Shown one piece after another: positions 1 to 64,000 of a stretch of DNA of 64,000 bases. Source of the DNA: Ruminococcus sp. NK3A76 (GTDB lineage: Bacteria; Bacillota; Clostridia; Oscillospirales; Ruminococcaceae); contig NZ_JMMA01000002.1 of NCBI RefSeq assembly GCF_000686125.1, forward strand, positions 1,488,001 to 1,552,000. The letters run 5' to 3'. Every line of letters starts with the position of its first letter. Within the stretch, counting starts at the first letter, position 1. Position numbers and translations under genes: made by a program. The notes below the pieces were generated by a model. It did no database searches. It was not told the origin of the DNA and saw only the letters and a program-made list of their open reading frames with translations.

Positions 1-1
1 A

Positions 2-505
2 TATGCAAAGAGCTCAAAGAGTCTTTACAAGTCGCACATAATGAGAGCTCTTATCAACTACGGCTATGCTACCGAATTCTACGGCTCGATAAACGATGAG
101 CTTTTCAAATACCCGGACGGCAAATGCCTTGTACAGAGAGAATATCCTGATGTAAACTTTGTAGTTGACCTTATACATTCCTCAAAGGGCGTGGCTGTAA
201 TGGCTCACCCATATCATTTCGGCAATATCGAGCTGCTTGAAGAGCTTATCGCTGCCGGGAAAATGGACGGCATTGAGGTAAATCATCACTCGGCAAACGA
301 GGAGCAGAAGGAATATTTAAAGAAGCTCTGCACTGAGAATAACCTTATAATGACAGGCGGCTCGGATTTCCACGGGCTTTACAATGACAGAGTGACATAC
401 ATCGGAAGCAATGTATGTGACGATGAGAATATCGACAAGCTCAAAAAGCTGATAAATTTAAATTCACAGAAAGCTTACAAAACAGTCCCTAAATCAGATG
501 AATAA
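2..505 (+). CDS. PHP-domain phosphoesterase, C-terminal part (5' end outside window)
   Basis: This is the C-terminal part of a PHP (polymerase and histidinol phosphatase) domain protein. The frame is open back to position 2 with no stop, so the visible ATG at 41 is probably internal and the gene starts outside the window. Two metal-binding motifs of the fold are visible: MAHPYH, and the closing GGSDFHG, which carries the last Asp and His ligands. The layout resembles the TrpH/YciV group, which hydrolyses 3',5'-nucleoside bisphosphates or short RNA 5' ends. That substrate is a family inference and was not read from active-site detail. The gene ends about 50 bp before malic enzyme, which has its own extended -10 promoter. 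Confidence 0.8.
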   Translation, partial: YAKSSKSLYKSHIMRALINYGYATEFYGSINDELFKYPDGKCLVQREYPDVNFVVDLIHSSKGVAVMAHPYHFGNIELLEELIAAGKMDGIEVNHHSANEEQKEYLKKLCTENNLIMTGGSDFHGLYNDRVTYIGSNVCDDENIDKLKKLINLNSQKAYKTVPKSDE

Positions 506-507
506 TA

Positions 508-516
508 TGGTATAAT
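508..516 (+). promoter_or_regulatory. Extended -10 promoter candidate for malic enzyme
   Basis: TGG directly followed by TATAAT forms an extended -10 element about 40 bp before the malic enzyme start. No good -35 hexamer lies 17 bp upstream, which is usual for extended -10 promoters. Confidence 0.5.
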
Positions 517-554
517 AGATATTTGTAAGAAATACTGTGAAAGGACGTTTTAAA

Positions 555-1733
555 ATGGACATTATGGAAGCATCGCTCAAAAAGCATGAAGAATGGCAGG
601 GCAAGATCGAGGTCATTTCAAGAACAAGGATAAATGACAAGGAAACTCTTTCTCTTGCATACACTCCCGGTGTTGCAAAGCCCTGTTTAGAGATACAGAA
701 AGACCCCGAGCTCTCTTACACATACACAAGGCGCTCAAACCTTGTAGCTGTTATAACAGACGGCTCGGCTGTACTTGGTCTTGGCAACATCGGCGGCATA
801 GCAGGTATGCCTGTTATGGAAGGCAAATGCGCTCTTTTCAAGGAGTTTGCTGATGTTGACGCTTTCCCGCTCTGCATAAAGAGCAATGACACAGACGAGA
901 TAGTTAGAACTATCGAGCTTATATCTGACAGCTTCGGCGGAATAAACCTTGAAGACATTTCCGCGCCGAGATGCTTTGAGATAGAGCAGAGACTTAAGGA
1001 TAAGCTCGACATACCTGTATTCCATGACGACCAGCACGGAACAGCTGTAGTCGTATCAGCAGCACTTATTAATGCTTGCAAGCTCTCGGGCAGAAAGCTC
1101 GAAGACCTGACGATCGTTATGAGTGGTGCAGGTGCAGCTGGTATAGCTATTGCAAAGATGCTTCTTGCTATGAATGTCAAGGAGATAATCATGTGCGGAA
1201 GCCGTGGCATAATCTGCGAGGGCGAGCCGCAGAAATACTCCACACACGAGGAAATGGCAAAGATAACTAACAGACAGCACAAGAAGGGCACTCTTGCTGA
1301 TGCTTTTAAAGGCGCTGATGTATTTATAGGTGTTTCTATGCCCGGCCTTGTTACAAAGGAAATGGTAGAGAGCATGAACAAGGATCCGTTCATTTTCGCT
1401 ATGGCAAACCCGACACCCGAGATCATGCCTGATGAAGCAAAGGCAGCAGGCGCTTACATCATAGGCACAGGCAGATCGGATTTCCCGAACCAGATAAACA
1501 ACGTTGTTGCATTCCCCGGAATATTCAAGGGCGCACTCAGAGTAAGAGCAACACAGATAAACGAAGCTATGAAGATAGCTGCTGCAAATGCTATCGCAGG
1601 CTGTGTAGCTGACGATGAGCTTGCTCCTGAATACATTCTCCCCAACGCATTTGACAGAAAGATAGCTGATGCTGTAAGCGATGCTGTTGCAAAGGCTGCT
1701 GTTGAATCCGGCGTTGCAAAGTTAAAAGCATAA
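555..1733 (+). CDS. NAD(P)-dependent malic enzyme
   Basis: Malic enzyme oxidatively decarboxylates malate to pyruvate and CO2 in the cytoplasm, reducing NAD or NADP. The protein is 392 residues, the short bacterial form without a phosphotransacetylase domain. Visible signatures are SLAYTPGVA near residue 40, the HDDQHGT metal/substrate region near 155, and the Rossmann glycine cluster GAGAAG near 190. I start at the ATG at 555, because AAGGACG at 541-547 sits 7 nt before it. The in-frame ATG at 537 overlaps that ribosome binding site. The gene is closely followed by the TSCPD gene (12 bp gap), so the two are probably cotranscribed. Cofactor preference cannot be told from the sequence by eye. 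Confidence 0.95.
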   Translation: MDIMEASLKKHEEWQGKIEVISRTRINDKETLSLAYTPGVAKPCLEIQKDPELSYTYTRRSNLVAVITDGSAVLGLGNIGGIAGMPVMEGKCALFKEFADVDAFPLCIKSNDTDEIVRTIELISDSFGGINLEDISAPRCFEIEQRLKDKLDIPVFHDDQHGTAVVVSAALINACKLSGRKLEDLTIVMSGAGAAGIAIAKMLLAMNVKEIIMCGSRGIICEGEPQKYSTHEEMAKITNRQHKKGTLADAFKGADVFIGVSMPGLVTKEMVESMNKDPFIFAMANPTPEIMPDEAKAAGAYIIGTGRSDFPNQINNVVAFPGIFKGALRVRATQINEAMKIAAANAIAGCVADDELAPEYILPNAFDRKIADAVSDAVAKAAVESGVAKLKA

Positions 1734-1745
1734 AGGAGCAGCATA

Positions 1746-2000
1746 ATGACATACAGCTTTATACCGAGCGGTGTATGCTCACGAATGATAAACATAGAGC
1801 TTGACGAAAACGGCGTTATTGAAAAGGTACAGTTTATCGGCGGCTGCAACGGCAACACCAGCGGCATATCTCAGCTTGTAAAGGGTATGCAGGCTGAAGA
1901 TGTGATAAGCAGGCTCAAAGATATAGACTGCAACGGCAAGGGTACATCATGCCCTGCACAGCTGGCTATTGCTTTAGAGCAGGCACTTGAGGAGATATAG
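1746..2000 (+). CDS. TSCPD domain protein (TIGR03905 type)
   Basis: An 84-residue protein made essentially of one TSCPD domain, named for the conserved motif seen here as GTSCPAQL near residue 66. A second cysteine cluster (PSGVCS near residue 10, and GGCNGN) gives a potential metal site. The TSCPD domain also occurs at the end of vitamin B12-dependent ribonucleotide reductases, but the free-standing clostridial form has no assigned function. A clear ribosome binding site (AAAGGAG) precedes the ATG. It lies between malic enzyme and a PHP phosphatase with short gaps, so it is probably in the same transcript. Confidence 0.88.
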   Translation: MTYSFIPSGVCSRMINIELDENGVIEKVQFIGGCNGNTSGISQLVKGMQAEDVISRLKDIDCNGKGTSCPAQLAIALEQALEEI

Positions 2001-2033
2001 CTTCTTCTCAGACATAGAAAGGAGGGGCTGATA

Positions 2034-2753
2034 ATGAAGGTCACAGATATACACAGTCATTGTTTGCCCGGGATAGATGACGGAGCCAAGGACATAGATG
2101 TGTCTTTACAGATACTTGAGACTATGGCCGAGAACGGCATTGAAAGGCTCGTTTGCACTCCGCACTTTTATCCGCATGAGAACACTATAGAAAGATTTAT
2201 CTACAACAGAAACAACGCATACGAAAAGCTGAAGCCGCATCTGACAAACGGAATGCCCAAGCTCTATCTCGGAGCTGAGGTGCTTTATTCAAGCAAGCTG
2301 CTTAGTGACCCGAAAATACATGATCTCTGCCTTGAAGGCACGGATTATCTTTTCCTGGAGATGCCTTACAAAAAGCTCTCGGGCAGATACATTCAGGGTG
2401 TATCTCAGTTAGTTGACAACATGGACGTAAAGATACTTGTTGTTCACATTGAAAGATATCTGAACTTTACTGACTGGGACGATCTGATGAATCTGATGTC
2501 GCTCGATGTACTGGGGCAAATAAATGCAAAATCGCTCACATCTATGAGGTCAAGGAAATATGCGATAAAGCTGTTCAAGGAGAATTATGCGCAGTTTCTT
2601 GGAAGCGATATGCACAACATGAAGCGTGGAGACGTAACTGTTAACAACGCTGAGAAATACTTAGAAAAGAAGGTAGGCAACGGTTTCTACACGCACATTA
2701 TGCACAACTGCGACAAGCTGTTTGCCAATAAGGACATATACGACATACGTTAA
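2034..2753 (+). CDS. CpsB/YwqE-type PHP phosphatase
   Basis: A 239-residue PHP-fold protein of the CpsB/CapC/YwqE group, whose studied members are manganese-dependent protein-tyrosine phosphatases acting on capsule-synthesis kinases. Metal-binding motifs are in the expected order: DIHSHCLPGIDDG near the N-terminus, TPHFYPHE near residue 41, VVHIERY near 142 and GSDMHN near 195. The gene has a strong AAAGGAGGGG ribosome binding site. No tyrosine kinase or polysaccharide gene lies in the window, so the usual context is missing and the substrate is open. A histidinol-phosphatase-like role is the main alternative. Confidence 0.85.
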   Translation: MKVTDIHSHCLPGIDDGAKDIDVSLQILETMAENGIERLVCTPHFYPHENTIERFIYNRNNAYEKLKPHLTNGMPKLYLGAEVLYSSKLLSDPKIHDLCLEGTDYLFLEMPYKKLSGRYIQGVSQLVDNMDVKILVVHIERYLNFTDWDDLMNLMSLDVLGQINAKSLTSMRSRKYAIKLFKENYAQFLGSDMHNMKRGDVTVNNAEKYLEKKVGNGFYTHIMHNCDKLFANKDIYDIR

Positions 2754-2786
2754 AAGAAAATTTACATTAGATATTATGTCGTATAT
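2736..2786 (+). repeat. 12-bp perfect inverted repeat beside the metK promoter
   Basis: The arms at 2736-2747 and 2775-2786 are perfect reverse complements (core ATACGACATA / TATGTCGTAT) separated by 27 bp. The left arm lies in the last codons of the phosphatase gene and the right arm touches the -35 box of the metK promoter. It could be an operator or a long-loop transcript end. No U-tract follows. Confidence 0.5.
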
Positions 2787-2814
2787 TGACAAATAATAAT
2801 CAATGTAGTATAAT
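2786..2814 (+). promoter_or_regulatory. metK promoter, full sigma-A consensus
   Basis: TTGACA at 2786-2791 and TATAAT at 2809-2814 are separated by exactly 17 bp. Transcription would start near 2821, just ahead of the SAM riboswitch. Confidence 0.9.
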
Positions 2815-2840
2815 TTATAATGTTATAAAACATAAGTTTT

Positions 2841-2956
2841 GTAATACCTTATCAAGAGCGGCGGAGGGAACAGGCCCGACGATGCCCGGCAACCTAACAA
2901 TTACTGTTAAGGTGCTAAATCCTGCGGAGATCTCCGGAAGATGAGGAATTATTACG
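2841..2956 (+). promoter_or_regulatory. SAM-I (S-box) riboswitch
   Basis: The conserved S-box core is plain: CTTATCAAGAG, then GGAGGGA, GGCCCGA, GATGCCCGGCAACC, and AAGGTGCTAAATCC. The 3' strand GATGAGGAATTATT pairs back with the 5' strand AATACCTTATC to close P1. SAM binding stabilises P1 and lets the downstream terminator form, shutting off metK when SAM is plentiful. Confidence 0.97.
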
Positions 2957-2964
2957 TTTAATTC

Positions 2965-2991
2965 AGGCGTTCCGGTATGGAGCGCCTTTTT
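2965..2991 (+). terminator. Riboswitch-controlled terminator before metK
   Basis: A 9-bp stem (AGGCGTTCC with GGAGCGCCT, one G-U pair, loop GGTAT) is followed by TTTTT. It sits between the SAM aptamer and the metK ribosome binding site, as expected for the expression platform. Confidence 0.93.
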
Positions 2992-3014
2992 CATGCCTAA
3001 AAGGAGGAAACAAA

Positions 3015-4187
3015 ATGTCAAGATTTTTATTCACATCAGAATCGGTAACAGAGGGACACCCCGATAAAATATGCGACAGAGTATCAGATGCTATACTTGA
3101 TGCTATGCTGGAGCAGGATCCCATGTCAAGAGTTGCCTGCGAGACTATAGCCACAACAGGCGTTATCATGTGCATGGGCGAGATAACAACAAAGGCTATT
3201 GTTGACATTCCCCAGATAGTAAGAGACACAGTTGTAGAGATAGGCTATGACAGAGCAAAATACGGCTTTGACGGAAACACCTGCTCGGTATTCACAACCA
3301 TAGACAAGCAGTCGCCTGACATTGCTATGGGCGTTGACAATGCGCTTGAAGGCAGAGAGGAAAATGCCAACGACACCGGTGCAGGAGACCAGGGCATAAT
3401 GTTTGGTTTTGCGTGCAACGAGACACCCGAGCTGATGCCTATGCCTATAAGCCTTGCTCAGAAGCTCGCTAAGAAGCTGACTGATGTCAGAAAGCAGAAA
3501 GTTCTCCCCTATCTCCGTCCGGACGGCAAGACACAGGTGACTGTTGAATACGTTGACGGAAAGCCCAAGAGAATAGATGCAGTCGTTGTATCTTCACAGC
3601 ATGACAGCGCTGTAACTTTAGAGCAGATAAGAGCCGACATAATCGAAAAGGTAATAAAGACTGTTATCCCGGCTGAGCTGCTTGATGAAAATACAAAGTA
3701 TTTCATCAACCCTACAGGCAGATTTGTTGTAGGCGGCCCTCAGGGCGACAGCGGCCTGACAGGCAGAAAGATAATAGTTGATACATACGGCGGTTATTCA
3801 AGGCACGGCGGCGGCGCATTCTCCGGCAAGGACCCGACAAAGGTAGACCGTTCGGCTGCATATGCTGCAAGACACGTTGCAAAGAACATTGTAGCAGCCG
3901 GTCTTGCTGACAAGTGCGAGGTAGAGCTTGCTTATGCGATAGGCGTTGCCAACCCTGTATCAATAATGATAGACACATTCGGCACAGGCAAGGTAGATGA
4001 TGACAAACTGTCTGAGGCTGTAATGAAGGTATTTGACCTCAGACCTTCGGCAATAATCAAGGCTCTTGATCTGAGAAAGCCGCAGTACAAGGCACTTTCG
4101 GCATACGGCCACATGGGCAGAGAGGATCTTGACGTTGCCTGGGAGAAGACTGACAAGACAGCTGAGCTTCTGGAGGCTGTAAAATGA
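3015..4187 (+). CDS. metK: S-adenosylmethionine synthetase
   Basis: MetK makes S-adenosylmethionine from methionine and ATP, releasing phosphate and pyrophosphate. The 390-residue length is normal. Signatures include [12 protein letters not shown] at the N-terminus, [10 protein letters not shown] near residue 118 (methionine/ATP loop), and [16 protein letters not shown] near 260 (phosphate binding). A strong AAGGAGGAAA ribosome binding site precedes the ATG. Expression is controlled by the SAM-I riboswitch and terminator directly upstream, giving feedback by the product. The next gene overlaps the stop codon by 4 nt (ATGA), so both are under the same control. Confidence 0.98.
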
Positions 4188-4618
4188 TGATGTGCCACAA
4201 GATAGGCGGCGGCTGGGTGATAACTCTGCCGGACAGCTTCAAGGCTGAATACGTTGAAAGTGATAAAATGTACCAGCTGACTGATGAACAGAATGGTGTG
4301 ACAGTAAGGCTTGCGCCGATGTCTGCAAGAAAGGAAAACGGCGAGCTCATACCCAAGGAAGGACTTGGAAAAGCATATGCTCACTCGCTTGATTCGCTCG
4401 GCGGAAGGGCTTCGGTAAAGGAAGCTGAGCACGACATAGGCAACGGGTTTCTTTCTATGTCGTTTGAATACACACAGTTTGTAAAGGGCGAGCTTAACTT
4501 CTTCATCAGTTGCGGTATCTACTGCGACGGGGCTATCCTTTCGACAAGCATCAGCGGCACTGTAAGAGAAGACTGCGAAAAGGTACTTGAATACATAAAG
4601 GAAGTAGTCAGGGAATGA
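4184..4618 (+). CDS. Unknown 144-residue protein, translationally coupled to metK
   Basis: I do not recognise this family. The start overlaps the metK stop codon (ATGATG), so it is coupled to metK and should come under the SAM riboswitch. The protein is soluble, with no signal peptide, membrane segment or cysteine motif. It has alternating strands ([48 protein letters not shown]) and a final helix. This suggests a small alpha/beta domain of the kind seen in DcrB/PsbP-like or DUF1795-like proteins, but that is only a shape comparison. Being next to metK need not mean a role in SAM metabolism. Confidence 0.7.
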
Positions 4619-4719
4619 TCTTTGCTTTGATAAAAAGGTAGCATGGATCTTCACACAAGTCAATAGCAAAGCATAACAGATTTTCGTCAGACTACTATGC
4701 AACAAATGAACAGAACATA

Positions 4720-4755
4720 CAAACACCGCTCGGACAAATAGCCGGGTGGTGTTTG
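4720..4755 (+). terminator. Strong hairpin after the metK operon
   Basis: A 14-bp stem (4720-4733 with 4742-4755, two G-U pairs and one T-G pair) with an 8-nt loop, followed by TGCATTATAG. The U-run is poor, so termination may be imperfect, but the position about 100 bp past the last gene fits a transcript end. The rest of 4619-4858 shows no gene. Confidence 0.65.
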
Positions 4756-4858
4756 TGCATTATAGCTAAAATTAATTCACAAGCAAGAATAATATTTTAT
4801 CATAATTTCATTAATTATTAATAGAAATATGTTATAATACTGTAAAGGAGCTGATAAT

Positions 4859-5365
4859 ATGAAAAAAATGAACATACAAATGAGCTTACTTATGGCTACA
4901 ACCATGAGTTTTTTCCTGTCAATGACCGGGCTTTTATCGGCTGGAAAGTTTACAGTACCGGCATTTATAATCAGTTTTATTGAGAGTTTTTTCATAAGCC
5001 TTATCATCGGGTTCTTTATTCCCATGAAAAAAATCGGTGATTCTGCTGTTGAAAAGGCCGGCATTGAGCCGCACAGCTTAAAGGCAAGGCTGCTTGAAAC
5101 TCTGATATCCGATCTGATATACACGCCTGTTATGACATTCTGCATGGTATTCATGGCATACAAACAGGCTTCAAAGGAAGGCACCCCTCCCCCATTCGGG
5201 ATAATGTTTGCAAAGTCTTTAGTTATTAGTCTGGTAGTTGCTTACATAATCATATTTATTGTACAGCCGATATTCATCAAATTCCTGATGAAGAAAAACG
5301 GGATCGGCGGACCGCCGGAAATGGGCGGAAGGCCTCCTATGGGTGGAAGACCGCCTGAGGAATAA
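4859..5365 (+). CDS. Small membrane protein, DUF2798-like, with Gly/Pro-rich tail
   Basis: A 168-residue membrane protein with about four predicted segments: around residues 9-27, 33-54, 84-102 and 119-142. The hydrophobic pattern resembles DUF2798 membrane proteins of unknown function. The last 20 residues are low complexity, with GGPPEMG, GGRPPMG and GGRPPEE repeats, and probably form a flexible cytoplasmic tail. A good AAAGGAG ribosome binding site and an extended -10 box (TGTTATAAT near 4831-4846) precede the ATG. It looks monocistronic, being followed by a bidirectional terminator. Confidence 0.72.
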   Translation: MKKMNIQMSLLMATTMSFFLSMTGLLSAGKFTVPAFIISFIESFFISLIIGFFIPMKKIGDSAVEKAGIEPHSLKARLLETLISDLIYTPVMTFCMVFMAYKQASKEGTPPPFGIMFAKSLVISLVVAYIIIFIVQPIFIKFLMKKNGIGGPPEMGGRPPMGGRPPEE

Positions 5366-5373
5366 GTGTTAAA

Positions 5374-5404
5374 AAGCCCTTAAGCAAGATACGCTTAAGG
5401 GCTT
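5374..5404. terminator. Bidirectional terminator between the membrane gene and ribU
   Basis: A perfect 12-bp stem (AAGCCCTTAAGC with GCTTAAGGGCTT, 7-nt loop). The run of A before it gives a U-tract for the - strand gene ribU, and GAGTTTA gives a weaker one on the + strand. It separates two converging genes. Confidence 0.85.
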
Positions 5405-5419
5405 GAGTTTATATTTGGG

Positions 5420-6061
5420 TTAGTCGTTCTTGGACTTTAATATCGGAGACAACGGCTTATAGATAAGGACAGTCACGAGAGCACAGAGCACGCCCTTGAT
5501 AAAGGTAAAGGAAAGGTTGAAAATGCAGAGTGCTTCAAATGTCGAATCAGTCGAAGGTCTTATAGCCTTATATGCACCGAGGATAGCTTCTTCACCGCCG
5601 TAAGCCTTGAAGTAGATAGGATAAACGATAAAGTAGTTTAGCGGCAGGCTGATAAGAGTGAAGACGATAACGCCCACGATACAGCTGATTACTGCGCCCT
5701 TTTTTGTCTTATTCTTAAGATAGATAAAGCCGGCAGTAAGAGCGAAAGCTGCGCTTGTAACGAAGTCAAAGATATCGCCGATACCCATTGTAGTACCGAA
5801 GCCCTTGATAACAAGGTGAACTACATTCTTGATAAGGCAGACGGTTATACCAGCCACAGGACCCATTGCAAAACCTGCAAGGAGCGAGATAACATTTGAC
5901 AGGTCGAGCTTAATGAAAGAGGGCATAAACGGTACCGGGAAGTCAAAATAGTAGACCACTATTGCCACAGCGCTCATCATAGCTGTGATGACCATTTTCC
6001 TTGTTGAGAAAAGCGTCTTCTTGTTGTTGATTGTATTTTTGTTGTCGATCGTGTTTGTCAT
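5420..6061 (-). CDS. ribU: Riboflavin ECF transporter substrate-binding subunit
   Basis: RibU is the membrane S component that binds riboflavin and works with the shared energy-coupling module (EcfA, EcfA', EcfT), which is not in this window. The 213-residue protein has about six hydrophobic segments. It carries the family pattern FPVPFMPSFIKLDLSN near residues 41-56, where RibU proteins line the flavin site. The N-terminus has an Asn/Lys-rich cytoplasmic tail of about 20 residues. The assignment to riboflavin rather than another vitamin is secured by the FMN riboswitch and terminator in its leader. GGAGG lies 7 nt before the ATG. Confidence 0.93.
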   Translation of the reverse strand: MTNTIDNKNTINNKKTLFSTRKMVITAMMSAVAIVVYYFDFPVPFMPSFIKLDLSNVISLLAGFAMGPVAGITVCLIKNVVHLVIKGFGTTMGIGDIFDFVTSAAFALTAGFIYLKNKTKKGAVISCIVGVIVFTLISLPLNYFIVYPIYFKAYGGEEAILGAYKAIRPSTDSTFEALCIFNLSFTFIKGVLCALVTVLIYKPLSPILKSKND

Positions 6062-6113
6062 AATTGATTCCTCCTGTTGATACCAAGGAGAAACAGCAGG
6101 TGTTTAAAACAAA

Positions 6114-6139
6114 AAGCCCCCGTAAACGCACGGGGGCTT
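6114..6139 (-). terminator. FMN-riboswitch terminator before ribU
   Basis: On the - strand a 9-bp GC-rich stem (AAGCCCCCG with CGGGGGCTT) is followed by a T-rich tract. It lies between the FMN aptamer and the ribU ribosome binding site, so it is the expression platform: FMN binding should favour it. Confidence 0.93.
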
Positions 6140-6160
6140 GGTTGCATAATGCAGCTGTTG

Positions 6161-6268
6161 CTTCTTCCATCCGGACTATACCGTCGGTTTCGGAATTTCA
6201 CCGAATCAGCGCATAAAATGCGGTAGAGGACTATCACCTCCGGTGTGGAATCTCACCACCCCTTGAAA
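6161..6268 (-). promoter_or_regulatory. FMN riboswitch (RFN element)
   Basis: Read on the - strand, the conserved RFN pieces appear in order: GGGGTGGTGAGATTCC, CCGGAGGTGATAGTCC, GGTGAAATTCCGAAACCGAC, and the closing AGTCCGGATGGAAGAAG. Together with the terminator downstream this represses ribU when FMN is abundant. Confidence 0.96.
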
Positions 6269-6297
6269 CAAATATTGATATTAATTAAAAACGAGAA

Positions 6298-6744
6298 TTA
6301 CTCCTCGTCTTCAAGCTCGGAATAATCGAACTCTATCTTCTCTCCGCAGTTAGGGCAGTCAATAGAGCCAAGCTCTACCATGCTCTCGCCCATACGGATA
6401 GAATCGCCGCAGTTAGGGCAGATGCACTCATAGAGAGCATCTTCGTCAAAATCATCGGCAGGATCATAATCGTCATCGTCGATCTCGTCGTAGTCGTCAA
6501 GATCATCGTCATCATAGTCATCGCCGAAATAAACCTCTTCCTCAACATCGCCGAGGTCTTCATCTATCTCGTCTATGATATCGACCATTTCATCGACTTC
6601 GTCTGCAACGTCCTCAATATAAACTGCCATATCCTCAAGGATATCAGCCATGAGCTTAAGTATCTTGCCCTGGTCGGTAGAATCATCTATCTTCAGACCG
6701 TCCATAAGACCCTTAAGATATGCAACTCTCTGTGAAAGCTCCAT
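6298..6744 (-). CDS. Acidic CD1247-type protein with C-terminal zinc ribbon
   Basis: A 148-residue protein in three parts. Residues 1-60 form a helical domain (start MELSQRVAYLKGLMDGL) typical of the clostridial CD1247 N-terminal domain family. Residues 60-105 are extremely acidic, with Asp-rich runs such as DDYDDDDLDDYDE. The C-terminus is a zinc-ribbon-like pair of CPNCG motifs near 113 and 137. It lies 37 bp after efp and probably shares its promoter. The function is unknown, although this neighbour relationship with efp is common in clostridia. The acidic stretch could mimic nucleic acid or contact the ribosome, but that is speculation. Confidence 0.8.
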   Translation of the reverse strand: MELSQRVAYLKGLMDGLKIDDSTDQGKILKLMADILEDMAVYIEDVADEVDEMVDIIDEIDEDLGDVEEEVYFGDDYDDDDLDDYDEIDDDDYDPADDFDEDALYECICPNCGDSIRMGESMVELGSIDCPNCGEKIEFDYSELEDEE

Positions 6745-6781
6745 TTATTACCCCTCCTTACTGAAAGCTGAAAATTGTGGT

Positions 6782-7339
6782 TTATGCACGCTCCATGTAC
6801 TCGCAGGTCCTTGTATCGATCCTGATCTTATCACCTGTATTGATAAAGAGCGGAACCTTGAGCTCAGCACCTGTCTCAACAGTTGCAGGCTTTGTAGCAT
6901 TAGTAGCTGTATCACCCTTGAAGCCGGGGTCTGTATCAGTTACTTCGAGCTCTACGAATGTAGGCGGCTCAACACCGAAAACCTTACCCTTATAGGAAAG
7001 GATCTTACATACCATATTTTCTTTAACGAACTTAAAGTTATCGGAAAGCTCGCTGCCGTTTACGGGAACCATATCGTATGTCTCGGGATCCATGAAATAG
7101 TAAAGATCGCCGTCAGCATAGGAGAACTCCATATCCTTTCTCTCGATGAAAGCAGTCTCGAACTTAGCACTGGGGTTATAAGACTTTTCAATAACAGCGC
7201 CTGTAATAACATTCTTAGTCTTTGTTCTTACAAATGCTGCGCCCTTACCAGGTTTAACGTGCTGAAACTCTACGACCTGCAGAACGTTGCCGTCCTCTTC
7301 AAAAGTTACACCGTTTCTGAAATCACCAGCAGTTATCAT
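6782..7339 (-). CDS. efp: Elongation factor P
   Basis: EF-P binds between the ribosomal P and E sites and rescues ribosomes stalled at polyproline stretches. The 185-residue length is normal. It shows the N-terminal KOW-like domain starting [10 protein letters not shown], the loop [10 protein letters not shown] near residues 30-39 whose tip lysine is modified in many bacteria, and the C-terminal OB domains ending in [22 protein letters not shown] precedes the ATG. A good promoter lies just upstream, so efp and the CD1247-type gene form a separate unit from the peptidase gene before them. Confidence 0.97.
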
Positions 7340-7393
7340 AAATTTACCTCCAAATCAGTTTTACAGACACTATTACACAGTATCTCTATAGAT

Positions 7394-7422
7394 ATTTTAT
7401 CATATTTTCCATTACATTGCAA
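7394..7422 (-). promoter_or_regulatory. efp promoter
   Basis: On the - strand TTGCAA (7417-7422) and TAAAAT (7394-7399) are 17 bp apart, about 55 bp before the efp start. Confidence 0.8.
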
Positions 7423-7466
7423 GAGCTTTTTCTGCATTTTTTGCATTCTACACGAAAACTTTACAA

Positions 7467-8534
7467 TTACAATATGATAAGCTGTTTCGGAGCTTTTGTC
7501 ATATTTACGCAGCCGTCATTTTTAACTATCACAAAGTCCTCTATACGCACACCGAATTCATTTTCGATATAGATACCAGGCTCGACTGTCACGATACTGT
7601 TTTCAGGCAGCGGTTTATCATAGCTTTTAGCGGCATAGGGCGGCTCATGAATCTCGACACCGACACCGTGGCCGAGAGAGTGGCCGAACTGCTCGCCGAA
7701 GCCTTCTGCTGAGATGATATCTCTTGCTATCTTATCAAGCTCACGCCCTGTTATACCTGCTTTTACTGCGTCAAGTGCAGCGAGCTGTGCCTTAAGGACA
7801 ATATCATACACACGCTTCATTTTTTCAGAAGGCTCACCGACACAGACTGTTCTTGTCATATCACTATGATAGCCGTCTACAACTGAGCCGAAATCAAGGA
7901 GCACGAAGTCGCCTTTCTCGATCTTTTTATCACCGGGGACGCCGTGAGGGAGCGAGGTATTCTTTCCAGAGAGAGCTATGGTATCAAATGAGAGTGCTTC
8001 TGCGCCGTTTTTTAGCATGAAATAATCAAGTTCAAGCTGGAGCTCACGCTCAGTCACGCCCTCATGGATAAATTCGAGCATATGCTCAAAGCCTGTCTCG
8101 GCGATACGCTGAGCCTGTATCATTTTTTCAGTCTCATCAGGGGTCTTTATCATTCTTATTGTATTTATACTGTCAGACAGGTCATCAGATGACACGACCT
8201 CGGCTGAGAGCTTATTCTTATAGCTTTCAAGCTGGCTGACAGTCACCGTCATAGACTCGACAGCGATAGTTTCAGCGCCGTGCTTCGCTATAAGGGAATT
8301 AATCTGCTCATAGAGCTTATCCTGCAAAACGACCTCGATAAACGGGTCACCGGCGAGGAGATTTTTAGCTTTTTCAATATAACGGAAATCTATTATAAGA
8401 TATGCCTTATCCTTAAAAAGGAGCACCGTGCCTGCGCTTGACTTCATACCTGTGAAATAGCGTCTGTTTATGTCAGAGGTGATGAGGGCGCAGTCGGTCT
8501 TTATCAGCTTTGAAAGGCGGTCAAGTCTGCTCAT
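7467..8534 (-). CDS. Xaa-Pro peptidase, M24 family
   Basis: A 355-residue M24 (pita-bread fold) metallopeptidase that should cleave N-terminal residues ahead of proline. The N-terminal creatinase-like domain covers about 1-120. The catalytic domain shows the metal ligands in order: LDFGSVVDGYHSDMTRT (two Asp), SLGHGVGVEIHEPP (His), TVEPGIY (Glu) and GVRIEDF (Glu). The start overlaps the aroQ stop codon by 4 nt, so the two are coupled. The aroQ-pepP-efp order is common in Firmicutes (YqhT in Bacillus). Whether it acts as an aminopeptidase P or as a prolidase on dipeptides is not settled by sequence. Confidence 0.93.
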   Translation of the reverse strand: MSRLDRLSKLIKTDCALITSDINRRYFTGMKSSAGTVLLFKDKAYLIIDFRYIEKAKNLLAGDPFIEVVLQDKLYEQINSLIAKHGAETIAVESMTVTVSQLESYKNKLSAEVVSSDDLSDSINTIRMIKTPDETEKMIQAQRIAETGFEHMLEFIHEGVTERELQLELDYFMLKNGAEALSFDTIALSGKNTSLPHGVPGDKKIEKGDFVLLDFGSVVDGYHSDMTRTVCVGEPSEKMKRVYDIVLKAQLAALDAVKAGITGRELDKIARDIISAEGFGEQFGHSLGHGVGVEIHEPPYAAKSYDKPLPENSIVTVEPGIYIENEFGVRIEDFVIVKNDGCVNMTKAPKQLIIL

Positions 8535-8995
8535 TTCTTTGCAAGCCCCCAGCCTTCTTCGCCGCCGAAGACCTCAAAGAGCGCTTCTATAGCAAGGAAA
8601 TATGATGCCTTACCGAAGCCGGCGATAGAGCCCTTACATACAGGAGCTATAACTGACTTATTCCTGAACTCATCTCTTGCGGCGATATTGCTCAGGTGTA
8701 CCTCGATAACAGGTATCTTGATAGCCTCGATAGCGTCTCTGATAGCATAGCTATAGTGGGTATAAGCACCTGCATTGAGGATAACGCCGTCATAGACATT
8801 TCTCGCTTCATGGAGCTTATCAATGATAGCACCCTCGAAGTTTGACTGAAAGATATCGCAGGAAAAATCCTTACGCTCAGCACGGGAAACTATCTGGTTA
8901 TTGATGCTCTCGAAAGTATCGTTTCCGTAGTGCTTAGGGTCACGCTCTCCGAGAAGGTTAAGGTTAGGTCCATGGATAACAAGTATTCTTTTCAT
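8531..8995 (-). CDS. aroQ: Type II 3-dehydroquinate dehydratase
   Basis: AroQ converts 3-dehydroquinate to 3-dehydroshikimate in the shikimate pathway, working as a dodecamer. Diagnostic motifs are GPNLNLLGERDP at the N-terminus, with the catalytic Tyr following in KHYG, NAGAYTHYSYAIRDA near residue 74, and EVHLSN near 100. I place the start at 8995 (154 residues), because GGAG lies 8 nt upstream. Candidates at 9001 and 9004 are too close to that site. The 3' end overlaps the peptidase gene. Other shikimate genes are not in the window. Confidence 0.95.
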   Translation of the reverse strand: MKRILVIHGPNLNLLGERDPKHYGNDTFESINNQIVSRAERKDFSCDIFQSNFEGAIIDKLHEARNVYDGVILNAGAYTHYSYAIRDAIEAIKIPVIEVHLSNIAARDEFRNKSVIAPVCKGSIAGFGKASYFLAIEALFEVFGGEEGWGLAKK

Positions 8996-9059
8996 GATCA
9001 TCACTCCATTATTTGTTTTACAGTATGTTTAAATCCCTGCCAGTACGACAGGGATATAG

Positions 9060-9581
9060 TTACATCATATTTACAGGCATATTATACCTTGCAACGACTC
9101 TGTACGGCTCACACCTGACAAGTGCTGATGATCTGAACCGACAGGAAAAAGGCTCGAAAAAGCCCTTAAGACATTCACGAAGTTCAAGCGCATCTTCATA
9201 GCAGGGCTCATAGCCGACAGTGATATAAGGCTTCCAGCAGGACGGAAGAAATCTGCCATTGAAGCCTGCATCAAAGTGTTTGGAAAAGGTAGCATAGGTC
9301 TTATAGAAATCAGACTTAAGCCTATCGTCCATAACAGGACTAAGATAGACCGTGCCGTTTTCAAAAACGCCGATATCGGTAAAATCAAGCACGAACGGCT
9401 CTAAGATATGAGCAAGGCCGCTATAGAAATCCAGAATGACAGACTCTCTTTCACTCACAAATGCGCCGATATTGATACTCGGGCGTATCTTTTTATTTAT
9501 GATAGATTCAGAGCTGACATATTCAAGCAGCCTGAGCAAGCCCTTATTATCAGGCTCGAGCAAAACGCAGTACAAAGCCAT
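9060..9581 (-). CDS. 2H phosphoesterase-like protein lacking both catalytic histidines
   Basis: A 173-residue protein that looks like the 2'-5' RNA ligase / 2H phosphoesterase superfamily. It has two related beta-strand motifs about 120 residues apart and a WKP lead-in before the second. The two HxT/S motifs that give the superfamily its name are changed: RPSINIGAF near residue 33 and WKPYITVGYE near 116, with Ser and Tyr where the histidines belong. It should therefore be inactive as a phosphodiesterase, or the motif alignment by eye is wrong. It follows the endonuclease IV-like gene by 3 bp and precedes aroQ. Confidence 0.68.
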   Translation of the reverse strand: MALYCVLLEPDNKGLLRLLEYVSSESIINKKIRPSINIGAFVSERESVILDFYSGLAHILEPFVLDFTDIGVFENGTVYLSPVMDDRLKSDFYKTYATFSKHFDAGFNGRFLPSCWKPYITVGYEPCYEDALELRECLKGFFEPFSCRFRSSALVRCEPYRVVARYNMPVNMM

Positions 9582-9584
9582 GAG

Positions 9585-10442
9585 CTACTCCTTAAAGGAC
9601 AGATAGCAATTCTTCATTGTAAGTGCATCTTTATCCTGAGTGCCGGCGCTTTCACAGATAAACGTCGGGGCAAGGCCTTTCTTTGCTACAAGCTCCATAA
9701 GCGGCTCATAGTCAGGCCCGAAGCCCTGGTTATCATCGAATGTGAGGTGCATTTTCTCACCGCCGGGTATGGTGAACATTATCTTTGAAAAATGGCTATG
9801 GAAGACCTTAAGGCGGTCATAGCCGAGGGCGTTCTCTACATCAGAGAGCATCTTCTCATAGTCTTCCTTGCCGTTAATACAGCCGAAGCCTCTTGCATTA
9901 AGGTGGCCGAAGTCGATAGTCGGGAGGAATGTATCATCGAGCTTACAGAGCTCGATAACTTCTGCAAGGTCGCCGAGCTGGTTGACCTTACCCATAGTTT
10001 CAGGGCAGAAAACAATATCCTCAAAGCCCTGGTCGATAGCAGCCTTTCTTGCACGGGAAAGAGTATCCTTAGCAAGTTCGAGAGCCTGCTCTCTTGTTAT
10101 CTTTGCGCAGGAGCCGCTATGTATAACTATCCTTTCAGCGCCGAGACGCTTTGCAGCATCGCAGGTCTGGAGAATATAGTTTATACTGTTATCACGCTTT
10201 TCCTCCTCAACGCTTGAAAGCGAGATAAAATACGGCGCATGGACTGAAAGGGTTATACCGTATTTTTCAGACTCAGCCCTGAGCGACTGGGCGAGCTTAT
10301 CTGAAACACGCACTCCCCTGCCGCACTGGTACTCGTAGTGGTCAAGCCCTATCTCATTTAAGTATTTTGGGACATCGACTGTTGATTTATGCGTTTTGGA
10401 ATAGGCATCACTATTACCGGCCGGGCCGAATTTTGCAAGCAT
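9585..10442 (-). CDS. Endonuclease IV-like TIM-barrel protein
   Basis: A 285-residue AP endonuclease family 2 (TIM barrel) protein. The usual metal ligands of endonuclease IV can be followed along the chain: SVHAPYF, VIHSGSC, FCPETMG, TIDFGHLNARG, VFHSHFS, KMHLTF and ICESAG, giving the His/Glu/Asp set for a trinuclear zinc site. Endonuclease IV nicks DNA 5' to abasic sites. The usual NLASP-type motifs are diverged, so a sugar isomerase-like member is possible but less likely. It overlaps the gene before it by 1 nt and is 3 bp from the degenerate 2H gene after it, so the three are probably cotranscribed. Confidence 0.8.
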   Translation of the reverse strand: MLAKFGPAGNSDAYSKTHKSTVDVPKYLNEIGLDHYEYQCGRGVRVSDKLAQSLRAESEKYGITLSVHAPYFISLSSVEEEKRDNSINYILQTCDAAKRLGAERIVIHSGSCAKITREQALELAKDTLSRARKAAIDQGFEDIVFCPETMGKVNQLGDLAEVIELCKLDDTFLPTIDFGHLNARGFGCINGKEDYEKMLSDVENALGYDRLKVFHSHFSKIMFTIPGGEKMHLTFDDNQGFGPDYEPLMELVAKKGLAPTFICESAGTQDKDALTMKNCYLSFKE

Positions 10443-10903
10443 TATAACATACCTCTCTGATCGTTTATAGGACTATTAGCTGTCATCTGCATCTTTTTAG
10501 CATAGGCTGCTTCTACGACCCTGGCAAATTCCTTACCGTTTTTAGTCGATGTCGGGACAGATATCGGTGTACCGTCTGAAAGCTCGACACGAAGCGTGTT
10601 CTTATTGGTATACATAAGGCTGAATATCTCGTCGTAGCTGACATCACGGGTCTTACCGAAGACATTGGTATAGGAAAAGCCGTTTTCATCAAACTCATAC
10701 TTTATCATAAAGTACATAAGTATAACAGCTATACCTATAACAGCGCCCAGAATACAGAATATATAATCAGAGTGCTGCTTATTGACATCATTCTCGGAAA
10801 GACCGTGTACAAACTCAAAAGCACCAAAGCATAGAAAGAGCAAGCCAAAAAACAGCGAAGCTATATGGCTTCTGACAGTTATTCTCTCATTCATGCCTAT
10901 CAA
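10442..10903 (-). CDS. Two-segment membrane protein with PH-like C-terminal domain
   Basis: Unknown 153-residue protein. Two hydrophobic segments (about 14-34 and 46-66) form a hairpin in the membrane. A soluble domain of about 70 residues follows, with short strands (FDENGFSYTNVFG, VSYDEIFSLMY, TLRVELSDG), as in bacterial PH-like domains found behind such hairpins. A TTG at 10903 overlaps the stop of the upstream gene (TTGA) and would be read by coupling. The ATG at 10894 is the alternative. Neither has a clear ribosome binding site. No function can be assigned. Confidence 0.65.
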   Translation of the reverse strand: MIGMNERITVRSHIASLFFGLLFLCFGAFEFVHGLSENDVNKQHSDYIFCILGAVIGIAVILMYFMIKYEFDENGFSYTNVFGKTRDVSYDEIFSLMYTNKNTLRVELSDGTPISVPTSTKNGKEFARVVEAAYAKKMQMTANSPINDQRGML

Positions 10904-11121
10904 TTTTTAGTGTCGATAGGATTATTCTTTACATCATCTTCCTCAACGAGCGAGGGAGATACCTTGATAACGAAATCAAGGTTGATATACTGGATATAGC
11001 CCTCACAGTTGAGCTTGATCCAGCCGTCATAGACATCGAGCACAAGGCTTGAAGCGAAATAATCGTTAGTTGTTTCGATATCGTACTTACCGCCGATGAA
11101 TTCTCTCATAAATCTGTTCAT
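10900..11121 (-). CDS. Unknown 73-residue protein
   Basis: Small soluble protein beginning MNRFMREFIGGKYD, acidic near the C-terminus (EEDDVKNN), with beta-rich spacing (SSLVLDVYDGWIKLNCEG, YIQYINLDFVIKV). It has an AGGAG ribosome binding site 9 nt before the ATG. It lies 21 bp after yqeG and its stop overlaps the start of the membrane protein downstream, so it belongs to the same operon. I do not recognise the family. Confidence 0.65.
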   Translation of the reverse strand: MNRFMREFIGGKYDIETTNDYFASSLVLDVYDGWIKLNCEGYIQYINLDFVIKVSPSLVEEDDVKNNPIDTKN

Positions 11122-11142
11122 AATGATCTTCTCCTTTATATT

Positions 11143-11631
11143 TTATTTATTTGGGAACTTAGGTAAAAACGGGCGCTCACACCAGCGCTTGAAGCGGAAC
11201 GGGCGGCTCGTTTCAGGCTCTATAGGGAACACAAAAAGCGAGCGGATACCCTTAAGGTTACAGCCAAGGACATCGGTAAATATCTGATCGCCCACAGATG
11301 CAACATATTTTTTAGGGATACCGAGGCGCTTTATTGCCCTTGTATAGCCGAAGGTAAGCGGCTTTTTGCCCTCACATTCAAAATCGACACCGAGCTTATC
11401 AGCAAACGGTCTCACCCTTGGGGGGTGGTTATTTGAAACTATGATAAGGGCTATACCGGCTTTCTTCATAGTATTTATCCAATCGAGGCTCTTTTGAGGC
11501 ACCTCGGGGTTATTATGTGTAGTAAGCGTATTATCAAGGTCAAGTATAAGCGCCTTGATATGCTTATGCTTTAAGAACTCGGGGGTGATATCCCCGACCT
11601 TATCAAAAACATAGGTTGGCTTGAATAACAT
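11143..11631 (-). CDS. YqeG-family HAD phosphatase
   Basis: A 162-residue HAD superfamily (subclass IIIA) phosphatase of the YqeG family. The nucleophile motif is LILDLDNTLT near residue 30 (DxDxT). Motif II is VSNNHP near 65 and motif IV is VGDQIFTDVLG near 112. The Lys of motif III lies in KKPLTFGY near 90. The family is widespread in Firmicutes beside aro and ribosome-assembly genes, and its substrate is not firmly known (phosphatidylglycerol phosphate is proposed for relatives). It appears to be the first gene of the block that runs to the pepP-type gene. Confidence 0.9.
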   Translation of the reverse strand: MLFKPTYVFDKVGDITPEFLKHKHIKALILDLDNTLTTHNNPEVPQKSLDWINTMKKAGIALIIVSNNHPPRVRPFADKLGVDFECEGKKPLTFGYTRAIKRLGIPKKYVASVGDQIFTDVLGCNLKGIRSLFVFPIEPETSRPFRFKRWCERPFLPKFPNK

Positions 11632-11655
11632 TTAACTCTCCAATCAGACAAAGCA

Positions 11656-11684
11656 AAAAGCGGACAAGAAACTTGCCCGCTTTT
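11656..11684 (-). terminator. rpsU terminator
   Basis: On the - strand a 12-bp stem (AAAAGCGGGCAA with TTGTCCGCTTTT, one G-T pair) closes a 5-nt loop and ends in a T-run. It lies 10 bp past the rpsU stop and isolates rpsU from yqeG. Confidence 0.9.
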
Positions 11685-11693
11685 GATCACTTA

Positions 11694-11867
11694 TCAGTAT
11701 TTACGCTTACGAGCAGCTTCGGATTTCTTCTTACGCTTTACCGAAGGCTTTTCGTAGTGTTCTCTTTTACGAACCTCGGCAATAACGCCGTCCTTAGCAC
11801 AGGACCTCTTAAAACGCTTAAGAGCTGTATCTAATGTTTCGTTCTTACCAACACGAACTTCTGCCAA
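11694..11867 (-). CDS. rpsU: 30S ribosomal protein S21
   Basis: S21 is a small basic protein of the 30S subunit, needed for initiation at leadered messages. The reading gives 57 residues: [12 protein letters not shown] after the initiator, [20 protein letters not shown] in the middle, and a strongly basic tail ending ARKRKY. That is the normal length and pattern. The start is a TTG at 11867, fixed by GGGAGGG 7 nt upstream and by the family N-terminus. No ATG is available. It has its own promoter and terminator and so is monocistronic. Confidence 0.96.
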
Positions 11868-12040
11868 AATTATTCCCTCCCTTTGCCACCTTTAACAGAG
11901 GTAACAAGTATTGGTGTATCGGAGCTCTCGGTGTTTAGTGAAGGCGCTTGCTGTGCAAACAATATGAACGCTTTTACACGTTCGCTTTTCTCTGTTACTA
12001 AAAAGCTCAAACACATTACCCAATATGATTACATCTTATA

Positions 12041-12069
12041 TTATACTATAATTTTATCACAAAGTCAAT
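12041..12069 (-). promoter_or_regulatory. rpsU promoter
   Basis: On the - strand TTGACT (12064-12069) and TATAAT (12041-12046) are separated by 17 bp. The start of transcription would be near 12034, giving a leader of about 165 nt before rpsU. I see no known regulatory RNA in that leader, which is an AT-rich stretch without a gene. Confidence 0.88.
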
Positions 12070-12092
12070 AGCTTTAGAGGAAAAATTTAAAA

Positions 12093-14501
12093 TTATTTTA
12101 TGACGATATTAACGAGCTTACCGGGAACGTAGATCTCCTTGACTATGCTCTTGCCTGCCATTGCTGCGGCAACTGCTTCATCAGCCTTTGCCTGGGCTAT
12201 GATATTCTCCTTAGAGTCATCAACTGCAATATTTATCCTGGACTTGATCTTACCGTTGAGCTGAACAACTATCTCGACGGTAGCATCAACACAGAGAGCT
12301 TCATCGAAGGATACCCACTCCTGCTCATCGAGCTTGCCCTCAAAGCCGCAGATCTCATAGAGTTCCTCTGTGAGGTGAGGTGCAAAAGGATAAAGGATAA
12401 CGAGAAGGTCTCTGTATTCCTTCTTTGTGATAGAGCCTGCCTCATATATCTCATTAAGCAGCGACATCATAGCAGCTATAGCAGTATTGAACTTCATAGC
12501 CTCGATATCCTCTGTGACCTTCTTGATAGTCTTATGCATAGAGGAGCGGAGCTTTTCGCTGTACTCATCACCGTCGGTGAGCTTATCCTGGAGAGCCCAG
12601 ATCCTGTCAGCAAAACGCTTACAGCCCTTGACGCTCGACTCGCTCCAGGGAGCAGCCTTTTCATAGTCACCCATAAAGAGCACATAGAGTCTCAGGACAT
12701 CTGCGCCGTATTCATTTACAACATCGAGCGGGTCGATAACATTTCCACGGGACTTACTCATCTTTTCGCCGTCAGGTCCTAAGATAAGACCCTGAGCTGT
12801 TCTCTTTGCATAAGGCTCAGATGTAGGAACAAGGCCGAGGTCATAGAGGAACTTATGCCAGAAGCGGCTATAGATCATATGTCTTGTAACGTGCTCCATA
12901 CCGCCGTTATACCAGTCAACAGGCATCCAGTACTTAAGAGCCTCAGCAGATGCGAACTCATTATCATTATGCGGATCGCAGTATCTGAGGAAGTACCAGG
13001 ACGAACCTGCCCACTGAGGCATAGTATCTGTCTCACGTCTTGCGTCTTTACCGCACTTAGGACACTTACAGTGAACGAAGCTGTCTATTCTTGCAAGAGG
13101 GCTCTCACCGTCTGTACCGGGGAGGAAATTCTCAACAGGTGGGAGCTTAAGAGGGAGCTCGTCATAAGGAACAGCTACCATACCGCAGGTATCGCAGTGA
13201 ACTATCGGTATAGGCTCGCCCCAATAGCGCTGTCTGTTGAATGCCCAGTCCTTCATCTTATACTGAACGCCTGCCTCGCCGCAGCCGAGCTTTGCAAGCT
13301 CATCAAGCATACGGGCGATAGCGTCCTTCTTATTAGTGATACCGTTAAGGACACCGGAGTTTACCATTTCGCCGTCGCCTGTATAGGCTTCCTTAGAGAT
13401 ATCGCCGCCCTTAATAACTTCGATGATATCTATACCAAACTTCTTAGCGAACTCATAGTCTCTTGTATCGTGAGCAGGAACAGCCATGATAGCGCCTGTA
13501 CCGTAGCCCATCATTACATAGTCGGAAATATATATCGGTATCTCTTTATTTGTGATAGGATTGATAGCTGTGAGACCGTCTATCCTTACACCTGTCTTAT
13601 CCTTAACGAGCTGTGTTCTTTCAAATTCGCTCTTTTTAGCGCACTCTGCCTTATAAGCATCGAGGTCAGCTATATTCTTTATGCTGTCTCTGTACTTTTC
13701 GATGACAGGGTGCTCAGGTGCGATTACCATAAATGTTACGCCGTAGAGTGTATCGGGACGTGTGGTATATATCCTGAGCTGCTCGTCCTGCTCTTTGAGC
13801 TTGAAGTTTACGAATGCGCCTGTAGACTTACCTATCCAGTTCTGCTGCTGGAGCTTTACATTGGGAAGGTAATCTACTTCTTCAAGACCCTGGAGGAGCT
13901 TATCAGCGTACTCGGTAATTCTTAAATACCATACTTCCTTTGTCTTCTGAACGATATCGCTATGGCAGATATCGCACTTACCGCCCTGAGAATCCTCATT
14001 TGAGAGAACGACCTTACAGCTGGGGCAGTAGTTGACAAGTGTCTTATCACGAAAAACAAGGCCGTTTTCAAACATCTTAAGGAATATCCACTGTGTCCAC
14101 TTATAGTAGTTCTCATCTGTTGTATCAACTACTCTTGACCAGTCGAAGGAAAAGCCTACCTTTTTGAGCTGGCCTGTGAACTTTTTGATATTTCTGTCGG
14201 TAACGATACGGGGGTGGATATTATCCTTGACAGCAGTATTCTCGGTAGGAAGGCCATATGCGTCAAAGCCTATCGGGAAGAGGACATTATAGCCCTGCAT
14301 CCTTCTCTTACGGCTGACAACTTCAAGGCCGGAATAAGCCTTGATATGGCCGACGTGCATACCGTGGCCCGAGGGGTAAGGAAACTCAACGAGCGCATAG
14401 AACTTCTTCTTTGAGTGGTCATCGCTCGCCTTGAACGTTTCGTTTTCGTCCCAGTATTTCTGCCATTTTTCCTCAATGGCTTTGAAATTGTAATCCTTCA
14501 T
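12093..14501 (-). CDS. leuS: Leucyl-tRNA synthetase
   Basis: LeuS charges tRNA-Leu with leucine. The protein is 802 residues, normal for the bacterial type. It has the HIGH-type motif PSGHGMHVGHIKAYS near residue 43, zinc-binding cysteines in CPSCKVVL...CDICHSD near 155-180, the editing (CP1) domain with TTRPDTLYG and TGAIMAVPAHD between about 225 and 420, and the KMSKS motif DGEKMSKSRGN near 575. An AAAGGA ribosome binding site precedes the ATG. No T-box leader is present. It is the last gene of the long - strand cluster and follows a small membrane protein by 24 bp. Confidence 0.98.
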   Translation of the reverse strand: MKDYNFKAIEEKWQKYWDENETFKASDDHSKKKFYALVEFPYPSGHGMHVGHIKAYSGLEVVSRKRRMQGYNVLFPIGFDAYGLPTENTAVKDNIHPRIVTDRNIKKFTGQLKKVGFSFDWSRVVDTTDENYYKWTQWIFLKMFENGLVFRDKTLVNYCPSCKVVLSNEDSQGGKCDICHSDIVQKTKEVWYLRITEYADKLLQGLEEVDYLPNVKLQQQNWIGKSTGAFVNFKLKEQDEQLRIYTTRPDTLYGVTFMVIAPEHPVIEKYRDSIKNIADLDAYKAECAKKSEFERTQLVKDKTGVRIDGLTAINPITNKEIPIYISDYVMMGYGTGAIMAVPAHDTRDYEFAKKFGIDIIEVIKGGDISKEAYTGDGEMVNSGVLNGITNKKDAIARMLDELAKLGCGEAGVQYKMKDWAFNRQRYWGEPIPIVHCDTCGMVAVPYDELPLKLPPVENFLPGTDGESPLARIDSFVHCKCPKCGKDARRETDTMPQWAGSSWYFLRYCDPHNDNEFASAEALKYWMPVDWYNGGMEHVTRHMIYSRFWHKFLYDLGLVPTSEPYAKRTAQGLILGPDGEKMSKSRGNVIDPLDVVNEYGADVLRLYVLFMGDYEKAAPWSESSVKGCKRFADRIWALQDKLTDGDEYSEKLRSSMHKTIKKVTEDIEAMKFNTAIAAMMSLLNEIYEAGSITKKEYRDLLVILYPFAPHLTEELYEICGFEGKLDEQEWVSFDEALCVDATVEIVVQLNGKIKSRINIAVDDSKENIIAQAKADEAVAAAMAGKSIVKEIYVPGKLVNIVIK

Positions 14502-14525
14502 TTATATCATATCCTTTACAATAAA

Positions 14526-14849
14526 TTACTTGAAATATTCTCTTACGTCCTTATTGGCGACAAGTGTGAATGCGCACACGCAGTCGATTGCCGCTTCGGC
14601 AAGATAGAGCACCTGAAAGCCCTTGATATTATCCTTGATATGGATAAGCACGATAGCAACAAGAAGAACAGCTGTTATATAGTTTGTCATAGGCTTTTTT
14701 TGCAGCATAAGATATGCAAGTGCTGCGAAAACCACAAGGATAACTATATTGCTGAAGCTAAAGCCAAGCACGAGGTTAAGTATACCCTTTATGACAAAAT
14801 ACACACCGCAAAGACCGATAAGGTTTCTGCCGTTAACTGAATGACCCAT
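14526..14849 (-). CDS. Small hydrophobic membrane protein
   Basis: A 107-residue protein with about four hydrophobic segments (residues 10-31, 34-50, 55-73 and 80-97) and almost no soluble part. The C-terminus NKDVREYFK is charged. It sits between rsfS and leuS with gaps of 6 and 24 bp. I do not recognise a named family. Possible roles such as small permease-like or stress membrane proteins cannot be told apart. Confidence 0.68.
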   Translation of the reverse strand: MGHSVNGRNLIGLCGVYFVIKGILNLVLGFSFSNIVILVVFAALAYLMLQKKPMTNYITAVLLVAIVLIHIKDNIKGFQVLYLAEAAIDCVCAFTLVANKDVREYFK

Positions 14850-14855
14850 ACGGCA

Positions 14856-15227
14856 TTACTCCTTGACAACAAAGGGAGAAATATCTATCTCCTCGCCGTC
14901 TGCCCAGAGGCGCTCTAAGTTATAGTGGTCTCTTGTCTGTGTATAGAACACATGGACAACGATATCCTCATAGTCGAGGACTATCCAGTTTGATGCGCTG
15001 TAGCCTTCGGTATGATGAGGATCGACACCGAACTTCTGCTTCATCTGATACTCCACCTCATCGGCAAGAGCCTTAGTCTGAGTTGTGGAGTCACCGTTTG
15101 CTATTACAAAATAATCAGCAATAATTGTAAGATCCCTGATACCTATCGCCTTGATATTCTCAGCCCTCTTGGAATCGAGTGCGGAGATTATACATCTGAG
15201 CTTTTCATTGGCAGCATCGTTTTTCAT
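14856..15227 (-). CDS. rsfS: Ribosome silencing factor RsfS
   Basis: RsfS binds ribosomal protein uL14 and blocks joining of the 30S and 50S subunits during starvation. The 123-residue length is typical. The DUF143/Iojap signatures are present: IADYFVIANGDSTTQTKALAD near residue 35 and EGYSASNWIVLDYEDIVVHVF near 75-95. AAGGAGCAGG precedes the ATG. It follows yqeK directly, in the common nadD-yqeK-rsfS order. Confidence 0.96.
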   Translation of the reverse strand: MKNDAANEKLRCIISALDSKRAENIKAIGIRDLTIIADYFVIANGDSTTQTKALADEVEYQMKQKFGVDPHHTEGYSASNWIVLDYEDIVVHVFYTQTRDHYNLERLWADGEEIDISPFVVKE

Positions 15228-15845
15228 TCAACCTGCTCCTTTCCTTGCTTTATCATTTTTTTCCTTTTTTATTGTTTCAGTTAGAAATCTGTTATATGCT
15301 TCAAGGGTTGACACGGGGATAGTATTACCCTTTACAACAGAATCAGTTATCGAGAATTTAAGCGCTTCGAGCATTGCCCTTTCAAGGCCGCTGACTGCGA
15401 GCTTACGCATACGCTTAACGTCTTTATAATCTCTGTCAGCCGATATCAGGTCAGCAAGATATACGATAGCCGCAAGTCTTGACATATCCCCTGCCGCTAC
15501 GGTATGATACCTGATAGCGAGGATAACATCCATATCTTCTATACCGAAGACGAGCCTTGCAAGCTCTGCACCTGCGACTGCATGGAAAAGTGCGTGGGAA
15601 ACTTTTTCCACCGCATCTACATTCAGATACGACTTCAAAACATACTCACGCTGTTTTTCTATCGGCAGCTCCTTTGCAACATCGTGCAGAAGGCCTGCAA
15701 CAAGAGCCTTATCGGGGTCTTCGCCGTATAGCTTTGCAAGCTCAACAGCTGCATCTGACACATTGACAGAATGGTTATACCTTTTCTTTGAAAGGTTAGC
15801 CTTAAGGTATTCCTTATACCTTGTTATCAGTTTTTTATCAGTCAA
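15228..15845 (-). CDS. yqeK: YqeK, HD-domain Ap4A hydrolase
   Basis: A 205-residue HD-domain hydrolase. Bacterial YqeK enzymes cleave diadenosine tetraphosphate symmetrically to two ADP. The HD metal motif is AGLLHDVAKELP near residue 48, preceded by RYNHSVNVSDAAVELA and followed by HALFHAVAGAELAR near 83 and IRYHTVAAGDM near 107. The start is a TTG that overlaps the nadD stop codon (TTGA), so translation is coupled. A 4-nt overlap with nadD and abutment with rsfS place it firmly in the operon. Confidence 0.94.
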   Translation of the reverse strand: MTDKKLITRYKEYLKANLSKKRYNHSVNVSDAAVELAKLYGEDPDKALVAGLLHDVAKELPIEKQREYVLKSYLNVDAVEKVSHALFHAVAGAELARLVFGIEDMDVILAIRYHTVAAGDMSRLAAIVYLADLISADRDYKDVKRMRKLAVSGLERAMLEALKFSITDSVVKGNTIPVSTLEAYNRFLTETIKKEKNDKARKGAG

Positions 15846-16456
15846 TTCAATACTTCTTTCTGATAGAGTGAATTCTCATATATATATTTTACTACATTTT
15901 TATCCAAATAGCAAGATGGGTCATCACCGCTTAAAAACATTTTTCTTATTTCAGATGATGATACCTCTAAAGGCTCGGCATCACAAATAACGACTCTGCC
16001 GCCCTTTTGCTCCAGGGTTCGCTTTGCATCTTCAAGTGCTGCTCTGTCGCCGTTAAGGCGGGAAACACACACCAGAGTACAAAGCCTGAGTATCTGCTCA
16101 TACTCATACCATTTATGAAAATTACAAAGGCTATCGCTGCCGACGATGAAATAGATATCAAAGTCGGGACAGCTTTGATGAAAATGCTGTATCGTAAAGA
16201 GCGAATAGCTTTTGCTCTCACGCTTAAGCTCATAGTCAGAAAACTCTGTATTCTCACATGAACCAAAAGCAAGACGGAGCATATTCATTCTATGCTCACC
16301 CGATACAAGGCCGGTGCTTTGTTTATGAGGCGGTATGGCATTTGGAATGACGATACAAAGATCAGGCTCAACAGCTGCCCTTGCAGCATCAAATGCATTT
16401 TTATGGCCGTTATGAACAGGGTCAAAAGTACCGCCGTATATGAGCAGTTTTTTCAT
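15842..16456 (-). CDS. nadD: Nicotinate-nucleotide adenylyltransferase
   Basis: NadD joins ATP and nicotinate mononucleotide to give deamido-NAD in NAD synthesis. The 204-residue protein starts KKLLIYGGTFDPVHNGH, the nucleotidyl-transferase GTFDP and HxGH signatures. It ends with a typical SSSEIRKMFLSGDD motif near residue 165, and FIVGSDSLCNFHKW is near 105. It begins 1 bp after the yhbY stop and overlaps yqeK. This is the standard yhbY-nadD-yqeK-rsfS order of Firmicutes. Confidence 0.97.
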   Translation of the reverse strand: MKKLLIYGGTFDPVHNGHKNAFDAARAAVEPDLCIVIPNAIPPHKQSTGLVSGEHRMNMLRLAFGSCENTEFSDYELKRESKSYSLFTIQHFHQSCPDFDIYFIVGSDSLCNFHKWYEYEQILRLCTLVCVSRLNGDRAALEDAKRTLEQKGGRVVICDAEPLEVSSSEIRKMFLSGDDPSCYLDKNVVKYIYENSLYQKEVLN

Positions 16457-16457
16457 A

Positions 16458-16754
16458 TCACTTATTCTTCAGCTTGATGACAGGCTCTTTTTCATTGCGC
16501 TTATAGAGTATAGCTTTTGAGCCGATACACTGCACCACCTCGGCGCTTATACGCTCTGCTATATCTATAGCCGCCTCCTTAGCTGTAAGGAGGGAATTAT
16601 CGAGCACCTTTATCTTTACAAGCTCATGCACTCTTAAGTAATCGTCTATCTGAGCCACCTGAGCGTCATTGACGCCGCCCTTGCCTATCTGGAACACGGG
16701 CTCAATTGAATTTGCTAATGCTTTGAGCTCTGCTCTCTGCTTTGGTGTTATCAT
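16458..16754 (-). CDS. yhbY: YhbY-type RNA-binding protein
   Basis: A 98-residue CRS1/YhbY (CRM) domain protein. The family associates with pre-50S ribosomal particles. The expected start ITPKQRAELKALANSI and the GKGG loop (FQIGKGGVNDAQ, near residue 22) that contacts RNA are both present. It overlaps the rdgB stop codon by 4 nt, so its translation is coupled to rdgB. The last residues KLKNK are basic. Confidence 0.94.
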   Translation of the reverse strand: MITPKQRAELKALANSIEPVFQIGKGGVNDAQVAQIDDYLRVHELVKIKVLDNSLLTAKEAAIDIAERISAEVVQCIGSKAILYKRNEKEPVIKLKNK

Positions 16755-17338
16755 ACATTTTCCCCTTTATCAAGTTGTTCAAGAAGTGCCTTAAGAGCGT
16801 TTGCTCTATGAGACACGCTGTTTTTTACATCGCTGTCCACATCGGCAAAGCTGACACCGTCATACAGGAAAACAGGGTCATAGCCAAAGCCGTTACTGCC
16901 GGAGGGAGTGTGGGCGATAGTTCCGTATACCCTGCCCTCGACTGCAAGCTCACGGCCATCGGAATAGATAAAGCAGATAGTACACATAAAGTGAGCACCA
17001 CGCTTTTCATCGGGAACGTCTTTGAGCTTTTCAAGAAGCAGTGCAGTACGCTCAGCATCGGTAGAAAGGCCGCCGAAGCGTGCGGAATATATACCCGGAG
17101 CCCCGTCAAGAGCATCAACGCAAAGACCGCTGTCGTCAGCGAGAACACACTCGCCGCTGAGTTCATGGATAGCCCTTGCTTTAAGTGCTGAGTTTTCGGC
17201 AAAGGTAGTGCCTGTTTCCTCGACTTCGACATCAAAGCCTGCCTCCTTTGCAGAGACGACCTCATAGCCGAGAGGAGAAAGCAGCTGAGAATACTCTCTG
17301 AGCTTACCCTTATTCGAGCTTGCTATAATAAGTCTCAT
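16751..17338 (-). CDS. rdgB: XTP/dITP diphosphatase (RdgB/HAM1)
   Basis: This enzyme removes non-canonical purine nucleotides such as dITP and XTP from the pool by cutting them to monophosphates. Motifs are IIASSNKGKLREY at the N-terminus, ETGTTFAENSALKAR near 46, VLADDSGLCVDALDGAPGIY near 66 and the terminal SHRANALKAL. I take the ATG at 17338 (195 residues), which is 7 nt after GAGG. The ATG at 17341 overlaps the previous stop (TGATG) and is also possible. A GTG at 17344 is too close to the ribosome binding site. Confidence 0.95.
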   Translation of the reverse strand: MRLIIASSNKGKLREYSQLLSPLGYEVVSAKEAGFDVEVEETGTTFAENSALKARAIHELSGECVLADDSGLCVDALDGAPGIYSARFGGLSTDAERTALLLEKLKDVPDEKRGAHFMCTICFIYSDGRELAVEGRVYGTIAHTPSGSNGFGYDPVFLYDGVSFADVDSDVKNSVSHRANALKALLEQLDKGENV

Positions 17339-17340
17339 CA

Positions 17341-17844
17341 TCACACCTCGTTAATGATCTCGCTCTTTCCCTGCGAGAGCTTTTCAAGGAATTTCTTTTC
17401 CTTTTCAGTATCCATAGTACCTATGCAGGCCTCGTTATAGATCATATACAGATCATACTCAAAGCCGCCGACTGCTGATGCACCGACAGAGTTGCCGCCG
17501 TCAACGCCGCATATCTCGACCTTCTTGACATTACGGGCTCTCATAAACTCACCGAGAGCGTCATTAAGGAAAGCATTAGGCTTTGACTTGGTATACATAT
17601 TCTTTGAAACGACCTTAAGGCCTGTAACTATATCAGACTCAGCAGCCTTGCCGTTAGGCATATTGCTTTTGAAAAGTCCCTTGGCAACTGTTCTTACATA
17701 GAATACTTCCTCAGGAGCATACTTTTCTATACGCTTATTGATATTATCAATGAGCTTTTTACGGTCGTAGTTATACAGATCTTTATTTCTGAATTTACCT
17801 ACATAGTATTCCTGCATATTGATTATAAGCAAAACGTTATCCAT
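17341..17844 (-). CDS. Isochorismatase-fold protein without catalytic Asp and Cys
   Basis: A 167-residue protein with the overall pattern of the isochorismatase/nicotinamidase hydrolase family. It has an N-terminal hydrophobic strand followed by MQ (LLIINMQEYYVG), a central strand-loop VEICGVDGGNSVGASA near residue 110, and an acidic ending. Active members have Asp in the first motif and a nucleophilic Cys in the second. Here these positions read Asn (IINMQ) and Ser (GNSVGASA). It is therefore probably not an active cysteine hydrolase, and could be a binding or regulatory protein. It lies between ftsY and rdgB and has an AGGGAGG ribosome binding site. Confidence 0.7.
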   Translation of the reverse strand: MDNVLLIINMQEYYVGKFRNKDLYNYDRKKLIDNINKRIEKYAPEEVFYVRTVAKGLFKSNMPNGKAAESDIVTGLKVVSKNMYTKSKPNAFLNDALGEFMRARNVKKVEICGVDGGNSVGASAVGGFEYDLYMIYNEACIGTMDTEKEKKFLEKLSQGKSEIINEV

Positions 17845-17880
17845 TATATGTTCCTCCCTATATTTCTTATTTAGAATTAT

Positions 17881-18786
17881 TTATTCAAAAAGTGCATTTA
17901 CAAAATCCTTTGCAACAAACGGCTGGATATCCTCGATCTTTTCGCCGACTGTAACGAGCTTTACAGGGATCTTCAGTTCGTCTGTGATAGAGATTATGAT
18001 ACCGCCCTTGGCTGTACCGTCGAGCTTTGTAAGGATAATACCTGTGATATCAGCGACCTCATTGAACTGTCTTGCCTGGTTGACTGCGTTCTGGCCTGTT
18101 GTGGCGTCGAGTGCCAGAAGCACCTCGAGCGAGCAGCCTTCTGCCTGCTGATGAACTATCCTTGCTATTTTTCTGAGCTCATCCATAAGGTTCTTTTTAT
18201 TATGAAGTCTGCCGGCGGTATCACAGATAACTATATCTGCATTTCTTGCCTTGGCAGCGTTAAGTGCATCATACACAACAGCCGCAGGGTCAGAGCCGGC
18301 ATTATGCTTGACTATATCAACGCCTGCACGCTGTGTCCAGACTTCGAGCTGGTCGATAGCTGCTGCACGGAAAGTATCTGCTGCTGCAACGATGACCTTT
18401 TTGCCCTGCTGAGAGAGCTGGTACGAGAGCTTACCTATAGTAGTGGTCTTTCCGGCACCGTTAACGCCTATAACAAGTATTACAGAAGGCGTTGTTGAAA
18501 GGTCAAGAGGCTGATCCTCGCCGAGCATATCGGTTATTACCTCTTTGAGCATATCCTTGATAAGCGAAGGGTCTGTAATCCCCTGCTTCTTGACACGGTC
18601 TCTGAGCTCCTCGCATATAGCGACAGAGGTATTGACACCTATATCGCAAAGGATAAGTGTCTCCTCGAGTTCCTCGAACAGCTCGTCATCTATTTTGGTA
18701 AAGGAATGAAGAAGGCGCTCTATCTTGCCCATCATAGAGTCCTTGGTCTTTTTTAGTCCTGCTTTGAGTTTTTCAAAAAATCCCAT
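17881..18786 (-). CDS. ftsY: Signal recognition particle receptor FtsY
   Basis: FtsY is the membrane-associated GTPase that docks SRP-ribosome complexes at the translocon. The 301-residue protein is the short form, with a small basic N-terminus ([15 protein letters not shown]) that should bind lipid. The NG domain shows [16 protein letters not shown] (P-loop) near 108, [16 protein letters not shown] near 137, [11 protein letters not shown] (G3) near 190 and [12 protein letters not shown] (G4) near 250. It follows smc with an 18-bp gap, the usual smc-ftsY pair. Confidence 0.97.
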
Positions 18787-18804
18787 TTAAAAAACTACCT
18801 CCGA

Positions 18805-21800
18805 TCATTGTTCATTATCCATATCGTAAGCCTCATCGGGGCTCATACGCAGCAGCTTTGATATACCCTTCTGCATGGTGACACCGTAGAGCACGTCGGC
18901 TTCTTCCATAGTACCACGTCTATGGGTAATAGCTATAAACTGCGTCTTATCAGTAAATCTATGCAGATACTGAGCATATCTTGCAACATTGACATCATCG
19001 AGCGCTGCTTCTATCTCATCAAGCAGACAGAAAGGCGAAGGACGCAGCTTAAGGATAGCAAAGTATATCGCAATAGCCACAAAAGCCTGTTCACCGCCCG
19101 AGAGAGACACAAGGTTCTTGATGACCTTTCCGGGAGGGGCGACTCTGATATCGATCCCACATTCGAGCACATTGTCAGGGTCAGCAAGTATAAGCTCTGC
19201 CCTGCCGCCGCCGAAAAGCTCGGTGAATATCGCCTTGAAGCTCCTGTTTATCGCATCAAAGCTCTCAGTGAATATCTCCTTCATCTTCTCGGTCAGGTCA
19301 TCAATCAGCCCTGCGAGCTGGAGCTTGGAGTTATTGACATCATCAAGCTGCGAAGTCATAGTCTCAAAGCGCTCGCTTACCTCCTCGTACTCCTCGATAC
19401 TTGCGAGGTTGACGTTACCGAGAGCCTTTATCTTGCCCTTAAGCTCGGAAAGGCGCTTATTTGCCTGTGCGACATCTATTGTCATATCAGCAAGCTCCTG
19501 AGCCTGCGAGCGTGTGAGCTCATAGTTATCATAGAGCGATGCAACTATCCTGTCGAACTCGGCAGTTTCACTTCTGACGCTTTCTTCAAGGCGTGAGAGC
19601 TGACCCTGGAGGTTCTCCTTCTCGTTGAGCTTTGAGCGCTGCTCGCTTCTGAGCTTTTCTGCGCTGTCGCTGAGGGTTGATCTCTTGACAGATCTTGATG
19701 TTATATCATCTTCGATCTGCTTGATAACACCAACGCTGTCCTTAAGAGACTGCTGAAGGCTTGATATCATATCATGCTTATCAGCTATCTGCTTATTCAG
19801 GTCGTCTATCCTGTCACGGCTGTCGCTGCTGTCAGCGGCGGAGCGTGTGATAAGCTCCTTAGTCTGCTCGATAGTTGACTTTATCAGCTCGATATCCTTT
19901 TGTATCTGTACACCTTCTATTCTAACCGAAGAGAGCTTTTCTGTCAAGTCCTCACGCTGGCGGCGAAGACCTTCGAGCTTGCTCTTTGAGCTTGCGAGCT
20001 CGCCCTCACGCTCGGCTATACGGGTATTCAGCTCATTAAGAGAAAGGATAGCCTCGTTTATATCATTATCAAGCTGCTTAAGGCGCTTCTTTGACGAATC
20101 TATCTGAGCGTCATATTCATCGAGTTTCTGCTCGCAGTCTTTTCGTATCTCGCAGATACGCTTTATCTCCATATCGAGCTTCAAGGTCTCACCGGAGAGG
20201 GTGTTTATTGTTTCACGCTCACCCTCAGCCTGAGCGGAAAGGTTTGCACATTCTTGTCTGAGCTGTGCTGTGCCAGACTTCATATCATTGAAGGATTTTT
20301 CAAGTGCTGCGCATTTTGCAGAGAGGTCGTCTATCTCATTCTTTCTTGAAAGCAGGCCGGCTGTCTTTGAAGCAGAACCGCCCGTGAAAGAACCGCCTGC
20401 ATTTATGACCTGGCCGTCAAGAGTACATATCTTGAAGCGGTAGTTATACTTTTTAGCGATATTTGATGCGAGATCGATATTCTCGGCGATACACACCTTT
20501 CCAAGAAGATATCTTGCTATGACATCATATCTGCTGTCGCAGGTGACGATATCGCTTGCAATGGCGACAAAGCCTTCTTCATTTTCAACTCCCTGCGCAT
20601 CGAGCCTGCCGACCTTGACAGATGTGAGCGGAAGGAAAGTCGCCCTGCCCGCCTTAGTTTCCTTTAAGAACTTGATAGCACGTTTAGCACCCGACTCATC
20701 GTCTGTAACGATATTCTGCATTGCTGCACCGAGGGCAGTTTCTATTGCAAGGTCATATTCTTTTCTTGTGGATATTATCTGGGCTACAGAGCCGCAGATG
20801 CCCGAAAGCCTTCCCTGCTTTTTAGCTTTAAGGACGCTTTTAACGCTATAGGCAAAGCCTTCCATATTGCTTTCGAGGTCTTTGAGGATATTAAGGCGCT
20901 GAGATGTCTGTATAAGCTCACTCTCGGCCTGTCTTATCTCATTCTCCTGTTTTTCGAGCTTCTGGGCTTTATTCTTAAGAAGCAGCTCGAAGCCGGATAG
21001 TTTATTCTTATGCTCATTGAGGTTTTCCTCTGCCTTGGCAAAGGCTGACCTTTTAGCTTTAAGCTCATCGGAAAGCTGCTGCTCGTCCTTCTCGCCCTGA
21101 GCGAGATCTGCTGTGAGCTTTTCAAGGCTTTCTTCAAGCTCATCAGTAAGATTCTTATTATTCTCTATCTTAAAGCCGAGAGAAGACTTTTCAAGGTAGA
21201 GCTTACTGAGCTCGTCGTTGGAATTCTGTAGTTCCTTATCAAAATCCTCTGTACTTGAAAGGAGCTTTGAAAAGCTATCCTCCGTCTTCACTTCGAGTGA
21301 TTTATTCTCATCGAGCTTTTTCATAAGTGCTTCGAGAGATGCGTTATGCTTAACAAGCTGTTCATCGAGGTAGCCGGCGTTTGTTTTAAAGGCTTCTATC
21401 TGCTCCTCAAGCTGTGTTATACTCTCTTTTAGATGCTCGATATCATTTTCACAGACGGCAATTTTTGATGTGGCCTGTGTATTATCAAGCTCTGTCTGGT
21501 GTATCTTTTCACGGAGCTCTGCTATCTCCTGCTCACAGGCAGCGCTCTGTTCAAAGGCCGACTGTATCTTATCATCAAGCTCATTGACTTCCTTTTCCAA
21601 AACATCATACTGCCCTCTGACAAGAGTGAGCTTTTCATTTGTTTCATCTATACTTTTTGTTGACTTATCGAGTTTCTGCACCCAGACGGATATTTCAAGG
21701 CCACGTTTTTCTTCTTCAAGAACGATGAATTTCTTAGCCTTTTCCGATTGGGTCTTTAAAGGCCCGAGGCGTGAGCTGAGTTCCGAGAGGATATCTGTTA

Positions 21801-22371
21801 TCCTTGATATATTATCCTCAGCTGCAACGAGCTTACGCTCGGCTTCTTCTTTTTTATAGCGGAATTTGGAGATACCGGCGGCTTCTTCAAATATCTCACG
21901 CCTGTCAGTAGACTTACTCGAAACTATCTCCGCTATCCTGCCCTGACCGATGATAGAATAACCGTCACGGCCAAGACCTGTATCCATAAACAGCTCGACG
22001 ATATCCTTAAGGCGGACATTCTCGCCGTTGATGATATATTCGCTGTCGCCGTTTCTATACAGCTTACGGGAAACACGAACCACATCGCTGTCAACATTAA
22101 GTGCTTTATCTGTATTATCTATCGTGAGTGTGACCTGTGCAAAGCCTACAGACTTTCTCTGCTCTGTTCCGGCAAAGATAACGTCCTCCATCTTTCCGCC
22201 TCGGAGCGTTTTAGACGACTGCTCGCCCATTACCCAGCGCATAGCGTCACCTATATTGCTCTTGCCCGAGCCGTTAGGCCCGACAACAGCTGTGATGCCC
22301 TTATCAAAATCAAGGGATATCTTATCGGGGAAAGACTTGAAGCCCTGCATTTCAAGACCTCTCAGGTACAT
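18805..22371 (-). CDS. smc: Chromosome partition protein SMC
   Basis: SMC forms the condensin ring with ScpA and ScpB and organises the chromosome. The 1188-residue protein has the N-terminal ATPase half with VVGPNGSGKSNIGDAM near residue 30, long coiled coils (about 170-500 and 670-1000), and a central hinge around 515-660 with GGSFTGGSA. The C-terminal half has the ABC signature LSGGEQAFVA and the Walker B CLLDEIEAALDD near 1130. It lies between a radical SAM gene and ftsY, close to rnc as in most Firmicutes. scpAB are elsewhere. Confidence 0.98.
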   Translation of the reverse strand: MYLRGLEMQGFKSFPDKISLDFDKGITAVVGPNGSGKSNIGDAMRWVMGEQSSKTLRGGKMEDVIFAGTEQRKSVGFAQVTLTIDNTDKALNVDSDVVRVSRKLYRNGDSEYIINGENVRLKDIVELFMDTGLGRDGYSIIGQGRIAEIVSSKSTDRREIFEEAAGISKFRYKKEEAERKLVAAEDNISRITDILSELSSRLGPLKTQSEKAKKFIVLEEEKRGLEISVWVQKLDKSTKSIDETNEKLTLVRGQYDVLEKEVNELDDKIQSAFEQSAACEQEIAELREKIHQTELDNTQATSKIAVCENDIEHLKESITQLEEQIEAFKTNAGYLDEQLVKHNASLEALMKKLDENKSLEVKTEDSFSKLLSSTEDFDKELQNSNDELSKLYLEKSSLGFKIENNKNLTDELEESLEKLTADLAQGEKDEQQLSDELKAKRSAFAKAEENLNEHKNKLSGFELLLKNKAQKLEKQENEIRQAESELIQTSQRLNILKDLESNMEGFAYSVKSVLKAKKQGRLSGICGSVAQIISTRKEYDLAIETALGAAMQNIVTDDESGAKRAIKFLKETKAGRATFLPLTSVKVGRLDAQGVENEEGFVAIASDIVTCDSRYDVIARYLLGKVCIAENIDLASNIAKKYNYRFKICTLDGQVINAGGSFTGGSASKTAGLLSRKNEIDDLSAKCAALEKSFNDMKSGTAQLRQECANLSAQAEGERETINTLSGETLKLDMEIKRICEIRKDCEQKLDEYDAQIDSSKKRLKQLDNDINEAILSLNELNTRIAEREGELASSKSKLEGLRRQREDLTEKLSSVRIEGVQIQKDIELIKSTIEQTKELITRSAADSSDSRDRIDDLNKQIADKHDMISSLQQSLKDSVGVIKQIEDDITSRSVKRSTLSDSAEKLRSEQRSKLNEKENLQGQLSRLEESVRSETAEFDRIVASLYDNYELTRSQAQELADMTIDVAQANKRLSELKGKIKALGNVNLASIEEYEEVSERFETMTSQLDDVNNSKLQLAGLIDDLTEKMKEIFTESFDAINRSFKAIFTELFGGGRAELILADPDNVLECGIDIRVAPPGKVIKNLVSLSGGEQAFVAIAIYFAILKLRPSPFCLLDEIEAALDDVNVARYAQYLHRFTDKTQFIAITHRRGTMEEADVLYGVTMQKGISKLLRMSPDEAYDMDNEQ

Positions 22372-22384
22372 TTTCTCACTTCCC

Positions 22385-23389
22385 TTACTGCCAAATATTT
22401 ATTACCTGATATTTATCATTGGTATCATCAGAAGGCACGAGCCTAAGTTCAAAGCCTTTATCTGCAAAGTACCCGACGTTGCTCTTTTTCTGGCCGAGTG
22501 CTTTACTAAGGTTCTTTGAAGGGACAGCAAATTCTGCGATGCCCTTTGAAAGACCTGTTTTATTTATTTCTGCATCAAATGCCTTACGGTAGCAGACCGC
22601 CTCACAAAGCTCCCGGAAAGCCGGGTGGTAGAAGCCGCCGAGCATATCACGCTCAACAAACTCGCTTGCGTGAAGGCCGCATTTGATGACCTTTATATCT
22701 GCATTATCAAACTCGGTGAGCATATCTGCACAGAGTTCAACAACATCGTCAAAGCTCATAGTCTGGTATTCACCTGACTGATACAACGAACCGAGCTTTG
22801 TGCCCTTTAGTATCACTACGGGGTAGATACGGACTGTCTGCGGGCGGATATCAATTATCTTACGCATAGTTGCAAGCTCTTTTTCACGGGTGCTTTTATA
22901 CAGGCCGACCATCATTTGCAGGCCAAGCTCAAAGCCATATCGGCGGATAAGTTCACTTGCATCAACAACATCCTGTGCTGTATGGCCACGCTCATTTGCT
23001 GCAAGCACTTCATCGTCAAGAGACTGAGCGCCGAGCTCTATTGCTGTAACGTTATACTTTTTCAAAACGCCAAGCACGTCGTCATCAATATAGTCGGGAC
23101 GTGTTGAAAGTCTTATGCCACGAAACTTACCCTCGCCGACAAACTCATTGGCGGCTTCAAGCAGTGCTGTCATATAATCATGCCTTATAGCAGTAAAGCT
23201 GCCGCCGAAGAAGGCTATCTCAGTGTTTTCAGGTGATGATATCTCATCAAGAGCCTGAGCGCATATACGCCTTACATCATCAGGCTTAGGGGCTTTATCC
23301 TCACCGCTTATCGTGCGCTGGTCGCAGAATGCACAGAGGTGGGGACAGCCGATATGCGGCACGAAAATGGATATATTACTATGCTTCAT
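22385..23389 (-). CDS. Elp3-type radical SAM protein
   Basis: A 334-residue radical SAM enzyme. The iron-sulfur cluster cysteines are in CPHLCAFCDQ near residue 14 (CX3CX2C), followed by IAFFGGSFTAI near 58 and a region like the Elp3 family. It has no acetyltransferase domain. I start at the ATG at 23389, which overlaps the end of rnc. The longer start at 23407 lies deeper inside rnc. The family lies between rnc and smc in many clostridia, but its substrate is unknown. A role in tRNA or rRNA modification would fit its neighbours but is a guess. Confidence 0.88.
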   Translation of the reverse strand: MKHSNISIFVPHIGCPHLCAFCDQRTISGEDKAPKPDDVRRICAQALDEISSPENTEIAFFGGSFTAIRHDYMTALLEAANEFVGEGKFRGIRLSTRPDYIDDDVLGVLKKYNVTAIELGAQSLDDEVLAANERGHTAQDVVDASELIRRYGFELGLQMMVGLYKSTREKELATMRKIIDIRPQTVRIYPVVILKGTKLGSLYQSGEYQTMSFDDVVELCADMLTEFDNADIKVIKCGLHASEFVERDMLGGFYHPAFRELCEAVCYRKAFDAEINKTGLSKGIAEFAVPSKNLSKALGQKKSNVGYFADKGFELRLVPSDDTNDKYQVINIWQ

Positions 23390-24080
23390 TGACGCCCATA
23401 AGTGCAAGAGCTTCTTTTGCAGCGGCCTGCTCTGCTGATTTCTTAGAGCGGCCTGTGCCCTCGCCTATCACATTATTATTCAGGAGCACCTGTATAGTGA
23501 ACTTCTTGTCATGGTCGGGGCCTGACTCGGAGCTCAGATGATACTCTATCTTCTCCTCGGGATTATGCTGAATGACCTCCTGAAGGAGAGTCTTATAATC
23601 GTGGAATGCATCTGTGCCCTTCGGAGTGATATCCTCAGGGATAAATGACAGGATATAGGGAGCGACCGCCTCCATACCGCCGTCAAGATATATTGCTGCT
23701 ATAACTGCCTCAAAAGCATCGGAGACTATCGAGGGGCGTGTTCTGCCGCCTGTCTGCTCCTCGCCCTTACCAAGGAAGATATATGAACCAAGGTCAATTC
23801 GCTTTGAAAACTCAAAGAGTGCATTCTCACAAACAAGCGAAGCACGCAGCTTTGTGAGCTCACCCTCGGGGATATGCGAAAAATGCTTGAATATATGGTC
23901 AGAGACCACTATTGAGAGCACAGAGTCGCCTAAGAATTCAAGGCGCTCGTTCGAGCAGCGTGCTTTCTTGCTCTCATTCGCAAAGGAGGAATGAGAGAGC
24001 GCTTCAAACAAGAGCTGCTCGTCTTTGAATGTATAGTTTATCTTTTTCTGAAATTCCTTCAGAGCTGTATTTTCGTCCAT
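23379..24080 (-). CDS. rnc: Ribonuclease III
   Basis: RNase III cuts double-stranded RNA, maturing rRNA precursors. The 233-residue protein has the signature NERLEFLGDSVLSIVVSD near residue 43 (catalytic Glu and Asp), a second acidic cluster SDAFEAVIAAIYLDGG near 117, and a C-terminal dsRNA-binding domain ending GTGRSKKSAEQAAAKEAL. It starts 3 bp after plsX. The acpP gene that usually separates plsX or fabG from rnc is absent here. Confidence 0.97.
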   Translation of the reverse strand: MDENTALKEFQKKINYTFKDEQLLFEALSHSSFANESKKARCSNERLEFLGDSVLSIVVSDHIFKHFSHIPEGELTKLRASLVCENALFEFSKRIDLGSYIFLGKGEEQTGGRTRPSIVSDAFEAVIAAIYLDGGMEAVAPYILSFIPEDITPKGTDAFHDYKTLLQEVIQHNPEEKIEYHLSSESGPDHDKKFTIQVLLNNNVIGEGTGRSKKSAEQAAAKEALALMGVNEA

Positions 24081-24083
24081 TGC

Positions 24084-25091
24084 TTACGCCTCTTTACTGC
24101 TTTTCATTGATGCGAGAGCTTCTGTTATAGTATCTATAACGCCTGTCTCGGTAAAGATCTTTGCCTGTCTTACAGCGTTATAGAAAGCCTTTGCATCAGA
24201 GCTGCCGTGTGCCTTTATTACAGGTTTTGCAGTACCAAGGAGAGGTGCACCGCCGTACTCGGAATAATCGACTTTTTTCTTGAAAGCCTTGACGTTATTC
24301 ATAACAAGAAGTGCTGCGAGCTTGCTCTTGGCATTAGCAGTGAGGAGAGTTTTAAGCTCACCTGCGAAGAATTTAGCCATACCCTCATAGAGTTTGAGCA
24401 TGATATTTCCTGTAAAGCCGTCAGCAACTACAACATCAGCATCACCGAGGGGCACCTGTCTTGCTTCGATATTTCCTGTAAAGTTAACAGGAGCAGTCTT
24501 TAAGAGCTTATATGTTTCAAGCTCGAGCTCTCTGCCCTTTGACTCCTCAGCGCCTATATTTGCAAGGCATACTCTCGGCTTTTTGACACCGAGCACCTTT
24601 TCCATATAAGCAGAGCCCATGATACCGAACTGCACGAGCATCTCAGGGCGGCACTCTGCATTTGCTCCGCTGTCAAGAAGCATAGTTGGTGCGCCTGCTG
24701 TCGGGAGGACTGTTGCAAGAGCAGGACGCTTGATGCCCTTAAGTCTCTTAGCGATAAAAGTAGCACCGACAACGAGAGCACCCGTAGAACCGGCAGAAAC
24801 GAAAGCATCGCCCTCACCGTCTGCAAGCATCTGAAGGCCGACTGCCATCGAGCAGTCCTTCTTGCTCTTGATGACCTCTGTAGGTTCATCGCATATCTCG
24901 ATGACCACAGGTGTATGCTTTATCTTAAGTGATGATATATCTATAGAATTATCCTTGGCACATTTCTTTATCTTTTCCTCATCGCCGACGAGGGTGACAT
25001 CTACCTTGAAATCGGCAACAGCATCTACTGCGCCTTTTATAACTTCGAGAGGGGCGTTATCGCCGCCGAATGCGTCCATTACAATATTCAT
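24084..25091 (-). CDS. plsX: Phosphate acyltransferase PlsX
   Basis: PlsX converts acyl-ACP to acyl-phosphate, the first step of phosphatidic acid synthesis in the PlsX/PlsY pathway. The 335-residue length fits. Signatures are IVMDAFGGDNAPLEVIKGA at the N-terminus, SAGSTGALVVGA near 100, LLDSGAN near 136 and VVADGFTGNIMLKLYEG near 212. GAGGAGG precedes the ATG. It follows trmFO, and rnc comes directly after it. No fab or acp gene is nearby. Confidence 0.97.
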   Translation of the reverse strand: MNIVMDAFGGDNAPLEVIKGAVDAVADFKVDVTLVGDEEKIKKCAKDNSIDISSLKIKHTPVVIEICDEPTEVIKSKKDCSMAVGLQMLADGEGDAFVSAGSTGALVVGATFIAKRLKGIKRPALATVLPTAGAPTMLLDSGANAECRPEMLVQFGIMGSAYMEKVLGVKKPRVCLANIGAEESKGRELELETYKLLKTAPVNFTGNIEARQVPLGDADVVVADGFTGNIMLKLYEGMAKFFAGELKTLLTANAKSKLAALLVMNNVKAFKKKVDYSEYGGAPLLGTAKPVIKAHGSSDAKAFYNAVRQAKIFTETGVIDTITEALASMKSSKEA

Positions 25092-25115
25092 TTTCTGACC
25101 TCCTCATATATATTA

Positions 25116-26432
25116 TCAGATACCTTCAAGCACCTTGTCAAGGTCTGCAAGACCACGGGTAGCAAGGGCAAGGTATTTTTCTTTCTTATCCTTTATCCTG
25201 TCAGGAAGCATGGGAAGGATACCCATATTACAGCCCATAGGCTGAAAATCAACTACTGTATCATCAGAGATATATTTTGTAAGCGCACCGATCATCGTTG
25301 TTGCAGGGAGCGATATCTGCTCTTTGCCGGTGAGCTTTCTTGCAAGGCTGAGGCCTGCGATCATACCGCTTGAAGCTGACTCTATATAGCCCTCGACCCC
25401 TGTTATCTGCCCTGCAAAATAGATATTGCTGTGTGAGCGCATATTGAAATGCTCATCGAGCAGTTTGGGGGAATTGATAAATGTATTTCTATGCATAACG
25501 CCGTAGCGGATAAACTCAGCATTTTCAAGGCCGGGGATCATTGAGAAAACACGCTTCTGCTCGCCGAATTTAAGATTTGTCTGGAAACCGACGATATTAT
25601 AGAGCGAGCCCTCGGAATTCTCGGCACGGAGCTGAACGCAGGCGTAGGGTCTTCTGCCGGTCGAGGGGTCTGTAAGACCTACAGGCTTAAGAGGCCCGAA
25701 ACGCATAGTATCCACGCCACGCTTTGCAAGCACTTCTATCGGCATACAGCCCTCATAGACCTTAAAGCCGTCCTTTGAGAAATGCTCCTTATCAAAATCG
25801 TGGAGCGGAGCGCTCTCGGCATTTACAAGCTCGTTATAGAATCTAAGATACTCGTCCTTTTCAAAGGGGCAGTTTATATAATCAGCTTCTCCCCTGCCAT
25901 AACGTGAAGCAAGGAATGCTCGTGACATATCTATGCTTTCCTTTGTTACTATAGGAGCAACTGCGTCGTTGAAATACAGATAATCGCCGACGAGCTCACC
26001 TATCTTCTGAGCAAGTGCGTCACTTGTAAGAGGGCCTGTAGCTATAATGACATCGCCATCGGGGATATCTGTGACCTCGCCCTCGATAACAGTTATATTA
26101 CTGCGTGAGCGGATACGCTCTGTGACAAGGTCGGAGAACCTTTCTCTGTCGACCGCCAAAGCACCACCTGCGGAGACAGCTGTTTTCTCAGCGCACTCCA
26201 TAGTGAGAGAGCCGAGCCTTCTCATTTCCTCTTTGAGCATACCGGCAGCCGACTCGATACGGCTTGCCTTAAGTGAATTTGAGCAGATAAGCTCTGCAAA
26301 GCCTTTATACTTATGTGCAGGGGTGTATTTATGAGGCTTCATCTCATAAAGCTCGGTTTCAATACCGGCATTTGAGAGCTGCCATGCCGCTTCTACACCT
26401 GCAAGCCCTGCACCAATCACCTTAGCCTTCAT
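25116..26432 (-). CDS. trmFO: tRNA (uracil-54-C5)-methyltransferase, folate-dependent
   Basis: TrmFO makes ribothymidine at tRNA position 54 using methylenetetrahydrofolate and FAD. The 438-residue protein starts with the FAD-binding VIGAGLAGVEAAWQL. Other signatures are ELICSNSLKASRIESAAGMLKEEMRR near 53 (in pieces) and GQITGVEGYIESASSG near 343. I start at the ATG at 26432, 8 nt after AGGA. The earlier ATG at 26450 lies deeper in topA. With either start it overlaps the end of topA, as usual for the topA-trmFO pair. Confidence 0.96.
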   Translation of the reverse strand: MKAKVIGAGLAGVEAAWQLSNAGIETELYEMKPHKYTPAHKYKGFAELICSNSLKASRIESAAGMLKEEMRRLGSLTMECAEKTAVSAGGALAVDRERFSDLVTERIRSRSNITVIEGEVTDIPDGDVIIATGPLTSDALAQKIGELVGDYLYFNDAVAPIVTKESIDMSRAFLASRYGRGEADYINCPFEKDEYLRFYNELVNAESAPLHDFDKEHFSKDGFKVYEGCMPIEVLAKRGVDTMRFGPLKPVGLTDPSTGRRPYACVQLRAENSEGSLYNIVGFQTNLKFGEQKRVFSMIPGLENAEFIRYGVMHRNTFINSPKLLDEHFNMRSHSNIYFAGQITGVEGYIESASSGMIAGLSLARKLTGKEQISLPATTMIGALTKYISDDTVVDFQPMGCNMGILPMLPDRIKDKKEKYLALATRGLADLDKVLEGI

Positions 26433-28512
26433 CGCTGAGATCCTTTTCATAGCCGCAGCCGACCTTATGGCAGACGAGCTTGCCGTTCTTGCCGCCCTTC
26501 TGGAAAAGCGAGCTGCCGCAATCGGGACACTTATGCTCTGTAGGGATATCCCACGTCATAAAGCCGCAGGTCGGGTTATCCTCACAGCCGTAATACTTCT
26601 TGCCCTTCTTGGATTTTTTGAGCAGCACCTTTTTGCCGCAGTAAGGGCAGTCAGCACCGGTCTCGGTAACTATACGCTTGGTATTTGTACACTCCGGGAA
26701 GCCGGAGCAGGCAAGGAACTTACCGAAACGGCCTATCTTTATGACCATAGGCTTGCCACAAAGCTCGCACACCTGGTCAGTCTCCTCATCAGGCACCTTG
26801 ACACGCTTTCCGTCCATAGCTTCCTCAGCCACAGAGAGCTCGCTGTCAAAATCCTTGTAGAACTCATCGAGAGTCTTGACCCAGCCCTTTTTGCCGTTTT
26901 CTATCTTATCAAGGTTTGTTTCCATATTAGCGGTAAATCCCACATCAACGAGCTTGCCAAAGTGGTCGCTCATAAGAGAGTTAACCGTTTCACCTAAAGC
27001 TGTAGGCTTTAGCTGCTTACCGTCACGCTCGATATAGCTTCTGGATATGATAGTTGTTATTGTAGAAACATAGGTAGAAGGTCTGCCTATACCTGTTTCC
27101 TCGAAAGCCTTTACAAGAGATGCTTCGGTATAGCGTGCAGGCGGCTGAGTGAAATGCTGGTTGCCCTTAAGCTCTTTGAGTCTGAGCTTTTCACCCTTTT
27201 CAAGAGGAGGGAGAACGTTCTTTTTCTCGTCGTCGTTATCCTTAGTTTCCTCATACAGAACTGTAAAACCGTCAAACTTGACAGAATAGCCTGTGGTCTT
27301 GAACATACAGCCGTTAGCAAGGATATCAACAGAAACTGTATCCATGATACAGTTTGACATCTGGCTTGCTATAAAACGCTCCCAGATGAGCTTATAGAGC
27401 TTATACTGGTCGTTTGTTACGCCGCTTTCCTTTACTTCATCAGGGGTGAGCTCGGGGTGAGTCGGGCGGATAGCCTCGTGTGCATCCTGAGCGTTGCCTT
27501 TTGATTTATACTTCTTCGGTGTATCGGGGATATACTTATCGCCGTATTTGTCTCTTATGAAATTATAGGCAGCTGCCCTTGCTTCATCAGAGATACGAAG
27601 CGAGTCGGTTCTCATATATGTGATAAGACCGGTAGCGCCCATGCCCTTGATATCAAGACCTTCGTAGAGCTCCTGAGCTGCCTTCATTGTACGTCTGCCC
27701 TGGAAGCCAAGTCTTCTTGAAGCCTCCTGCTGGAGGGTAGATGTAGTAAACGGTGCAGCCGGGGATTTCTTATGCACGCTCTTTTTTATCTTATCAACAA
27801 CATAATCAGCGTTTTCAAGTCTTGCAAGGATAGCATCTGTCTGCTCCTTATCAGCAAGCTCGACCTTTTCACCGTCAACTGTTGTGAGCTTTGCGCTGAA
27901 GGTCTTTTTTGAGCCCTTTGTATGGAGCTTGGCATCTATCGACCAGTATTCAGTCGATTTGAATGCACGTATCTCCTCCTCCCTGTCGCATATCATCTTG
28001 ACAGCGACAGACTGAACTCTGCCGGCAGAAAGGCCACGTCTTATCTTTCTCCAGAGGAAAGGTGACAGCTTATAACCGACTATGCGGTCAAGGATCCTTC
28101 TTGCCTGCTGTGCATTGACAAGGTTAAGGTCTATTGTACGGGGATTCTCCATACCGGCCTTGATACCGCTTGCAGTTATCTCATTGAATGCAACACGGTT
28201 CTTATCATTCATATCAAGGCCAAGGAGCTGTGCAAGGTGCCATGAGATAGCTTCGCCCTCACGGTCAGGGTCTCCTGCGAGATAGACATGATCGGCTGCC
28301 TTTGCCTTTTTCTTTATTTCCTTGATAAGGGATTCCTTATCCTTTATATTTATATACTGCGGCTCAAAGCTATGGTCGATATCGACACCGAGCTTTGACT
28401 TAGGAAGATCACGAAGATGACCCATTGAGGCCACGACTTCATAATCACTGCCGAGGTATCTTTTTACTGTTTTAGCCTTATGAGGCGACTCAACTATAAC
28501 AAGATCAGACAA
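26422..28512 (-). CDS. topA: DNA topoisomerase I
   Basis: Topoisomerase I relaxes negative supercoils by single-strand passage. The 696-residue protein has the TOPRIM start SDLVIVESPHKAKTVKRYLG, the acidic DPDREGEAISWH near 80, the active-site Tyr region ITYMRTDSLRIS near 293, and three C-terminal zinc fingers (CELCGKPM, CPYCGKKVL, CPDCGSSL with matching Cys pairs). Translation starts at a TTG at 28512, placed by GGAGAG about 8 nt upstream. It lies after dprA and overlaps trmFO. Confidence 0.97.
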   Translation of the reverse strand: MSDLVIVESPHKAKTVKRYLGSDYEVVASMGHLRDLPKSKLGVDIDHSFEPQYINIKDKESLIKEIKKKAKAADHVYLAGDPDREGEAISWHLAQLLGLDMNDKNRVAFNEITASGIKAGMENPRTIDLNLVNAQQARRILDRIVGYKLSPFLWRKIRRGLSAGRVQSVAVKMICDREEEIRAFKSTEYWSIDAKLHTKGSKKTFSAKLTTVDGEKVELADKEQTDAILARLENADYVVDKIKKSVHKKSPAAPFTTSTLQQEASRRLGFQGRRTMKAAQELYEGLDIKGMGATGLITYMRTDSLRISDEARAAAYNFIRDKYGDKYIPDTPKKYKSKGNAQDAHEAIRPTHPELTPDEVKESGVTNDQYKLYKLIWERFIASQMSNCIMDTVSVDILANGCMFKTTGYSVKFDGFTVLYEETKDNDDEKKNVLPPLEKGEKLRLKELKGNQHFTQPPARYTEASLVKAFEETGIGRPSTYVSTITTIISRSYIERDGKQLKPTALGETVNSLMSDHFGKLVDVGFTANMETNLDKIENGKKGWVKTLDEFYKDFDSELSVAEEAMDGKRVKVPDEETDQVCELCGKPMVIKIGRFGKFLACSGFPECTNTKRIVTETGADCPYCGKKVLLKKSKKGKKYYGCEDNPTCGFMTWDIPTEHKCPDCGSSLFQKGGKNGKLVCHKVGCGYEKDLSDEG

Positions 28513-28549
28513 TATTTACTCTCTCCAATCAAATGTATTGATATCTGCA

Positions 28550-29761
28550 TCAGAGCAGATAGTAATTCTTATTAACGTCCTGTGCGAGCACGTCTTCAAG
28601 CTCAAGTTCTGTTATCTCGTTGACCAGCTCCTGTGCAGGAAGACCGAGTTTTATTGAAAGCTCATCTATGCAGAGCGGCTTGGTATCAAGTGCGAATATG
28701 ATCGAGCGCTGAGTTTCAGACAGCTCCTCAAGCATCTGCGGTGTGAGCAGCTTATGCTCATAGCGCTTATTCTTTTCCATACGCTTGACCTTTTTCTTGG
28801 AGCCTCTTTTCACAGGAGGAACTGTAGGATTATACAGATAATTCTCATTGACATCGAGTATACTCAGATCAACGGCAGAGCTGTTATCCTTATTCTGGCC
28901 ATAGACGATATCAGCCGAGCTGAAAAGCGGAGTAAAGCCCTTTCTGAGAAGGTCTCTCTGCCCGAAATAGCGTGGATCAAATATATCCCCGGGCGGGACT
29001 ACATACACACGCTTACCGAGTGCTGTAGCATAGCTTATATTATCAAGGCCCTTGCCCCACTCACCCTCCTGGCAGACGACAAGTGCATCTGAAACGCAGG
29101 TCATAAGACGGTTACGCAGGGTAAAAGTCCGTGGCGCATGGAGCTTTGCACAGGGTGCGAACTCTGAGATCACTGCGCCGCCCATAGCTATCTTACGATA
29201 CTCTGTAAAATCGCCGCACTTATCAAGCGGCTCGGCAAGAAAGACTGCATTATCCGCCATATGCTCTCTTGCAAGGTCATTAGTCAGCTTATCAACACCG
29301 GCGGCATATCCCGAGATAAACGAGAAGCCGAGCTTTGCGAGCGGTGCTATAATATTAGGCATTATATCCTTTGTATACTGCGAAGGCGAACGTGAGCCGA
29401 TAAACTGCAGTTTAGTTTTTTCATCGTTTAAAAAGTCAAGGCTACCGAATGAATACAAAACAGCAGGCGGATTAGCAAGCGCCCTGAGCTTTTCGGGATA
29501 GCCCTCACTTTCATAACAATAAATATTTATCTTTTCATTATCGCACAGTTTAAGGATACCGTCTATAAGCTCCTCGGGGAGATTCCTTGCAGCGATCATC
29601 TCCTGTTCGGTGGCGGTCTTCTCCTCATGATAATAAAGAGCGTAGAAGAAGTTTTCGGCACTAAGGTGATGTCTGAGCATTTTATATAAACGCTTACTGC
29701 CATAGCCGAAAACGAGCGACAGCTTTATCCAGCTGAGGTAATCGCCGTCAGCTTCGATCAT
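28550..29761 (-). CDS. dprA: DNA-processing protein DprA
   Basis: DprA loads RecA onto single-stranded DNA taken up by transformation. The 403-residue protein has the Rossmann-like DprA domain with FIGSRSPSQYTKD near 115, FISGYAAGVDKLTNDLA near 140 and VVPPGDIFDPR near 255 (Gly-rich, ssDNA binding). A C-terminal winged helix lies at about 335-403 (IIFALDTKPLCIDELS). I start at the ATG at 29761, 7 nt after AAGGAGGGG. The annotated-looking longer frame runs into the previous gene. dprA-topA-trmFO is a standard order. Other competence genes are not seen. Confidence 0.94.
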   Translation of the reverse strand: MIEADGDYLSWIKLSLVFGYGSKRLYKMLRHHLSAENFFYALYYHEEKTATEQEMIAARNLPEELIDGILKLCDNEKINIYCYESEGYPEKLRALANPPAVLYSFGSLDFLNDEKTKLQFIGSRSPSQYTKDIMPNIIAPLAKLGFSFISGYAAGVDKLTNDLAREHMADNAVFLAEPLDKCGDFTEYRKIAMGGAVISEFAPCAKLHAPRTFTLRNRLMTCVSDALVVCQEGEWGKGLDNISYATALGKRVYVVPPGDIFDPRYFGQRDLLRKGFTPLFSSADIVYGQNKDNSSAVDLSILDVNENYLYNPTVPPVKRGSKKKVKRMEKNKRYEHKLLTPQMLEELSETQRSIIFALDTKPLCIDELSIKLGLPAQELVNEITELELEDVLAQDVNKNYYLL

Positions 29762-29762
29762 C

Positions 29763-30569
29763 TTAGCACCCCTCCTTGGACATTTCCCACATAATAACTG
29801 CTGCTGCAACTGATGCATTGAGCGAATCAAGGCGGCCGTGCATATCTATAGTGACTTTTTCGTCACAGAGTGCGATATGTTCTTCACTGAGTCCCCTGCC
29901 CTCGTTACCGATAACTACAGCGCACTTTGGAGCAAACCTGTAACGGCTGAGCAGCTCGCCTTCTCTGACGACTGCCGCAACAACGCAGATGCCTGAATCC
30001 TTAAAAGCCGAGCAGACTTTCTCGAAGCTATTCTCGACATAGGTATCAGTTCTGCATATACTGCCCATGGTACTGCGTATGACCTTCGGGTTATAGAGTT
30101 CAGCGCAGTTATTTGTAAGGATAACACCGTCTGCACCTACTGCATCTGCTGTACGCAGGATAGTGCCGAGATTGCCGGGATCCTGGATATTATCGAGCAC
30201 TACATAGCGTTTACCGGAAAGAGACTCCGGCAGAGGCTTATGAACAGCCCTTGCAACGACGAAAGCACCCTGGGTATTGCCTTCAAGAGACACCTTATCT
30301 GCAAGCTCCTTAGTTATCTCAAAGCAAGCCGAATTGTCAAAGTGTTCAAATACGTCCTTACCGAGGCGTTCTTCAAGATCATTTTTTGCATCATCAGTAA
30401 AGTAAAGAGACTCAACATCAAGCGAACCTTCGAGGCTTTCCTTAAGTGCATCAGCACTGCTTCGCACGCCCTCGACAACGAACACGCCCTCGGCAGAGCG
30501 ATGCTTTTTACTCGACAGAAGTGCTGCAAGTCTTTTGATTTTCGGGTTATCCTTACTGCTTATAAACAA
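29763..30569 (-). CDS. TrmH/SpoU-family RNA 2'-O-methyltransferase
   Basis: A SPOUT methyltransferase of the TrmH family (rRNA or tRNA 2'-O-ribose methylation). It has an N-terminal substrate-binding region and the knotted C-terminal domain with VLDNIQDPGNLGTILRTADA near residue 125, GSICR near 172, VVIGNEGRGLS near 218 and SLNASVAAAVIMWE near 248. I prefer a TTG start at 30569 (268 residues, beginning FISSKDNPKIKRL). The GTG at 30578 lies 1 nt from the only AGGA. It follows the rplT operon, as in many clostridia. The exact target nucleotide is unknown. Confidence 0.9.
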   Translation of the reverse strand: MFISSKDNPKIKRLAALLSSKKHRSAEGVFVVEGVRSSADALKESLEGSLDVESLYFTDDAKNDLEERLGKDVFEHFDNSACFEITKELADKVSLEGNTQGAFVVARAVHKPLPESLSGKRYVVLDNIQDPGNLGTILRTADAVGADGVILTNNCAELYNPKVIRSTMGSICRTDTYVENSFEKVCSAFKDSGICVVAAVVREGELLSRYRFAPKCAVVIGNEGRGLSEEHIALCDEKVTIDMHGRLDSLNASVAAAVIMWEMSKEGC

Positions 30570-30596
30570 GATATTCACATCCTAATATAACACAAA

Positions 30597-30624
30597 ACAC
30601 GCAGGTCTATTAAAACTTGCGTGT
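30597..30624 (-). terminator. Terminator after rplT
   Basis: On the - strand a 7-bp stem (ACACGCA with TGCGTGT) with a 14-nt loop is followed by TTTGTGTT. It lies 14 bp past the rplT stop and may partly separate the ribosomal operon from the methyltransferase gene. Confidence 0.7.
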
Positions 30625-30637
30625 CGATGTGTTTAGA

Positions 30638-30991
30638 TCAAAGTGCAGCCTTAGCCTTTTCAACGATTGCGCTGAAGCCTGCGGGGTCGCTTATTGCGAT
30701 CTCGGAAAGCATCTTTCTGTTGAGTGTGATGCCAGCCTTCTTAAGACCATTCATGAATGTGGAGTAGTTAACACCATTCATCTTGCAACCAGCAGAGATT
30801 CTTGTTATCCAGAGTCTTCTGAAGTCTCTCTTCTTCTGCTTTCTGCCGATATATGCGTACTGTCCGGACTTCATTACGGCCTGCTTAGCCATCTTGAAGT
30901 GCTTGCTCTTAGAACCGAAATAGCCCTTTGCAAGCTTAAGAGTTTTATTTCTTCTCTTACGAGTCATCATTGCTCCCTTAATACGAGCCAT
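30638..30991 (-). CDS. rplT: 50S ribosomal protein L20
   Basis: L20 binds 23S rRNA early in 50S assembly and in Firmicutes also represses its own operon through the infC leader. The 117-residue length is normal, and the basic N-terminal extension ([18 protein letters not shown] near residue 10) and [20 protein letters not shown] near 62 are typical. It is the third gene of infC-rpmI-rplT. Confidence 0.98.
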
Positions 30992-31049
30992 AGTAATTCA
31001 CCTTTCCTTATCTTTGAGTTAGTTTTGGTTGTTTCCCTATACCTCGATA

Positions 31050-31247
31050 TTATTTGTAAGGGATAAGTAACTTGACATTTGCGATATTTGAAGAATCAGC
31101 ATATGCAGCGCCTCTTAGTATTCTCTTGCGCTTATGATCCTTCTGCGTAAGTCTATGTCTCTTGTTGGTGTGCTGGAACTTAACCTTTCCTGTGCCTGTA
31201 ACCTTAAAACGCTTCTTTGCACCGGAATGTGTCTTGATCTTTGGCAT
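31050..31247 (-). CDS. rpmI: 50S ribosomal protein L35
   Basis: L35 is a 65-residue basic protein of the 50S subunit. The sequence PKIKTHSGAKKRFKVTGTG at the start and the HKRKRILRGA region match the family well. AAGGAGG precedes the ATG. It lies 14 bp after infC and 58 bp before rplT. Confidence 0.98.
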   Translation of the reverse strand: MPKIKTHSGAKKRFKVTGTGKVKFQHTNKRHRLTQKDHKRKRILRGAAYADSSNIANVKLLIPYK

Positions 31248-31261
31248 GATTTATTTCCTCC

Positions 31262-31786
31262 TTAATTGTTTTTACCCGGTTTGGGAACGACGAACATCAC
31301 AAGGCTTCGTCCTTCCATTTTAGTAGGCTTGTCAACAGCTCCGTACTCGGATATCTCTGCCTTGAACTTTTCCAAAAGCTCTTCACCGAACTGAGGGTGA
31401 GCAACTGTTCTTTTCTTGAAACGGACTGAAACCTTGAGCTTATCGCCGCCCTTCAAGAACTTTACAGCCTGATTGACCTTTGTCTCGAAATCATGAGTAT
31501 CGATAGTTGAGGACATTCTTACTTCCTTTATATCTATGACCTTCTGATTTTTCTTTGCTTCCTTTTCACGCTTGCCCTGCTCAAAAACGAACTTGCCGTA
31601 GTCCATGATCCTGCACACAGGCGGTGTAGCCGTAGGTGCTATCTTGACAAGATCAAGATCCTTTTCATAAGCGAGCTCGAGCGCTTCCTTGGCTGATATT
31701 ATTCCGAGCTGACCTCCGTCAACGTCGATAACACGAAGCTCCTTATCGGTTATCTCTTCGTTGATCTGATGTTCTTTCTTTGCTAT
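31262..31786 (-). CDS. infC: Translation initiation factor IF-3
   Basis: IF-3 binds the 30S subunit and rejects wrong start codons and tRNAs. The protein has the N-terminal domain (HQINEEITDKELRVIDVDGGQ) and C-terminal domain (RMSSTIDTHDFETKVNQAV, in pieces) in normal order. The start is unusual: GGAGG (31796-31800) lies 9 nt before an ATA at 31786 but only 3 nt before a TTG at 31792. I prefer ATA, because infC in many bacteria starts with a rare codon (AUU in Escherichia coli) that lets IF-3 repress itself. With TTG the protein would be 176 residues, with ATA 174. infC leads the rpmI-rplT operon. Confidence 0.95.
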   Translation of the reverse strand: MAKKEHQINEEITDKELRVIDVDGGQLGIISAKEALELAYEKDLDLVKIAPTATPPVCRIMDYGKFVFEQGKREKEAKKNQKVIDIKEVRMSSTIDTHDFETKVNQAVKFLKGGDKLKVSVRFKKRTVAHPQFGEELLEKFKAEISEYGAVDKPTKMEGRSLVMFVVPKPGKNN

Positions 31787-31804
31787 TTTCAAACACCTCC
31801 AAAT

Positions 31805-31930
31805 AAAACTAAAACGGGCACAGACTTAAAGACCCGTACCCGTAATATGCAAATAATATTCTTTCAAATACTATGCTATTTCGTTTTTGACCTTGTCGCT
31901 TATCGCTCGAGGTGAGAACGGATCAATGTT
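31805..31930 (-). promoter_or_regulatory. infC leader, candidate L20-type autoregulatory leader with attenuator
   Basis: About 150 nt separate the promoter from infC. Near the 3' end an 8-bp stem (ACGGGTAC with GTGCCCGT at 31814-31821/31836-31843, one G-T pair) is followed by TTTTAGTTTT. It forms a terminator just upstream of the ribosome binding site. In Bacillus the same position holds an L20-responsive leader that terminates transcription when L20 is in excess. The role here is inferred from position and form, not from an exact match to the known L20 leader. Confidence 0.75.
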
Positions 31931-31949
31931 CTGCTTTGTTTACCAAAAT

Positions 31950-31978
31950 ATTATATCACATAGTTTTTCATTTGTCAA
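31950..31978 (-). promoter_or_regulatory. infC operon promoter, full consensus
   Basis: On the - strand TTGACA (31973-31978) and TATAAT (31950-31955) are 17 bp apart, a perfect sigma-A promoter between addA and infC. Confidence 0.92.
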
Positions 31979-31996
31979 TACCTTTTTTGAGATTTT

Positions 31997-34900
31997 TCAA
32001 AAAAATATTTCTCTGCCCTTTCCGAGCCAGAATGAATAGATATAACAGCTCTTGACAGGCTTATCAAGCACGAGGTCAAACGCTGCCTTATAGATGCGAA
32101 GCTGCGTCTTATACTTATCCATAGCCTGCTCATTCTCGAAACGGTCTGTCTTATAATCAACTATGACATAGCCGTCATCTTCCTCAAATATACAGTCGGC
32201 AATACCCTGAACGCAGGCGTCGGTGCCTTCATACTCCTCAAAGCCCTCGCCGAGCGAAAGCTCGGATATCGTCGCAAGGAAGCTGCGCTCACGCATTATC
32301 TCAGTGGATGCAGACATTCTCTCAAAGAAAGGAGAAGCAAAGAACATTTCAAGTGCGCTGACATAGACACCCTTAGCCTGAGCCGGGGTGAACATACCAA
32401 GAGATGTGAGCCTTTCAAGCTCATCGGAGACGCTTTGTTTTGCCTTGTCATAGTCTGCAAGCTCCATGAACAGGTGGGTGTAAGTACCACGTTCGGCATG
32501 AGACAGCCTGCCTATCTCGTCGTCAAGGCGAGGAAGTCGTGGATAGAACTCGGGGTCTTTATCGCCATAGAGCTTTTCCTGCTCAGCTCTTACTATCTCT
32601 GTGACTGACAGCTTTGATATGACCTGAGAAAGAGGGTCATTATCGTCATAGGCAAAGCCTTTGATGAGCTTTTCTGTAAGCACTTTATCAGCCGGTCTTG
32701 GTACAAAGTCCGGCAGAGCGTTTTCCCTTGGCTTTATATCAGCCGGGCGGACACTGAGCTTTGAGAGGCTGTAGACAGGTTTTATATCAAACTCGTCTTC
32801 GGTATTATCCTCAATAAAATGGACAAACGGAGCGAAGTCCTCATGGGCTGAGAGAGCTGCGACTATCCATTCTGCATAGCTGCCGCAGGAGGATACAAGG
32901 CCGCTGTCAACACCGCCGAGGGTCTCGGCTGCGGAAAGGAGCGATGAATACTTGTTAAAAGCGTTGGTCTTTTTACCGACCTTGACAGGCAGTATGATAG
33001 TCAGGCGTTCCTTTGCACGGGTAAGCGCAACATACAGAAGGCGCATCTCCTCACTTAGTTCTTTCTTAGCAAGCATGAGTGACATAGCGTCATAGGAAAG
33101 GTTAGAGCCGTTTGAAAGGTCATACACATTATGATAGCGAAGGGCTGTACCTATATCCCTGTCGATAATAAACTCAGGAAGGTCGCCTGTTCCCTTGAAT
33201 TTATACTCCATATCACAGAGTATAACGAACGGGTATTCCAGACCCTTTGAGCCGTGCATTGTCTGAATGATAACACCCTCGCCTGACGAGCTGAGAGCTG
33301 CCTGCTTGAAGTCCTTCCCTGCACCGGCTATCTTTTCATAGTAGCGCAGGAAACCAGTCAGACCGCCGCTGCTGCCCGAGCTGTCATATGCTGCTGCATA
33401 TTCAATGAGCATTCGCAGATTAGCACGCATCTGTGTTGAATTCTCAAATGCTGCCGCTGAAGAATAGAGGTCGGTAAGCTGATAAATCTTACCTATCAAC
33501 GCTTCAAGCGGCATACTTGCAGCGTAGTAGCGAAGGCTCTTGACAAGAGCTACTGCTTTTCTGCACTTTTCTTCGAGCACGGGATCATCTACATTTATCT
33601 TGCCGGATTCACGCTCGTGGGTCTCGTCTTCTTCCTTGGAAACAGCATTCATTATCTGATAGAGCTTTTTGCGGACACCGCTGTCAGATGAATCGCACAG
33701 GAGCCTTATCGTTGTGACCTCATCAGCTGTGAAGCCCATGACCTGAGAGAGCATGACTGAAAGCATTGCAACATCATTAAACGGAGAATCAATAACTCTC
33801 AGCAGGTTTATGATAACAAGTATCTCACGGGCTCTCATATAGCCGTCGGCTGTTTCGTAGAAGGAATCAAGGCCGACTGTTTTGAGGGCGGCAGCTATCT
33901 TTGACTGGACTTTATTTGTCCTGACAAGAATACAGAAATCTGACGGGCGGCAGGGGCGCTGTTTTTTCTCGTCGCTGTCGTAAACAAGTGCGCCGCTGTC
34001 AAGCATATCACGGATATGATTAGATGCGGCGATATACTCAGGGGCTATGAAGCTATATGAGGAGCTGTCATTAGCTTGTGAGCCGTCGCTATCATCTGAG
34101 TCATCTTCTGCGCTGCTGTCATCGCCATAGGAGAAGAAAAGCACATCTGTCGGGATATCTGCGGCAGGATACTCTGCGCCGAGGTAAAGCATCTCGTCAT
34201 CATCATAGGTGACATCGCCGACATCTGATGACATTATTACGCTGAATATGTCATTTACAAAATCGATGACATTTTTTCTGCTGCGGAAATTTGTACGGAG
34301 CCTGATGTTTTCGAGCTTTGCCTGATTTTCAGGGCGTTGAGTATCAGCTATAACATTTAAAAACAGCTTGGGGTTTGCCTGTCTGAAACCATATATCGCC
34401 TGCTTGACATCGCCGACAAGAAAGACGTTTGTACCCATTATGCTTATATCATCAGTCTCGGAGACGGCTCTGAAAATAAGCTCCTGAAGGTCATTTACGT
34501 CCTGGAACTCATCTATGAGTATCATTTTATAAAGGCGGCTCTTTACTATATCCTCACAAAGAGGGGTACGCACAAAGCCGGTTTCTGTCTTTTCAACAAG
34601 AAGTCTGACTGTCATATCCTCGACATCAGCAAATGAAACTGCGTTGCGTTCGAGCTTTTTCTCCCAGAGAAGCTCTCTTGTTCTGAGTGTAAGATCACAT
34701 ATGCCTGAATAGAGCTCGCCTGCAAAAGCAAGGCGCTGCTTCTGAACCGGGACATTGATATCGAGCATGGTGCCGAGCTTATCTATGAGCTTTTTATAAG
34801 CATCACGCTCGGTCTTGAAATGCTCGTATGCCTTATGGTATATCTGGCTCTCGTTGACATCAAAGGTCTTATCTGTCGTCTTATCGGTATAGCCATAGAG

Positions 34901-35737
34901 TGATGCCCACTTGCGGCCGTCACGCAGCTTATGTATCATATCGGTATCACGGTCACCGACCGCCTGACAAAACTTTGTTACAAAGGTAATATCATCATCT
35001 ATACAGTCGCAAAGCTTAGGGATAAAGCTGAACGTCCTGCGCATAGCTTCATTTGTAGTCATTGCTGCCCTTGCTCTTGACAGCTTGCTTTCGGCATACT
35101 CAAAGAGCATATCTGTATAGTGTTTAAAGCCCTCATCGGTAAAGAAAAGCTCCTTCTGAGCCTGCGCAAACGACTCGGGAAAAGGCACTGAGCCAAGAAC
35201 ATAGCACATTTTCCTGATATGTGCTGAAAGCTGCTCGTCTGTTTCCTGGCAGAGCGAGTCGTTGAGCTTTTTCATCATCTCGGGTGAGTTTTTATAGGCT
35301 TCTTCAAGGGCTTCGTCTATAGAGCGGTCGAGCAGAAGGCTCTCGTCATCGGGCTCGATGATCTTTACATCGTCACGGATATCGAGAAGGTTGAAATTCT
35401 CCTTGACAAAGTCAAGGCAGAATGCATTTATAGTCTTTATCTTTGCAGCTGCAAGCATAGACTGCTGGCTTTGCAGCCAAAGATCATCAGGGCAGGCAGC
35501 TATCCTCTTTTCAAACTCGGAGGAGAGCTTTCTTTTCATATTCGCTGCAGCATCTGTTGTAAAGGTAACTGCGAGCAGTCTGTCAGGGGTGACGTCGTTC
35601 GAGGGGTCTGCAAGGATATCTATTACCCTCTCGACCAGAACCGTCGTCTTACCGCTGCCGGCAGCAGCAGGCACAGCTATTCCCTTGCCACGAGCGTTTA
35701 TCGCCTGTATCTGTTCTTGTGTCCAACTCTGCGGCAT
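31997..35737 (-). CDS. addA: AddA helicase-nuclease subunit
   Basis: AddA is the helicase/nuclease half of AddAB, which resects DNA double-strand ends for RecA, the Gram-positive counterpart of RecBCD. The 1246-residue protein has the UvrD-type Walker A VPAAAGSGKTTVLVERV near residue 20, DEFQDVNDLQ near 412 (motif II), and helicase motifs through MHGSKGLEYPFVIL near 840. The C-terminal RecB-type nuclease has the catalytic VIVDYKTDRF near 1200. The ATG overlaps the addB stop (TGATG), so the two are coupled. Confidence 0.97.
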   Translation of the reverse strand: MPQSWTQEQIQAINARGKGIAVPAAAGSGKTTVLVERVIDILADPSNDVTPDRLLAVTFTTDAAANMKRKLSSEFEKRIAACPDDLWLQSQQSMLAAAKIKTINAFCLDFVKENFNLLDIRDDVKIIEPDDESLLLDRSIDEALEEAYKNSPEMMKKLNDSLCQETDEQLSAHIRKMCYVLGSVPFPESFAQAQKELFFTDEGFKHYTDMLFEYAESKLSRARAAMTTNEAMRRTFSFIPKLCDCIDDDITFVTKFCQAVGDRDTDMIHKLRDGRKWASLYGYTDKTTDKTFDVNESQIYHKAYEHFKTERDAYKKLIDKLGTMLDINVPVQKQRLAFAGELYSGICDLTLRTRELLWEKKLERNAVSFADVEDMTVRLLVEKTETGFVRTPLCEDIVKSRLYKMILIDEFQDVNDLQELIFRAVSETDDISIMGTNVFLVGDVKQAIYGFRQANPKLFLNVIADTQRPENQAKLENIRLRTNFRSRKNVIDFVNDIFSVIMSSDVGDVTYDDDEMLYLGAEYPAADIPTDVLFFSYGDDSSAEDDSDDSDGSQANDSSSYSFIAPEYIAASNHIRDMLDSGALVYDSDEKKQRPCRPSDFCILVRTNKVQSKIAAALKTVGLDSFYETADGYMRAREILVIINLLRVIDSPFNDVAMLSVMLSQVMGFTADEVTTIRLLCDSSDSGVRKKLYQIMNAVSKEEDETHERESGKINVDDPVLEEKCRKAVALVKSLRYYAASMPLEALIGKIYQLTDLYSSAAAFENSTQMRANLRMLIEYAAAYDSSGSSGGLTGFLRYYEKIAGAGKDFKQAALSSSGEGVIIQTMHGSKGLEYPFVILCDMEYKFKGTGDLPEFIIDRDIGTALRYHNVYDLSNGSNLSYDAMSLMLAKKELSEEMRLLYVALTRAKERLTIILPVKVGKKTNAFNKYSSLLSAAETLGGVDSGLVSSCGSYAEWIVAALSAHEDFAPFVHFIEDNTEDEFDIKPVYSLSKLSVRPADIKPRENALPDFVPRPADKVLTEKLIKGFAYDDNDPLSQVISKLSVTEIVRAEQEKLYGDKDPEFYPRLPRLDDEIGRLSHAERGTYTHLFMELADYDKAKQSVSDELERLTSLGMFTPAQAKGVYVSALEMFFASPFFERMSASTEIMRERSFLATISELSLGEGFEEYEGTDACVQGIADCIFEEDDGYVIVDYKTDRFENEQAMDKYKTQLRIYKAAFDLVLDKPVKSCYIYSFWLGKGREIFF

Positions 35738-38700
35738 CAGTTCTCACCCTTTCTTATCTTTTCAATACGAGCAAGCATAGCCTGCTTATCGTTTTGCTTA
35801 TCAACAAGCCGGTGCTCCTTTGCAAAAGCGTTTCGGCAGACGCCCTTATAATCACACCAGCTGCACGGTGTGCCTCTGTCCTTATGGGGGTTCTTTACGG
35901 TATAGAGAGGGTCAGCCTCTATCCTGCCGTCGATGAGCTTATCGGCAGCCTCAACGAGCTTTTCTCTGGCAAACTCTTCAAAAGCCTTTATCTCCTCCTC
36001 GGAGAGCATGAGTGAAGCACCGTATTTCTCGGGAGTTTTTGTCTTTCTGTCAACGGAATACTTCAAGAACCTGTTGCCGGCGGCGTCCATAGCCTTTGTG
36101 GTTATCTCGTTATCAACAATAAGTCCGAAGCGCCTGAATTTATTATTACGGTAATCGCTGAGCGATTTTTCAAGATCACCTTTAAGGCCGGCGCTGTATG
36201 CCTTATCAGAATCCTTATCGGCGTTGATATGTATAGCCGGCATATAGAGAACACCGGCAGGCTTTACATCGCCTGTGGAATTGAGCTCATTATCATTTTC
36301 CGTGACAGCAAGGAGATAGATGAGCATCTGCAGGTTAAGGCCGTTATACAGCTCTTCGAGCTTAAGCTCCTTATAGCCGGTCTTATAGTCGATTATCCTG
36401 AGATATTTCTGCTTTTTACCTGTTTCATCTGTATGCTCATAGATATCTACTCTGTCGATACTGCCGTATACATTTATAGTATACTTGCCCTGAGAGGTGA
36501 TTTGCAGGATACTGCCGCCCCCGGCCTTGCTTAAGCTATACTCAAAGCCAACAGGCTTGAACAGCGTATCAACAAGCTCATCACGGAGGTTCTTTACAAC
36601 GTAGAAAGCAGACTCCTCCCACCTTTTTGTGATAAACTCAAAACGGCTGGTCTTGCCGAAATCACCGCCGAGGTCATTCTTTACATATGACAGGAAGTAT
36701 TCATGTATCTTTTCTTTCAGTTCTTTATCGGTAAGAGATTTGAAACTCTCGTCATAGACTATGCTGCCGTCCGGGGCTGTCTTTGACAGTATGCCTTCAA
36801 GGCAGCTATGCACGAATGTACCACGGTTTTTAGGGTCTATCTTATTACCGGAGGGCGGAGATATCTTTAGGCCGTATTTACAAAAATACATAAACGGGCA
36901 CTTATAATACGTTTCGAGCCTTGTGGCTGAAAGGTTGATACTGTCGGCGTTGAAAAGCTGTGCTGCGTGCTTTTTATCGAGCGAGAAGGGCTTTCTTGAT
37001 GCGATATCAGAAAGTCTGCTGATACGGGATGAATAATCCGGGTCGGTAGACAGGGCTTCTTTAAGTGAGGAAGTAATATCGCTGCGGTCGTGGCAGCGTT
37101 CGAGGTATTTAGTATATGCACTGCCGAATGTCGGGCAATAGAAATCCACAGGCATATCCTGAGCCCTTATCTCCGTCTTACCGCCGAGCATTGAATCAAC
37201 TGAGCTGAGCAATGACGAACGTCTTAAGCGGCTGCCCTTTGAATCAGTCTCATGCCAGAGAAGATACAGGCGCTGAGTTGATGATGTAAGGGCACTATAG
37301 CAGACGAGCCTTTCATGGGCAAGGCGTGCTTTGATACCACGGGGAAGCTCGATGCCGTCAGCGGAAAGGCGCTGCTTCTCACGGTCAGAAAACAGGCTGT
37401 CGCTCTTGACATCGGAGGGGAAAGCGCCGTCATTACAGTTCATAACGAAGACTGCACGCTTTGAGTTGAGTCTTGAATGAGAGGAATCGACTATCATGAC
37501 ACAGCCGAGCTTCTGAGGAGGAGCGGAGACTGTGATATTTGAAAACATGGTAGATATAAGCTCATAATACTGTCTGAGAGAAAGCACCTCGTCGGGGATA
37601 TTTCTAAACACTGCACTTATACAGGAAACAGCAAGCTCCCACAGCTGGCGGAACTGTCTTGCAGCTATCTTCATATCGTCATCGCCACGCATAGATGCGG
37701 CCACCATTGAATAGGACTTCTGCGACAGCTCAACATCGTCGAGCAGCTTATACAACGCACGGCTTATCTCGCCGGCAGTTGCGTTAACACAGGCTGATTT
37801 GAAGCGTTCAAGAGGCTCGATGACCTTTCTTCTGATACCGTTAATTATTTCAAGATAGCGGCTGTTATCGCTTATCCTTTTATCCTTGGCTGTAAATTCA
37901 TAGAGCCACATATCGCCGTCAACATTCCATTCGGTACAGTATTCTTCAAGCATTGAGGCTTCATACTCATAGCAGTTGGAAAGGCCGGATTTGATACAGC
38001 GCATGATATTCTCGGTGTTATAGCTCTTACCGAGGACGCATTTGAACAGACCCTCGAAATACATAACGAAGGAATACTGTGTTATAAGCTCAGGGCAGTC
38101 AAAGAATACAGGTATGCCGTATCGCTCAAAGACACTTGACACTGCGCTTTTATATGCGGCAGGGTCTCTTATATAAACTGCACAGTCATCAAACGAAAGC
38201 CCTTCCTCACGGGTAAGGCGTATTATCTCGGAGCAGACATATTCGCTTTCCTCATAGATATCGCAGCTTTTGACGATAGTTACATCGCTGCTTTTATCAA
38301 GCACCTTTTCAGATGACAGGAATATCCTGTCATTTATCACGCTGATATCCTTTGACACATCAGGGCAGCGGGGGGCTTGTGAATACGAGACATCAATGCC
38401 GAGCTGAACAGCATAGCTTTCAAGTTCTCTCCTTGTTTTTAGCGGCTCAGCAAACGGTGTGAGCGGAGAAGCTGCATTAGCCCCCGAGCCTATGAGCAGG
38501 CCGACTGTGACATTATCCGCCTGCGAGAGCATGACACGGATAAGTCGCAGCTCATCATAGGAGAAGCTATGGAAAGAGTCGATAAAAATATCAGTATTCT
38601 CAAAAAGGCGCTGCTTTTGTGCTATCTCGACTGCACGGACAACGCCATGGGTATTATCGCAAAGTCCTCTGCTTTCGAGCTCGTTCATATAATAAGAATA

Positions 38701-39186
38701 GAGCTTTGAGATATCTGTCAGCTTTTTAGAAAGCATAGAGCCGCTGCCGTCAACAGCAGCTGACAGCATCTCAGGAGTTATACCGGCAGAGCGCAGCTCC
38801 TTGATAAGAGATGTCATCTTACCGATAAACGAGCCCTTTTCAAAAGCCTTTTTATAATAAAGAGCACCGCCCTCATGCCTTAAACGTCTGATAGCAAGAT
38901 ACATAAGTATCATCGAGAGATTTTCATCAGCATTCTCGCCGGCAAATCCTTCGTTTTTACGGCCTATGAGTTCACAGATACGGTTAAAGCCGCCTGTTGT
39001 CAGTTTATTGAAAGCCTTGACACCGAGGTGCTTATACAGAGCTTTATCATAGTCAAACGAAAACTGGTCAGGGACTATGACAAGACATTTACGCCCCTGA
39101 GAGAGGGGGCTTTTTATTCTGTCTGCCATTGCAGATGTTCTGTCGCACAGCGCATCAGCGCATATAAGATCAAGCACATTATTCAC
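35737..39186 (-). CDS. addB: AddB helicase-nuclease subunit
   Basis: AddB is the partner of AddA. It carries the second nuclease domain and an iron-sulfur cluster. The 1149-residue protein shows the nuclease motif LRIIDYKTGYKEL near 915 and four cysteines suited to a 4Fe-4S cluster: one in YYKCPFMYFCKYG near 775 and three in CSWCDYKGVC near the C-terminus. The N-terminus lacks the GRAGSGKS-type Walker A that most AddB proteins have. The corresponding region reads DLICADALCDRT. It has its own promoter upstream and only a weak GGGTG ribosome binding site. Confidence 0.94.
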   Translation of the reverse strand: MNNVLDLICADALCDRTSAMADRIKSPLSQGRKCLVIVPDQFSFDYDKALYKHLGVKAFNKLTTGGFNRICELIGRKNEGFAGENADENLSMILMYLAIRRLRHEGGALYYKKAFEKGSFIGKMTSLIKELRSAGITPEMLSAAVDGSGSMLSKKLTDISKLYSYYMNELESRGLCDNTHGVVRAVEIAQKQRLFENTDIFIDSFHSFSYDELRLIRVMLSQADNVTVGLLIGSGANAASPLTPFAEPLKTRRELESYAVQLGIDVSYSQAPRCPDVSKDISVINDRIFLSSEKVLDKSSDVTIVKSCDIYEESEYVCSEIIRLTREEGLSFDDCAVYIRDPAAYKSAVSSVFERYGIPVFFDCPELITQYSFVMYFEGLFKCVLGKSYNTENIMRCIKSGLSNCYEYEASMLEEYCTEWNVDGDMWLYEFTAKDKRISDNSRYLEIINGIRRKVIEPLERFKSACVNATAGEISRALYKLLDDVELSQKSYSMVAASMRGDDDMKIAARQFRQLWELAVSCISAVFRNIPDEVLSLRQYYELISTMFSNITVSAPPQKLGCVMIVDSSHSRLNSKRAVFVMNCNDGAFPSDVKSDSLFSDREKQRLSADGIELPRGIKARLAHERLVCYSALTSSTQRLYLLWHETDSKGSRLRRSSLLSSVDSMLGGKTEIRAQDMPVDFYCPTFGSAYTKYLERCHDRSDITSSLKEALSTDPDYSSRISRLSDIASRKPFSLDKKHAAQLFNADSINLSATRLETYYKCPFMYFCKYGLKISPPSGNKIDPKNRGTFVHSCLEGILSKTAPDGSIVYDESFKSLTDKELKEKIHEYFLSYVKNDLGGDFGKTSRFEFITKRWEESAFYVVKNLRDELVDTLFKPVGFEYSLSKAGGGSILQITSQGKYTINVYGSIDRVDIYEHTDETGKKQKYLRIIDYKTGYKELKLEELYNGLNLQMLIYLLAVTENDNELNSTGDVKPAGVLYMPAIHINADKDSDKAYSAGLKGDLEKSLSDYRNNKFRRFGLIVDNEITTKAMDAAGNRFLKYSVDRKTKTPEKYGASLMLSEEEIKAFEEFAREKLVEAADKLIDGRIEADPLYTVKNPHKDRGTPCSWCDYKGVCRNAFAKEHRLVDKQNDKQAMLARIEKIRKGEN

Positions 39187-39230
39187 CCGTTTCTTAATAG
39201 AGTTTTTACACGTTTGTTTCTCTATATACT

Positions 39231-39258
39231 ATTGTACCACATAATAAAAATAAGTCAA
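39231..39258 (-). promoter_or_regulatory. addBA promoter
   Basis: On the - strand TTGACT (39253-39258) and TACAAT (39231-39236) are separated by 16 bp, about 45 bp before addB. Confidence 0.8.
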
Positions 39259-39272
39259 TAGACAAAACAAAA

Positions 39273-39294
39273 GCTGTACGATAAAACGTACAGC
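39273..39294 (-). terminator. Terminator after the 69-residue ORF
   Basis: A perfect 8-bp stem (GCTGTACG with CGTACAGC, loop of six) is followed on the - strand by TTTTGTTTTG, 12 bp past the ORF stop. It separates this ORF from the addBA promoter. Confidence 0.85.
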
Positions 39295-39305
39295 AAATCA
39301 TAGCA

Positions 39306-39515
39306 TCAGTCAAAAAGTTCTTTTATCAGCTCATACAGCTTAAAGCCATACTCCACATCATCGGTATCTTCATCATCGCATTCGCTGCTTGAAGGGATAG
39401 TAAGAAAAGAGCATATACAGCCATTACTTATCTCAAGACCCTGAGCACCGGCGGACGGCAGATCAAAGCTGCAAAAAGCAAGTGCAGCGGCAGTGGAAAT
39501 GATAAACTTGTTCAT
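39306..39515 (-). CDS. Unknown 69-residue protein with possible signal peptide
   Basis: A short protein starting MNKFIISTAAALAFCSF, with a weakly hydrophobic N-terminus that could be a secretion signal ending near SAGAQG. An acidic middle follows (SECDDEDTDDVEYG), then an amphipathic end (FKLYELIKELFD). It has no known family. AAGGAG lies 13 nt before the ATG, which is long, and it is inside a terminator-like hairpin (39518-39560). The ORF may be expressed only when that hairpin is opened, or it may not be a gene. The terminator after it argues for transcription. Confidence 0.5.
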   Translation of the reverse strand: MNKFIISTAAALAFCSFDLPSAGAQGLEISNGCICSFLTIPSSSECDDEDTDDVEYGFKLYELIKELFD

Positions 39516-39517
39516 AT

Positions 39518-39560
39518 AAAAAAGTCAACTCCTTAATAATTTCTTACAAGGAGTATTGAC
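39518..39560 (-). terminator. Terminator-like hairpin overlapping a ribosome binding site
   Basis: On the - strand GTCAA-TA-CTCCTT pairs with AAGGAGTTGAC (11 bp with a 2-nt bulge, 13-nt loop) and is followed by TTTTTT. The 3' arm contains AAGGAG, the only ribosome binding site of the ORF starting at 39515. The hairpin can thus end the transcript of the upstream 56-residue gene and mask translation of the next. Confidence 0.75.
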
Positions 39561-39586
39561 ATATCAGGCTAAATTATACAGCGGCA

Positions 39587-39757
39587 TCAGTTACTGCTGT
39601 CATCACTATGTGTCACGACCTGGACACCACGCTCGTCATAGAGTACTTCTTCAAGGGTAGTAGACATCATGTAGGCACAAAAAGCAAGCAGGAGCGCAAT
39701 AAAGCTGACAGCTATAAGCAGCCCCAGGCGGTATTTCATTCTTTTTTGCTTAAGCAT
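39587..39757 (-). CDS. Small single-pass membrane protein (56 residues)
   Basis: Starts MLKQKRMKYRLGLLIAVSF at 39757, with GGAG 8 nt upstream. The longer frame back to 39817 lies across the promoter and is not used. A basic N-terminus, one hydrophobic segment at about 11-31, and an acidic extracytoplasmic or cytoplasmic end (SDDSSN) give a type II-like single-pass protein. No family is recognised. It has its own promoter, with a leader of only about 25 nt. Confidence 0.65.
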   Translation of the reverse strand: MLKQKRMKYRLGLLIAVSFIALLLAFCAYMMSTTLEEVLYDERGVQVVTHSDDSSN

Positions 39758-39788
39758 ATTTCTCACTCCAAAAGTTTTTACAATTATG

Positions 39789-39817
39789 ATTATAACACAT
39801 TTTAAGGTCAAATTCAA
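39789..39817 (-). promoter_or_regulatory. Promoter of the 56-residue membrane protein gene
   Basis: On the - strand TTGAAT (39812-39817) and TATAAT (39789-39794, extended by TGT) are 17 bp apart. Confidence 0.8.
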
Positions 39818-39901
39818 GTGGAGTACTGGTTTTTTGCACGAAAAATTAAACTTATGACAGTATTTGGTCTGAAAAATGGGTCAAAATTGTAGGCTTTGCT
39901 A

Positions 39902-39930
39902 TTGAAAAGATAATAAAAATATAGTATAAT
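39902..39930 (+). promoter_or_regulatory. asnB promoter
   Basis: TTGAAA (39902-39907) and TATAAT (39925-39930) are 17 bp apart. Transcription would start near 39937, at the first base of the structured leader. Confidence 0.88.
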
Positions 39931-39936
39931 ACTAAT

Positions 39937-40008
39937 AGGGCATACCGCACAATGTCGTGCGGCTGTAGGGTCTGCTTGGCAGACTCTTACGGAGTTATGC
40001 CTTTTTTT
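39937..40008 (+). promoter_or_regulatory. Structured asnB leader: three-way junction ending in a U-tract
   Basis: The 5' leader folds as a closed three-way junction. P1 is GGCATA with TATGCC (39939-39944/39996-40001). Hairpin A is CCGCAC with GTGCGG (39945-39950/39957-39962). Hairpin B is a 13-bp helix from 39963 to 39992 with loop TTG and one bulged T. Only three unpaired bases (39993-39995) lie at the junction. Seven T follow P1, so the whole element can act as a terminator in front of asnB. It does not match a riboswitch class I know. It could be a regulated attenuator or a 72-nt RNA. Confidence 0.7.
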
Positions 40009-40028
40009 ATTTGAAAGGTGAGGTAATT

Positions 40029-41870
40029 ATGTGCGGATTTGTCGGCTTTACAAATTACATCAATGATAACGGCGACACGCTTGGAAAAATGATGGACAGG
40101 ATAAGACACCGTGGCCCTGACTCTGACGGAAAGTACATTGACGAGAATGTTGCAATGGGCTTTCGCAGGCTTTCTATCATAGACCTGTCAGACAACGGCA
40201 GCCAGCCGCTTTTCAATGAAGACAGAAGTCTTGTACTGACCTTTAACGGTGAGATATACAATTACAGAGAATTAAAAGAGGATCTGCTCAAAGCAGGCCA
40301 CAGCTTTTACACAAAGACTGACTCTGAGGTGCTCATTCACGGCTACGAGGAATGGGGCGAGGAGCTTTTGCAAAGGCTAAGAGGTATGTTTGCTTTTGTT
40401 ATTTACGACAAAGCAAAGCGCAAGCTCTTTGGTGCGAGGGACTTCTTCGGCATCAAGCCTCTCTACTATGCTAAAATGGGCAACACATTTATGTGGGGCA
40501 GCGAGATAAAGGCATTTCTTGACCACCCGGAATTCAAGAAGGAAGTAAACGAAGATGTACTCGAAACATATCTGACTTTCCAGTACTCCCCTACTGAGGA
40601 TACATTCTTCAAGGGCGTTAAAAAGCTGCCTGCTGCGCACTGCTTCACATATGAAAACGGCATACTCGATGTAAAGAGATACTGGGAGATCAAATTTGAC
40701 GCTGACGAAAAGCCCACGCTTGAAGAATGGGTAAACAGGATATCAGACACCTTCAACAATTCAGTAGAGGCTCACAAGATCGCTGATGTTGAGGTTGGTT
40801 CTTTCCTTTCAAGCGGTGTTGATTCGAGCTATGTTGCAGCTGCTGCAAATGTTGACAAGACATTCACTGTAGGCTTCGGCGAGGACGAGAGATATAATGA
40901 GATAGGCTATGCCAAGGAATTTTCAAAATACATCGGCAAAGAAAACACGAGCGAGGTAATAGACCCGAACGAATACTGGGGTAACCTGCCTATGATACAG
41001 TATCACATGGACGAACCGCTCGCAGACCCGGCAGCAATCGCACTGTTCTTTGTATGCAGGCTTGCATCAAAGAGCGTAAAGGTATGTCTTTCGGGCGAGG
41101 GCGCTGACGAGATATTCGGCGGCTACACTATCTACAAAGAGCCGACAGATGTTGCGATTTACAACCACATTCCGAGGCCTATCAGGCGTGGTATCGGTGC
41201 TGTGTGCGAGAAGCTGCCGCAGAAGAGAGGCGTAAATTTCCTGGTAAGGCGCTCACGCAACCTTGATGAGAGGTTTATAGGCAATGCGTATATGTTCTCT
41301 GAAAAAGAGAGAAAGCAGCTTTTAAAGATAAAGACCAATGCTCCCGATGCAATGCAGATAACCAAGCCTTTCTACGACAAGGTAAGAGACAAGGACGCAC
41401 CGACACAGATGCAGTATCTTGATCTGCACCTCTGGATGACCGGTGACATTCTGCTTAAGGCTGACAAGATGAGCATGGCTCACTCGCTGGAGGTCAGAGT
41501 GCCCTTCCTTGACAGAAAGGTAATGGACATGGCAGAGGGAATACCTGTACGCTACAGAGTCAACAACGAGAACACAAAGTATGCGATGAGAATTGCAGCC
41601 CTTAAGGACTGCCCTCCTCAGACTGCAAACAAGCCCAAGCTCGGCTTCCCTGTTCCGATAAGAGTATGGCTCAAGGAAGACAAGTATTACAACATCGTAA
41701 GAGAAAAGTTTGAGAGTGACATATCAAAGCACTACTTTGACACTGATATGCTCATTAAGCTGCTTGACGAGCACAGAGACGGCAAGTTTGACAATTCAAG
41801 AAAGATATGGACAGTGTTCTCATTCCTTATCTGGTATGATGTTTACTTTAACGACAAGTGGGAATTATAA
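40029..41870 (+). CDS. asnB: Asparagine synthetase, glutamine-hydrolysing
   Basis: AsnB makes asparagine from aspartate, ATP and glutamine nitrogen. The 613-residue protein begins MCGFVGF, where the Cys after the initiator is the glutaminase nucleophile. This fixes the start at 40029 with GAGG 5 nt upstream. The N-terminal Ntn domain has RHRGPDSDGKYID and LTFNGEIYNYRELK. The synthetase domain has the PP-loop SFLSSGVDSSYVAAAA near 258 and LSGEGADEIFGGY near 350. It is a single gene on the + strand between genes on the other strand, controlled through the structured leader before it. Confidence 0.97.
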   Translation: MCGFVGFTNYINDNGDTLGKMMDRIRHRGPDSDGKYIDENVAMGFRRLSIIDLSDNGSQPLFNEDRSLVLTFNGEIYNYRELKEDLLKAGHSFYTKTDSEVLIHGYEEWGEELLQRLRGMFAFVIYDKAKRKLFGARDFFGIKPLYYAKMGNTFMWGSEIKAFLDHPEFKKEVNEDVLETYLTFQYSPTEDTFFKGVKKLPAAHCFTYENGILDVKRYWEIKFDADEKPTLEEWVNRISDTFNNSVEAHKIADVEVGSFLSSGVDSSYVAAAANVDKTFTVGFGEDERYNEIGYAKEFSKYIGKENTSEVIDPNEYWGNLPMIQYHMDEPLADPAAIALFFVCRLASKSVKVCLSGEGADEIFGGYTIYKEPTDVAIYNHIPRPIRRGIGAVCEKLPQKRGVNFLVRRSRNLDERFIGNAYMFSEKERKQLLKIKTNAPDAMQITKPFYDKVRDKDAPTQMQYLDLHLWMTGDILLKADKMSMAHSLEVRVPFLDRKVMDMAEGIPVRYRVNNENTKYAMRIAALKDCPPQTANKPKLGFPVPIRVWLKEDKYYNIVREKFESDISKHYFDTDMLIKLLDEHRDGKFDNSRKIWTVFSFLIWYDVYFNDKWEL

Positions 41871-41875
41871 AAAAT

Positions 41876-41902
41876 ATCGCCTCACCATAGCGGTGGGGCG
41901 AT
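41876..41902. terminator. Bidirectional terminator between asnB and rarA
   Basis: An 11-bp stem (ATCGCCTCACC with GGTGGGGCGAT, one T-G pair, loop ATAGC) has A-runs on the left and T-rich sequence on the right. It serves both converging genes and touches the rarA stop codon. Confidence 0.85.
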
Positions 41903-43173
41903 TATTTATTCCTGCCTTTTATCTTATCCCAGTAGGCTTTAGATGCCTGTTCGTTCTTATTCTCACCGTAGGTATAATAGGTCTTATTCTTAAGGCTGTC
42001 GGGGAGATACTGCTGTTCGACCCAATGATTTGGGTAATCATGCGGATATAGGTAGTGCTGACCCTTTATTGCAGCACCCTCACCGTCAAAATGCTTATTC
42101 TGCAAATGTCGTGGGAAATCGCCTGTGATACCCTTTCTGATGTCAGAGAGGGCAGCATCAACTGCAAGGTAAGCGCTGTTTGATTTAGGAGCGGTAGCAA
42201 GCAGCACAACTGCATCAGCAAGCGGTATCCTCGCTTCGGGGAGGCCGAGCTGCATAGCGCTGTCAACACAGGCTTTGACTATCGCAATAGCCTGCGGATA
42301 AGCAAGGCCTATATCCTCACTCGCTATTACGAGCAGGCGGCGTGAAAGTGATATTATATCGCCGGCTTCAAGGAGCTTGGCAGCATAGAATATAGCAGCG
42401 TCCGGGTCAGAGCCACGGATAGATTTCTGTAGGGCTGACAGCTCATCATAGTGCTCATCTCCTGCCCTGTCGTAGCGCATATTACTGCGCTGAGTAAGGG
42501 TCTTGACTGTTTCCATACGCACGGTGAGCGTTTCGCCGTCGTTATCTGCTGAAAGAGCGCAGAGCTCGACAGTGTTGATACTCTTTCTTACATCGCCGCC
42601 GCAGCCTCTTGCTATATGCTCGACAACGCCGGGCTCCAGCCTTAGCTTCATACCTATATCATCTGCTGCGAGCTGGAAGGCACGCTTGATAGCAGGAATG
42701 ATATCCTCAGGGGTCACAGGCTTGAACTCAAACACGGTAGAACGGCTGATTATCGCATTATACACATAGAAATACGGGTTCTCGGTAGTTGAGCTGATAA
42801 GGGTTATCTTTCCGTTTTCTATATATTCAAGGAGCGACTGCTGCTGTTTTTTATTGAGGTACTGTATCTCATCAAGGTAGAGCAGGATACCGTTATAGCC
42901 CATAAGCGTATCAGTCTGCGAGATGATATCCTTAATATCGTTGACTGAGGCAGATGTACCGTTGAGCTTACACAGCTGCATATTGGCATTCTCGGCGATT
43001 ATCCTGGCAACAGTCGTCTTGCCAACGCCTGATGAGCCATAGAATATCATATTGGGGATAGTGCCGCTCTCAATTATCCTTCTGAGCGGTCTTCCCTCGC
43101 CCAGAAGCTCACGCTGGCCTACGACCTCGTCGAGAGTTTTAGGGCGTATCCTGTCCGCAAGGGGGGCCGGCAT
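41902..43173 (-). CDS. rarA: Replication-associated recombination protein A (RarA/MgsA)
   Basis: RarA is an AAA+ ATPase that acts at stalled replication forks and binds SSB. The 423-residue protein starts PAPLADRIRPKTLDEVVGQ. It has the Walker A IFYGSSGVGKTTVARI near residue 43, Walker B LYLDEIQYLNKKQQ near 97, and the C-terminal tetramerisation region (YAAKLLEAGDIISLSRRLL, RLLVIASEDIGLAYP). The ATG overlaps the metA stop (TAATG), so it is coupled to metA. The link between metA and rarA looks like chance operon membership. Confidence 0.96.
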   Translation of the reverse strand: MPAPLADRIRPKTLDEVVGQRELLGEGRPLRRIIESGTIPNMIFYGSSGVGKTTVARIIAENANMQLCKLNGTSASVNDIKDIISQTDTLMGYNGILLYLDEIQYLNKKQQQSLLEYIENGKITLISSTTENPYFYVYNAIISRSTVFEFKPVTPEDIIPAIKRAFQLAADDIGMKLRLEPGVVEHIARGCGGDVRKSINTVELCALSADNDGETLTVRMETVKTLTQRSNMRYDRAGDEHYDELSALQKSIRGSDPDAAIFYAAKLLEAGDIISLSRRLLVIASEDIGLAYPQAIAIVKACVDSAMQLGLPEARIPLADAVVLLATAPKSNSAYLAVDAALSDIRKGITGDFPRHLQNKHFDGEGAAIKGQHYLYPHDYPNHWVEQQYLPDSLKNKTYYTYGENKNEQASKAYWDKIKGRNK

Positions 43174-44099
43174 TACACGTTCTCCTTCCCTATCATATCA
43201 ATATCAAACGGAGTTCTCTGGTATACGCAGTAATTGAGCCAGTTTGCATACATAAGGTTTGCCGAGCACGACCAGTTGAATATCGGTTTATTCTCGGTGT
43301 CATTATCAGGGAAATAGTTATACGGAAGGTCTATCTTAAGGCCTTTTTTCTTATCTCTGAAATACTCCTTTGCAAGAGTACGCCTGTCATACTCCCAGTG
43401 ACCGAAGACGTAGAAATTGCGCTCGATCTTATCTGACACGACATGAACGCCGGCCTCGAATGATTCTGCGACAACTATAAGGTCATCGACCTTTTCTATA
43501 TCCTCACGTCTTACCTCGGTATGTCTTGAATGCGGGCAATGGAAAACATCACCGAAACCACGCAGAAGGAGGCTCTTAGGATATTCGATATGGTGTTTGA
43601 AATTACCGAACATCTTAGCTTCGAGGGGGTATTTCGGTATACCGTAGCGGTGATACAGCGCCGCCTGAGCGCCCCAGCAGATATGCAGCGAGGAGAAGAC
43701 ATTGGTCTTAGCCCACTCAAACACATCACAGAGCTCGTCCCAGTAGTCAACTTCCTCAAAGTCAAGCTGCTCGACAGGTGCGCCTGTTATGATGAGGCCG
43801 TCATACTTATTCTCACGGACTTCATCAAACGACTTATAGAAAGCGAGCATATGCTCCTGAGGGGTATTCTTTGACACATGGTTCATCTGCACAAGGTCGA
43901 TGTCAACGTGCAGAGGGGTATTACTCAGAAGTCTGAGCAGCTGCGTTTCAGTGGTTATCTTATCGGGCATAAGGTTGACTATAGCTATCCTGAGCGCTCG
44001 GATATCCTGATGAGCTGCTCTGTCATTGGGAATGACGAATATATTCTCCTTCTCAAGTGCCGCAAAGGCAGGAAGATCATTTGGTATCTTAATAGGCAT
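43173..44099 (-). CDS. metA: Homoserine O-acetyltransferase (MetA family)
   Basis: MetA acylates homoserine in methionine synthesis. The 308-residue protein has the catalytic Cys in LHICWGAQAAL near 142, the His/Glu pair in VFGHWEYDR near 235, and IVNLMPDKITTETQLLRLL near 40. The residue that sets acyl choice reads Glu in TGAPVEQLDF, where E. coli MetA has Gly. Studies of the family link that Glu to acetyl-CoA use, so I call it an acetyltransferase despite the old succinyltransferase name. It has its own promoter and no SAM riboswitch. Confidence 0.95.
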   Translation of the reverse strand: MPIKIPNDLPAFAALEKENIFVIPNDRAAHQDIRALRIAIVNLMPDKITTETQLLRLLSNTPLHVDIDLVQMNHVSKNTPQEHMLAFYKSFDEVRENKYDGLIITGAPVEQLDFEEVDYWDELCDVFEWAKTNVFSSLHICWGAQAALYHRYGIPKYPLEAKMFGNFKHHIEYPKSLLLRGFGDVFHCPHSRHTEVRREDIEKVDDLIVVAESFEAGVHVVSDKIERNFYVFGHWEYDRRTLAKEYFRDKKKGLKIDLPYNYFPDNDTENKPIFNWSCSANLMYANWLNYCVYQRTPFDIDMIGKENV

Positions 44100-44135
44100 T
44101 AAGCATCAGTCCTTGTAAATATAATGTATTATATT

Positions 44136-44164
44136 ATTATAGCATACTTTTTTGCATTCTGCAA
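44136..44164 (-). promoter_or_regulatory. metA promoter
   Basis: On the - strand TTGCAG (44159-44164) and TATAAT (44136-44141) are 17 bp apart, giving a leader of about 30 nt, too short for an S-box. Confidence 0.85.
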
Positions 44165-44191
44165 GGGGTGAGCAAGCTTTTGAAAAACATC

Positions 44192-44809
44192 TCATTTCAG
44201 CAGATATTCATAAACGAATTCCATAAAGTACCAGTATACAAAAATTCCCGCAATAATAAGCATAAACAGCTTTTTCAGAATACCGAGAAATATCTTTTTC
44301 CAGTATCTTTTATCGTAATAGTCACGTTCAAGACAGACTGTTCTATGGTCTTTTCTGTCAACTACTATATCTATCGGCAGGTCTTTTTTAAGTGCTTTTC
44401 TGAATGCTATATCATCAGCATCGGCGTCATCATCAAGTATATAGCTGTGTTTTTCCTTATCCTTTGAGGCACCGCCACGAACCATTCTGTCATAGTACAG
44501 AACGGGAAAAAGGTCGATACGGGCAAGGTGTCTGCTGTTATCTTCAAGATGATACTCTATACGAAGAGTCATATACTCGGTATAAAGGTAGTTTTTCTCT
44601 TTTTCGGGTCTATCCCGGACAATTGCTTTTATTTCAGGGTCTGCAAAATCAACGGAAATGAGCCTGCCTGTAGTTTTTTCTCCTCTTATTTTAAGAAAAA
44701 GCGGTCTGATATCCTTTCTGACAAACTCGATAGTATTTCCGAGATATAAAATAAAGCCGACAATATAAAGTATAACATAAAACAGATCAAAAAAAGCGTC
44801 GCTATTCAA
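44192..44809 (-). CDS. Unknown protein with terminal membrane segments
   Basis: A protein of about 205 residues with a hydrophobic segment near the N-terminus (FYVILYIVGFILYLG), another near the C-terminus (FMLIIAGIFVYWYFM), and a charged soluble middle with strands (TTGRLISVDF, YMTLRIEYHLED). The pattern is reminiscent of DUF3592-like proteins but not firmly so. I start at a TTG at 44809, 12 nt after AAAGGA. The longer open frame back to 44863 runs through the glyA terminator and cannot be the true start. It has no clear promoter of its own and may rely on read-through from glyA. Confidence 0.6.
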   Translation of the reverse strand: MNSDAFFDLFYVILYIVGFILYLGNTIEFVRKDIRPLFLKIRGEKTTGRLISVDFADPEIKAIVRDRPEKEKNYLYTEYMTLRIEYHLEDNSRHLARIDLFPVLYYDRMVRGGASKDKEKHSYILDDDADADDIAFRKALKKDLPIDIVVDRKDHRTVCLERDYYDKRYWKKIFLGILKKLFMLIIAGIFVYWYFMEFVYEYLLK

Positions 44810-44833
44810 TATTCTGACACGTCCTTTTAAAAA

Positions 44834-44859
44834 TGCTCCCCCGAATGACCGAGGGAGCA
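44834..44859 (-). terminator. glyA terminator
   Basis: On the - strand TGCTCCC pairs with GGGAGCA and TTTTT follows, 15 bp past the glyA stop. Confidence 0.85.
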
Positions 44860-44873
44860 GCAAATGTTATAAA

Positions 44874-46121
44874 TTATTCGTAAAGCGGATACTTCTTGCA
44901 GATCTCAGTAACGCCTGCACGGATCTCATCAGCCTTATTATCAAAATCAGAAGCTGTGAGGTAAATGAAGTGAGCTATCTTCTCCATATCCTCCTCAACA
45001 AGACCTCTTGTTGTAACAGCAGGAGTACCTATTCTGACACCGCTTGTTACGAACGGCTTTTCAGGGTCGTTGGGGATAGCGTTCTTATTGACTGTGATGA
45101 ACACCTCATCGAGCTTCTTTTCGAGCTCCTTACCTGTGATGCTGAAGGGACGGAGGTCAACGAGCATGAGGTGGTTATCTGTACCGCCTGAAACAAGGTC
45201 AAAGCCCTTGGAGAGAAGACCCTTTGCAAGAGCCTGTGCGTTCTTAACTACCTGCTCACCGTAAGCCTTGAACTCAGGCTTAAGAGCTTCGCCGAGGCAG
45301 ACAGCCTTAGCAGCGATAACGTGCATAAGAGGGCCGCCCTGTGTGCCGGGGAATATTGATTTGTTTATCTTCTTTGCTATTTCCTCATCATTTGTGAGTA
45401 TCATACCGCCTCTGGGGCCACGGAGCGTCTTATGAGTTGTAGTAGTTACTACATCAGCATAAGGCACGGGAGACTGGTGCTGGCCGGCAGCTACAAGGCC
45501 TGCGATATGAGCCATATCTACCATGAAATATGCGCCGACTTCCTTAGCGACCTTAGAGATACGCTCAAAGTCGATAGCTCTCGGATAAGCAGAAGCGCCA
45601 GCTACGATGAGCTTGGGTTTATTCTCCTTAGCGAGCTTTTCGAGTGCATCATAATCTATAAAGCCTTCATCTGTAAGGCCATATGAAACGAAGTTATAGT
45701 TCTTACCGCTCATATTTACAGGTGAGCCGTGTGTAAGGTGGCCGCCGTCAGCGAGAGACATACCCATTATTGTATCGCCAACCTCGCAGAGTGCGAAATA
45801 AACTGCCATATTTGCCTGTGCGCCGGAATGGGGCTGAACGTTTGCAAACTTAGCGCCAAAGAGCTTACAAGCTCTCTCGATAGCTATATTCTCTACAACG
45901 TCTACGCACTCGCAGCCACCGTAGTATCTCTTAGCCGGATAACCCTCTGCATACTTATTTGTAAGAACAGAGCCCATAGCAGCCATAACAGCAGGAGAAA
46001 CGATATTCTCACTTGCGATAAGCTCAAGATTTCTTCTCTGTCTTGCAAGCTCAGCGTCCATTGCCTTGCTTACTTCTTCATCAAACTGGCCTACAAAGCC
46101 GATAGTATCAACTATTTTCAT
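44874..46121 (-). CDS. glyA: Serine hydroxymethyltransferase
   Basis: GlyA interconverts serine and glycine with tetrahydrofolate, the main source of one-carbon units, using PLP. The 415-residue protein shows [14 protein letters not shown] near residue 33, [12 protein letters not shown] near 65, [10 protein letters not shown] near 130 and the PLP-lysine motif [16 protein letters not shown] near 225 (in the expected place). It has its own promoter and terminator and is monocistronic. Confidence 0.98.
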
Positions 46122-46168
46122 TTTATGTACCTATCCTTTCGACATTATTTGAAAAATGCTACCCTTTT

Positions 46169-46197
46169 ATTATAACTTATTTTCACCAAAAAGGCAA
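46169..46197 (-). promoter_or_regulatory. glyA promoter
   Basis: On the - strand TTGCCT (46192-46197) and TATAAT (46169-46174) are 17 bp apart, about 45 bp before the ATG. Confidence 0.82.
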
Positions 46198-46224
46198 GAG
46201 GAAAAACAGAAAATTTATAAAAAA

Positions 46225-46246
46225 TATCCGCCCCGAAGGACGGATA
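46225..46246 (-). terminator. clpX terminator with UUCG loop
   Basis: On the - strand a 9-bp stem (TATCCGTCC with GGGCGGATA, one T-G pair) closed by a TTCG tetraloop is followed by TTTTTTATAAATTTT, 8 bp past the clpX stop. Confidence 0.9.
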
Positions 46247-46253
46247 TAATAAT

Positions 46254-47513
46254 TTATGCTGATTTTCTCTTGCCTCTTACTATCTCAGGCTCTGCATCAC
46301 CGTTGACGCAGTCCTCAGTGATAGTGATAGAAACTATAGTCTTATCGGCAGGGGCTTCAAACATTATCTTGGTAAGGATACCCTCTACGATAGCACGAAG
46401 GCCTCTTGCGCCGGTCTTCTGTTCAATAGTCTTCTTAGCTATAGCTGTCATAGCATCGTCTGTTACATTGAACTCGATACCGTCCATCTTAAAGAGCTTG
46501 GTATACTGCTTGATAAGCGAATTCTTAGGCTCTGCAAGGATACGACAAAGAGCAGGCTCGTCGAGTTCTTCAAGCACTGTGATAACAGGAAGTCTGCCGA
46601 CAAGCTCAGGAACGATACCGAACTTCACGAGGTCATGAGGAACGACCTTTTTGAACACATCGTTATCATTCTTCTTATCCTTGATATTGCCGCCGAAGCC
46701 GAGGCTGGAGGAATCTGTTCTCTTTTTGATAACAGCTTCAAGGCCGTCGAATGCGCCGCCGCAGATAAAGAGGATATTCTTGGTATCTATCTGAATGAAC
46801 TGCTGCTGGGGGTGCTTTCTTCCGCCCTGAGGAGGAACGTTTGAAACTGTACCCTCAACTATCTTAAGAAGTGCCTGCTGAACGCCCTCGCCGCTGACAT
46901 CACGGGTGATAGAGGTGTTCTCAGACTTTCTTGATATCTTATCTATCTCGTCGATATAGATTATACCTCTCTCGGCAGCTTCTACATCGAAATCGGCAGC
47001 CTGGATAAGTCTTGTGAGCACGTTCTCAACGTCATCACCTACATAGCCTGCCTCGGTAAGAGTGGTAGCATCAGCTATAGCGAAAGGAACATTGAGCAGT
47101 CTTGCCATAGTCTGAGCAAGCAGGGTCTTACCTGTACCTGTAGGACCAAGAAGGAGGACGTTGGACTTCTGTATCTCTACATCGTCCTCATTGCCTTCCT
47201 CGTTGGAAAGAATTCTCTTATAGTGGTTATACACAGCGACTGAGAGGGCTATCTTAGCCTCGTCCTGACCGATAACATACTCATCGAGCACCTTCTTTAT
47301 CTCGGTAGGCTTAACGAGCTTTATACCGCTCTCTTTAGCTTTTTTTATCTCCTTGACCTTTGCGGGAGCCTTAGCGCCTTTATTCTGCTTTGCTAAAATA
47401 TCATAGCAGAACATAACACATTCATCGCAGATATGATTATCACCTGCTGAAAACAGGTTCTCGACTCTTGTTTCAGGCTTTCCGCAGAAGTTACATCTTT
47501 TAATGTCAGCCAT
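46254..47513 (-). CDS. clpX: ATP-dependent protease ATPase subunit ClpX
   Basis: ClpX unfolds proteins and feeds them to ClpP. The 419-residue protein has the N-terminal zinc-binding domain (CNFCGKPE and CDECVMFC), Walker [16 protein letters not shown] near 120, Walker [14 protein letters not shown] near 188, sensor motifs, and the ClpP-contact loop region near FIGVP-equivalent positions. It is the last gene of tig-clpP-clpX, with a 16-bp gap after clpP. Confidence 0.98.
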
Positions 47514-47529
47514 TTTACACCGATCCTTT

Positions 47530-48120
47530 TTACTGTCTGTTGGTTATTATCTTATCAATAAGACCGTATTCGAGCGACTGCTCAGCAGTCATATAGTTAT
47601 CTCTCTCAGTGTCGATATTGATCTGCTCGATAGGCTTGCCGGTATTCTGGGCAAGGATACGGTTCATTTTTTCTCTTGTTCTCACGAGGTGGTCGGAGTG
47701 TATCTTGATATCGGTACACTGGCCGGAAAGGCCGCCTGAGATAAGGGGCTGATGAATGAGTATCTCGCTGTTGGGGAGCGAGAATCTCTTACCCTTAGCA
47801 CCGCTCGAAAGCAGGAAGGAACCCATTGATGCCGCCATACCTATACAGATAGTAGAAACATCGCACTTGATATAATTCATTGTATCATATATCGCCATAC
47901 CGGCTGTTATAGAGCCGCCAGGGCTATTGATATAAAGGTCGATATCCTTATCAGGATCCTGACCCTCGAGGTAGAGAAGCTGTGCTACTACCACGCTTGC
48001 AACGTTATCGTCGATAGCATCGCAAAGCATTATGATTCTGTCATTGAGAAGCCTTGAAAAGATATCGTAGCTTCTTTCTCCTCTGCTTGTCTGTTCAACT
48101 ACATAAGGTATAAGTGCCAT
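47530..48120 (-). CDS. clpP: ATP-dependent Clp protease proteolytic subunit
   Basis: ClpP is the serine protease ring that works with ClpX (or ClpC). The 196-residue protein starts [20 protein letters not shown]. It has the catalytic Ser in [16 protein letters not shown] near 97, the catalytic His in [11 protein letters not shown] near 122, and the Asp near 171 in [12 protein letters not shown]. The start at 48120 follows GGAGG by 7 nt. The upstream frame to 48138 is not used. It lies between tig and clpX. Confidence 0.98.
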
Positions 48121-48174
48121 ATTAGAACCTCCATACATAAAATGACATTTTTAGATATTTCTCTTTATAGACAA

Positions 48175-48197
48175 TTTCGCCCGCAGAGCGAGCGAAA
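48175..48197 (-). promoter_or_regulatory. Intercistronic hairpin between tig and clpP
   Basis: On the - strand a 10-bp GC-rich stem (TTTCGCTCGC with GCGGGCGAAA, one T-G pair, loop TCT) lies 18 bp past the tig stop. No U-run follows, so it is more likely an mRNA-stability or processing element than a strong terminator. Confidence 0.6.
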
Positions 48198-48215
48198 CCG
48201 GATTATCTTATACTA

Positions 48216-49502
48216 TTAGTCCTGCTTGATAACAGCAGCGTTCTTGATGATATCAACTGTCTTGGAAACAGCAATATCCTTCTTAAGCTCCTCAGAGCCT
48301 ACGAAAGTCTTAACCTGCTCAAGCTCGAGCTGGTAGTTATCTGCCATCTTCTTGAACTCTTCCTCAATCTCGTCATCTGTTACCTGAACATTCTCAAGCT
48401 GGGAGATCTTCTCAAGAGCAAGGCGGAGCTTGACCTGCTTTTCAGCCTGCTCAGCATATGCTTTCTTTACAGTGTCGATAGTCTGGCCTGTATACTGGAG
48501 ATACATATCAAGTGAGATGCCCTGAGGACGAAGTCTCTGCTCGAGCTCGGAGACCATCTCATTTGTTCTGTTATCGAACATCTCCTGCGGGATATCAGCC
48601 TTAAGGAGCTCGATGACCTTATCGAATACTGCGTTCTCAACGTCAGCATCAGCCTTCTTCTCAGCATTTTCCTCGAGCTTCTTCTTAACGTCTGCCTTGA
48701 ACTCATCAACAGTCTCGAACTCTGTAGAATCCTTTACCATTTCGTCATCAAGCTCAGGAAGCTCCTTCTTGGAGATAGCCTTAAGATTGATCTTGAATAC
48801 AGCAGGAGCGCCCTTAAGATCCTCTACCTGATACTCCTCAGGGAAAGTAACATTGATCTCGAAGCTCTCGCCGGCGTTATGGCCAACGATCTGATCCTCA
48901 AAGCCGGGGATAAACTGACCGCTGCCGAGGTTGAGCTCAAAGTCCTCAGCCTTGCCGCCGTCGAATGCTACGCCGTCCTTAAAGCCCTCGAAGTCGATAA
49001 CAACGTCATCGCCGAGCTCTGCTGCTCTGTCGTCAACTGTGATTATTCTAACATTCTTTTCTCTGAGCTTATCTACTTCCTTAGCTACATCGTCATCTGT
49101 AACAAGAGCAACTTCCTTTGTTACCTCGATACCCTTATAGCCGTCGATCTCTACCTCAGGCTTAGTAACAACCGTAGCCTTGAGCTTTACGCCGACTTCC
49201 TTGGATATCTCCTCAACATCTACCTGGGGCTGAGCAACGATATCGAGCTTGGACTCATCGAGTGCGCTGTTTACTACAGGGCCGTAAACGAGGTTTACTG
49301 CATCCTCAAAGAAAACATTATCGCCGTATGTCTTTTCGATTATCTTTCTGGGAGCCTTGCCCTTTCTGAAACCGGGGATAGCTATATTCTTTCTTGCCTT
49401 AAGATATGCCTTCTGGAGAGCTGCCTCGAACTCCTCAGCAGATATCTCTATTGCAAGCTCATACTTATTTGCCCCAACATTATTTACTGACTTTAAACTC
49501 AT
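48216..49502 (-). CDS. tig: Trigger factor
   Basis: Trigger factor is the ribosome-bound chaperone at the nascent-chain exit, with prolyl isomerase activity. The 428-residue protein has the ribosome-binding signature GFRKGKAPRK near residue 46, a PPIase (FKBP-like) domain around 150-245 with VVIDFEGFKDG and FIPGFEDQIVG, and a helical C-terminal chaperone domain. GGAGG precedes the ATG. It is the first gene of tig-clpP-clpX, with its own promoter. Confidence 0.98.
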   Translation of the reverse strand: MSLKSVNNVGANKYELAIEISAEEFEAALQKAYLKARKNIAIPGFRKGKAPRKIIEKTYGDNVFFEDAVNLVYGPVVNSALDESKLDIVAQPQVDVEEISKEVGVKLKATVVTKPEVEIDGYKGIEVTKEVALVTDDDVAKEVDKLREKNVRIITVDDRAAELGDDVVIDFEGFKDGVAFDGGKAEDFELNLGSGQFIPGFEDQIVGHNAGESFEINVTFPEEYQVEDLKGAPAVFKINLKAISKKELPELDDEMVKDSTEFETVDEFKADVKKKLEENAEKKADADVENAVFDKVIELLKADIPQEMFDNRTNEMVSELEQRLRPQGISLDMYLQYTGQTIDTVKKAYAEQAEKQVKLRLALEKISQLENVQVTDDEIEEEFKKMADNYQLELEQVKTFVGSEELKKDIAVSKTVDIIKNAAVIKQD

Positions 49503-49537
49503 TTTAGATTTCCTCCATTTATAAATATATCCATAAC

Positions 49538-49566
49538 ATTATACCATATCGGGAAAGATTTTTCCA
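49538..49566 (-). promoter_or_regulatory. tig-clpP-clpX promoter
   Basis: On the - strand TGGAAA (49561-49566) and TATAAT (49538-49543) are 17 bp apart. No CtsR-type heptad repeat is visible near it. Confidence 0.72.
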
Positions 49567-49574
49567 GTATTTTT

Positions 49575-50288
49575 TTATATTTTGGCACTTTGCACAATAT
49601 TTGTTATATCAAGTGGTACAAATTTAAGATAATCAGCAGAAACAAGCCGCATTTGTATGCCATTATAAAGGCCATTGACTGATTTTGAGTGTGCCACACC
49701 GCCGTGAAGGTGGCCATAGAAACAATACCTGATATTATGTTTCATAAGCACATCGAATATCTCAACATTGACGCTGTCGGCAAATACAGGCGGATAGTGC
49801 AGAAAAACCACCGGAACGAGGCCCTGTATCTCCGCTGCCGTGATAGACACTTCGAGGCGCTGAGCCTCACGTTTTAAGACCTTTACATCATCAGGGTCGC
49901 CCGTTTCGTTTATCCAGCCACGGGAGCCGCAGATACCTATTCCCTCATACTCAAAGCAGTTATTATGCATTATATGAAGTGTGTCAAAGCCGTTAGCCTG
50001 AAAGAAGTCTTCCATTTTCTTACGGGAGTTCCAGAAATAGTCATGATTGCCCTTTGAGATTATCTTACGGCCGTTGAGCCTGTTGATAAAGTCAAAATCA
50101 GCTTTTGACTGTTCAAGGTTCATGCCCCATGAGATATCACCCGGGATAACCACTGTATCATCAGGGCTGACAAGGCGCTGCCAGTTTTCTTCAAGGCGCT
50201 GCACATAATTATCCCAGCCGCCGAAAATATCCATAGGCTTATCAACACCTAATGAAAGGTGAAGATCGGCAATAACGAACAAAGACAA
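49575..50288 (-). CDS. Calcineurin-like metallophosphoesterase
   Basis: A 237-residue metallophosphoesterase. All five signatures are in order: VIADLHLS near residue 5, IPGDISWG near 50, SKGNHDYFW near 78, PVVFLHYPPVF near 155 and FYGHLHGGVAHS near 190. The true start is a TTG at 50288, 7 nt after AAGGAGG. The open frame upstream has no ribosome binding site. The substrate is unknown. Relatives include YfcE/Icc-type cyclic nucleotide or general phosphodiesterases. It stands alone between tig and the DUF1540 gene. Confidence 0.9.
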   Translation of the reverse strand: MSLFVIADLHLSLGVDKPMDIFGGWDNYVQRLEENWQRLVSPDDTVVIPGDISWGMNLEQSKADFDFINRLNGRKIISKGNHDYFWNSRKKMEDFFQANGFDTLHIMHNNCFEYEGIGICGSRGWINETGDPDDVKVLKREAQRLEVSITAAEIQGLVPVVFLHYPPVFADSVNVEIFDVLMKHNIRYCFYGHLHGGVAHSKSVNGLYNGIQMRLVSADYLKFVPLDITNIVQSAKI

Positions 50289-50369
50289 ACAAACGCCTCC
50301 TTTTTTGAAAGAATAAAAAGCGAAAAACCGCACACAATACTATCAAGCACGAGTGAAAGGAATGATAAC

Positions 50370-50534
50370 ATGGAACACAAGGCACTGAGCGGCGTACACT
50401 GTGATGTTGAAAGCTGCATCTACAATCAAAGCGGCAAAAAATGCACAGCAAGCTCTATAAGCGTTGACAGCACAAGCAGAAATGCGTGCAGCTGTGATGA
50501 GACAGCTTGCAGGACTTTTTTAAGCCGTGACTGA
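50370..50534 (+). CDS. DUF1540 small cysteine-rich protein
   Basis: A 54-residue protein of the DUF1540 type. It has the family pattern VHCDVESCIYNQSGKKCTA, in which four cysteines are spaced as a probable metal site, followed by SISVDS and a second cysteine-rich half with CSCDETACRTF. AAAGGA lies 8 nt before the ATG at 50370, on the strand opposite its neighbours. Its function is unknown. Members are frequent in spore-forming clostridia. It is convergent with thrC, sharing a terminator. Confidence 0.85.
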   Translation: MEHKALSGVHCDVESCIYNQSGKKCTASSISVDSTSRNACSCDETACRTFLSRD

Positions 50535-50540
50535 CCTAAC

Positions 50541-50567
50541 AAAGACCCCGACAGCATCGGGGTCTTT
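50541..50567. terminator. Bidirectional terminator between the DUF1540 gene and thrC
   Basis: A perfect 11-bp stem (AAAGACCCCGA with TCGGGGTCTTT, loop CAGCA), followed by T-rich sequence on the + strand. Confidence 0.88.
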
Positions 50568-50582
50568 ATTCTTAATCAGTTA

Positions 50583-52073
50583 TCAGATACCGAGAGTCTT
50601 GAAGATGAACTTCTTCATATCTGCCTTGTCGATAGTCTCGTTAAATCTTACTGCCTTATCCTTAAGCTCTGCAAGTGATGCAGGGATAGGGAGCTTAGAT
50701 ACCTCAGCGAGCTTATCTACCTTATCGAACTCGTCCTCGCCTGCCTCAACGCCGATAGCCGAAAGCACGCTGCCGGAGAACTTATAAGGAGAAGCAGTAG
50801 ATGCGATAACTGTTACTGTATCGTCGCCTGTAGCCTTCTTATAGTCCTCATATACCTTTACTGCAACTGCTGTATGAGTATCGCAGGTATAGGAATACTT
50901 ATCATATATCTCCTTGATAGTAGCCTTTGTCTGCTCATCATCGCAGAAGCCGGCACAGAATTCCTCAGAGAGAGCCTTCTTGACATCGTCGCTTACCTCA
51001 TATCTGCCTTCCTTTGCAAGAGCGCCGAACCACTCTCTTATCTGAGCGTCATTCTCGCCGCTGAGGTGGTAGAGAAGTCTTTCAAGGTTAGAGGAGATAA
51101 GGATATCCATAGAAGGAGAAATAGTTGTATGGAAAGCCCTGTTCCTGTCATAGACACCTGTATTTATAAAGTCTGTAAGAACATTGTTTGCATTTGATGC
51201 ACAGATGAGCTTATTTACAGGCACGCCCATTTTCTTAGCATAGTAGCCTGCAAGGATATTACCGAAGTTACCTGTGGGAACAACGATATTGATAGGCTCG
51301 CCTACATCTATCTGCTGCTCCTTGATAAGCTGAGCATATGTGGAAACATAGTAGATTATCTGAGGTGCAAGTCTGCCCCAGTTGATTGAGTTTGCAGAGG
51401 AGAACATAAGGCCGTTGTCAGCAAGCTCCTTGCCTGTTGCAGGGTCTGTAAAGATAGCCTTAACGCCGTTCTGAGCGTCGTCGAAGTTGCCTTTGATAGC
51501 GCACACGCCGACATTAGCACCGTCCTGAGTTGTCATCTGCTTCTTCTGCATTGCAGAAACGCCGTCCTCAGGGTAGAATACAAGGATAGATGTACCCTCT
51601 ACGTCCTTGAAGCCTTCGAGAGCTGCCTTACCTGTATCACCTGATGTAGCAACAAGGATAACTACCTTCTTGTCTGTGCCTATCTTCTTTACAGATGTAG
51701 TAAGAAGATAAGGAAGAATCTGGAGCGCCATATCCTTGAAAGCGCAGGTAGGACCATGCCAGAGCTCAAGCATATATGTGCCGTCGAAGAGATGAGAAAG
51801 CTCTGCTATATTCTCTGTATCGAAATTCTTTGTATTATATGCACCGTCAACACAGTACTTTATCTCAGCACCTGTAAAATCGGTAAGGAACTTGGAGAAA
51901 ACGAAAAGCGCTCTGTCAGCATATGAGAGATCACCCATCTGTTTTATCTCATCAAGTGTGAGCCTGGGAAGCTCGCTGGGAACGAACAGACCGCCGTCCT
52001 CAGAAATACCCTGTGCGATAGCCTGTGCTGAGGTAACATTTACCTCACTGTTTCTGGTTGATTTGTAATACAT
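50583..52073 (-). CDS. thrC: Threonine synthase
   Basis: ThrC converts O-phosphohomoserine to threonine with PLP. The 496-residue protein is of the long (subgroup 1) type. It begins YYKSTRNSEVNVTSAQAI, with the PLP-lysine motif HGPTCAFKDMALQ near residue 107 and the cofactor loop VATSGDTGKAALEG near 143. PTGNFGNILAGYYAKKMG is near 262. The start lies about 50 bp after the yraN stop, with AAAGGG 10 nt upstream, and no promoter of its own is clear, so it may be read from the rbgA-rnhB-yraN transcript. hom and thrB are not in the window. Confidence 0.96.
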   Translation of the reverse strand: MYYKSTRNSEVNVTSAQAIAQGISEDGGLFVPSELPRLTLDEIKQMGDLSYADRALFVFSKFLTDFTGAEIKYCVDGAYNTKNFDTENIAELSHLFDGTYMLELWHGPTCAFKDMALQILPYLLTTSVKKIGTDKKVVILVATSGDTGKAALEGFKDVEGTSILVFYPEDGVSAMQKKQMTTQDGANVGVCAIKGNFDDAQNGVKAIFTDPATGKELADNGLMFSSANSINWGRLAPQIIYYVSTYAQLIKEQQIDVGEPINIVVPTGNFGNILAGYYAKKMGVPVNKLICASNANNVLTDFINTGVYDRNRAFHTTISPSMDILISSNLERLLYHLSGENDAQIREWFGALAKEGRYEVSDDVKKALSEEFCAGFCDDEQTKATIKEIYDKYSYTCDTHTAVAVKVYEDYKKATGDDTVTVIASTASPYKFSGSVLSAIGVEAGEDEFDKVDKLAEVSKLPIPASLAELKDKAVRFNETIDKADMKKFIFKTLGI

Positions 52074-52121
52074 ACTCTTTACACCCTTTTCATAGTTTTA
52101 AATATATTAAAGGCGTTAGCC

Positions 52122-52484
52122 TTACTTACTTGCATCAAAGGCAGACACATAGTATCTCACCTTTTTTATCCTGCCGCCCTCATGCTCAGCGACTGCCACA
52201 TCAAAACGTGCGCTGCACGGCTCACTTAGCTTATCAAGATATCTCTGCGCGGCATATATCAGATGCTTTTTCTTATTATAGTTGATAGCATCTTCACCTG
52301 ACGTGAGCGGATCATGCTTACGGGTCTTGACCTCGACAAAGGCTATCAGCCCGTTCTTTTTTGCAATAATATCTATCTCGCCGCCTCTAACTGTGAAGTT
52401 GCGGTCAAGTATCTCATATCCGTGGCGAATAAGCATATCACAGACAGCCTGCTCACCGATATCGCCGGTCTGCCGCCTGCTCAC
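52122..52484 (-). CDS. yraN: YraN-family (UPF0102) endonuclease-like protein
   Basis: A 120-residue protein with the restriction-endonuclease-like fold of UPF0102. Motifs are GDIGEQAVCDMLIRHGYEIL at the start, GGEIDIIAKKNGLIAFVEVKTR near residue 35 (catalytic Asp, Glu and Lys in GEID and VEVK), and RFDV near 93. The start is a GTG that overlaps the rnhB stop (GTGA), with GGAAGG just before it. Function is not settled. The rnhB-yraN pairing is common. Confidence 0.94.
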   Translation of the reverse strand: MSRRQTGDIGEQAVCDMLIRHGYEILDRNFTVRGGEIDIIAKKNGLIAFVEVKTRKHDPLTSGEDAINYNKKKHLIYAAQRYLDKLSEPCSARFDVAVAEHEGGRIKKVRYYVSAFDASK

Positions 52485-53098
52485 TTGCCTTCCGCCTTTT
52501 TAGCGTAATACTTGACAAGGAAGGAGGGTCTGTGGATAGGCGACTCGCCGTATTCATCTATCATCTGATAGTGCAGCTTAGTACCGTAGCCCTTATGTCT
52601 GGCGAACTGATACTCGGGATATTTCTTATCCATTTCAAGCATATATCTGTCCCTTGCTACCTTTGCAAGGATAGATGCCGCTGCGACCGACTGGCTCTTT
52701 GCATCGCCCTTGACTACTGTCATAGTTTCAACACCGTCAAGGTCGGGAGCTTTATTGCCGTCAATAAGTGCAAGCTCAGGTCTGACACCGAGCCCTGCCA
52801 CAGCACGCTTCATAGCGAGCATAGCACAGTTAAGGATATTTATTTCTTCTATTTCGGCAACAGAGGCTGTACATATCGCATAAGCCCTTGCCTTCTCGAT
52901 TATCTCGTCAAAGAGCTGCTCACGCTTTTTCTCGGTGAGCTTTTTACTGTCATTTATCCCCTCGATAACGGTATCGTCATCAAACACCACAGCCGCTGCA
53001 TAAACATCACCTGCAAGGGGGCCTCTGCCGGCTTCGTCACAGCCGCAGATAACAGAATGCTCTTTTCTTATCTCTTTATCAAACTCATAAAGTGTCAT
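52481..53098 (-). CDS. rnhB: Ribonuclease HII
   Basis: RNase HII cuts RNA in RNA-DNA hybrids, including single ribonucleotides in DNA. The 205-residue protein has the first active-site motif ICGCDEAGRGPLAGDVYAAA near residue 18 (Asp-Glu), the second Asp in LALIDGNKAP near 110, and KGDAKSQSVAAASILAKVARD near 130. It overlaps yraN by 4 nt and follows the 104-residue orf by 3 bp. Confidence 0.97.
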   Translation of the reverse strand: MTLYEFDKEIRKEHSVICGCDEAGRGPLAGDVYAAAVVFDDDTVIEGINDSKKLTEKKREQLFDEIIEKARAYAICTASVAEIEEINILNCAMLAMKRAVAGLGVRPELALIDGNKAPDLDGVETMTVVKGDAKSQSVAAASILAKVARDRYMLEMDKKYPEYQFARHKGYGTKLHYQMIDEYGESPIHRPSFLVKYYAKKAEGK

Positions 53099-53101
53099 AG
53101 C

Positions 53102-53416
53102 TTACACCGGGAAAATCTTTTCACACACATTGATCTCTGCGCAGTCTTCTTCCGAAATAAAGATCTCAGCCGACTGCGACAGGTCGTTATCGCAGAACTT
53201 CTCGCTCTTTATAAGCTCAATGACCTTTTCGGCAGTCTCTTTAGCGTTCTCGGTATCGAGCCACACAGCAATAACGTCGTTGTCAAGGTAATCAAAGCCG
53301 TTATCGCTTACCGCATCGTTTGTATACTCCTCAGCCCTTACGGGAAGGTAGGATATTATATCAAGATCGGGATTTGAGAGCTTGCGTGAATCAAGTTTTA
53401 TAATTATAGTCTGCAT
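53102..53416 (-). CDS. Unknown 104-residue acidic protein
   Basis: Inserted between rbgA and rnhB with gaps of 4 and 3 bp, so certainly in the same transcript. The protein starts TIIIKLDSRKLSNPDLD. It is strongly acidic, with a helical part (AKETAEKVIELIKSEKF) and two cysteines, but no motif I recognise. A GAGGTG ribosome binding site precedes the ATG. It may be a ferredoxin-like small alpha/beta domain, judged only from strand/helix spacing. Confidence 0.75.
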   Translation of the reverse strand: MQTIIIKLDSRKLSNPDLDIISYLPVRAEEYTNDAVSDNGFDYLDNDVIAVWLDTENAKETAEKVIELIKSEKFCDNDLSQSAEIFISEEDCAEINVCEKIFPV

Positions 53417-53420
53417 GATA

Positions 53421-54323
53421 TCACCTCGTTATATCACTGGGTCTTTCAAGAGAAAACCTGCCTATCTTACCTCCACGGAACTCGTCGAGCACCATAATTG
53501 CTGCACGCTCGGTGTCGATATCGCCGCCCTTGATCTTAAAGCCACGCTTTGCGCCAATCCTCTCAAGTATCTCAAAGCCGACAACACAGCCGGCAGACTC
53601 ATCATCGTTATCTGGGATATCATCAGTCTCTATCTTATATCTCTCACAAAGAGCCTCGTTATAGCTCTCTCTGAGCATTTCAAGCAGGCGGCAGGCAAGA
53701 TACTCGGTATCCATTATCTGATCCTTAACAGCACCTGTAAAAGCAAGGCGCTCGCCCACCCTTTTATCTTCAAACTTAGGCCAGAGCACTCCCGGCATAT
53801 CGAGAAGCTCCATATTATTATCAAGGCTGACCCACTGCTTGCCCCTTGTAACGCCCGGCCTGTCCTCGACCTTGGCACGCTTACTGCCGGCAAGAGAGTT
53901 TATAAACGACGACTTACCGACATTGGGGATACCGACTATCATTATCCTGATAGGTCGGCCTGCCATACCCTTAGTATTCCATTTTTCTATATCGTCTTTC
54001 AGAAGCTCATTAAGAGATGCGGAAAATTTCTTGACATTTCTGCCGCTGCGGCAGTCTGTTGCCAGGACAGACACGCCTTTTCTTTTATAGTAGTCGATCC
54101 ACATGGAATTGACTGTTTCATCGGCTGCATCGCTCTTATTAAGGAGCACAAGTCTCGGCTTACCGCCGACAAGGTAATCCATCTCAGGGTTTGAGCTCGA
54201 ATAAGGTATCCTTGCATCAAGTATCTCGACAACGGCATCGACGAGCTTAAGGTTTGATTTCATAACACGTCTGGTTTTAGCCATATGTCCGGGGAACCAC
54301 TGTATATCATATACCTCACTCAA
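53421..54323 (-). CDS. rbgA: Ribosome biogenesis GTPase RbgA (YlqF)
   Basis: RbgA is a circularly permuted GTPase needed for a late step of 50S assembly. The permuted motif order is visible: LLNKSDAAD (G4) near residue 60, then MIVGIPNVGKSSFINSLAG (G1) near 125, VEDRPGVTRGKQWV (G2) near 148 and LLDMPGVLWPKFE (G3) near 165. The true start is a TTG at 54323 (300 residues), 8 nt after AGGAGG. The GTG at 54332 abuts that site. It lies after two lepB genes and before rnhB, as in many Firmicutes. Confidence 0.95.
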   Translation of the reverse strand: MSEVYDIQWFPGHMAKTRRVMKSNLKLVDAVVEILDARIPYSSSNPEMDYLVGGKPRLVLLNKSDAADETVNSMWIDYYKRKGVSVLATDCRSGRNVKKFSASLNELLKDDIEKWNTKGMAGRPIRIMIVGIPNVGKSSFINSLAGSKRAKVEDRPGVTRGKQWVSLDNNMELLDMPGVLWPKFEDKRVGERLAFTGAVKDQIMDTEYLACRLLEMLRESYNEALCERYKIETDDIPDNDDESAGCVVGFEILERIGAKRGFKIKGGDIDTERAAIMVLDEFRGGKIGRFSLERPSDITR

Positions 54324-54339
54324 ATTACTCACCTCCTGA

Positions 54340-54945
54340 TCATTTTACAAAGCCTATACTCTTTTTGCCCTTAGGCGATGCATAGCGCAGTATCACCTTG
54401 CCTTCTACATCATTAAGGTCGATAAGGCCGAGCGCCCGGCTGTCGGTCGAGGCGTTTCTGTTATCGCCCATTATAAACACATAGCCTGTCGGCACTGTAT
54501 AGACATATCTGTTATTATCTTTATCAAAATGCTCCTCGCTGAAAAAAGTTTCGGGGTCTTTGATATCAGACTGCTTAAGATAGCCCTCTGCGAGCAGGTC
54601 ATTCTGCTCAGGCTCTTTATCATTATCACAGACATAGACCTTGTCGCCCTCATAATCAACGACGACCTTCTGCCCGGAAACTGCAATTACACGCTTGACT
54701 ATCAGCTTATCAAGTATCTTGGATCTGACGACCACTATATCACCGTTTTTAGGGGTATAGAAGAAGTTCCACATAAGAAGCCTGTCGTCATCATAAAGCG
54801 TATCCTCCATACTCTCGCCGCTGACAGTCACCATTTTGAAAACAAAGGTGAATATACAGATAACGATGAGCACAGATGTCACGACAGTTTCAAGTGTATC
54901 AAGCACCGAATCAAGAGTGGCAGGCGCATCCTTAGCACGCTTCAT
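54340..54945 (-). CDS. lepB: Signal peptidase I (second copy)
   Basis: This 201-residue type I signal peptidase has one N-terminal membrane segment (about 19-40). The catalytic Ser is in VSGESMEDTLYDDD near 45, and the Lys in IVKRVIAVSG near 88. The late box MGDNRNASTDSRALGLI is near 155. It overlaps the stop of the first lepB by one base (TGATG), so the two are coupled. The pair probably arose by duplication and may differ in substrate range. Confidence 0.95.
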   Translation of the reverse strand: MKRAKDAPATLDSVLDTLETVVTSVLIVICIFTFVFKMVTVSGESMEDTLYDDDRLLMWNFFYTPKNGDIVVVRSKILDKLIVKRVIAVSGQKVVVDYEGDKVYVCDNDKEPEQNDLLAEGYLKQSDIKDPETFFSEEHFDKDNNRYVYTVPTGYVFIMGDNRNASTDSRALGLIDLNDVEGKVILRYASPKGKKSIGFVK

Positions 54946-55550
54946 CAGCTTACCTTACCTATATTATCAACAGGGTATATCCTGAATACAGCCTTACCGA
55001 GGATATCATCAGTATTAACAACACCGACTGCTTCACTTCGGCTGTCAGTGGAATGGTTACGGTTATCGCCCATAACGAACACCTGACCCTCGCCTATCTT
55101 CAGGTTATCAATATCTCTGCCCTCACGGCGCAGAGTTATCTCTTTTATATAATCTTCCTTAAGTACCTCGCCGTTAAGTGTAACAGTGCCGCTTGTAAAA
55201 TCTATCGAGATAGTATCACCCTCAACGGCAATAACTCTCTTGATGATTGTTTCATCAAGGCCGGAGCTATTGAGGACAACTATATCTCCACGCTCGGGGG
55301 TATAGTTGAAATGTGTAAGCAGCAATCTGTCGCCGTCATGCAGGGTATCCTCCATTGAAGGACCCTCGACCTCAACGACTCTGACAATAAATGTAAGGAC
55401 GAGTATGACCATAAAGATAGCGAAAACAAAAGACTCGACCCACTCGATAAGTTCATTTACGATATCAAAGCCATGTTCCTTTTTATTATCCTCAGAAGGC
55501 TTATTTTCGCTTTCTGTATTCTTATTTATTTCTTCAAGCTGTTCGCTCAT
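54945..55550 (-). CDS. lepB: Signal peptidase I (first copy)
   Basis: A 201-residue type I signal peptidase with a longer charged N-terminal tail (NKNTESENKPSEDNKKEHG) before its membrane segment at about 42-62. The catalytic Ser is in VEGPSMEDTLHDGD near 68, the Lys in IIKRVIAVEG near 112, and the late box MGDNRNHSTDSRSEAVG near 175. I start at 55550, with AAGGGA 9 nt upstream. It has its own promoter and leads lepB-lepB-rbgA-orf-rnhB-yraN. Confidence 0.95.
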   Translation of the reverse strand: MSEQLEEINKNTESENKPSEDNKKEHGFDIVNELIEWVESFVFAIFMVILVLTFIVRVVEVEGPSMEDTLHDGDRLLLTHFNYTPERGDIVVLNSSGLDETIIKRVIAVEGDTISIDFTSGTVTLNGEVLKEDYIKEITLRREGRDIDNLKIGEGQVFVMGDNRNHSTDSRSEAVGVVNTDDILGKAVFRIYPVDNIGKVS

Positions 55551-55589
55551 AACAAACATTCCCTTCAAAAATCATAAAGATACTTATAT

Positions 55590-55618
55590 ATTATAACAAA
55601 TCGTGGCGTAAATTTCAA
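55590..55618 (-). promoter_or_regulatory. Promoter of the lepB-rbgA-rnhB operon
   Basis: On the - strand TTGAAA (55613-55618) and TATAAT (55590-55595) are 17 bp apart. Confidence 0.85.
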
Positions 55619-55696
55619 GTGATATTACAAAAATTAAAGCCAAACACAGAGAACGTTCAAGTATTTTTACAGTTTATTAATATATATGCAATGAAA

Positions 55697-55720
55697 AAAG
55701 AGCCGGAAAACCGACTCTTT
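55697..55720 (-). terminator. rplS terminator
   Basis: On the - strand a 10-bp stem (AAAGAGTCGG with CCGGCTCTTT, loop TTTT, one T-G pair) is followed by TTT, 14 bp past rplS. rplS is thus separated from the lepB operon. Confidence 0.9.
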
Positions 55721-55733
55721 ATCACAAGCTGAA

Positions 55734-56078
55734 TTATCTGATAGCTTCTTTGACCTTAGCTGCCTTACCAACTCTCGATCTGAGATAGTACAGCTTAGCT
55801 CTGCGAACCTTACCGGATCTTACTACATCTACCTTTTCAACAACAGGTGAATGTACAGGGAATACTCTCTCTATACCGCAGCCGTGAGCAACTCTTCTGA
55901 CAGTGAATGTCTCGTTGATGCCGCCGTGCTTCTTGGCAATGATAGTACCCTCGAAGACCTGGATCCTCGACTTGTCGCCTTCCTTGATCCTAACGTGTAC
56001 TCTTACAGTATCACCAACGTTGAGAACAGGAGCGTCCTTCTTAAGGCTTGAATTTGAAATAAGCTTTAAAGCGTCCAC
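55734..56078 (-). CDS. rplS: 50S ribosomal protein L19
   Basis: L19 sits at the 30S-50S interface. The 114-residue length is normal, with [20 protein letters not shown] near residue 22, [18 protein letters not shown] near 62 and [18 protein letters not shown] at the end. The start is a GTG at 56078, 8 nt after AGGAGG. A structured leader and a consensus-like promoter precede it, and it is monocistronic. Confidence 0.97.
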
Positions 56079-56089
56079 TTTAAATACCT

Positions 56090-56226
56090 CCTATTATTTT
56101 CAGACATTCATACACCAAAGCACAGCCTGAGTGCTTATGGCCAGAGGACTATCCGCTTTAATGTCATGCCCGTTCAGGCAAGGCACTAACTCTCGTCGGA
56201 CCTTCCGACGGTAATTCAAATGCTTA
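56090..56226 (-). promoter_or_regulatory. Structured rplS leader, candidate L19 leader
   Basis: About 140 nt of leader separate the promoter from rplS. It begins with a perfect 7-bp hairpin (CGTCGGA with TCCGACG, loop AGG, 56194-56210) and has further complementary pieces (GTGCC...GGCAT). Its position and size fit the L19 leader of Firmicutes, thought to let L19 repress itself, but I cannot confirm the family match by eye. Confidence 0.65.
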
Positions 56227-56229
56227 TAT

Positions 56230-56258
56230 ATTATACCATAATTCCCATTTTGTTTCAA
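56230..56258 (-). promoter_or_regulatory. rplS promoter
   Basis: On the - strand TTGAAA (56253-56258) and TATAAT (56230-56235) are 17 bp apart. Confidence 0.88.
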
Positions 56259-56265
56259 GAGTAGC

Positions 56266-56940
56266 TCACATAAAACTTTCAAGGTCTTTTGTCAGGATTT
56301 TTGTGCGTGTTGTATAAATAAGCCTGTAATCCTCACCGGAGAAGGCTTTAAAGCCGTCCATAAGAAGTGATGAATTGACGGTCTTATCATTACCTGAGGG
56401 AAGTCTTACGCAAAGCCTTGCTAGTTCACCTTCCCTGTCAAGCGAAAGAACTGTGACATCAGGCTTTATATCGACATCGACCATTCCTTTTTTCTTGGAA
56501 TGCTTTTTGACTGTTATGCTTTCCTGAGAAAGATATTGCTCAAACAGCGGCAGAGGGTCATTTCCGCTTATAAGGCAAAAGCGTATCTCATACTCTGAGA
56601 ATGCTATCTCCTTATGGTTCATCTGCGGCTTATAGACCTTATTGATATGCATTCCCTCAGGCATAACAGCGTTGACACGCTCCATAAGCACATTATCGTC
56701 AAGCGGCTCGGTAAGGGAGATATCCATTATCTCGACATCGCTCTCTGTACCGAGAGCAAGCGCAAGAGGAAACATGATATACAGTCTTGGGTTAAAGCCC
56801 TGGGTATACCACACAGGTATCCTTGCACGCTTGAATATACGGGAGAAAGTTCTCATAAGGTCGAGGTGAGAGATAAAGCGTGCCCTGCCTTTTTTGGAAA
56901 AGACCATACGGTAATCAAAACGCTCGACACGCAGAGCCAT
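56266..56940 (-). CDS. TIGR03936-family radical SAM-associated protein (DUF2344)
   Basis: A protein of about 224 residues of the DUF2344 type, which accompanies a TIGR03960 radical SAM protein or is fused to it in other bacteria. The family start pattern RMVFSKKGRARFISHLDLMR lies near residue 10, followed by PVWYTQGFNPR and FPLALALGTES. I place the start at the ATG at 56940. The frame is open to 56985 inside the previous gene, and neither start has a good ribosome binding site, so coupling to the upstream gene is likely. The function is unknown. Confidence 0.9.
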   Translation of the reverse strand: MALRVERFDYRMVFSKKGRARFISHLDLMRTFSRIFKRARIPVWYTQGFNPRLYIMFPLALALGTESDVEIMDISLTEPLDDNVLMERVNAVMPEGMHINKVYKPQMNHKEIAFSEYEIRFCLISGNDPLPLFEQYLSQESITVKKHSKKKGMVDVDIKPDVTVLSLDREGELARLCVRLPSGNDKTVNSSLLMDGFKAFSGEDYRLIYTTRTKILTKDLESFM

Positions 56941-56953
56941 ATTCTTGGGCTTA

Positions 56954-58807
56954 TTAATGTTTGCCGCCACAGTAAACACCCCCATAGCATTTATCTATGC
57001 CGCAGCCCGAGCAGCCCTCTTTACAGTTGCGTGTAGTCACTGCGTCATGGGCTTTCTTATTCTCATTTATAAGAAATCGCTTTGAGACGAGGTAATCAAG
57101 GTGATCCCACGGCATAAGCTCATCATACTCACGCTTTCTGTTTGCATAAAAAGCCATATCAAGGCCGCATTCGTTGAAGGCCTCGCACCATTTATCGAAT
57201 TTGAAATGCTCGCTCCAGCTGTCAAGCTCACAGCCCTTCTGCCACGCCTTATAGACGACCTTGCTCATACGTCTGTCGCCCTTAGCAAGGCAGGCTTCAA
57301 GGATAGAAGTATCGTCCTGATGTGTTGAGAGCTTGATCTTCTTTGATTGCAGGCGGCGGACAAGCAGCTTCTGCTTACGGTCTATCTCCTCTGCTGTTGC
57401 CTGCGGCTCAAACTCAAAAGGAGTGAAGGGCTTAGGCACAAAGGTCGCTGTAGAAACAGATATCTGTATAGAGCCGCCCCTGAGCTCTCTCGGAGTTTCA
57501 AAGTATGCGTCAAGTATCTTATGTGCAAGCTGAGCTATACCCTCGATATCCTCATCGGTCTCGGTAGGAAGGCCAAGCATGAAATAGAGCTTGACGGTTG
57601 TATAGCCGCCGGCGAACGCCGTTTTACAGGTGGAAAGGATCTCCTCCTCGGTGATATTCTTATTGATAACATCACGAAGGCGCTGAGTGCCGGCTTCACA
57701 GGCAAATGTGAGTCCGCTTTTTCGGATAGTTTTAAGTCTTTCAAGAAGCTCCTCGCTGAAATTGTCTATTCTCAGCGAAGGGAGTGACAGGCTGACATTC
57801 TCATCATCGGTATAGTCGGCAAGTGTTTTTAGCAGCTCGGCTATCTTGGTATGGTCGCTGGTTGAAAGCGACGAGAGAGACACCTCATCATAGCCGGTCT
57901 GCTCGCAGAGACACTTGGTCTCATTCTTTATCTTATCAACGCTTTTCTCTCTGAAAGGGCGGTAGATAAAACCAGCCTGGCAGAAGCGGCAGCCCCTGAT
58001 ACAGCCACGGAGCACTTCAACTACCGAGCGGTCGTGGACGATACTTGTATAAGGCACCACGAAATATTCAGGGAAATAGACATTATCAAGATCGGCGATA
58101 ACACGCTTTTTTATCTTTTCAGGTGCCTCGGGGACATTGGGGGTCATGTTTGCAAGAGTACCGTCGGCGTTATACTCGACATCATAGAACTCCGGCACAT
58201 AGATGCCCTCGATCTTTGCTGCAAGGCGCAAAAACTCCTGCTTGGTGCCGCTGCGCTTTTTGACCTCGTTATATAGATCCATAAGTTCGAGGTTTACCTC
58301 CTCGCCCTCGCCTATTATAAAGATATCAATAAAATCAACGAGCGGTTCGGGATTGCAGACACAGGGTCCGCCTGCGACGACGATCGGGGAAAGGCCTGTC
58401 CTCTCTGACTTAAGCACCGGGATATGTGCAAGGTCGAGCATCGAAAGGATATTGGTATATGACAGCTCATACTGGAGAGTGAAGCCTATCATATCAAACT
58501 CATACAGCGGGTCAAGGCTTTCAAGGCAATAAAGAGGGATGTCGTTATCTATAAGCACCTGCTTATAATCCTTTTCCGGCATAAAGCAACGCTCGCACCA
58601 GAAGTTCTCACGGTTGTTTTTAAGTGCATAGAGTATCTTCATACCGAGGTGAGACATACCAATATCATACACATCGGGAAAGCAGAAGGCAAAACGCACA
58701 TCAACCTTTGATTTATCCTTTATCACGCTGCCGTGCTCGCCGCCGATATAACGGGCAGGCTTCTGCACGTTAAGAAGCAGCTGTTCTATTTTTTCCTTAT
58801 TATTCAT
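56954..58807 (-). CDS. TIGR03960-family radical SAM protein
   Basis: A 617-residue radical SAM protein with an N-terminal B12-binding-like region. The cluster motif is EVLRGCIRGCRFCQAGF near residue 270 (CX3CX2C). The N-terminal region includes DVYDIGMSHLGMKILYALKN and VVAGGPCVCNPEPLVDF. It ends with a cysteine-rich tail (CKEGCSGCGIDKCYGGVYCG) that could hold another cluster. AAGGAG precedes the ATG. In clostridia this gene, its partner and often a ribonuclease G gene lie ahead of rplU. Here the partner is followed by rplS instead. The substrate is unknown. Confidence 0.93.
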   Translation of the reverse strand: MNNKEKIEQLLLNVQKPARYIGGEHGSVIKDKSKVDVRFAFCFPDVYDIGMSHLGMKILYALKNNRENFWCERCFMPEKDYKQVLIDNDIPLYCLESLDPLYEFDMIGFTLQYELSYTNILSMLDLAHIPVLKSERTGLSPIVVAGGPCVCNPEPLVDFIDIFIIGEGEEVNLELMDLYNEVKKRSGTKQEFLRLAAKIEGIYVPEFYDVEYNADGTLANMTPNVPEAPEKIKKRVIADLDNVYFPEYFVVPYTSIVHDRSVVEVLRGCIRGCRFCQAGFIYRPFREKSVDKIKNETKCLCEQTGYDEVSLSSLSTSDHTKIAELLKTLADYTDDENVSLSLPSLRIDNFSEELLERLKTIRKSGLTFACEAGTQRLRDVINKNITEEEILSTCKTAFAGGYTTVKLYFMLGLPTETDEDIEGIAQLAHKILDAYFETPRELRGGSIQISVSTATFVPKPFTPFEFEPQATAEEIDRKQKLLVRRLQSKKIKLSTHQDDTSILEACLAKGDRRMSKVVYKAWQKGCELDSWSEHFKFDKWCEAFNECGLDMAFYANRKREYDELMPWDHLDYLVSKRFLINENKKAHDAVTTRNCKEGCSGCGIDKCYGGVYCGGKH

Positions 58808-58877
58808 CAGATTCTCCTTATACTGTCATCTGTCAGAAGGCTTATATTAAAGTAACTGTTCATTACAGGTTTTATCT

Positions 58878-58906
58878 ATTATAACACATATCTGCAATGA
58901 TTGCAA
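58878..58906 (-). promoter_or_regulatory. Promoter of the TIGR03960/TIGR03936 pair
   Basis: On the - strand TTGCAA (58901-58906) and TATAAT (58878-58883, preceded by TGTGT) are 17 bp apart. Confidence 0.85.
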
Positions 58907-58907
58907 G

Positions 58908-59471
58908 CTATACAAGTATCTCACAGAGAGCTATATAAACAAAAGTCACAAACAGCGAGATATTGAGGCCTCCCATAAGAGTAACAGAAAAGACAAGGCA
59001 GGCAAACATGAGGATAATGATGTTTTTTACAAGCTCGACTGCGGCTGACTGAGGAAAAAGGATATCCGCTATCCTGCCGCCGTCAAAATAGGCAAGCGGC
59101 AAAAGGTTAAAAACTGCACAGAACAAATTATACCCGGCAGCACTACTCAGGCCAAGCAAGGCAAGAAACAGCGCCAATGCCGCATTTGCAGCAGGGCCTG
59201 CAAGGAGAATGACACAGTCTGAGAGGTTTGATGAATCAATGGTTTTTTTTCGTCTGATAAGCATTCCGCCGCCGTAGAGAATAACTGCTTCTGCCTTTAC
59301 GCCAAGAAGAAGCATAGCTGTCAGGTGTCCGAGCTCATGAAAAGCACAGCAGCAAAGACATACGAGCAGCTGACTTCCCAGCTCACCTTTACAGACCGTA
59401 AGAAAGCCGACAAGAGCCAGGAAACTGAATGAAACGCCGAACGTCATGCCTTTTATCTTAAGACTATACAT
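58908..59471 (-). CDS. M50-family intramembrane zinc protease, SpoIVFB-like
   Basis: A 187-residue polytopic membrane protein with the site-2 protease signature. The HExxH motif is CAFHELGHLTAML near residue 44, and the second metal motif is FNLLPLAYFDGGR near 117. There are about five hydrophobic segments and no PDZ or CBS domain, so it is a minimal M50 form. Position beside spoVM and before the TIGR03960 gene fits the SpoIVFB place in clostridia. SpoIVFB cleaves pro-sigma-K in the mother cell. No spoIVFA-like gene is next to it. The start at 59471 has GGTGA 5 nt upstream. Identity as SpoIVFB is an inference. Confidence 0.82.
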   Translation of the reverse strand: MYSLKIKGMTFGVSFSFLALVGFLTVCKGELGSQLLVCLCCCAFHELGHLTAMLLLGVKAEAVILYGGGMLIRRKKTIDSSNLSDCVILLAGPAANAALALFLALLGLSSAAGYNLFCAVFNLLPLAYFDGGRIADILFPQSAAVELVKNIIILMFACLVFSVTLMGGLNISLFVTFVYIALCEILV

Positions 59472-59497
59472 ACTATCACCCATATGATAATATGCAA

Positions 59498-59524
59498 AAG
59501 GCCGTGCAGAAAATGCACAGCCTT
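59498..59524 (-). terminator. spoVM terminator
   Basis: On the - strand an 11-bp stem (AAGGCTGTGCA with TGCACGGCCTT, one T-G pair) ends in TTTT, 14 bp past spoVM. The gene therefore ends its own short transcript. Confidence 0.85.
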
Positions 59525-59538
59525 ATGATTAAGTATGT

Positions 59539-59625
59539 TTACAGTTCCTTTTCTTTTTTGATGCCGAAAACAAGTCTCAGAATACCTGATAACGGCTTTG
59601 GAGCTTTGACAACTACTATTTTCAT
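59539..59625 (-). CDS. spoVM: Stage V sporulation protein M
   Basis: SpoVM is the tiny amphipathic peptide that marks the convex forespore surface and anchors SpoIVA for coat assembly. The reading is 28 residues: MKIVVVKAPKPLSGILRLVF followed by GIKKEKEL. The pattern (short hydrophobic start, Pro near 9-11, Gly-Ile-Leu-Arg helix, basic end) matches Bacillus SpoVM of 26 residues in length and layout. GGAGG lies 7 nt before the ATG. The order prpC-prkC-rsgA-thiN-spoVM matches Bacillus subtilis apart from a missing rpe and supports the call. A terminator follows. Confidence 0.93.
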   Translation of the reverse strand: MKIVVVKAPKPLSGILRLVFGIKKEKEL

Positions 59626-59667
59626 AATAACACCTCCGTTGATTCGGGCTATCTGATGCCCTATGGC

Positions 59668-59697
59668 ATAATATGAAAACAGCAGGAAAAATGTTAT
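59668..59697 (-). promoter_or_regulatory. Candidate sigma-E-type promoter of spoVM
   Basis: On the - strand ATAACAT (59691-59697) and CATATTAT (59668-59675) are 15 bp apart, a fair match to the mother-cell sigma-E pattern (ATA-type -35, CATAnnnT -10). No sigma-A boxes are seen here. It is a motif reading only. Confidence 0.45.
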
Positions 59698-59708
59698 TGA
59701 TATTCTAT

Positions 59709-60335
59709 TTATCTTTTAGAGCGGATAACGAGAAGCTCACCGCTTTCAAAAGAGATCTTTGCACCGGAAGATGAAGACACATGATTTGATACGGCAAGAG
59801 GAAAGCCGTTATCAAGAGTGATATCAGATGCCTCGTACTCTGCACCTGTTATGGAAAGGTGAGTTACCTTTTCAGAATAGGAAAACAGTGACAAGGAGTA
59901 TCCCTGCATGAACGGCACCGTGTATCTTCCGGGCGGAAGCAGTGAGATAGTATCCCTCTCGCCTGTCATTAGAGCTTTGCCGCCGTGTTTCACTATGAAG
60001 CTGAGTGACTGGATATTACCTATCAGGTGGTCAGCGCTGCCGCCAAGGGCACCGTATATTTGAAAATCCTTAGACCCTGCGTCAAGGGCGTGCTTAATTG
60101 CAAGCATAAGGTCTGTATCGTCCTTCTGTGTGGGAAATACCAGTACATCATCACGCTCAGGCTTTGGCGAAGAATCATAATCTCCAAGCACGACATCACA
60201 CTCGATGCCGAGGTCTTTGGCAAGGTAATAGCCCTTGTCTGCGCCGTACACGACAGATGAAACGATATGCTCCAAATCGAGAACTGCCGCCGAAACAGGC
60301 TCACCGCCGACGAAGATAGTACATTTCTCAGACAT
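59709..60335 (-). CDS. thiN: Thiamine pyrophosphokinase
   Basis: ThiN transfers pyrophosphate from ATP to thiamine, making the cofactor directly. The 208-residue protein shows ADKGYYLAKDLGIECDVVLGD (in the N-terminal half, with the GD of the active site), FPTQKDDTDLMLAIKHAL near 85 and YGALGGSADHLIGNIQSL near 110. I start at the ATG at 60335, which overlaps the rsgA stop by 8 nt. The longer frame lies wholly inside rsgA. Confidence 0.95.
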   Translation of the reverse strand: MSEKCTIFVGGEPVSAAVLDLEHIVSSVVYGADKGYYLAKDLGIECDVVLGDYDSSPKPERDDVLVFPTQKDDTDLMLAIKHALDAGSKDFQIYGALGGSADHLIGNIQSLSFIVKHGGKALMTGERDTISLLPPGRYTVPFMQGYSLSLFSYSEKVTHLSITGAEYEASDITLDNGFPLAVSNHVSSSSGAKISFESGELLVIRSKR

Positions 60336-61212
60336 TTTTAAACTCCCACTCCTTAAGCTGTGAGGCTTCCTCATACATCACCTTGTAGCTGTCGTGGCGT
60401 GAACTGGGTATCTCGCCGTTTTTAACAGCTTCGAGCACTGCGCAGCCCTTTTCCTTGATATGGGCGCAGTCGGGGAAGCGGCATTTGCCCTCGTATTTTT
60501 CAAACTCAGGAAAGCAGCCTGCGAGCTTATCCTTGAAAATAATATCGTATCTGTTCGTATCAAACGAGGAAAAGCCGGGAGTATCGGCAACATATCCGCC
60601 GCCTGGCAGATTATATAGCTCAACGTGCCTTGTGGTATGCTTGCCACGGCCGAGCTTTTTGCTCGTCTCGCCGGTCTTGATATCTATTCCCGGGAAGATA
60701 TTATTAAGCAGTGAGGATTTGCCGACACCGGTATTTCCTGTAAAGGCACAGAGCTTGCCGGTAAGTGCTGCTGCAAGCTCATCGCTGCCCTCGCCGGTAG
60801 TATTATCTATCTCATACACATCAAAGCCGCACTGCCTGTATATGCCTGCGAGCTCTCCCGGCTGCGTTCTGTCTATCTTTGTGAAGACAATGACAGGCTT
60901 TATGCCTTTGAACTCTGCAATAGCCGTGAGCTTATCTATGATGAGAGTATTAGGTCTGGGGTCTACTGTTGATGAAACGAGCACCAGCATATCAAGATTT
61001 GCAAGAGGCGGCCTTACTATAAACGAGCGACGGTCATATATCTTATCAATAACGGCCGAACCGTCCTGCTCGAAGGATATCTCGACATCGTCTCCGCAGA
61101 CGGGAGAGATGCCTTTCTTACGGAAGATACCTCTTGCGGTACATTCATATACACCCTCGGGGGCTTCTACTGTGTAGCTGCCCCCGAGAGATCTTATTAC
61201 TATTGCTTTCAT
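60328..61212 (-). CDS. rsgA: Small-subunit ribosome biogenesis GTPase RsgA
   Basis: RsgA is a circularly permuted GTPase that checks late 30S maturation and is phosphorylated by PrkC in Bacillus. The 294-residue protein has an N-terminal OB fold (YECTARGIFRKKG), VFTKIDRTQPGEL (G4) near 105, FTGNTGVGKSSLLNNIFPG (G1) near 158, TTRHVELY (G2), VADTPGFSSFD (G3) near 208, and a C-terminal zinc motif (CRFPDCAH, KGCAV). It begins 3 bp after prkC, so the kinase and its likely substrate are made together. Confidence 0.97.
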   Translation of the reverse strand: MKAIVIRSLGGSYTVEAPEGVYECTARGIFRKKGISPVCGDDVEISFEQDGSAVIDKIYDRRSFIVRPPLANLDMLVLVSSTVDPRPNTLIIDKLTAIAEFKGIKPVIVFTKIDRTQPGELAGIYRQCGFDVYEIDNTTGEGSDELAAALTGKLCAFTGNTGVGKSSLLNNIFPGIDIKTGETSKKLGRGKHTTRHVELYNLPGGGYVADTPGFSSFDTNRYDIIFKDKLAGCFPEFEKYEGKCRFPDCAHIKEKGCAVLEAVKNGEIPSSRHDSYKVMYEEASQLKEWEFKNV

Positions 61213-61215
61213 ATA

Positions 61216-63408
61216 TCACTGCTCGACCTGTTCGTTTTCGTCGTACTGCTGCTGATCTTCGCCGCCGTCGTCAACAGGGGGCTGAGTCTCAGCCGGCTCT
61301 GTATCCTGAGGCTCATCGGGCTCATCAGGCTCGGTCACAGCTTCTGTGGTCGTAGTGGTAGTTGTGGTAGTAGTCGTTGTAGTTGTTGTAGGCGTGATAT
61401 TTGTGAATTCCTTGGTCTTCTCATCGCCTATCTTCTTGACTGTATTAGTGCTGAAGTCAACGTCGAACTTGATATAGTTCTCAACTGTCTTTCTGCTCTC
61501 GTCATTTGTGATATAGATAGCGTATGTTGCTGTCTTCTTGCCCTTGACTGTGATATTTGCAGTACCGCCTGCAACTGTCTCAGCCTTGGAGATCTTCTGA
61601 GTTACTGCGATATTACCGTTGAGGTAAACGTCGATCCTGTAAGAGCCATGTGCGCCGGCAGGAATGAGTATAGGAAGTGTTGCCTCAGAAGGTGATATCT
61701 CACCTGTCGAGATACCGAGAACGATTATCGTATCCTTAGGTACCCATGTATTCGGGTCTTCGGACTGAGCAACTACCTTGCCCTTATTTTCTTCCATCTC
61801 AACTTCGTTTATCTCATACTTGAGCTTATTGGACTTAAGAAGCTTGATAGCGTCGTTCTTAGAAAGACCCTGGCAGTCAGGCACCTTAACATCTGTAGAA
61901 ACAGGGCCGGTGGAAACAAAGACTGTTACTGTTGAGCCCATGCTTACCTTTTCGCCGGAAGCAGGCTGGGTCTTTATTACTCTGCCCTCTTCGATATTCT
62001 CATCGTTCATTGTCACCTTAGCGGAAATAAGGTCGAACTTCTGGAGCTCGTTATCTGCCATATCAAAGGTAAGGTTCTTTACATCAGGAACAGTCGTCTT
62101 CTTACTGCCCATACTTACCTTGACGCTCATTTTATAGCCTTCCTTGACTATCTTGCCCTGGGTATCGCCCTGCCAGAATATAACGCCCTCGTCATACTCA
62201 TTGTTATACTCATTGGAAGTATCGAATATGAGCTTATCGCCGAATTCTTCCTGAACTTCAAGAAGATCCTTACCAACAAAGTTCTGTATCTCGACTGTAC
62301 CGGTACTGCCGGCAGTGCCGAGCTTATCTATAACGCTCATGGCGATGATAACTGCGGCAATGATAACTACAGCAGCTGTTACACCGAGCATTATCGGAAC
62401 TATATACGAGCGCTTCTTTACCTCATATTCGTCGTCATCATCGTCGTCCTCGTCATCATAATCGTCTTCATCATCATACTCATACTTAGGCTGAGGCTTT
62501 GAAGCCACAGGCTTGAAATACTTGGTAGAAGACTCATTATCAGAATTTCTCTGGCCGTACTTATAGCCAAAGGAAACTGAGCGGTTCATCTTGAAAGTAT
62601 CAAGATCCTTTATCATATCAGATGCTGACTGATATCTTCTGTCAGGGAATCTCTCCATTGCGTGGAGTATTATCTCCTCTAAAGCCTCAGGGATAGAGGG
62701 CATTATCTCTCTCGGAGGGATAGCTGTCTCATCTGTATGCTTTCTTGCTATTGCAAAGGCAGTATCACCGTCAAAAGGCTTTTTGCCTGTGAGCATCTCA
62801 TAGAACATTATACCAACTGAGTAGATATCGCTTCTCTCATCGGTAGTCTCGCCCCTTGCCTGCTCGGGGGATATGTAATGAACAGAGCCTATAGTCTTAT
62901 CGGAAAGAGTCTTTCCGTCAACTCTTGAAAATCTTGCGATACCGAAATCCATGACCTTGATAGTTCCATCAGGGAAAAGCATGATATTCTGCGGCTTGAT
63001 ATCCCTATGAACTATACCCTTATCATGTGCGTGCTGGAGAGCACGGAGTATCTGTGTGATGAAATGAACGCCGTCCTTCCATCTGAGAACGCCCTGCTGC
63101 TCGATAAACTCCTTAAGTGTGATACCGTCTATATATTCCATAACGATAAACTGTATCTCATCTGAAAAGCCCACGTCAAATATCTTAACGATATTGGGGT
63201 GGTTAAGAACAGCTATCGCCTTGCTTTCGTTTCTGAAACGTCTTAAAAATTCTTCGTTGTTGGAAAATTCGTCTTTGAGCACCTTAACGGCTACTACACG
63301 GTCTTCCATAATATCGTTAGCTTTATACACATCAGCCATACCGCCTACGCCGATAAGCTCAGTGATCTCATAGCGCCCGTCAAGGCGCTTTCCGATAACA
63401 GAATTCAT
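61216..63408 (-). CDS. prkC: PASTA-domain Ser/Thr kinase PrkC with poly-threonine tail
   Basis: PrkC is the membrane Ser/Thr kinase that senses peptidoglycan fragments. The 730-residue protein has a cytoplasmic kinase domain (about 1-280; GVGGMADVY, AVKVLK, IVHRDIKPQNIM, DFGIARFS). A very acidic juxtamembrane stretch follows (DDEDDDDDDEYE), then one membrane segment near 342-366 and three PASTA repeats (about 375-577). A beta-rich domain (578-670), 15 consecutive Thr at 674-688, and an acidic Pro-rich end complete it. The last three parts are unlike Bacillus PrkC, which ends soon after its PASTA and Ig-like domains. AGGAG precedes the ATG. prpC lies just upstream. Confidence 0.96.
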   Translation of the reverse strand: MNSVIGKRLDGRYEITELIGVGGMADVYKANDIMEDRVVAVKVLKDEFSNNEEFLRRFRNESKAIAVLNHPNIVKIFDVGFSDEIQFIVMEYIDGITLKEFIEQQGVLRWKDGVHFITQILRALQHAHDKGIVHRDIKPQNIMLFPDGTIKVMDFGIARFSRVDGKTLSDKTIGSVHYISPEQARGETTDERSDIYSVGIMFYEMLTGKKPFDGDTAFAIARKHTDETAIPPREIMPSIPEALEEIILHAMERFPDRRYQSASDMIKDLDTFKMNRSVSFGYKYGQRNSDNESSTKYFKPVASKPQPKYEYDDEDDYDDEDDDDDDEYEVKKRSYIVPIMLGVTAAVVIIAAVIIAMSVIDKLGTAGSTGTVEIQNFVGKDLLEVQEEFGDKLIFDTSNEYNNEYDEGVIFWQGDTQGKIVKEGYKMSVKVSMGSKKTTVPDVKNLTFDMADNELQKFDLISAKVTMNDENIEEGRVIKTQPASGEKVSMGSTVTVFVSTGPVSTDVKVPDCQGLSKNDAIKLLKSNKLKYEINEVEMEENKGKVVAQSEDPNTWVPKDTIIVLGISTGEISPSEATLPILIPAGAHGSYRIDVYLNGNIAVTQKISKAETVAGGTANITVKGKKTATYAIYITNDESRKTVENYIKFDVDFSTNTVKKIGDEKTKEFTNITPTTTTTTTTTTTTTTTEAVTEPDEPDEPQDTEPAETQPPVDDGGEDQQQYDENEQVEQ

Positions 63409-63449
63409 TTAGTATTCACTCCTATAAATATATGTTAAAACAGATAATA

Positions 63450-64000
63450 TCAATTAGCAAGCAGAGCGATAGTTATATTGTCCTTACCGCCCTCAAGATT
63501 TGCGTGTGCTACGAGCTTAGAGGCAGCCTCATCGAGGTTCTGACCGTAGACCGTATCATACATGAGCTCATTGGTGCAATAGTTATAAAGCCCGTCTGAG
63601 CAGAGAAGTATCGTGAAATTGCAGTCATTATCAAGCTCAAAATAGTCAGTCTCAACGTCCTTCTCAACGCCGACTGCCTTGGTAATGACATTCTTCATAT
63701 AATGGGTATCAGCTTCCTCACGGCTTATCTGACCCTGCTCAAAGAGCATCTCAACGAGTGTATGGTCGTTGGTTATCTGGTCGATACCGTTAGGAGTCAT
63801 GATATACGCCCTGCTGTCACCTACATTGGCGACGAAGACCTGCTTGCCCCTTACAAGAGCAGCCACACAGGTAGTACCCATTCCCTTATTCTCCTCGTTG
63901 CCTACGCTTTCCTGATAAACAAGGGAATTCGCAGCACTAACAGATGTGAGCAGCAGGTTTCTGATGCTGTTCTCATCGGCGTTTTCACGGTAATTCCCGG
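63450..64000 (-). CDS. prpC: PP2C protein phosphatase PrpC (N-terminus outside window)
   Basis: PrpC removes phosphate from PrkC substrates. Only the C-terminal part is present: the frame is open to position 64000, so the first visible Met (63881) is internal. PP2C motifs are MGTTCVAALV, VANVGDSRAYIM (metal Asp), ILLCSDGLYNY (Asp-Gly) and EGGKDNITIALL (Asp-Asn), all in normal spacing. The gene ends 41 bp before prkC, the standard prpC-prkC pair. Confidence 0.95.
   Translation of the reverse strand, partial: GNYRENADENSIRNLLLTSVSAANSLVYQESVGNEENKGMGTTCVAALVRGKQVFVANVGDSRAYIMTPNGIDQITNDHTLVEMLFEQGQISREEADTHYMKNVITKAVGVEKDVETDYFELDNDCNFTILLCSDGLYNYCTNELMYDTVYGQNLDEAASKLVAHANLEGGKDNITIALLAN

Follow-up and report, generated by a model that had tools for sequence, protein, structure and literature searches.

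We examined the leader of asnB, the gene for asparagine synthase (glutamine-hydrolysing), in a 64,000-nt stretch of Ruminococcus sp. NK3A76 DNA (the window; genome G000). The asnB product matches TIGR01536 at 514 bits against a cut-off of 267. The leader and gene comprise the following features.

39902-39930, plus strand: promoter with -35 TTGAAA (39902-39907), -10 TATAAT (39925-39930) and a 17-nt spacer; 11 of 12 consensus positions match
39936-39963, plus strand: stretch like the end of a genus-level MITE-like repeat (two one-base gaps; local score 31)
39939-40001, plus strand: three-way-junction element, from sequence and fold
39939-39944 (GGCATA) with 39996-40001 (TATGCC), plus strand: P1, the closing helix and terminator helix, from sequence and fold
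39940-39966, plus strand: extended hexaloop hairpin, a putative antiterminator that adds pairs of 39940-39942 with 39964-39966, uses part of the P1 5' strand and is the minimum free energy (MFE) structure in prefix folding
39945-39962, plus strand: P2, a 6-bp hairpin (CCGCAC 39945-39950, loop AATGTC 39951-39956, GTGCGG 39957-39962) and candidate target of an ANTAR protein
39963-39992, plus strand: P3, a long hairpin (CTGTAGGGTCTGC 39963-39975, loop TTG 39976-39978, GCAGACTCTTACGG 39979-39992) with a single bulged T
39993-39995, plus strand: AGT, the third of the junction linkers, which measure 0, 0 and 3 nt in the sequence
40002-40008, plus strand: U7 tract of the terminator (T7), present in all four genus members with the element
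40014-40023, plus strand: ribosome-binding region, AAAGGTGAGG
40029-41870, plus strand: asnB (open reading frame and TIGR01536), with ATG at 40029-40031

The folded RNA preceding asnB is real. The arrangement described in the initial annotation, from the promoter and its spacer through the three helices and their linkers to the T7 run and an asnB start 20 nt further on, was recovered in both sequence and fold. The element has an MFE of -36.7 kcal/mol compared with a shuffle mean of -21.2 (sd 2.85; z -5.45), and none of 200 dinucleotide shuffles folded as well. A simple terminator scan returned no site at the element because the U-tract adjoins a junction-closing helix rather than a simple hairpin. 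Termination at the element in vivo is predicted from this structure, and the start of asnB transcription is predicted from the promoter.

The -10 region and an upstream block are alike in the asnB promoters of the four genus members. The block, near TTTGCTATTG (window about 39886-39907), lies immediately upstream of the -35 element and reaches into it; G005 has the palindrome CTTTGCTATTGCAAAG. In Bacillus, pyrG is controlled by repeated G addition or a shift of the start site. Comparable control at asnB, with extra or displaced bases at GGGC disturbing P1, would suit the predicted transcript start, which is GGGC in three of the four species. However, the start in G006 is AAGGC, and by eye there is no complementary run to pair with extra G residues; we consider control at the transcription start very improbable.

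The element is confined to a small group of relatives. A DNA search of 100 relatives gave full-length matches, besides G000, only in G006 (92%), G001 (86%) and G005 (76%). The asnB gene was found in four of seven genus members (E <= 1e-80), and all four carry the element in front of it; the three in which asnB was not found (G002, G003 and G004) have genomes that are 58-76% complete. A model of the four elements (R1) was run over 99 asnB loci from the family and beyond, and six carry the element, two of them (L050 and L051) being duplicate records of G001 and G006. The G000 element scores 92.6 bits with R1 by construction, as it is one of the four training sequences. As R1 otherwise finds only weak matches on the minus strand of asnB loci (L108, L104 and L099, all rejected), the three-way junction at asnB is, on this sequence comparison, a genus-level feature. 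Two further R1 matches were set aside: one in G004 (28.1 bits) lies between other genes and is a plain terminator hairpin, and one in G003 (21.3 bits) is a stretch within coding sequence. Conservation at other asnB genes, anticipated in the initial annotation, therefore extends to four species of the genus but not beyond it, the 72-nt structure being absent from asnB outside the genus in the R1 search of the 99 loci. Many other asnB leaders have only about 25-40 nt between the -10 element and the start codon. Six rabbit-gut metagenome-assembled genomes (L069, L078, L081, L082, L092 and L107) have a different terminator-like hairpin, followed by T6, between promoter and asnB, which suggests that terminators at asnB arose more than once.

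In the alignment of the four elements, 94.6% of cells pair. Two pairs of P3 differ on both sides, and none of P1 or P2 does; compensatory changes in all three helices, which the initial annotation proposed to look for, were not seen in these four sequences. The alignment speaks for the fold without proving every helix. The loops of P2 and P3 vary among the species, although loops and junction are partly conserved. In G001 the P2 loop is GAGGGA; this species retains the three-way junction and T7 yet loses the A at loop position 1.

A multi-branched terminator before a biosynthetic gene, whose loops and junction are conserved in part across four species, could be a ligand-binding riboswitch or a tRNA-sensing leader for asparagine, aspartate or glutamine. 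T-box leaders occur at asparagine genes and share with this element terminator control before asnB. However, the window has no Rfam T-box match at gathering score, and at the element none appears even up to E 10; the glutamine riboswitch models (glnA and Downstream-peptide) likewise gave no match up to E 10 there. At gathering score nothing in Rfam matches the element, and a permissive threshold returns only a chance-level CyaR match (E 5.3); its description as an unassigned leader is upheld. Further points against a riboswitch are the variable P2 and P3 loops, a junction core that is not conserved beyond the genus and sister leaders that point to a protein (below). A ligand- or tRNA-sensing leader is thus improbable. 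Elsewhere in the window, Rfam places a SAM riboswitch at 2846-2947 (plus strand) before a metK-like gene and an FMN riboswitch at 6155-6274 (minus strand) before a ribU-like gene, both genes named by eye.

The P2 loop, AAUGUC, is a hexaloop with A at position 1 and G at position 4 (A1/G4) and AC/GU closing pairs. An A1/G4 hexaloop with a stem of at least 3 bp occurs in P2 of G000, G006 and G005, three of the four species, and is missing from G001. In shuffled leaders an equally strong A1/G4 hexaloop stem arises with p = 0.003 for G000 and p = 1 for G001. Among the five A1/G4 hexaloop stems of the window (at least 5 bp, with T6 within 70 nt), only the one at asnB lies outside a long reading frame. 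The G005 asnB leader carries in addition a 9-bp A1/G4 hexaloop hairpin at zero linker; no second one (at least 3 bp) is present in the asnB leaders of G000 or G006, and G001 has none at all.

Other asnB leaders also contain the P2 loop and its closing pairs (ACAATGKCGT). The hairpin model R2 matches seven of the 99 asnB loci at E < 0.001, all of them training rows or a duplicate of one, and most asnB leaders of the family lack such a hairpin. With 374 matches in G000, the broad pattern YACANNGNNGTR was uninformative. A leader peptide, considered by eye for ATGGCGTGC of other asnB leaders, was also dropped: no ribosome-binding site precedes it and the frame is not common to them.

A1/G4 hexaloops with conserved closing pairs are the target of the ANTAR-domain antiterminators EutV, NasR and AmiR, and for EutV the A1 and G4 of the loop and two closing pairs matter (PMC3369931). 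G000 encodes three ANTAR proteins, which match over the Pfam cut-off and were confirmed as full-length proteins. The first lies directly behind gltB-gltD-purF-like-glnA, the second behind gdhA and transhydrogenase genes, and the third elsewhere. Their receiver domains fall below the Pfam cut-off, and in the protein of the gltB operon the residue corresponding to EutV Arg175 is missing, as read through AmiR/EutV alignments. ANTAR proteins are encoded in 30 of 41 relatives and, within the G025-genus set, in 20 of the 21 tested genomes, G027 included.

The G000 leaders of gltB, amtB and gdhA share a plan in which the promoter is followed by an A1/G4 hexaloop hairpin by the predicted start and then by a terminator with a T-run. 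The stems are 10 bp with loop AAAGGC (gltB), 4 bp with AACGAG (amtB) and 3 bp with AATGGC (gdhA), and leader shuffles give p = 0.005, 0.018 and 0.029, respectively. Combined with asnB by Fisher's method the value is 1e-5, for segments chosen after being seen; taken alone, gdhA of G003 and of G004 does not beat shuffles (p = 0.16 and 0.07). For G000 gltB and amtB, pairs of the hairpin share positions with the terminator helix; the full fold places the hairpin bases in the terminator, the hairpin being the early fold. The gdhA form, GGC-AANGGC-GCY with a 3-bp stem, is present in all six genus members with a complete upstream region.

We surveyed 37 upstream regions of gltB, amtB and gdhA from 15 genomes, with some start codons set by eye (for example amtB of G011, G004, G002 and G005, including the second amtB of G005). 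A1/G4 stems of at least 4 bp, not all of them necessarily functional, were listed for 13 of 14 amtB regions, 5 of 11 gltB regions (plus G000) and few gdhA regions. Where a hexaloop stem is followed by T5, the loop is A1/G4 in 23 of 51 cases in gltB, amtB and gdhA regions and in 11 of 103 across the window, figures that serve as description only because the rows are related. No such hairpin was found in the gltB leaders of G002, G005, G008 and G019 or in the glnA leader of G005. The case for an ANTAR regulon at gltB, amtB and gdhA seems stronger than that for ANTAR control of the asnB element. Upstream of gdhA in G002, G005 and G004 (L209, L220 and L228), at a distance of about 270-280 nt, a conserved stretch contains an AATGGC hairpin, followed by a second promoter. 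It has no Rfam match and could be a small RNA or decoy.

The hexaloop, the location of ANTAR genes next to nitrogen genes, and the sister leaders together indicate a known kind of control, ANTAR antitermination. The asnB element resembles the eut (EutV), nasF (NasR) and amiE (AmiR) systems in its A1/G4 hexaloop, its AC/GU closing pairs, its U-tract terminator before a nitrogen gene and the ANTAR proteins of the genome (PMC3369931, PMC8934654). It differs from them as described in that the window has one hexaloop where those leaders have two, and in that the hairpin lies within a three-way-junction terminator, where theirs overlaps a simple one. Loop position 5 is also a pyrimidine at asnB (U in G000 and G006, C in G005), whereas the main hexaloops of gltB, gdhA and amtB in G000 have a purine there. 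The dual-hairpin definition of 2012 places the second hexaloop of eut leaders at a linker of 5-12 nt, and a 3-nt linker failed (PMC3369931); the window leader does not fit this definition, and the second hexaloop of G005 sits at zero linker. By a later redefinition a single hexaloop hairpin is enough for ANTAR binding, with two kept for antitermination (PMC8934654). The asnB leader has one hairpin, as in that single-hexaloop target, and then directly the terminator. The kind of control is thus known, and the asnB leader, with one hexaloop inside a junction terminator, is a variant of it. The view that the leader is a cis-regulatory RNA unlike known systems holds insofar as the element is unassigned and kept before asnB across the genus, but it does not stand alone given its hexaloop, the position of the ANTAR genes and the gltB, gdhA and amtB leaders. 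Nitrogen control, also proposed in the initial annotation, we rate as likely. The word asparagine does not appear in the main text of PMC3369931, and literature searches found no paper joining ANTAR with asparagine synthetase, nothing related to an asnB RNA motif and no paper on nitrogen control in this gut and rumen bacterial family.

Most likely the asnB element is a switchable terminator within an ANTAR nitrogen network and not a new riboswitch class. We put the probability that it is a nitrogen-responsive, ANTAR-controlled terminator at roughly 55%. The gene would be off by default, with an ANTAR-domain protein deciding whether RNA polymerase passes. Transcription would begin at the first bases of the element, and P2 would fold first, its extended form occupying part of the P1 5' strand. 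With nothing holding P2, P3 would form, P1 would close against the U-tract and transcription would stop. A signal-activated ANTAR protein on the hexaloop would instead hold the early hairpin and keep P1 open or delayed, allowing read-through into asnB. We infer the ANTAR binding, the sign of its effect and the signal, which would be nitrogen or glutamine state.

Prefix folding, which is not a kinetic model, is compatible with this order of events. In G000, G006 and G001 the hexaloop hairpin forms first, extended by 3-4 pairs into the P1 5' strand, and P1 closes only once its own 3' strand is made; in G000 the extended hairpin is the MFE structure of the nascent RNA at 30, 36, 48 and 54 nt. Both A1/G4 hexaloop hairpins of G005 are early folds, and the second, when imposed, differs from the final fold by no more than 1.4 kcal/mol. 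The 6-bp core of P2 is compatible with the terminator, and only the weak extension competes with P1. As the terminator fold itself includes the 6-bp hairpin, the opposite sign, with ANTAR binding favouring termination, is possible.

Hexaloop hairpins also occur in other leaders. In 80 genomes of the G025 genus, GYACAATGGCGTRC has 17 matches, ten of them with a stem of at least 6 bp; these ten lie upstream of carA (seven), asnB (two) and a gltA-type operon (one). The stem changes on both sides in four of eight pairs in alignment A3, where the search pattern sets the inner pairs, so only the outer pairs test covariation; L143, equal to another row, and the second hairpin of G005 were left out of A3. 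In 37 genomes R2, several rows of which were drawn from those same G025-genus genomes, identified further carA leaders and the leader of a type III glutamine synthetase (GSIII). The identities of carA, GSIII, amtB and glutamate synthase are backed by Pfam. The resulting 21 hexaloop leaders precede carA (16), asnB (3), the gltA-type operon (1) and GSIII (1), and 17 of them have no T-run of at least five between loop and start codon, which indicates mostly lone hairpins without a terminator. Rfam matched nothing at gathering score in ten loci with hexaloop hairpins. In carA leaders of the G025 genus (for example L189, L190, L197, L202 and L223), a CGACCTC block after the AATGGC hairpin could pair with an AAGGAGG ribosome-binding site; translational control of carA is possible.

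One reading joins these forms in a single ANTAR regulon whose sign depends on RNA geometry. At the nitrogen assimilation genes gltB, amtB and gdhA, whose hairpin overlaps the terminator, binding would give read-through. At glutamine users, where the hairpin is nested in the terminator (asnB) or by itself near the ribosome-binding site (carA), binding would hold expression low and so save glutamine under nitrogen shortage, and a mobile repeat would be the origin of the nested form. A lone AATGGC hairpin is also found near the start codon of gltB in G111, G130 and G174, against a clean split by geometry, and we regard this scheme as unlikely.

A TA-flanked MITE-like repeat of the genus has an end similar to the first 28-30 nt of the element; the best match is a 39-nt derivative in G000 whose first 30 nt are almost identical to the element. 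Among the loci analysed, 19 copies of the repeat have both ends and 16 are full size. The repeat is about 172 bp long, with ends GGCAAYACCGCAC and GTGCGGYRTTGCC, and is often TA-flanked; short deletion derivatives measure 30-50 nt. Copies in G000 lie at L237:11751, L238 (1736 and 5596), L246:1272, L233 and L234, and others are in loci of G003, G004 and G005. Some are near nitrogen genes, including one between amtB and gltB of G000.

The element could accordingly be a plain intrinsic terminator or attenuator, left by a short copy of this repeat between promoter and asnB, giving low fixed read-through or a short RNA with no regulator and with its hexaloop by chance. Local alignments of the four asnB elements with the repeat score 31, 31, 29 and 27, values reached by 0, 0, 1 and 4 of 200 shuffles, the four being related and not independent. 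The loss of A1 in G001, where junction and T7 stay, also fits a terminator without a regulator. However, a profile of the full-length repeat misses the asnB elements (best 0.7 bits, in G005 and at a different place), the fold and T7 are conserved in four species with the same plan recurring at gltB, gdhA and amtB, and asparagine synthase leaders of the G025 genus have the hexaloop where the repeat was not seen. Because the 5' half of the element resembles the repeat end, the A1/G4 hexaloop may be a relic inherited from the repeat. Such counter-evidence keeps our estimate for the ANTAR-controlled terminator only slightly above even; a plain repeat-derived terminator we consider less likely, though a serious alternative.

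If the ANTAR-controlled terminator is the right reading, asparagine synthesis would join an ANTAR nitrogen regulon in this gut and rumen bacterial family. The asnB leader would then be a test case for whether a single nested hexaloop suffices for ANTAR control, a question left by the 2022 structure paper, and for the turning of a repeat into a regulated terminator.
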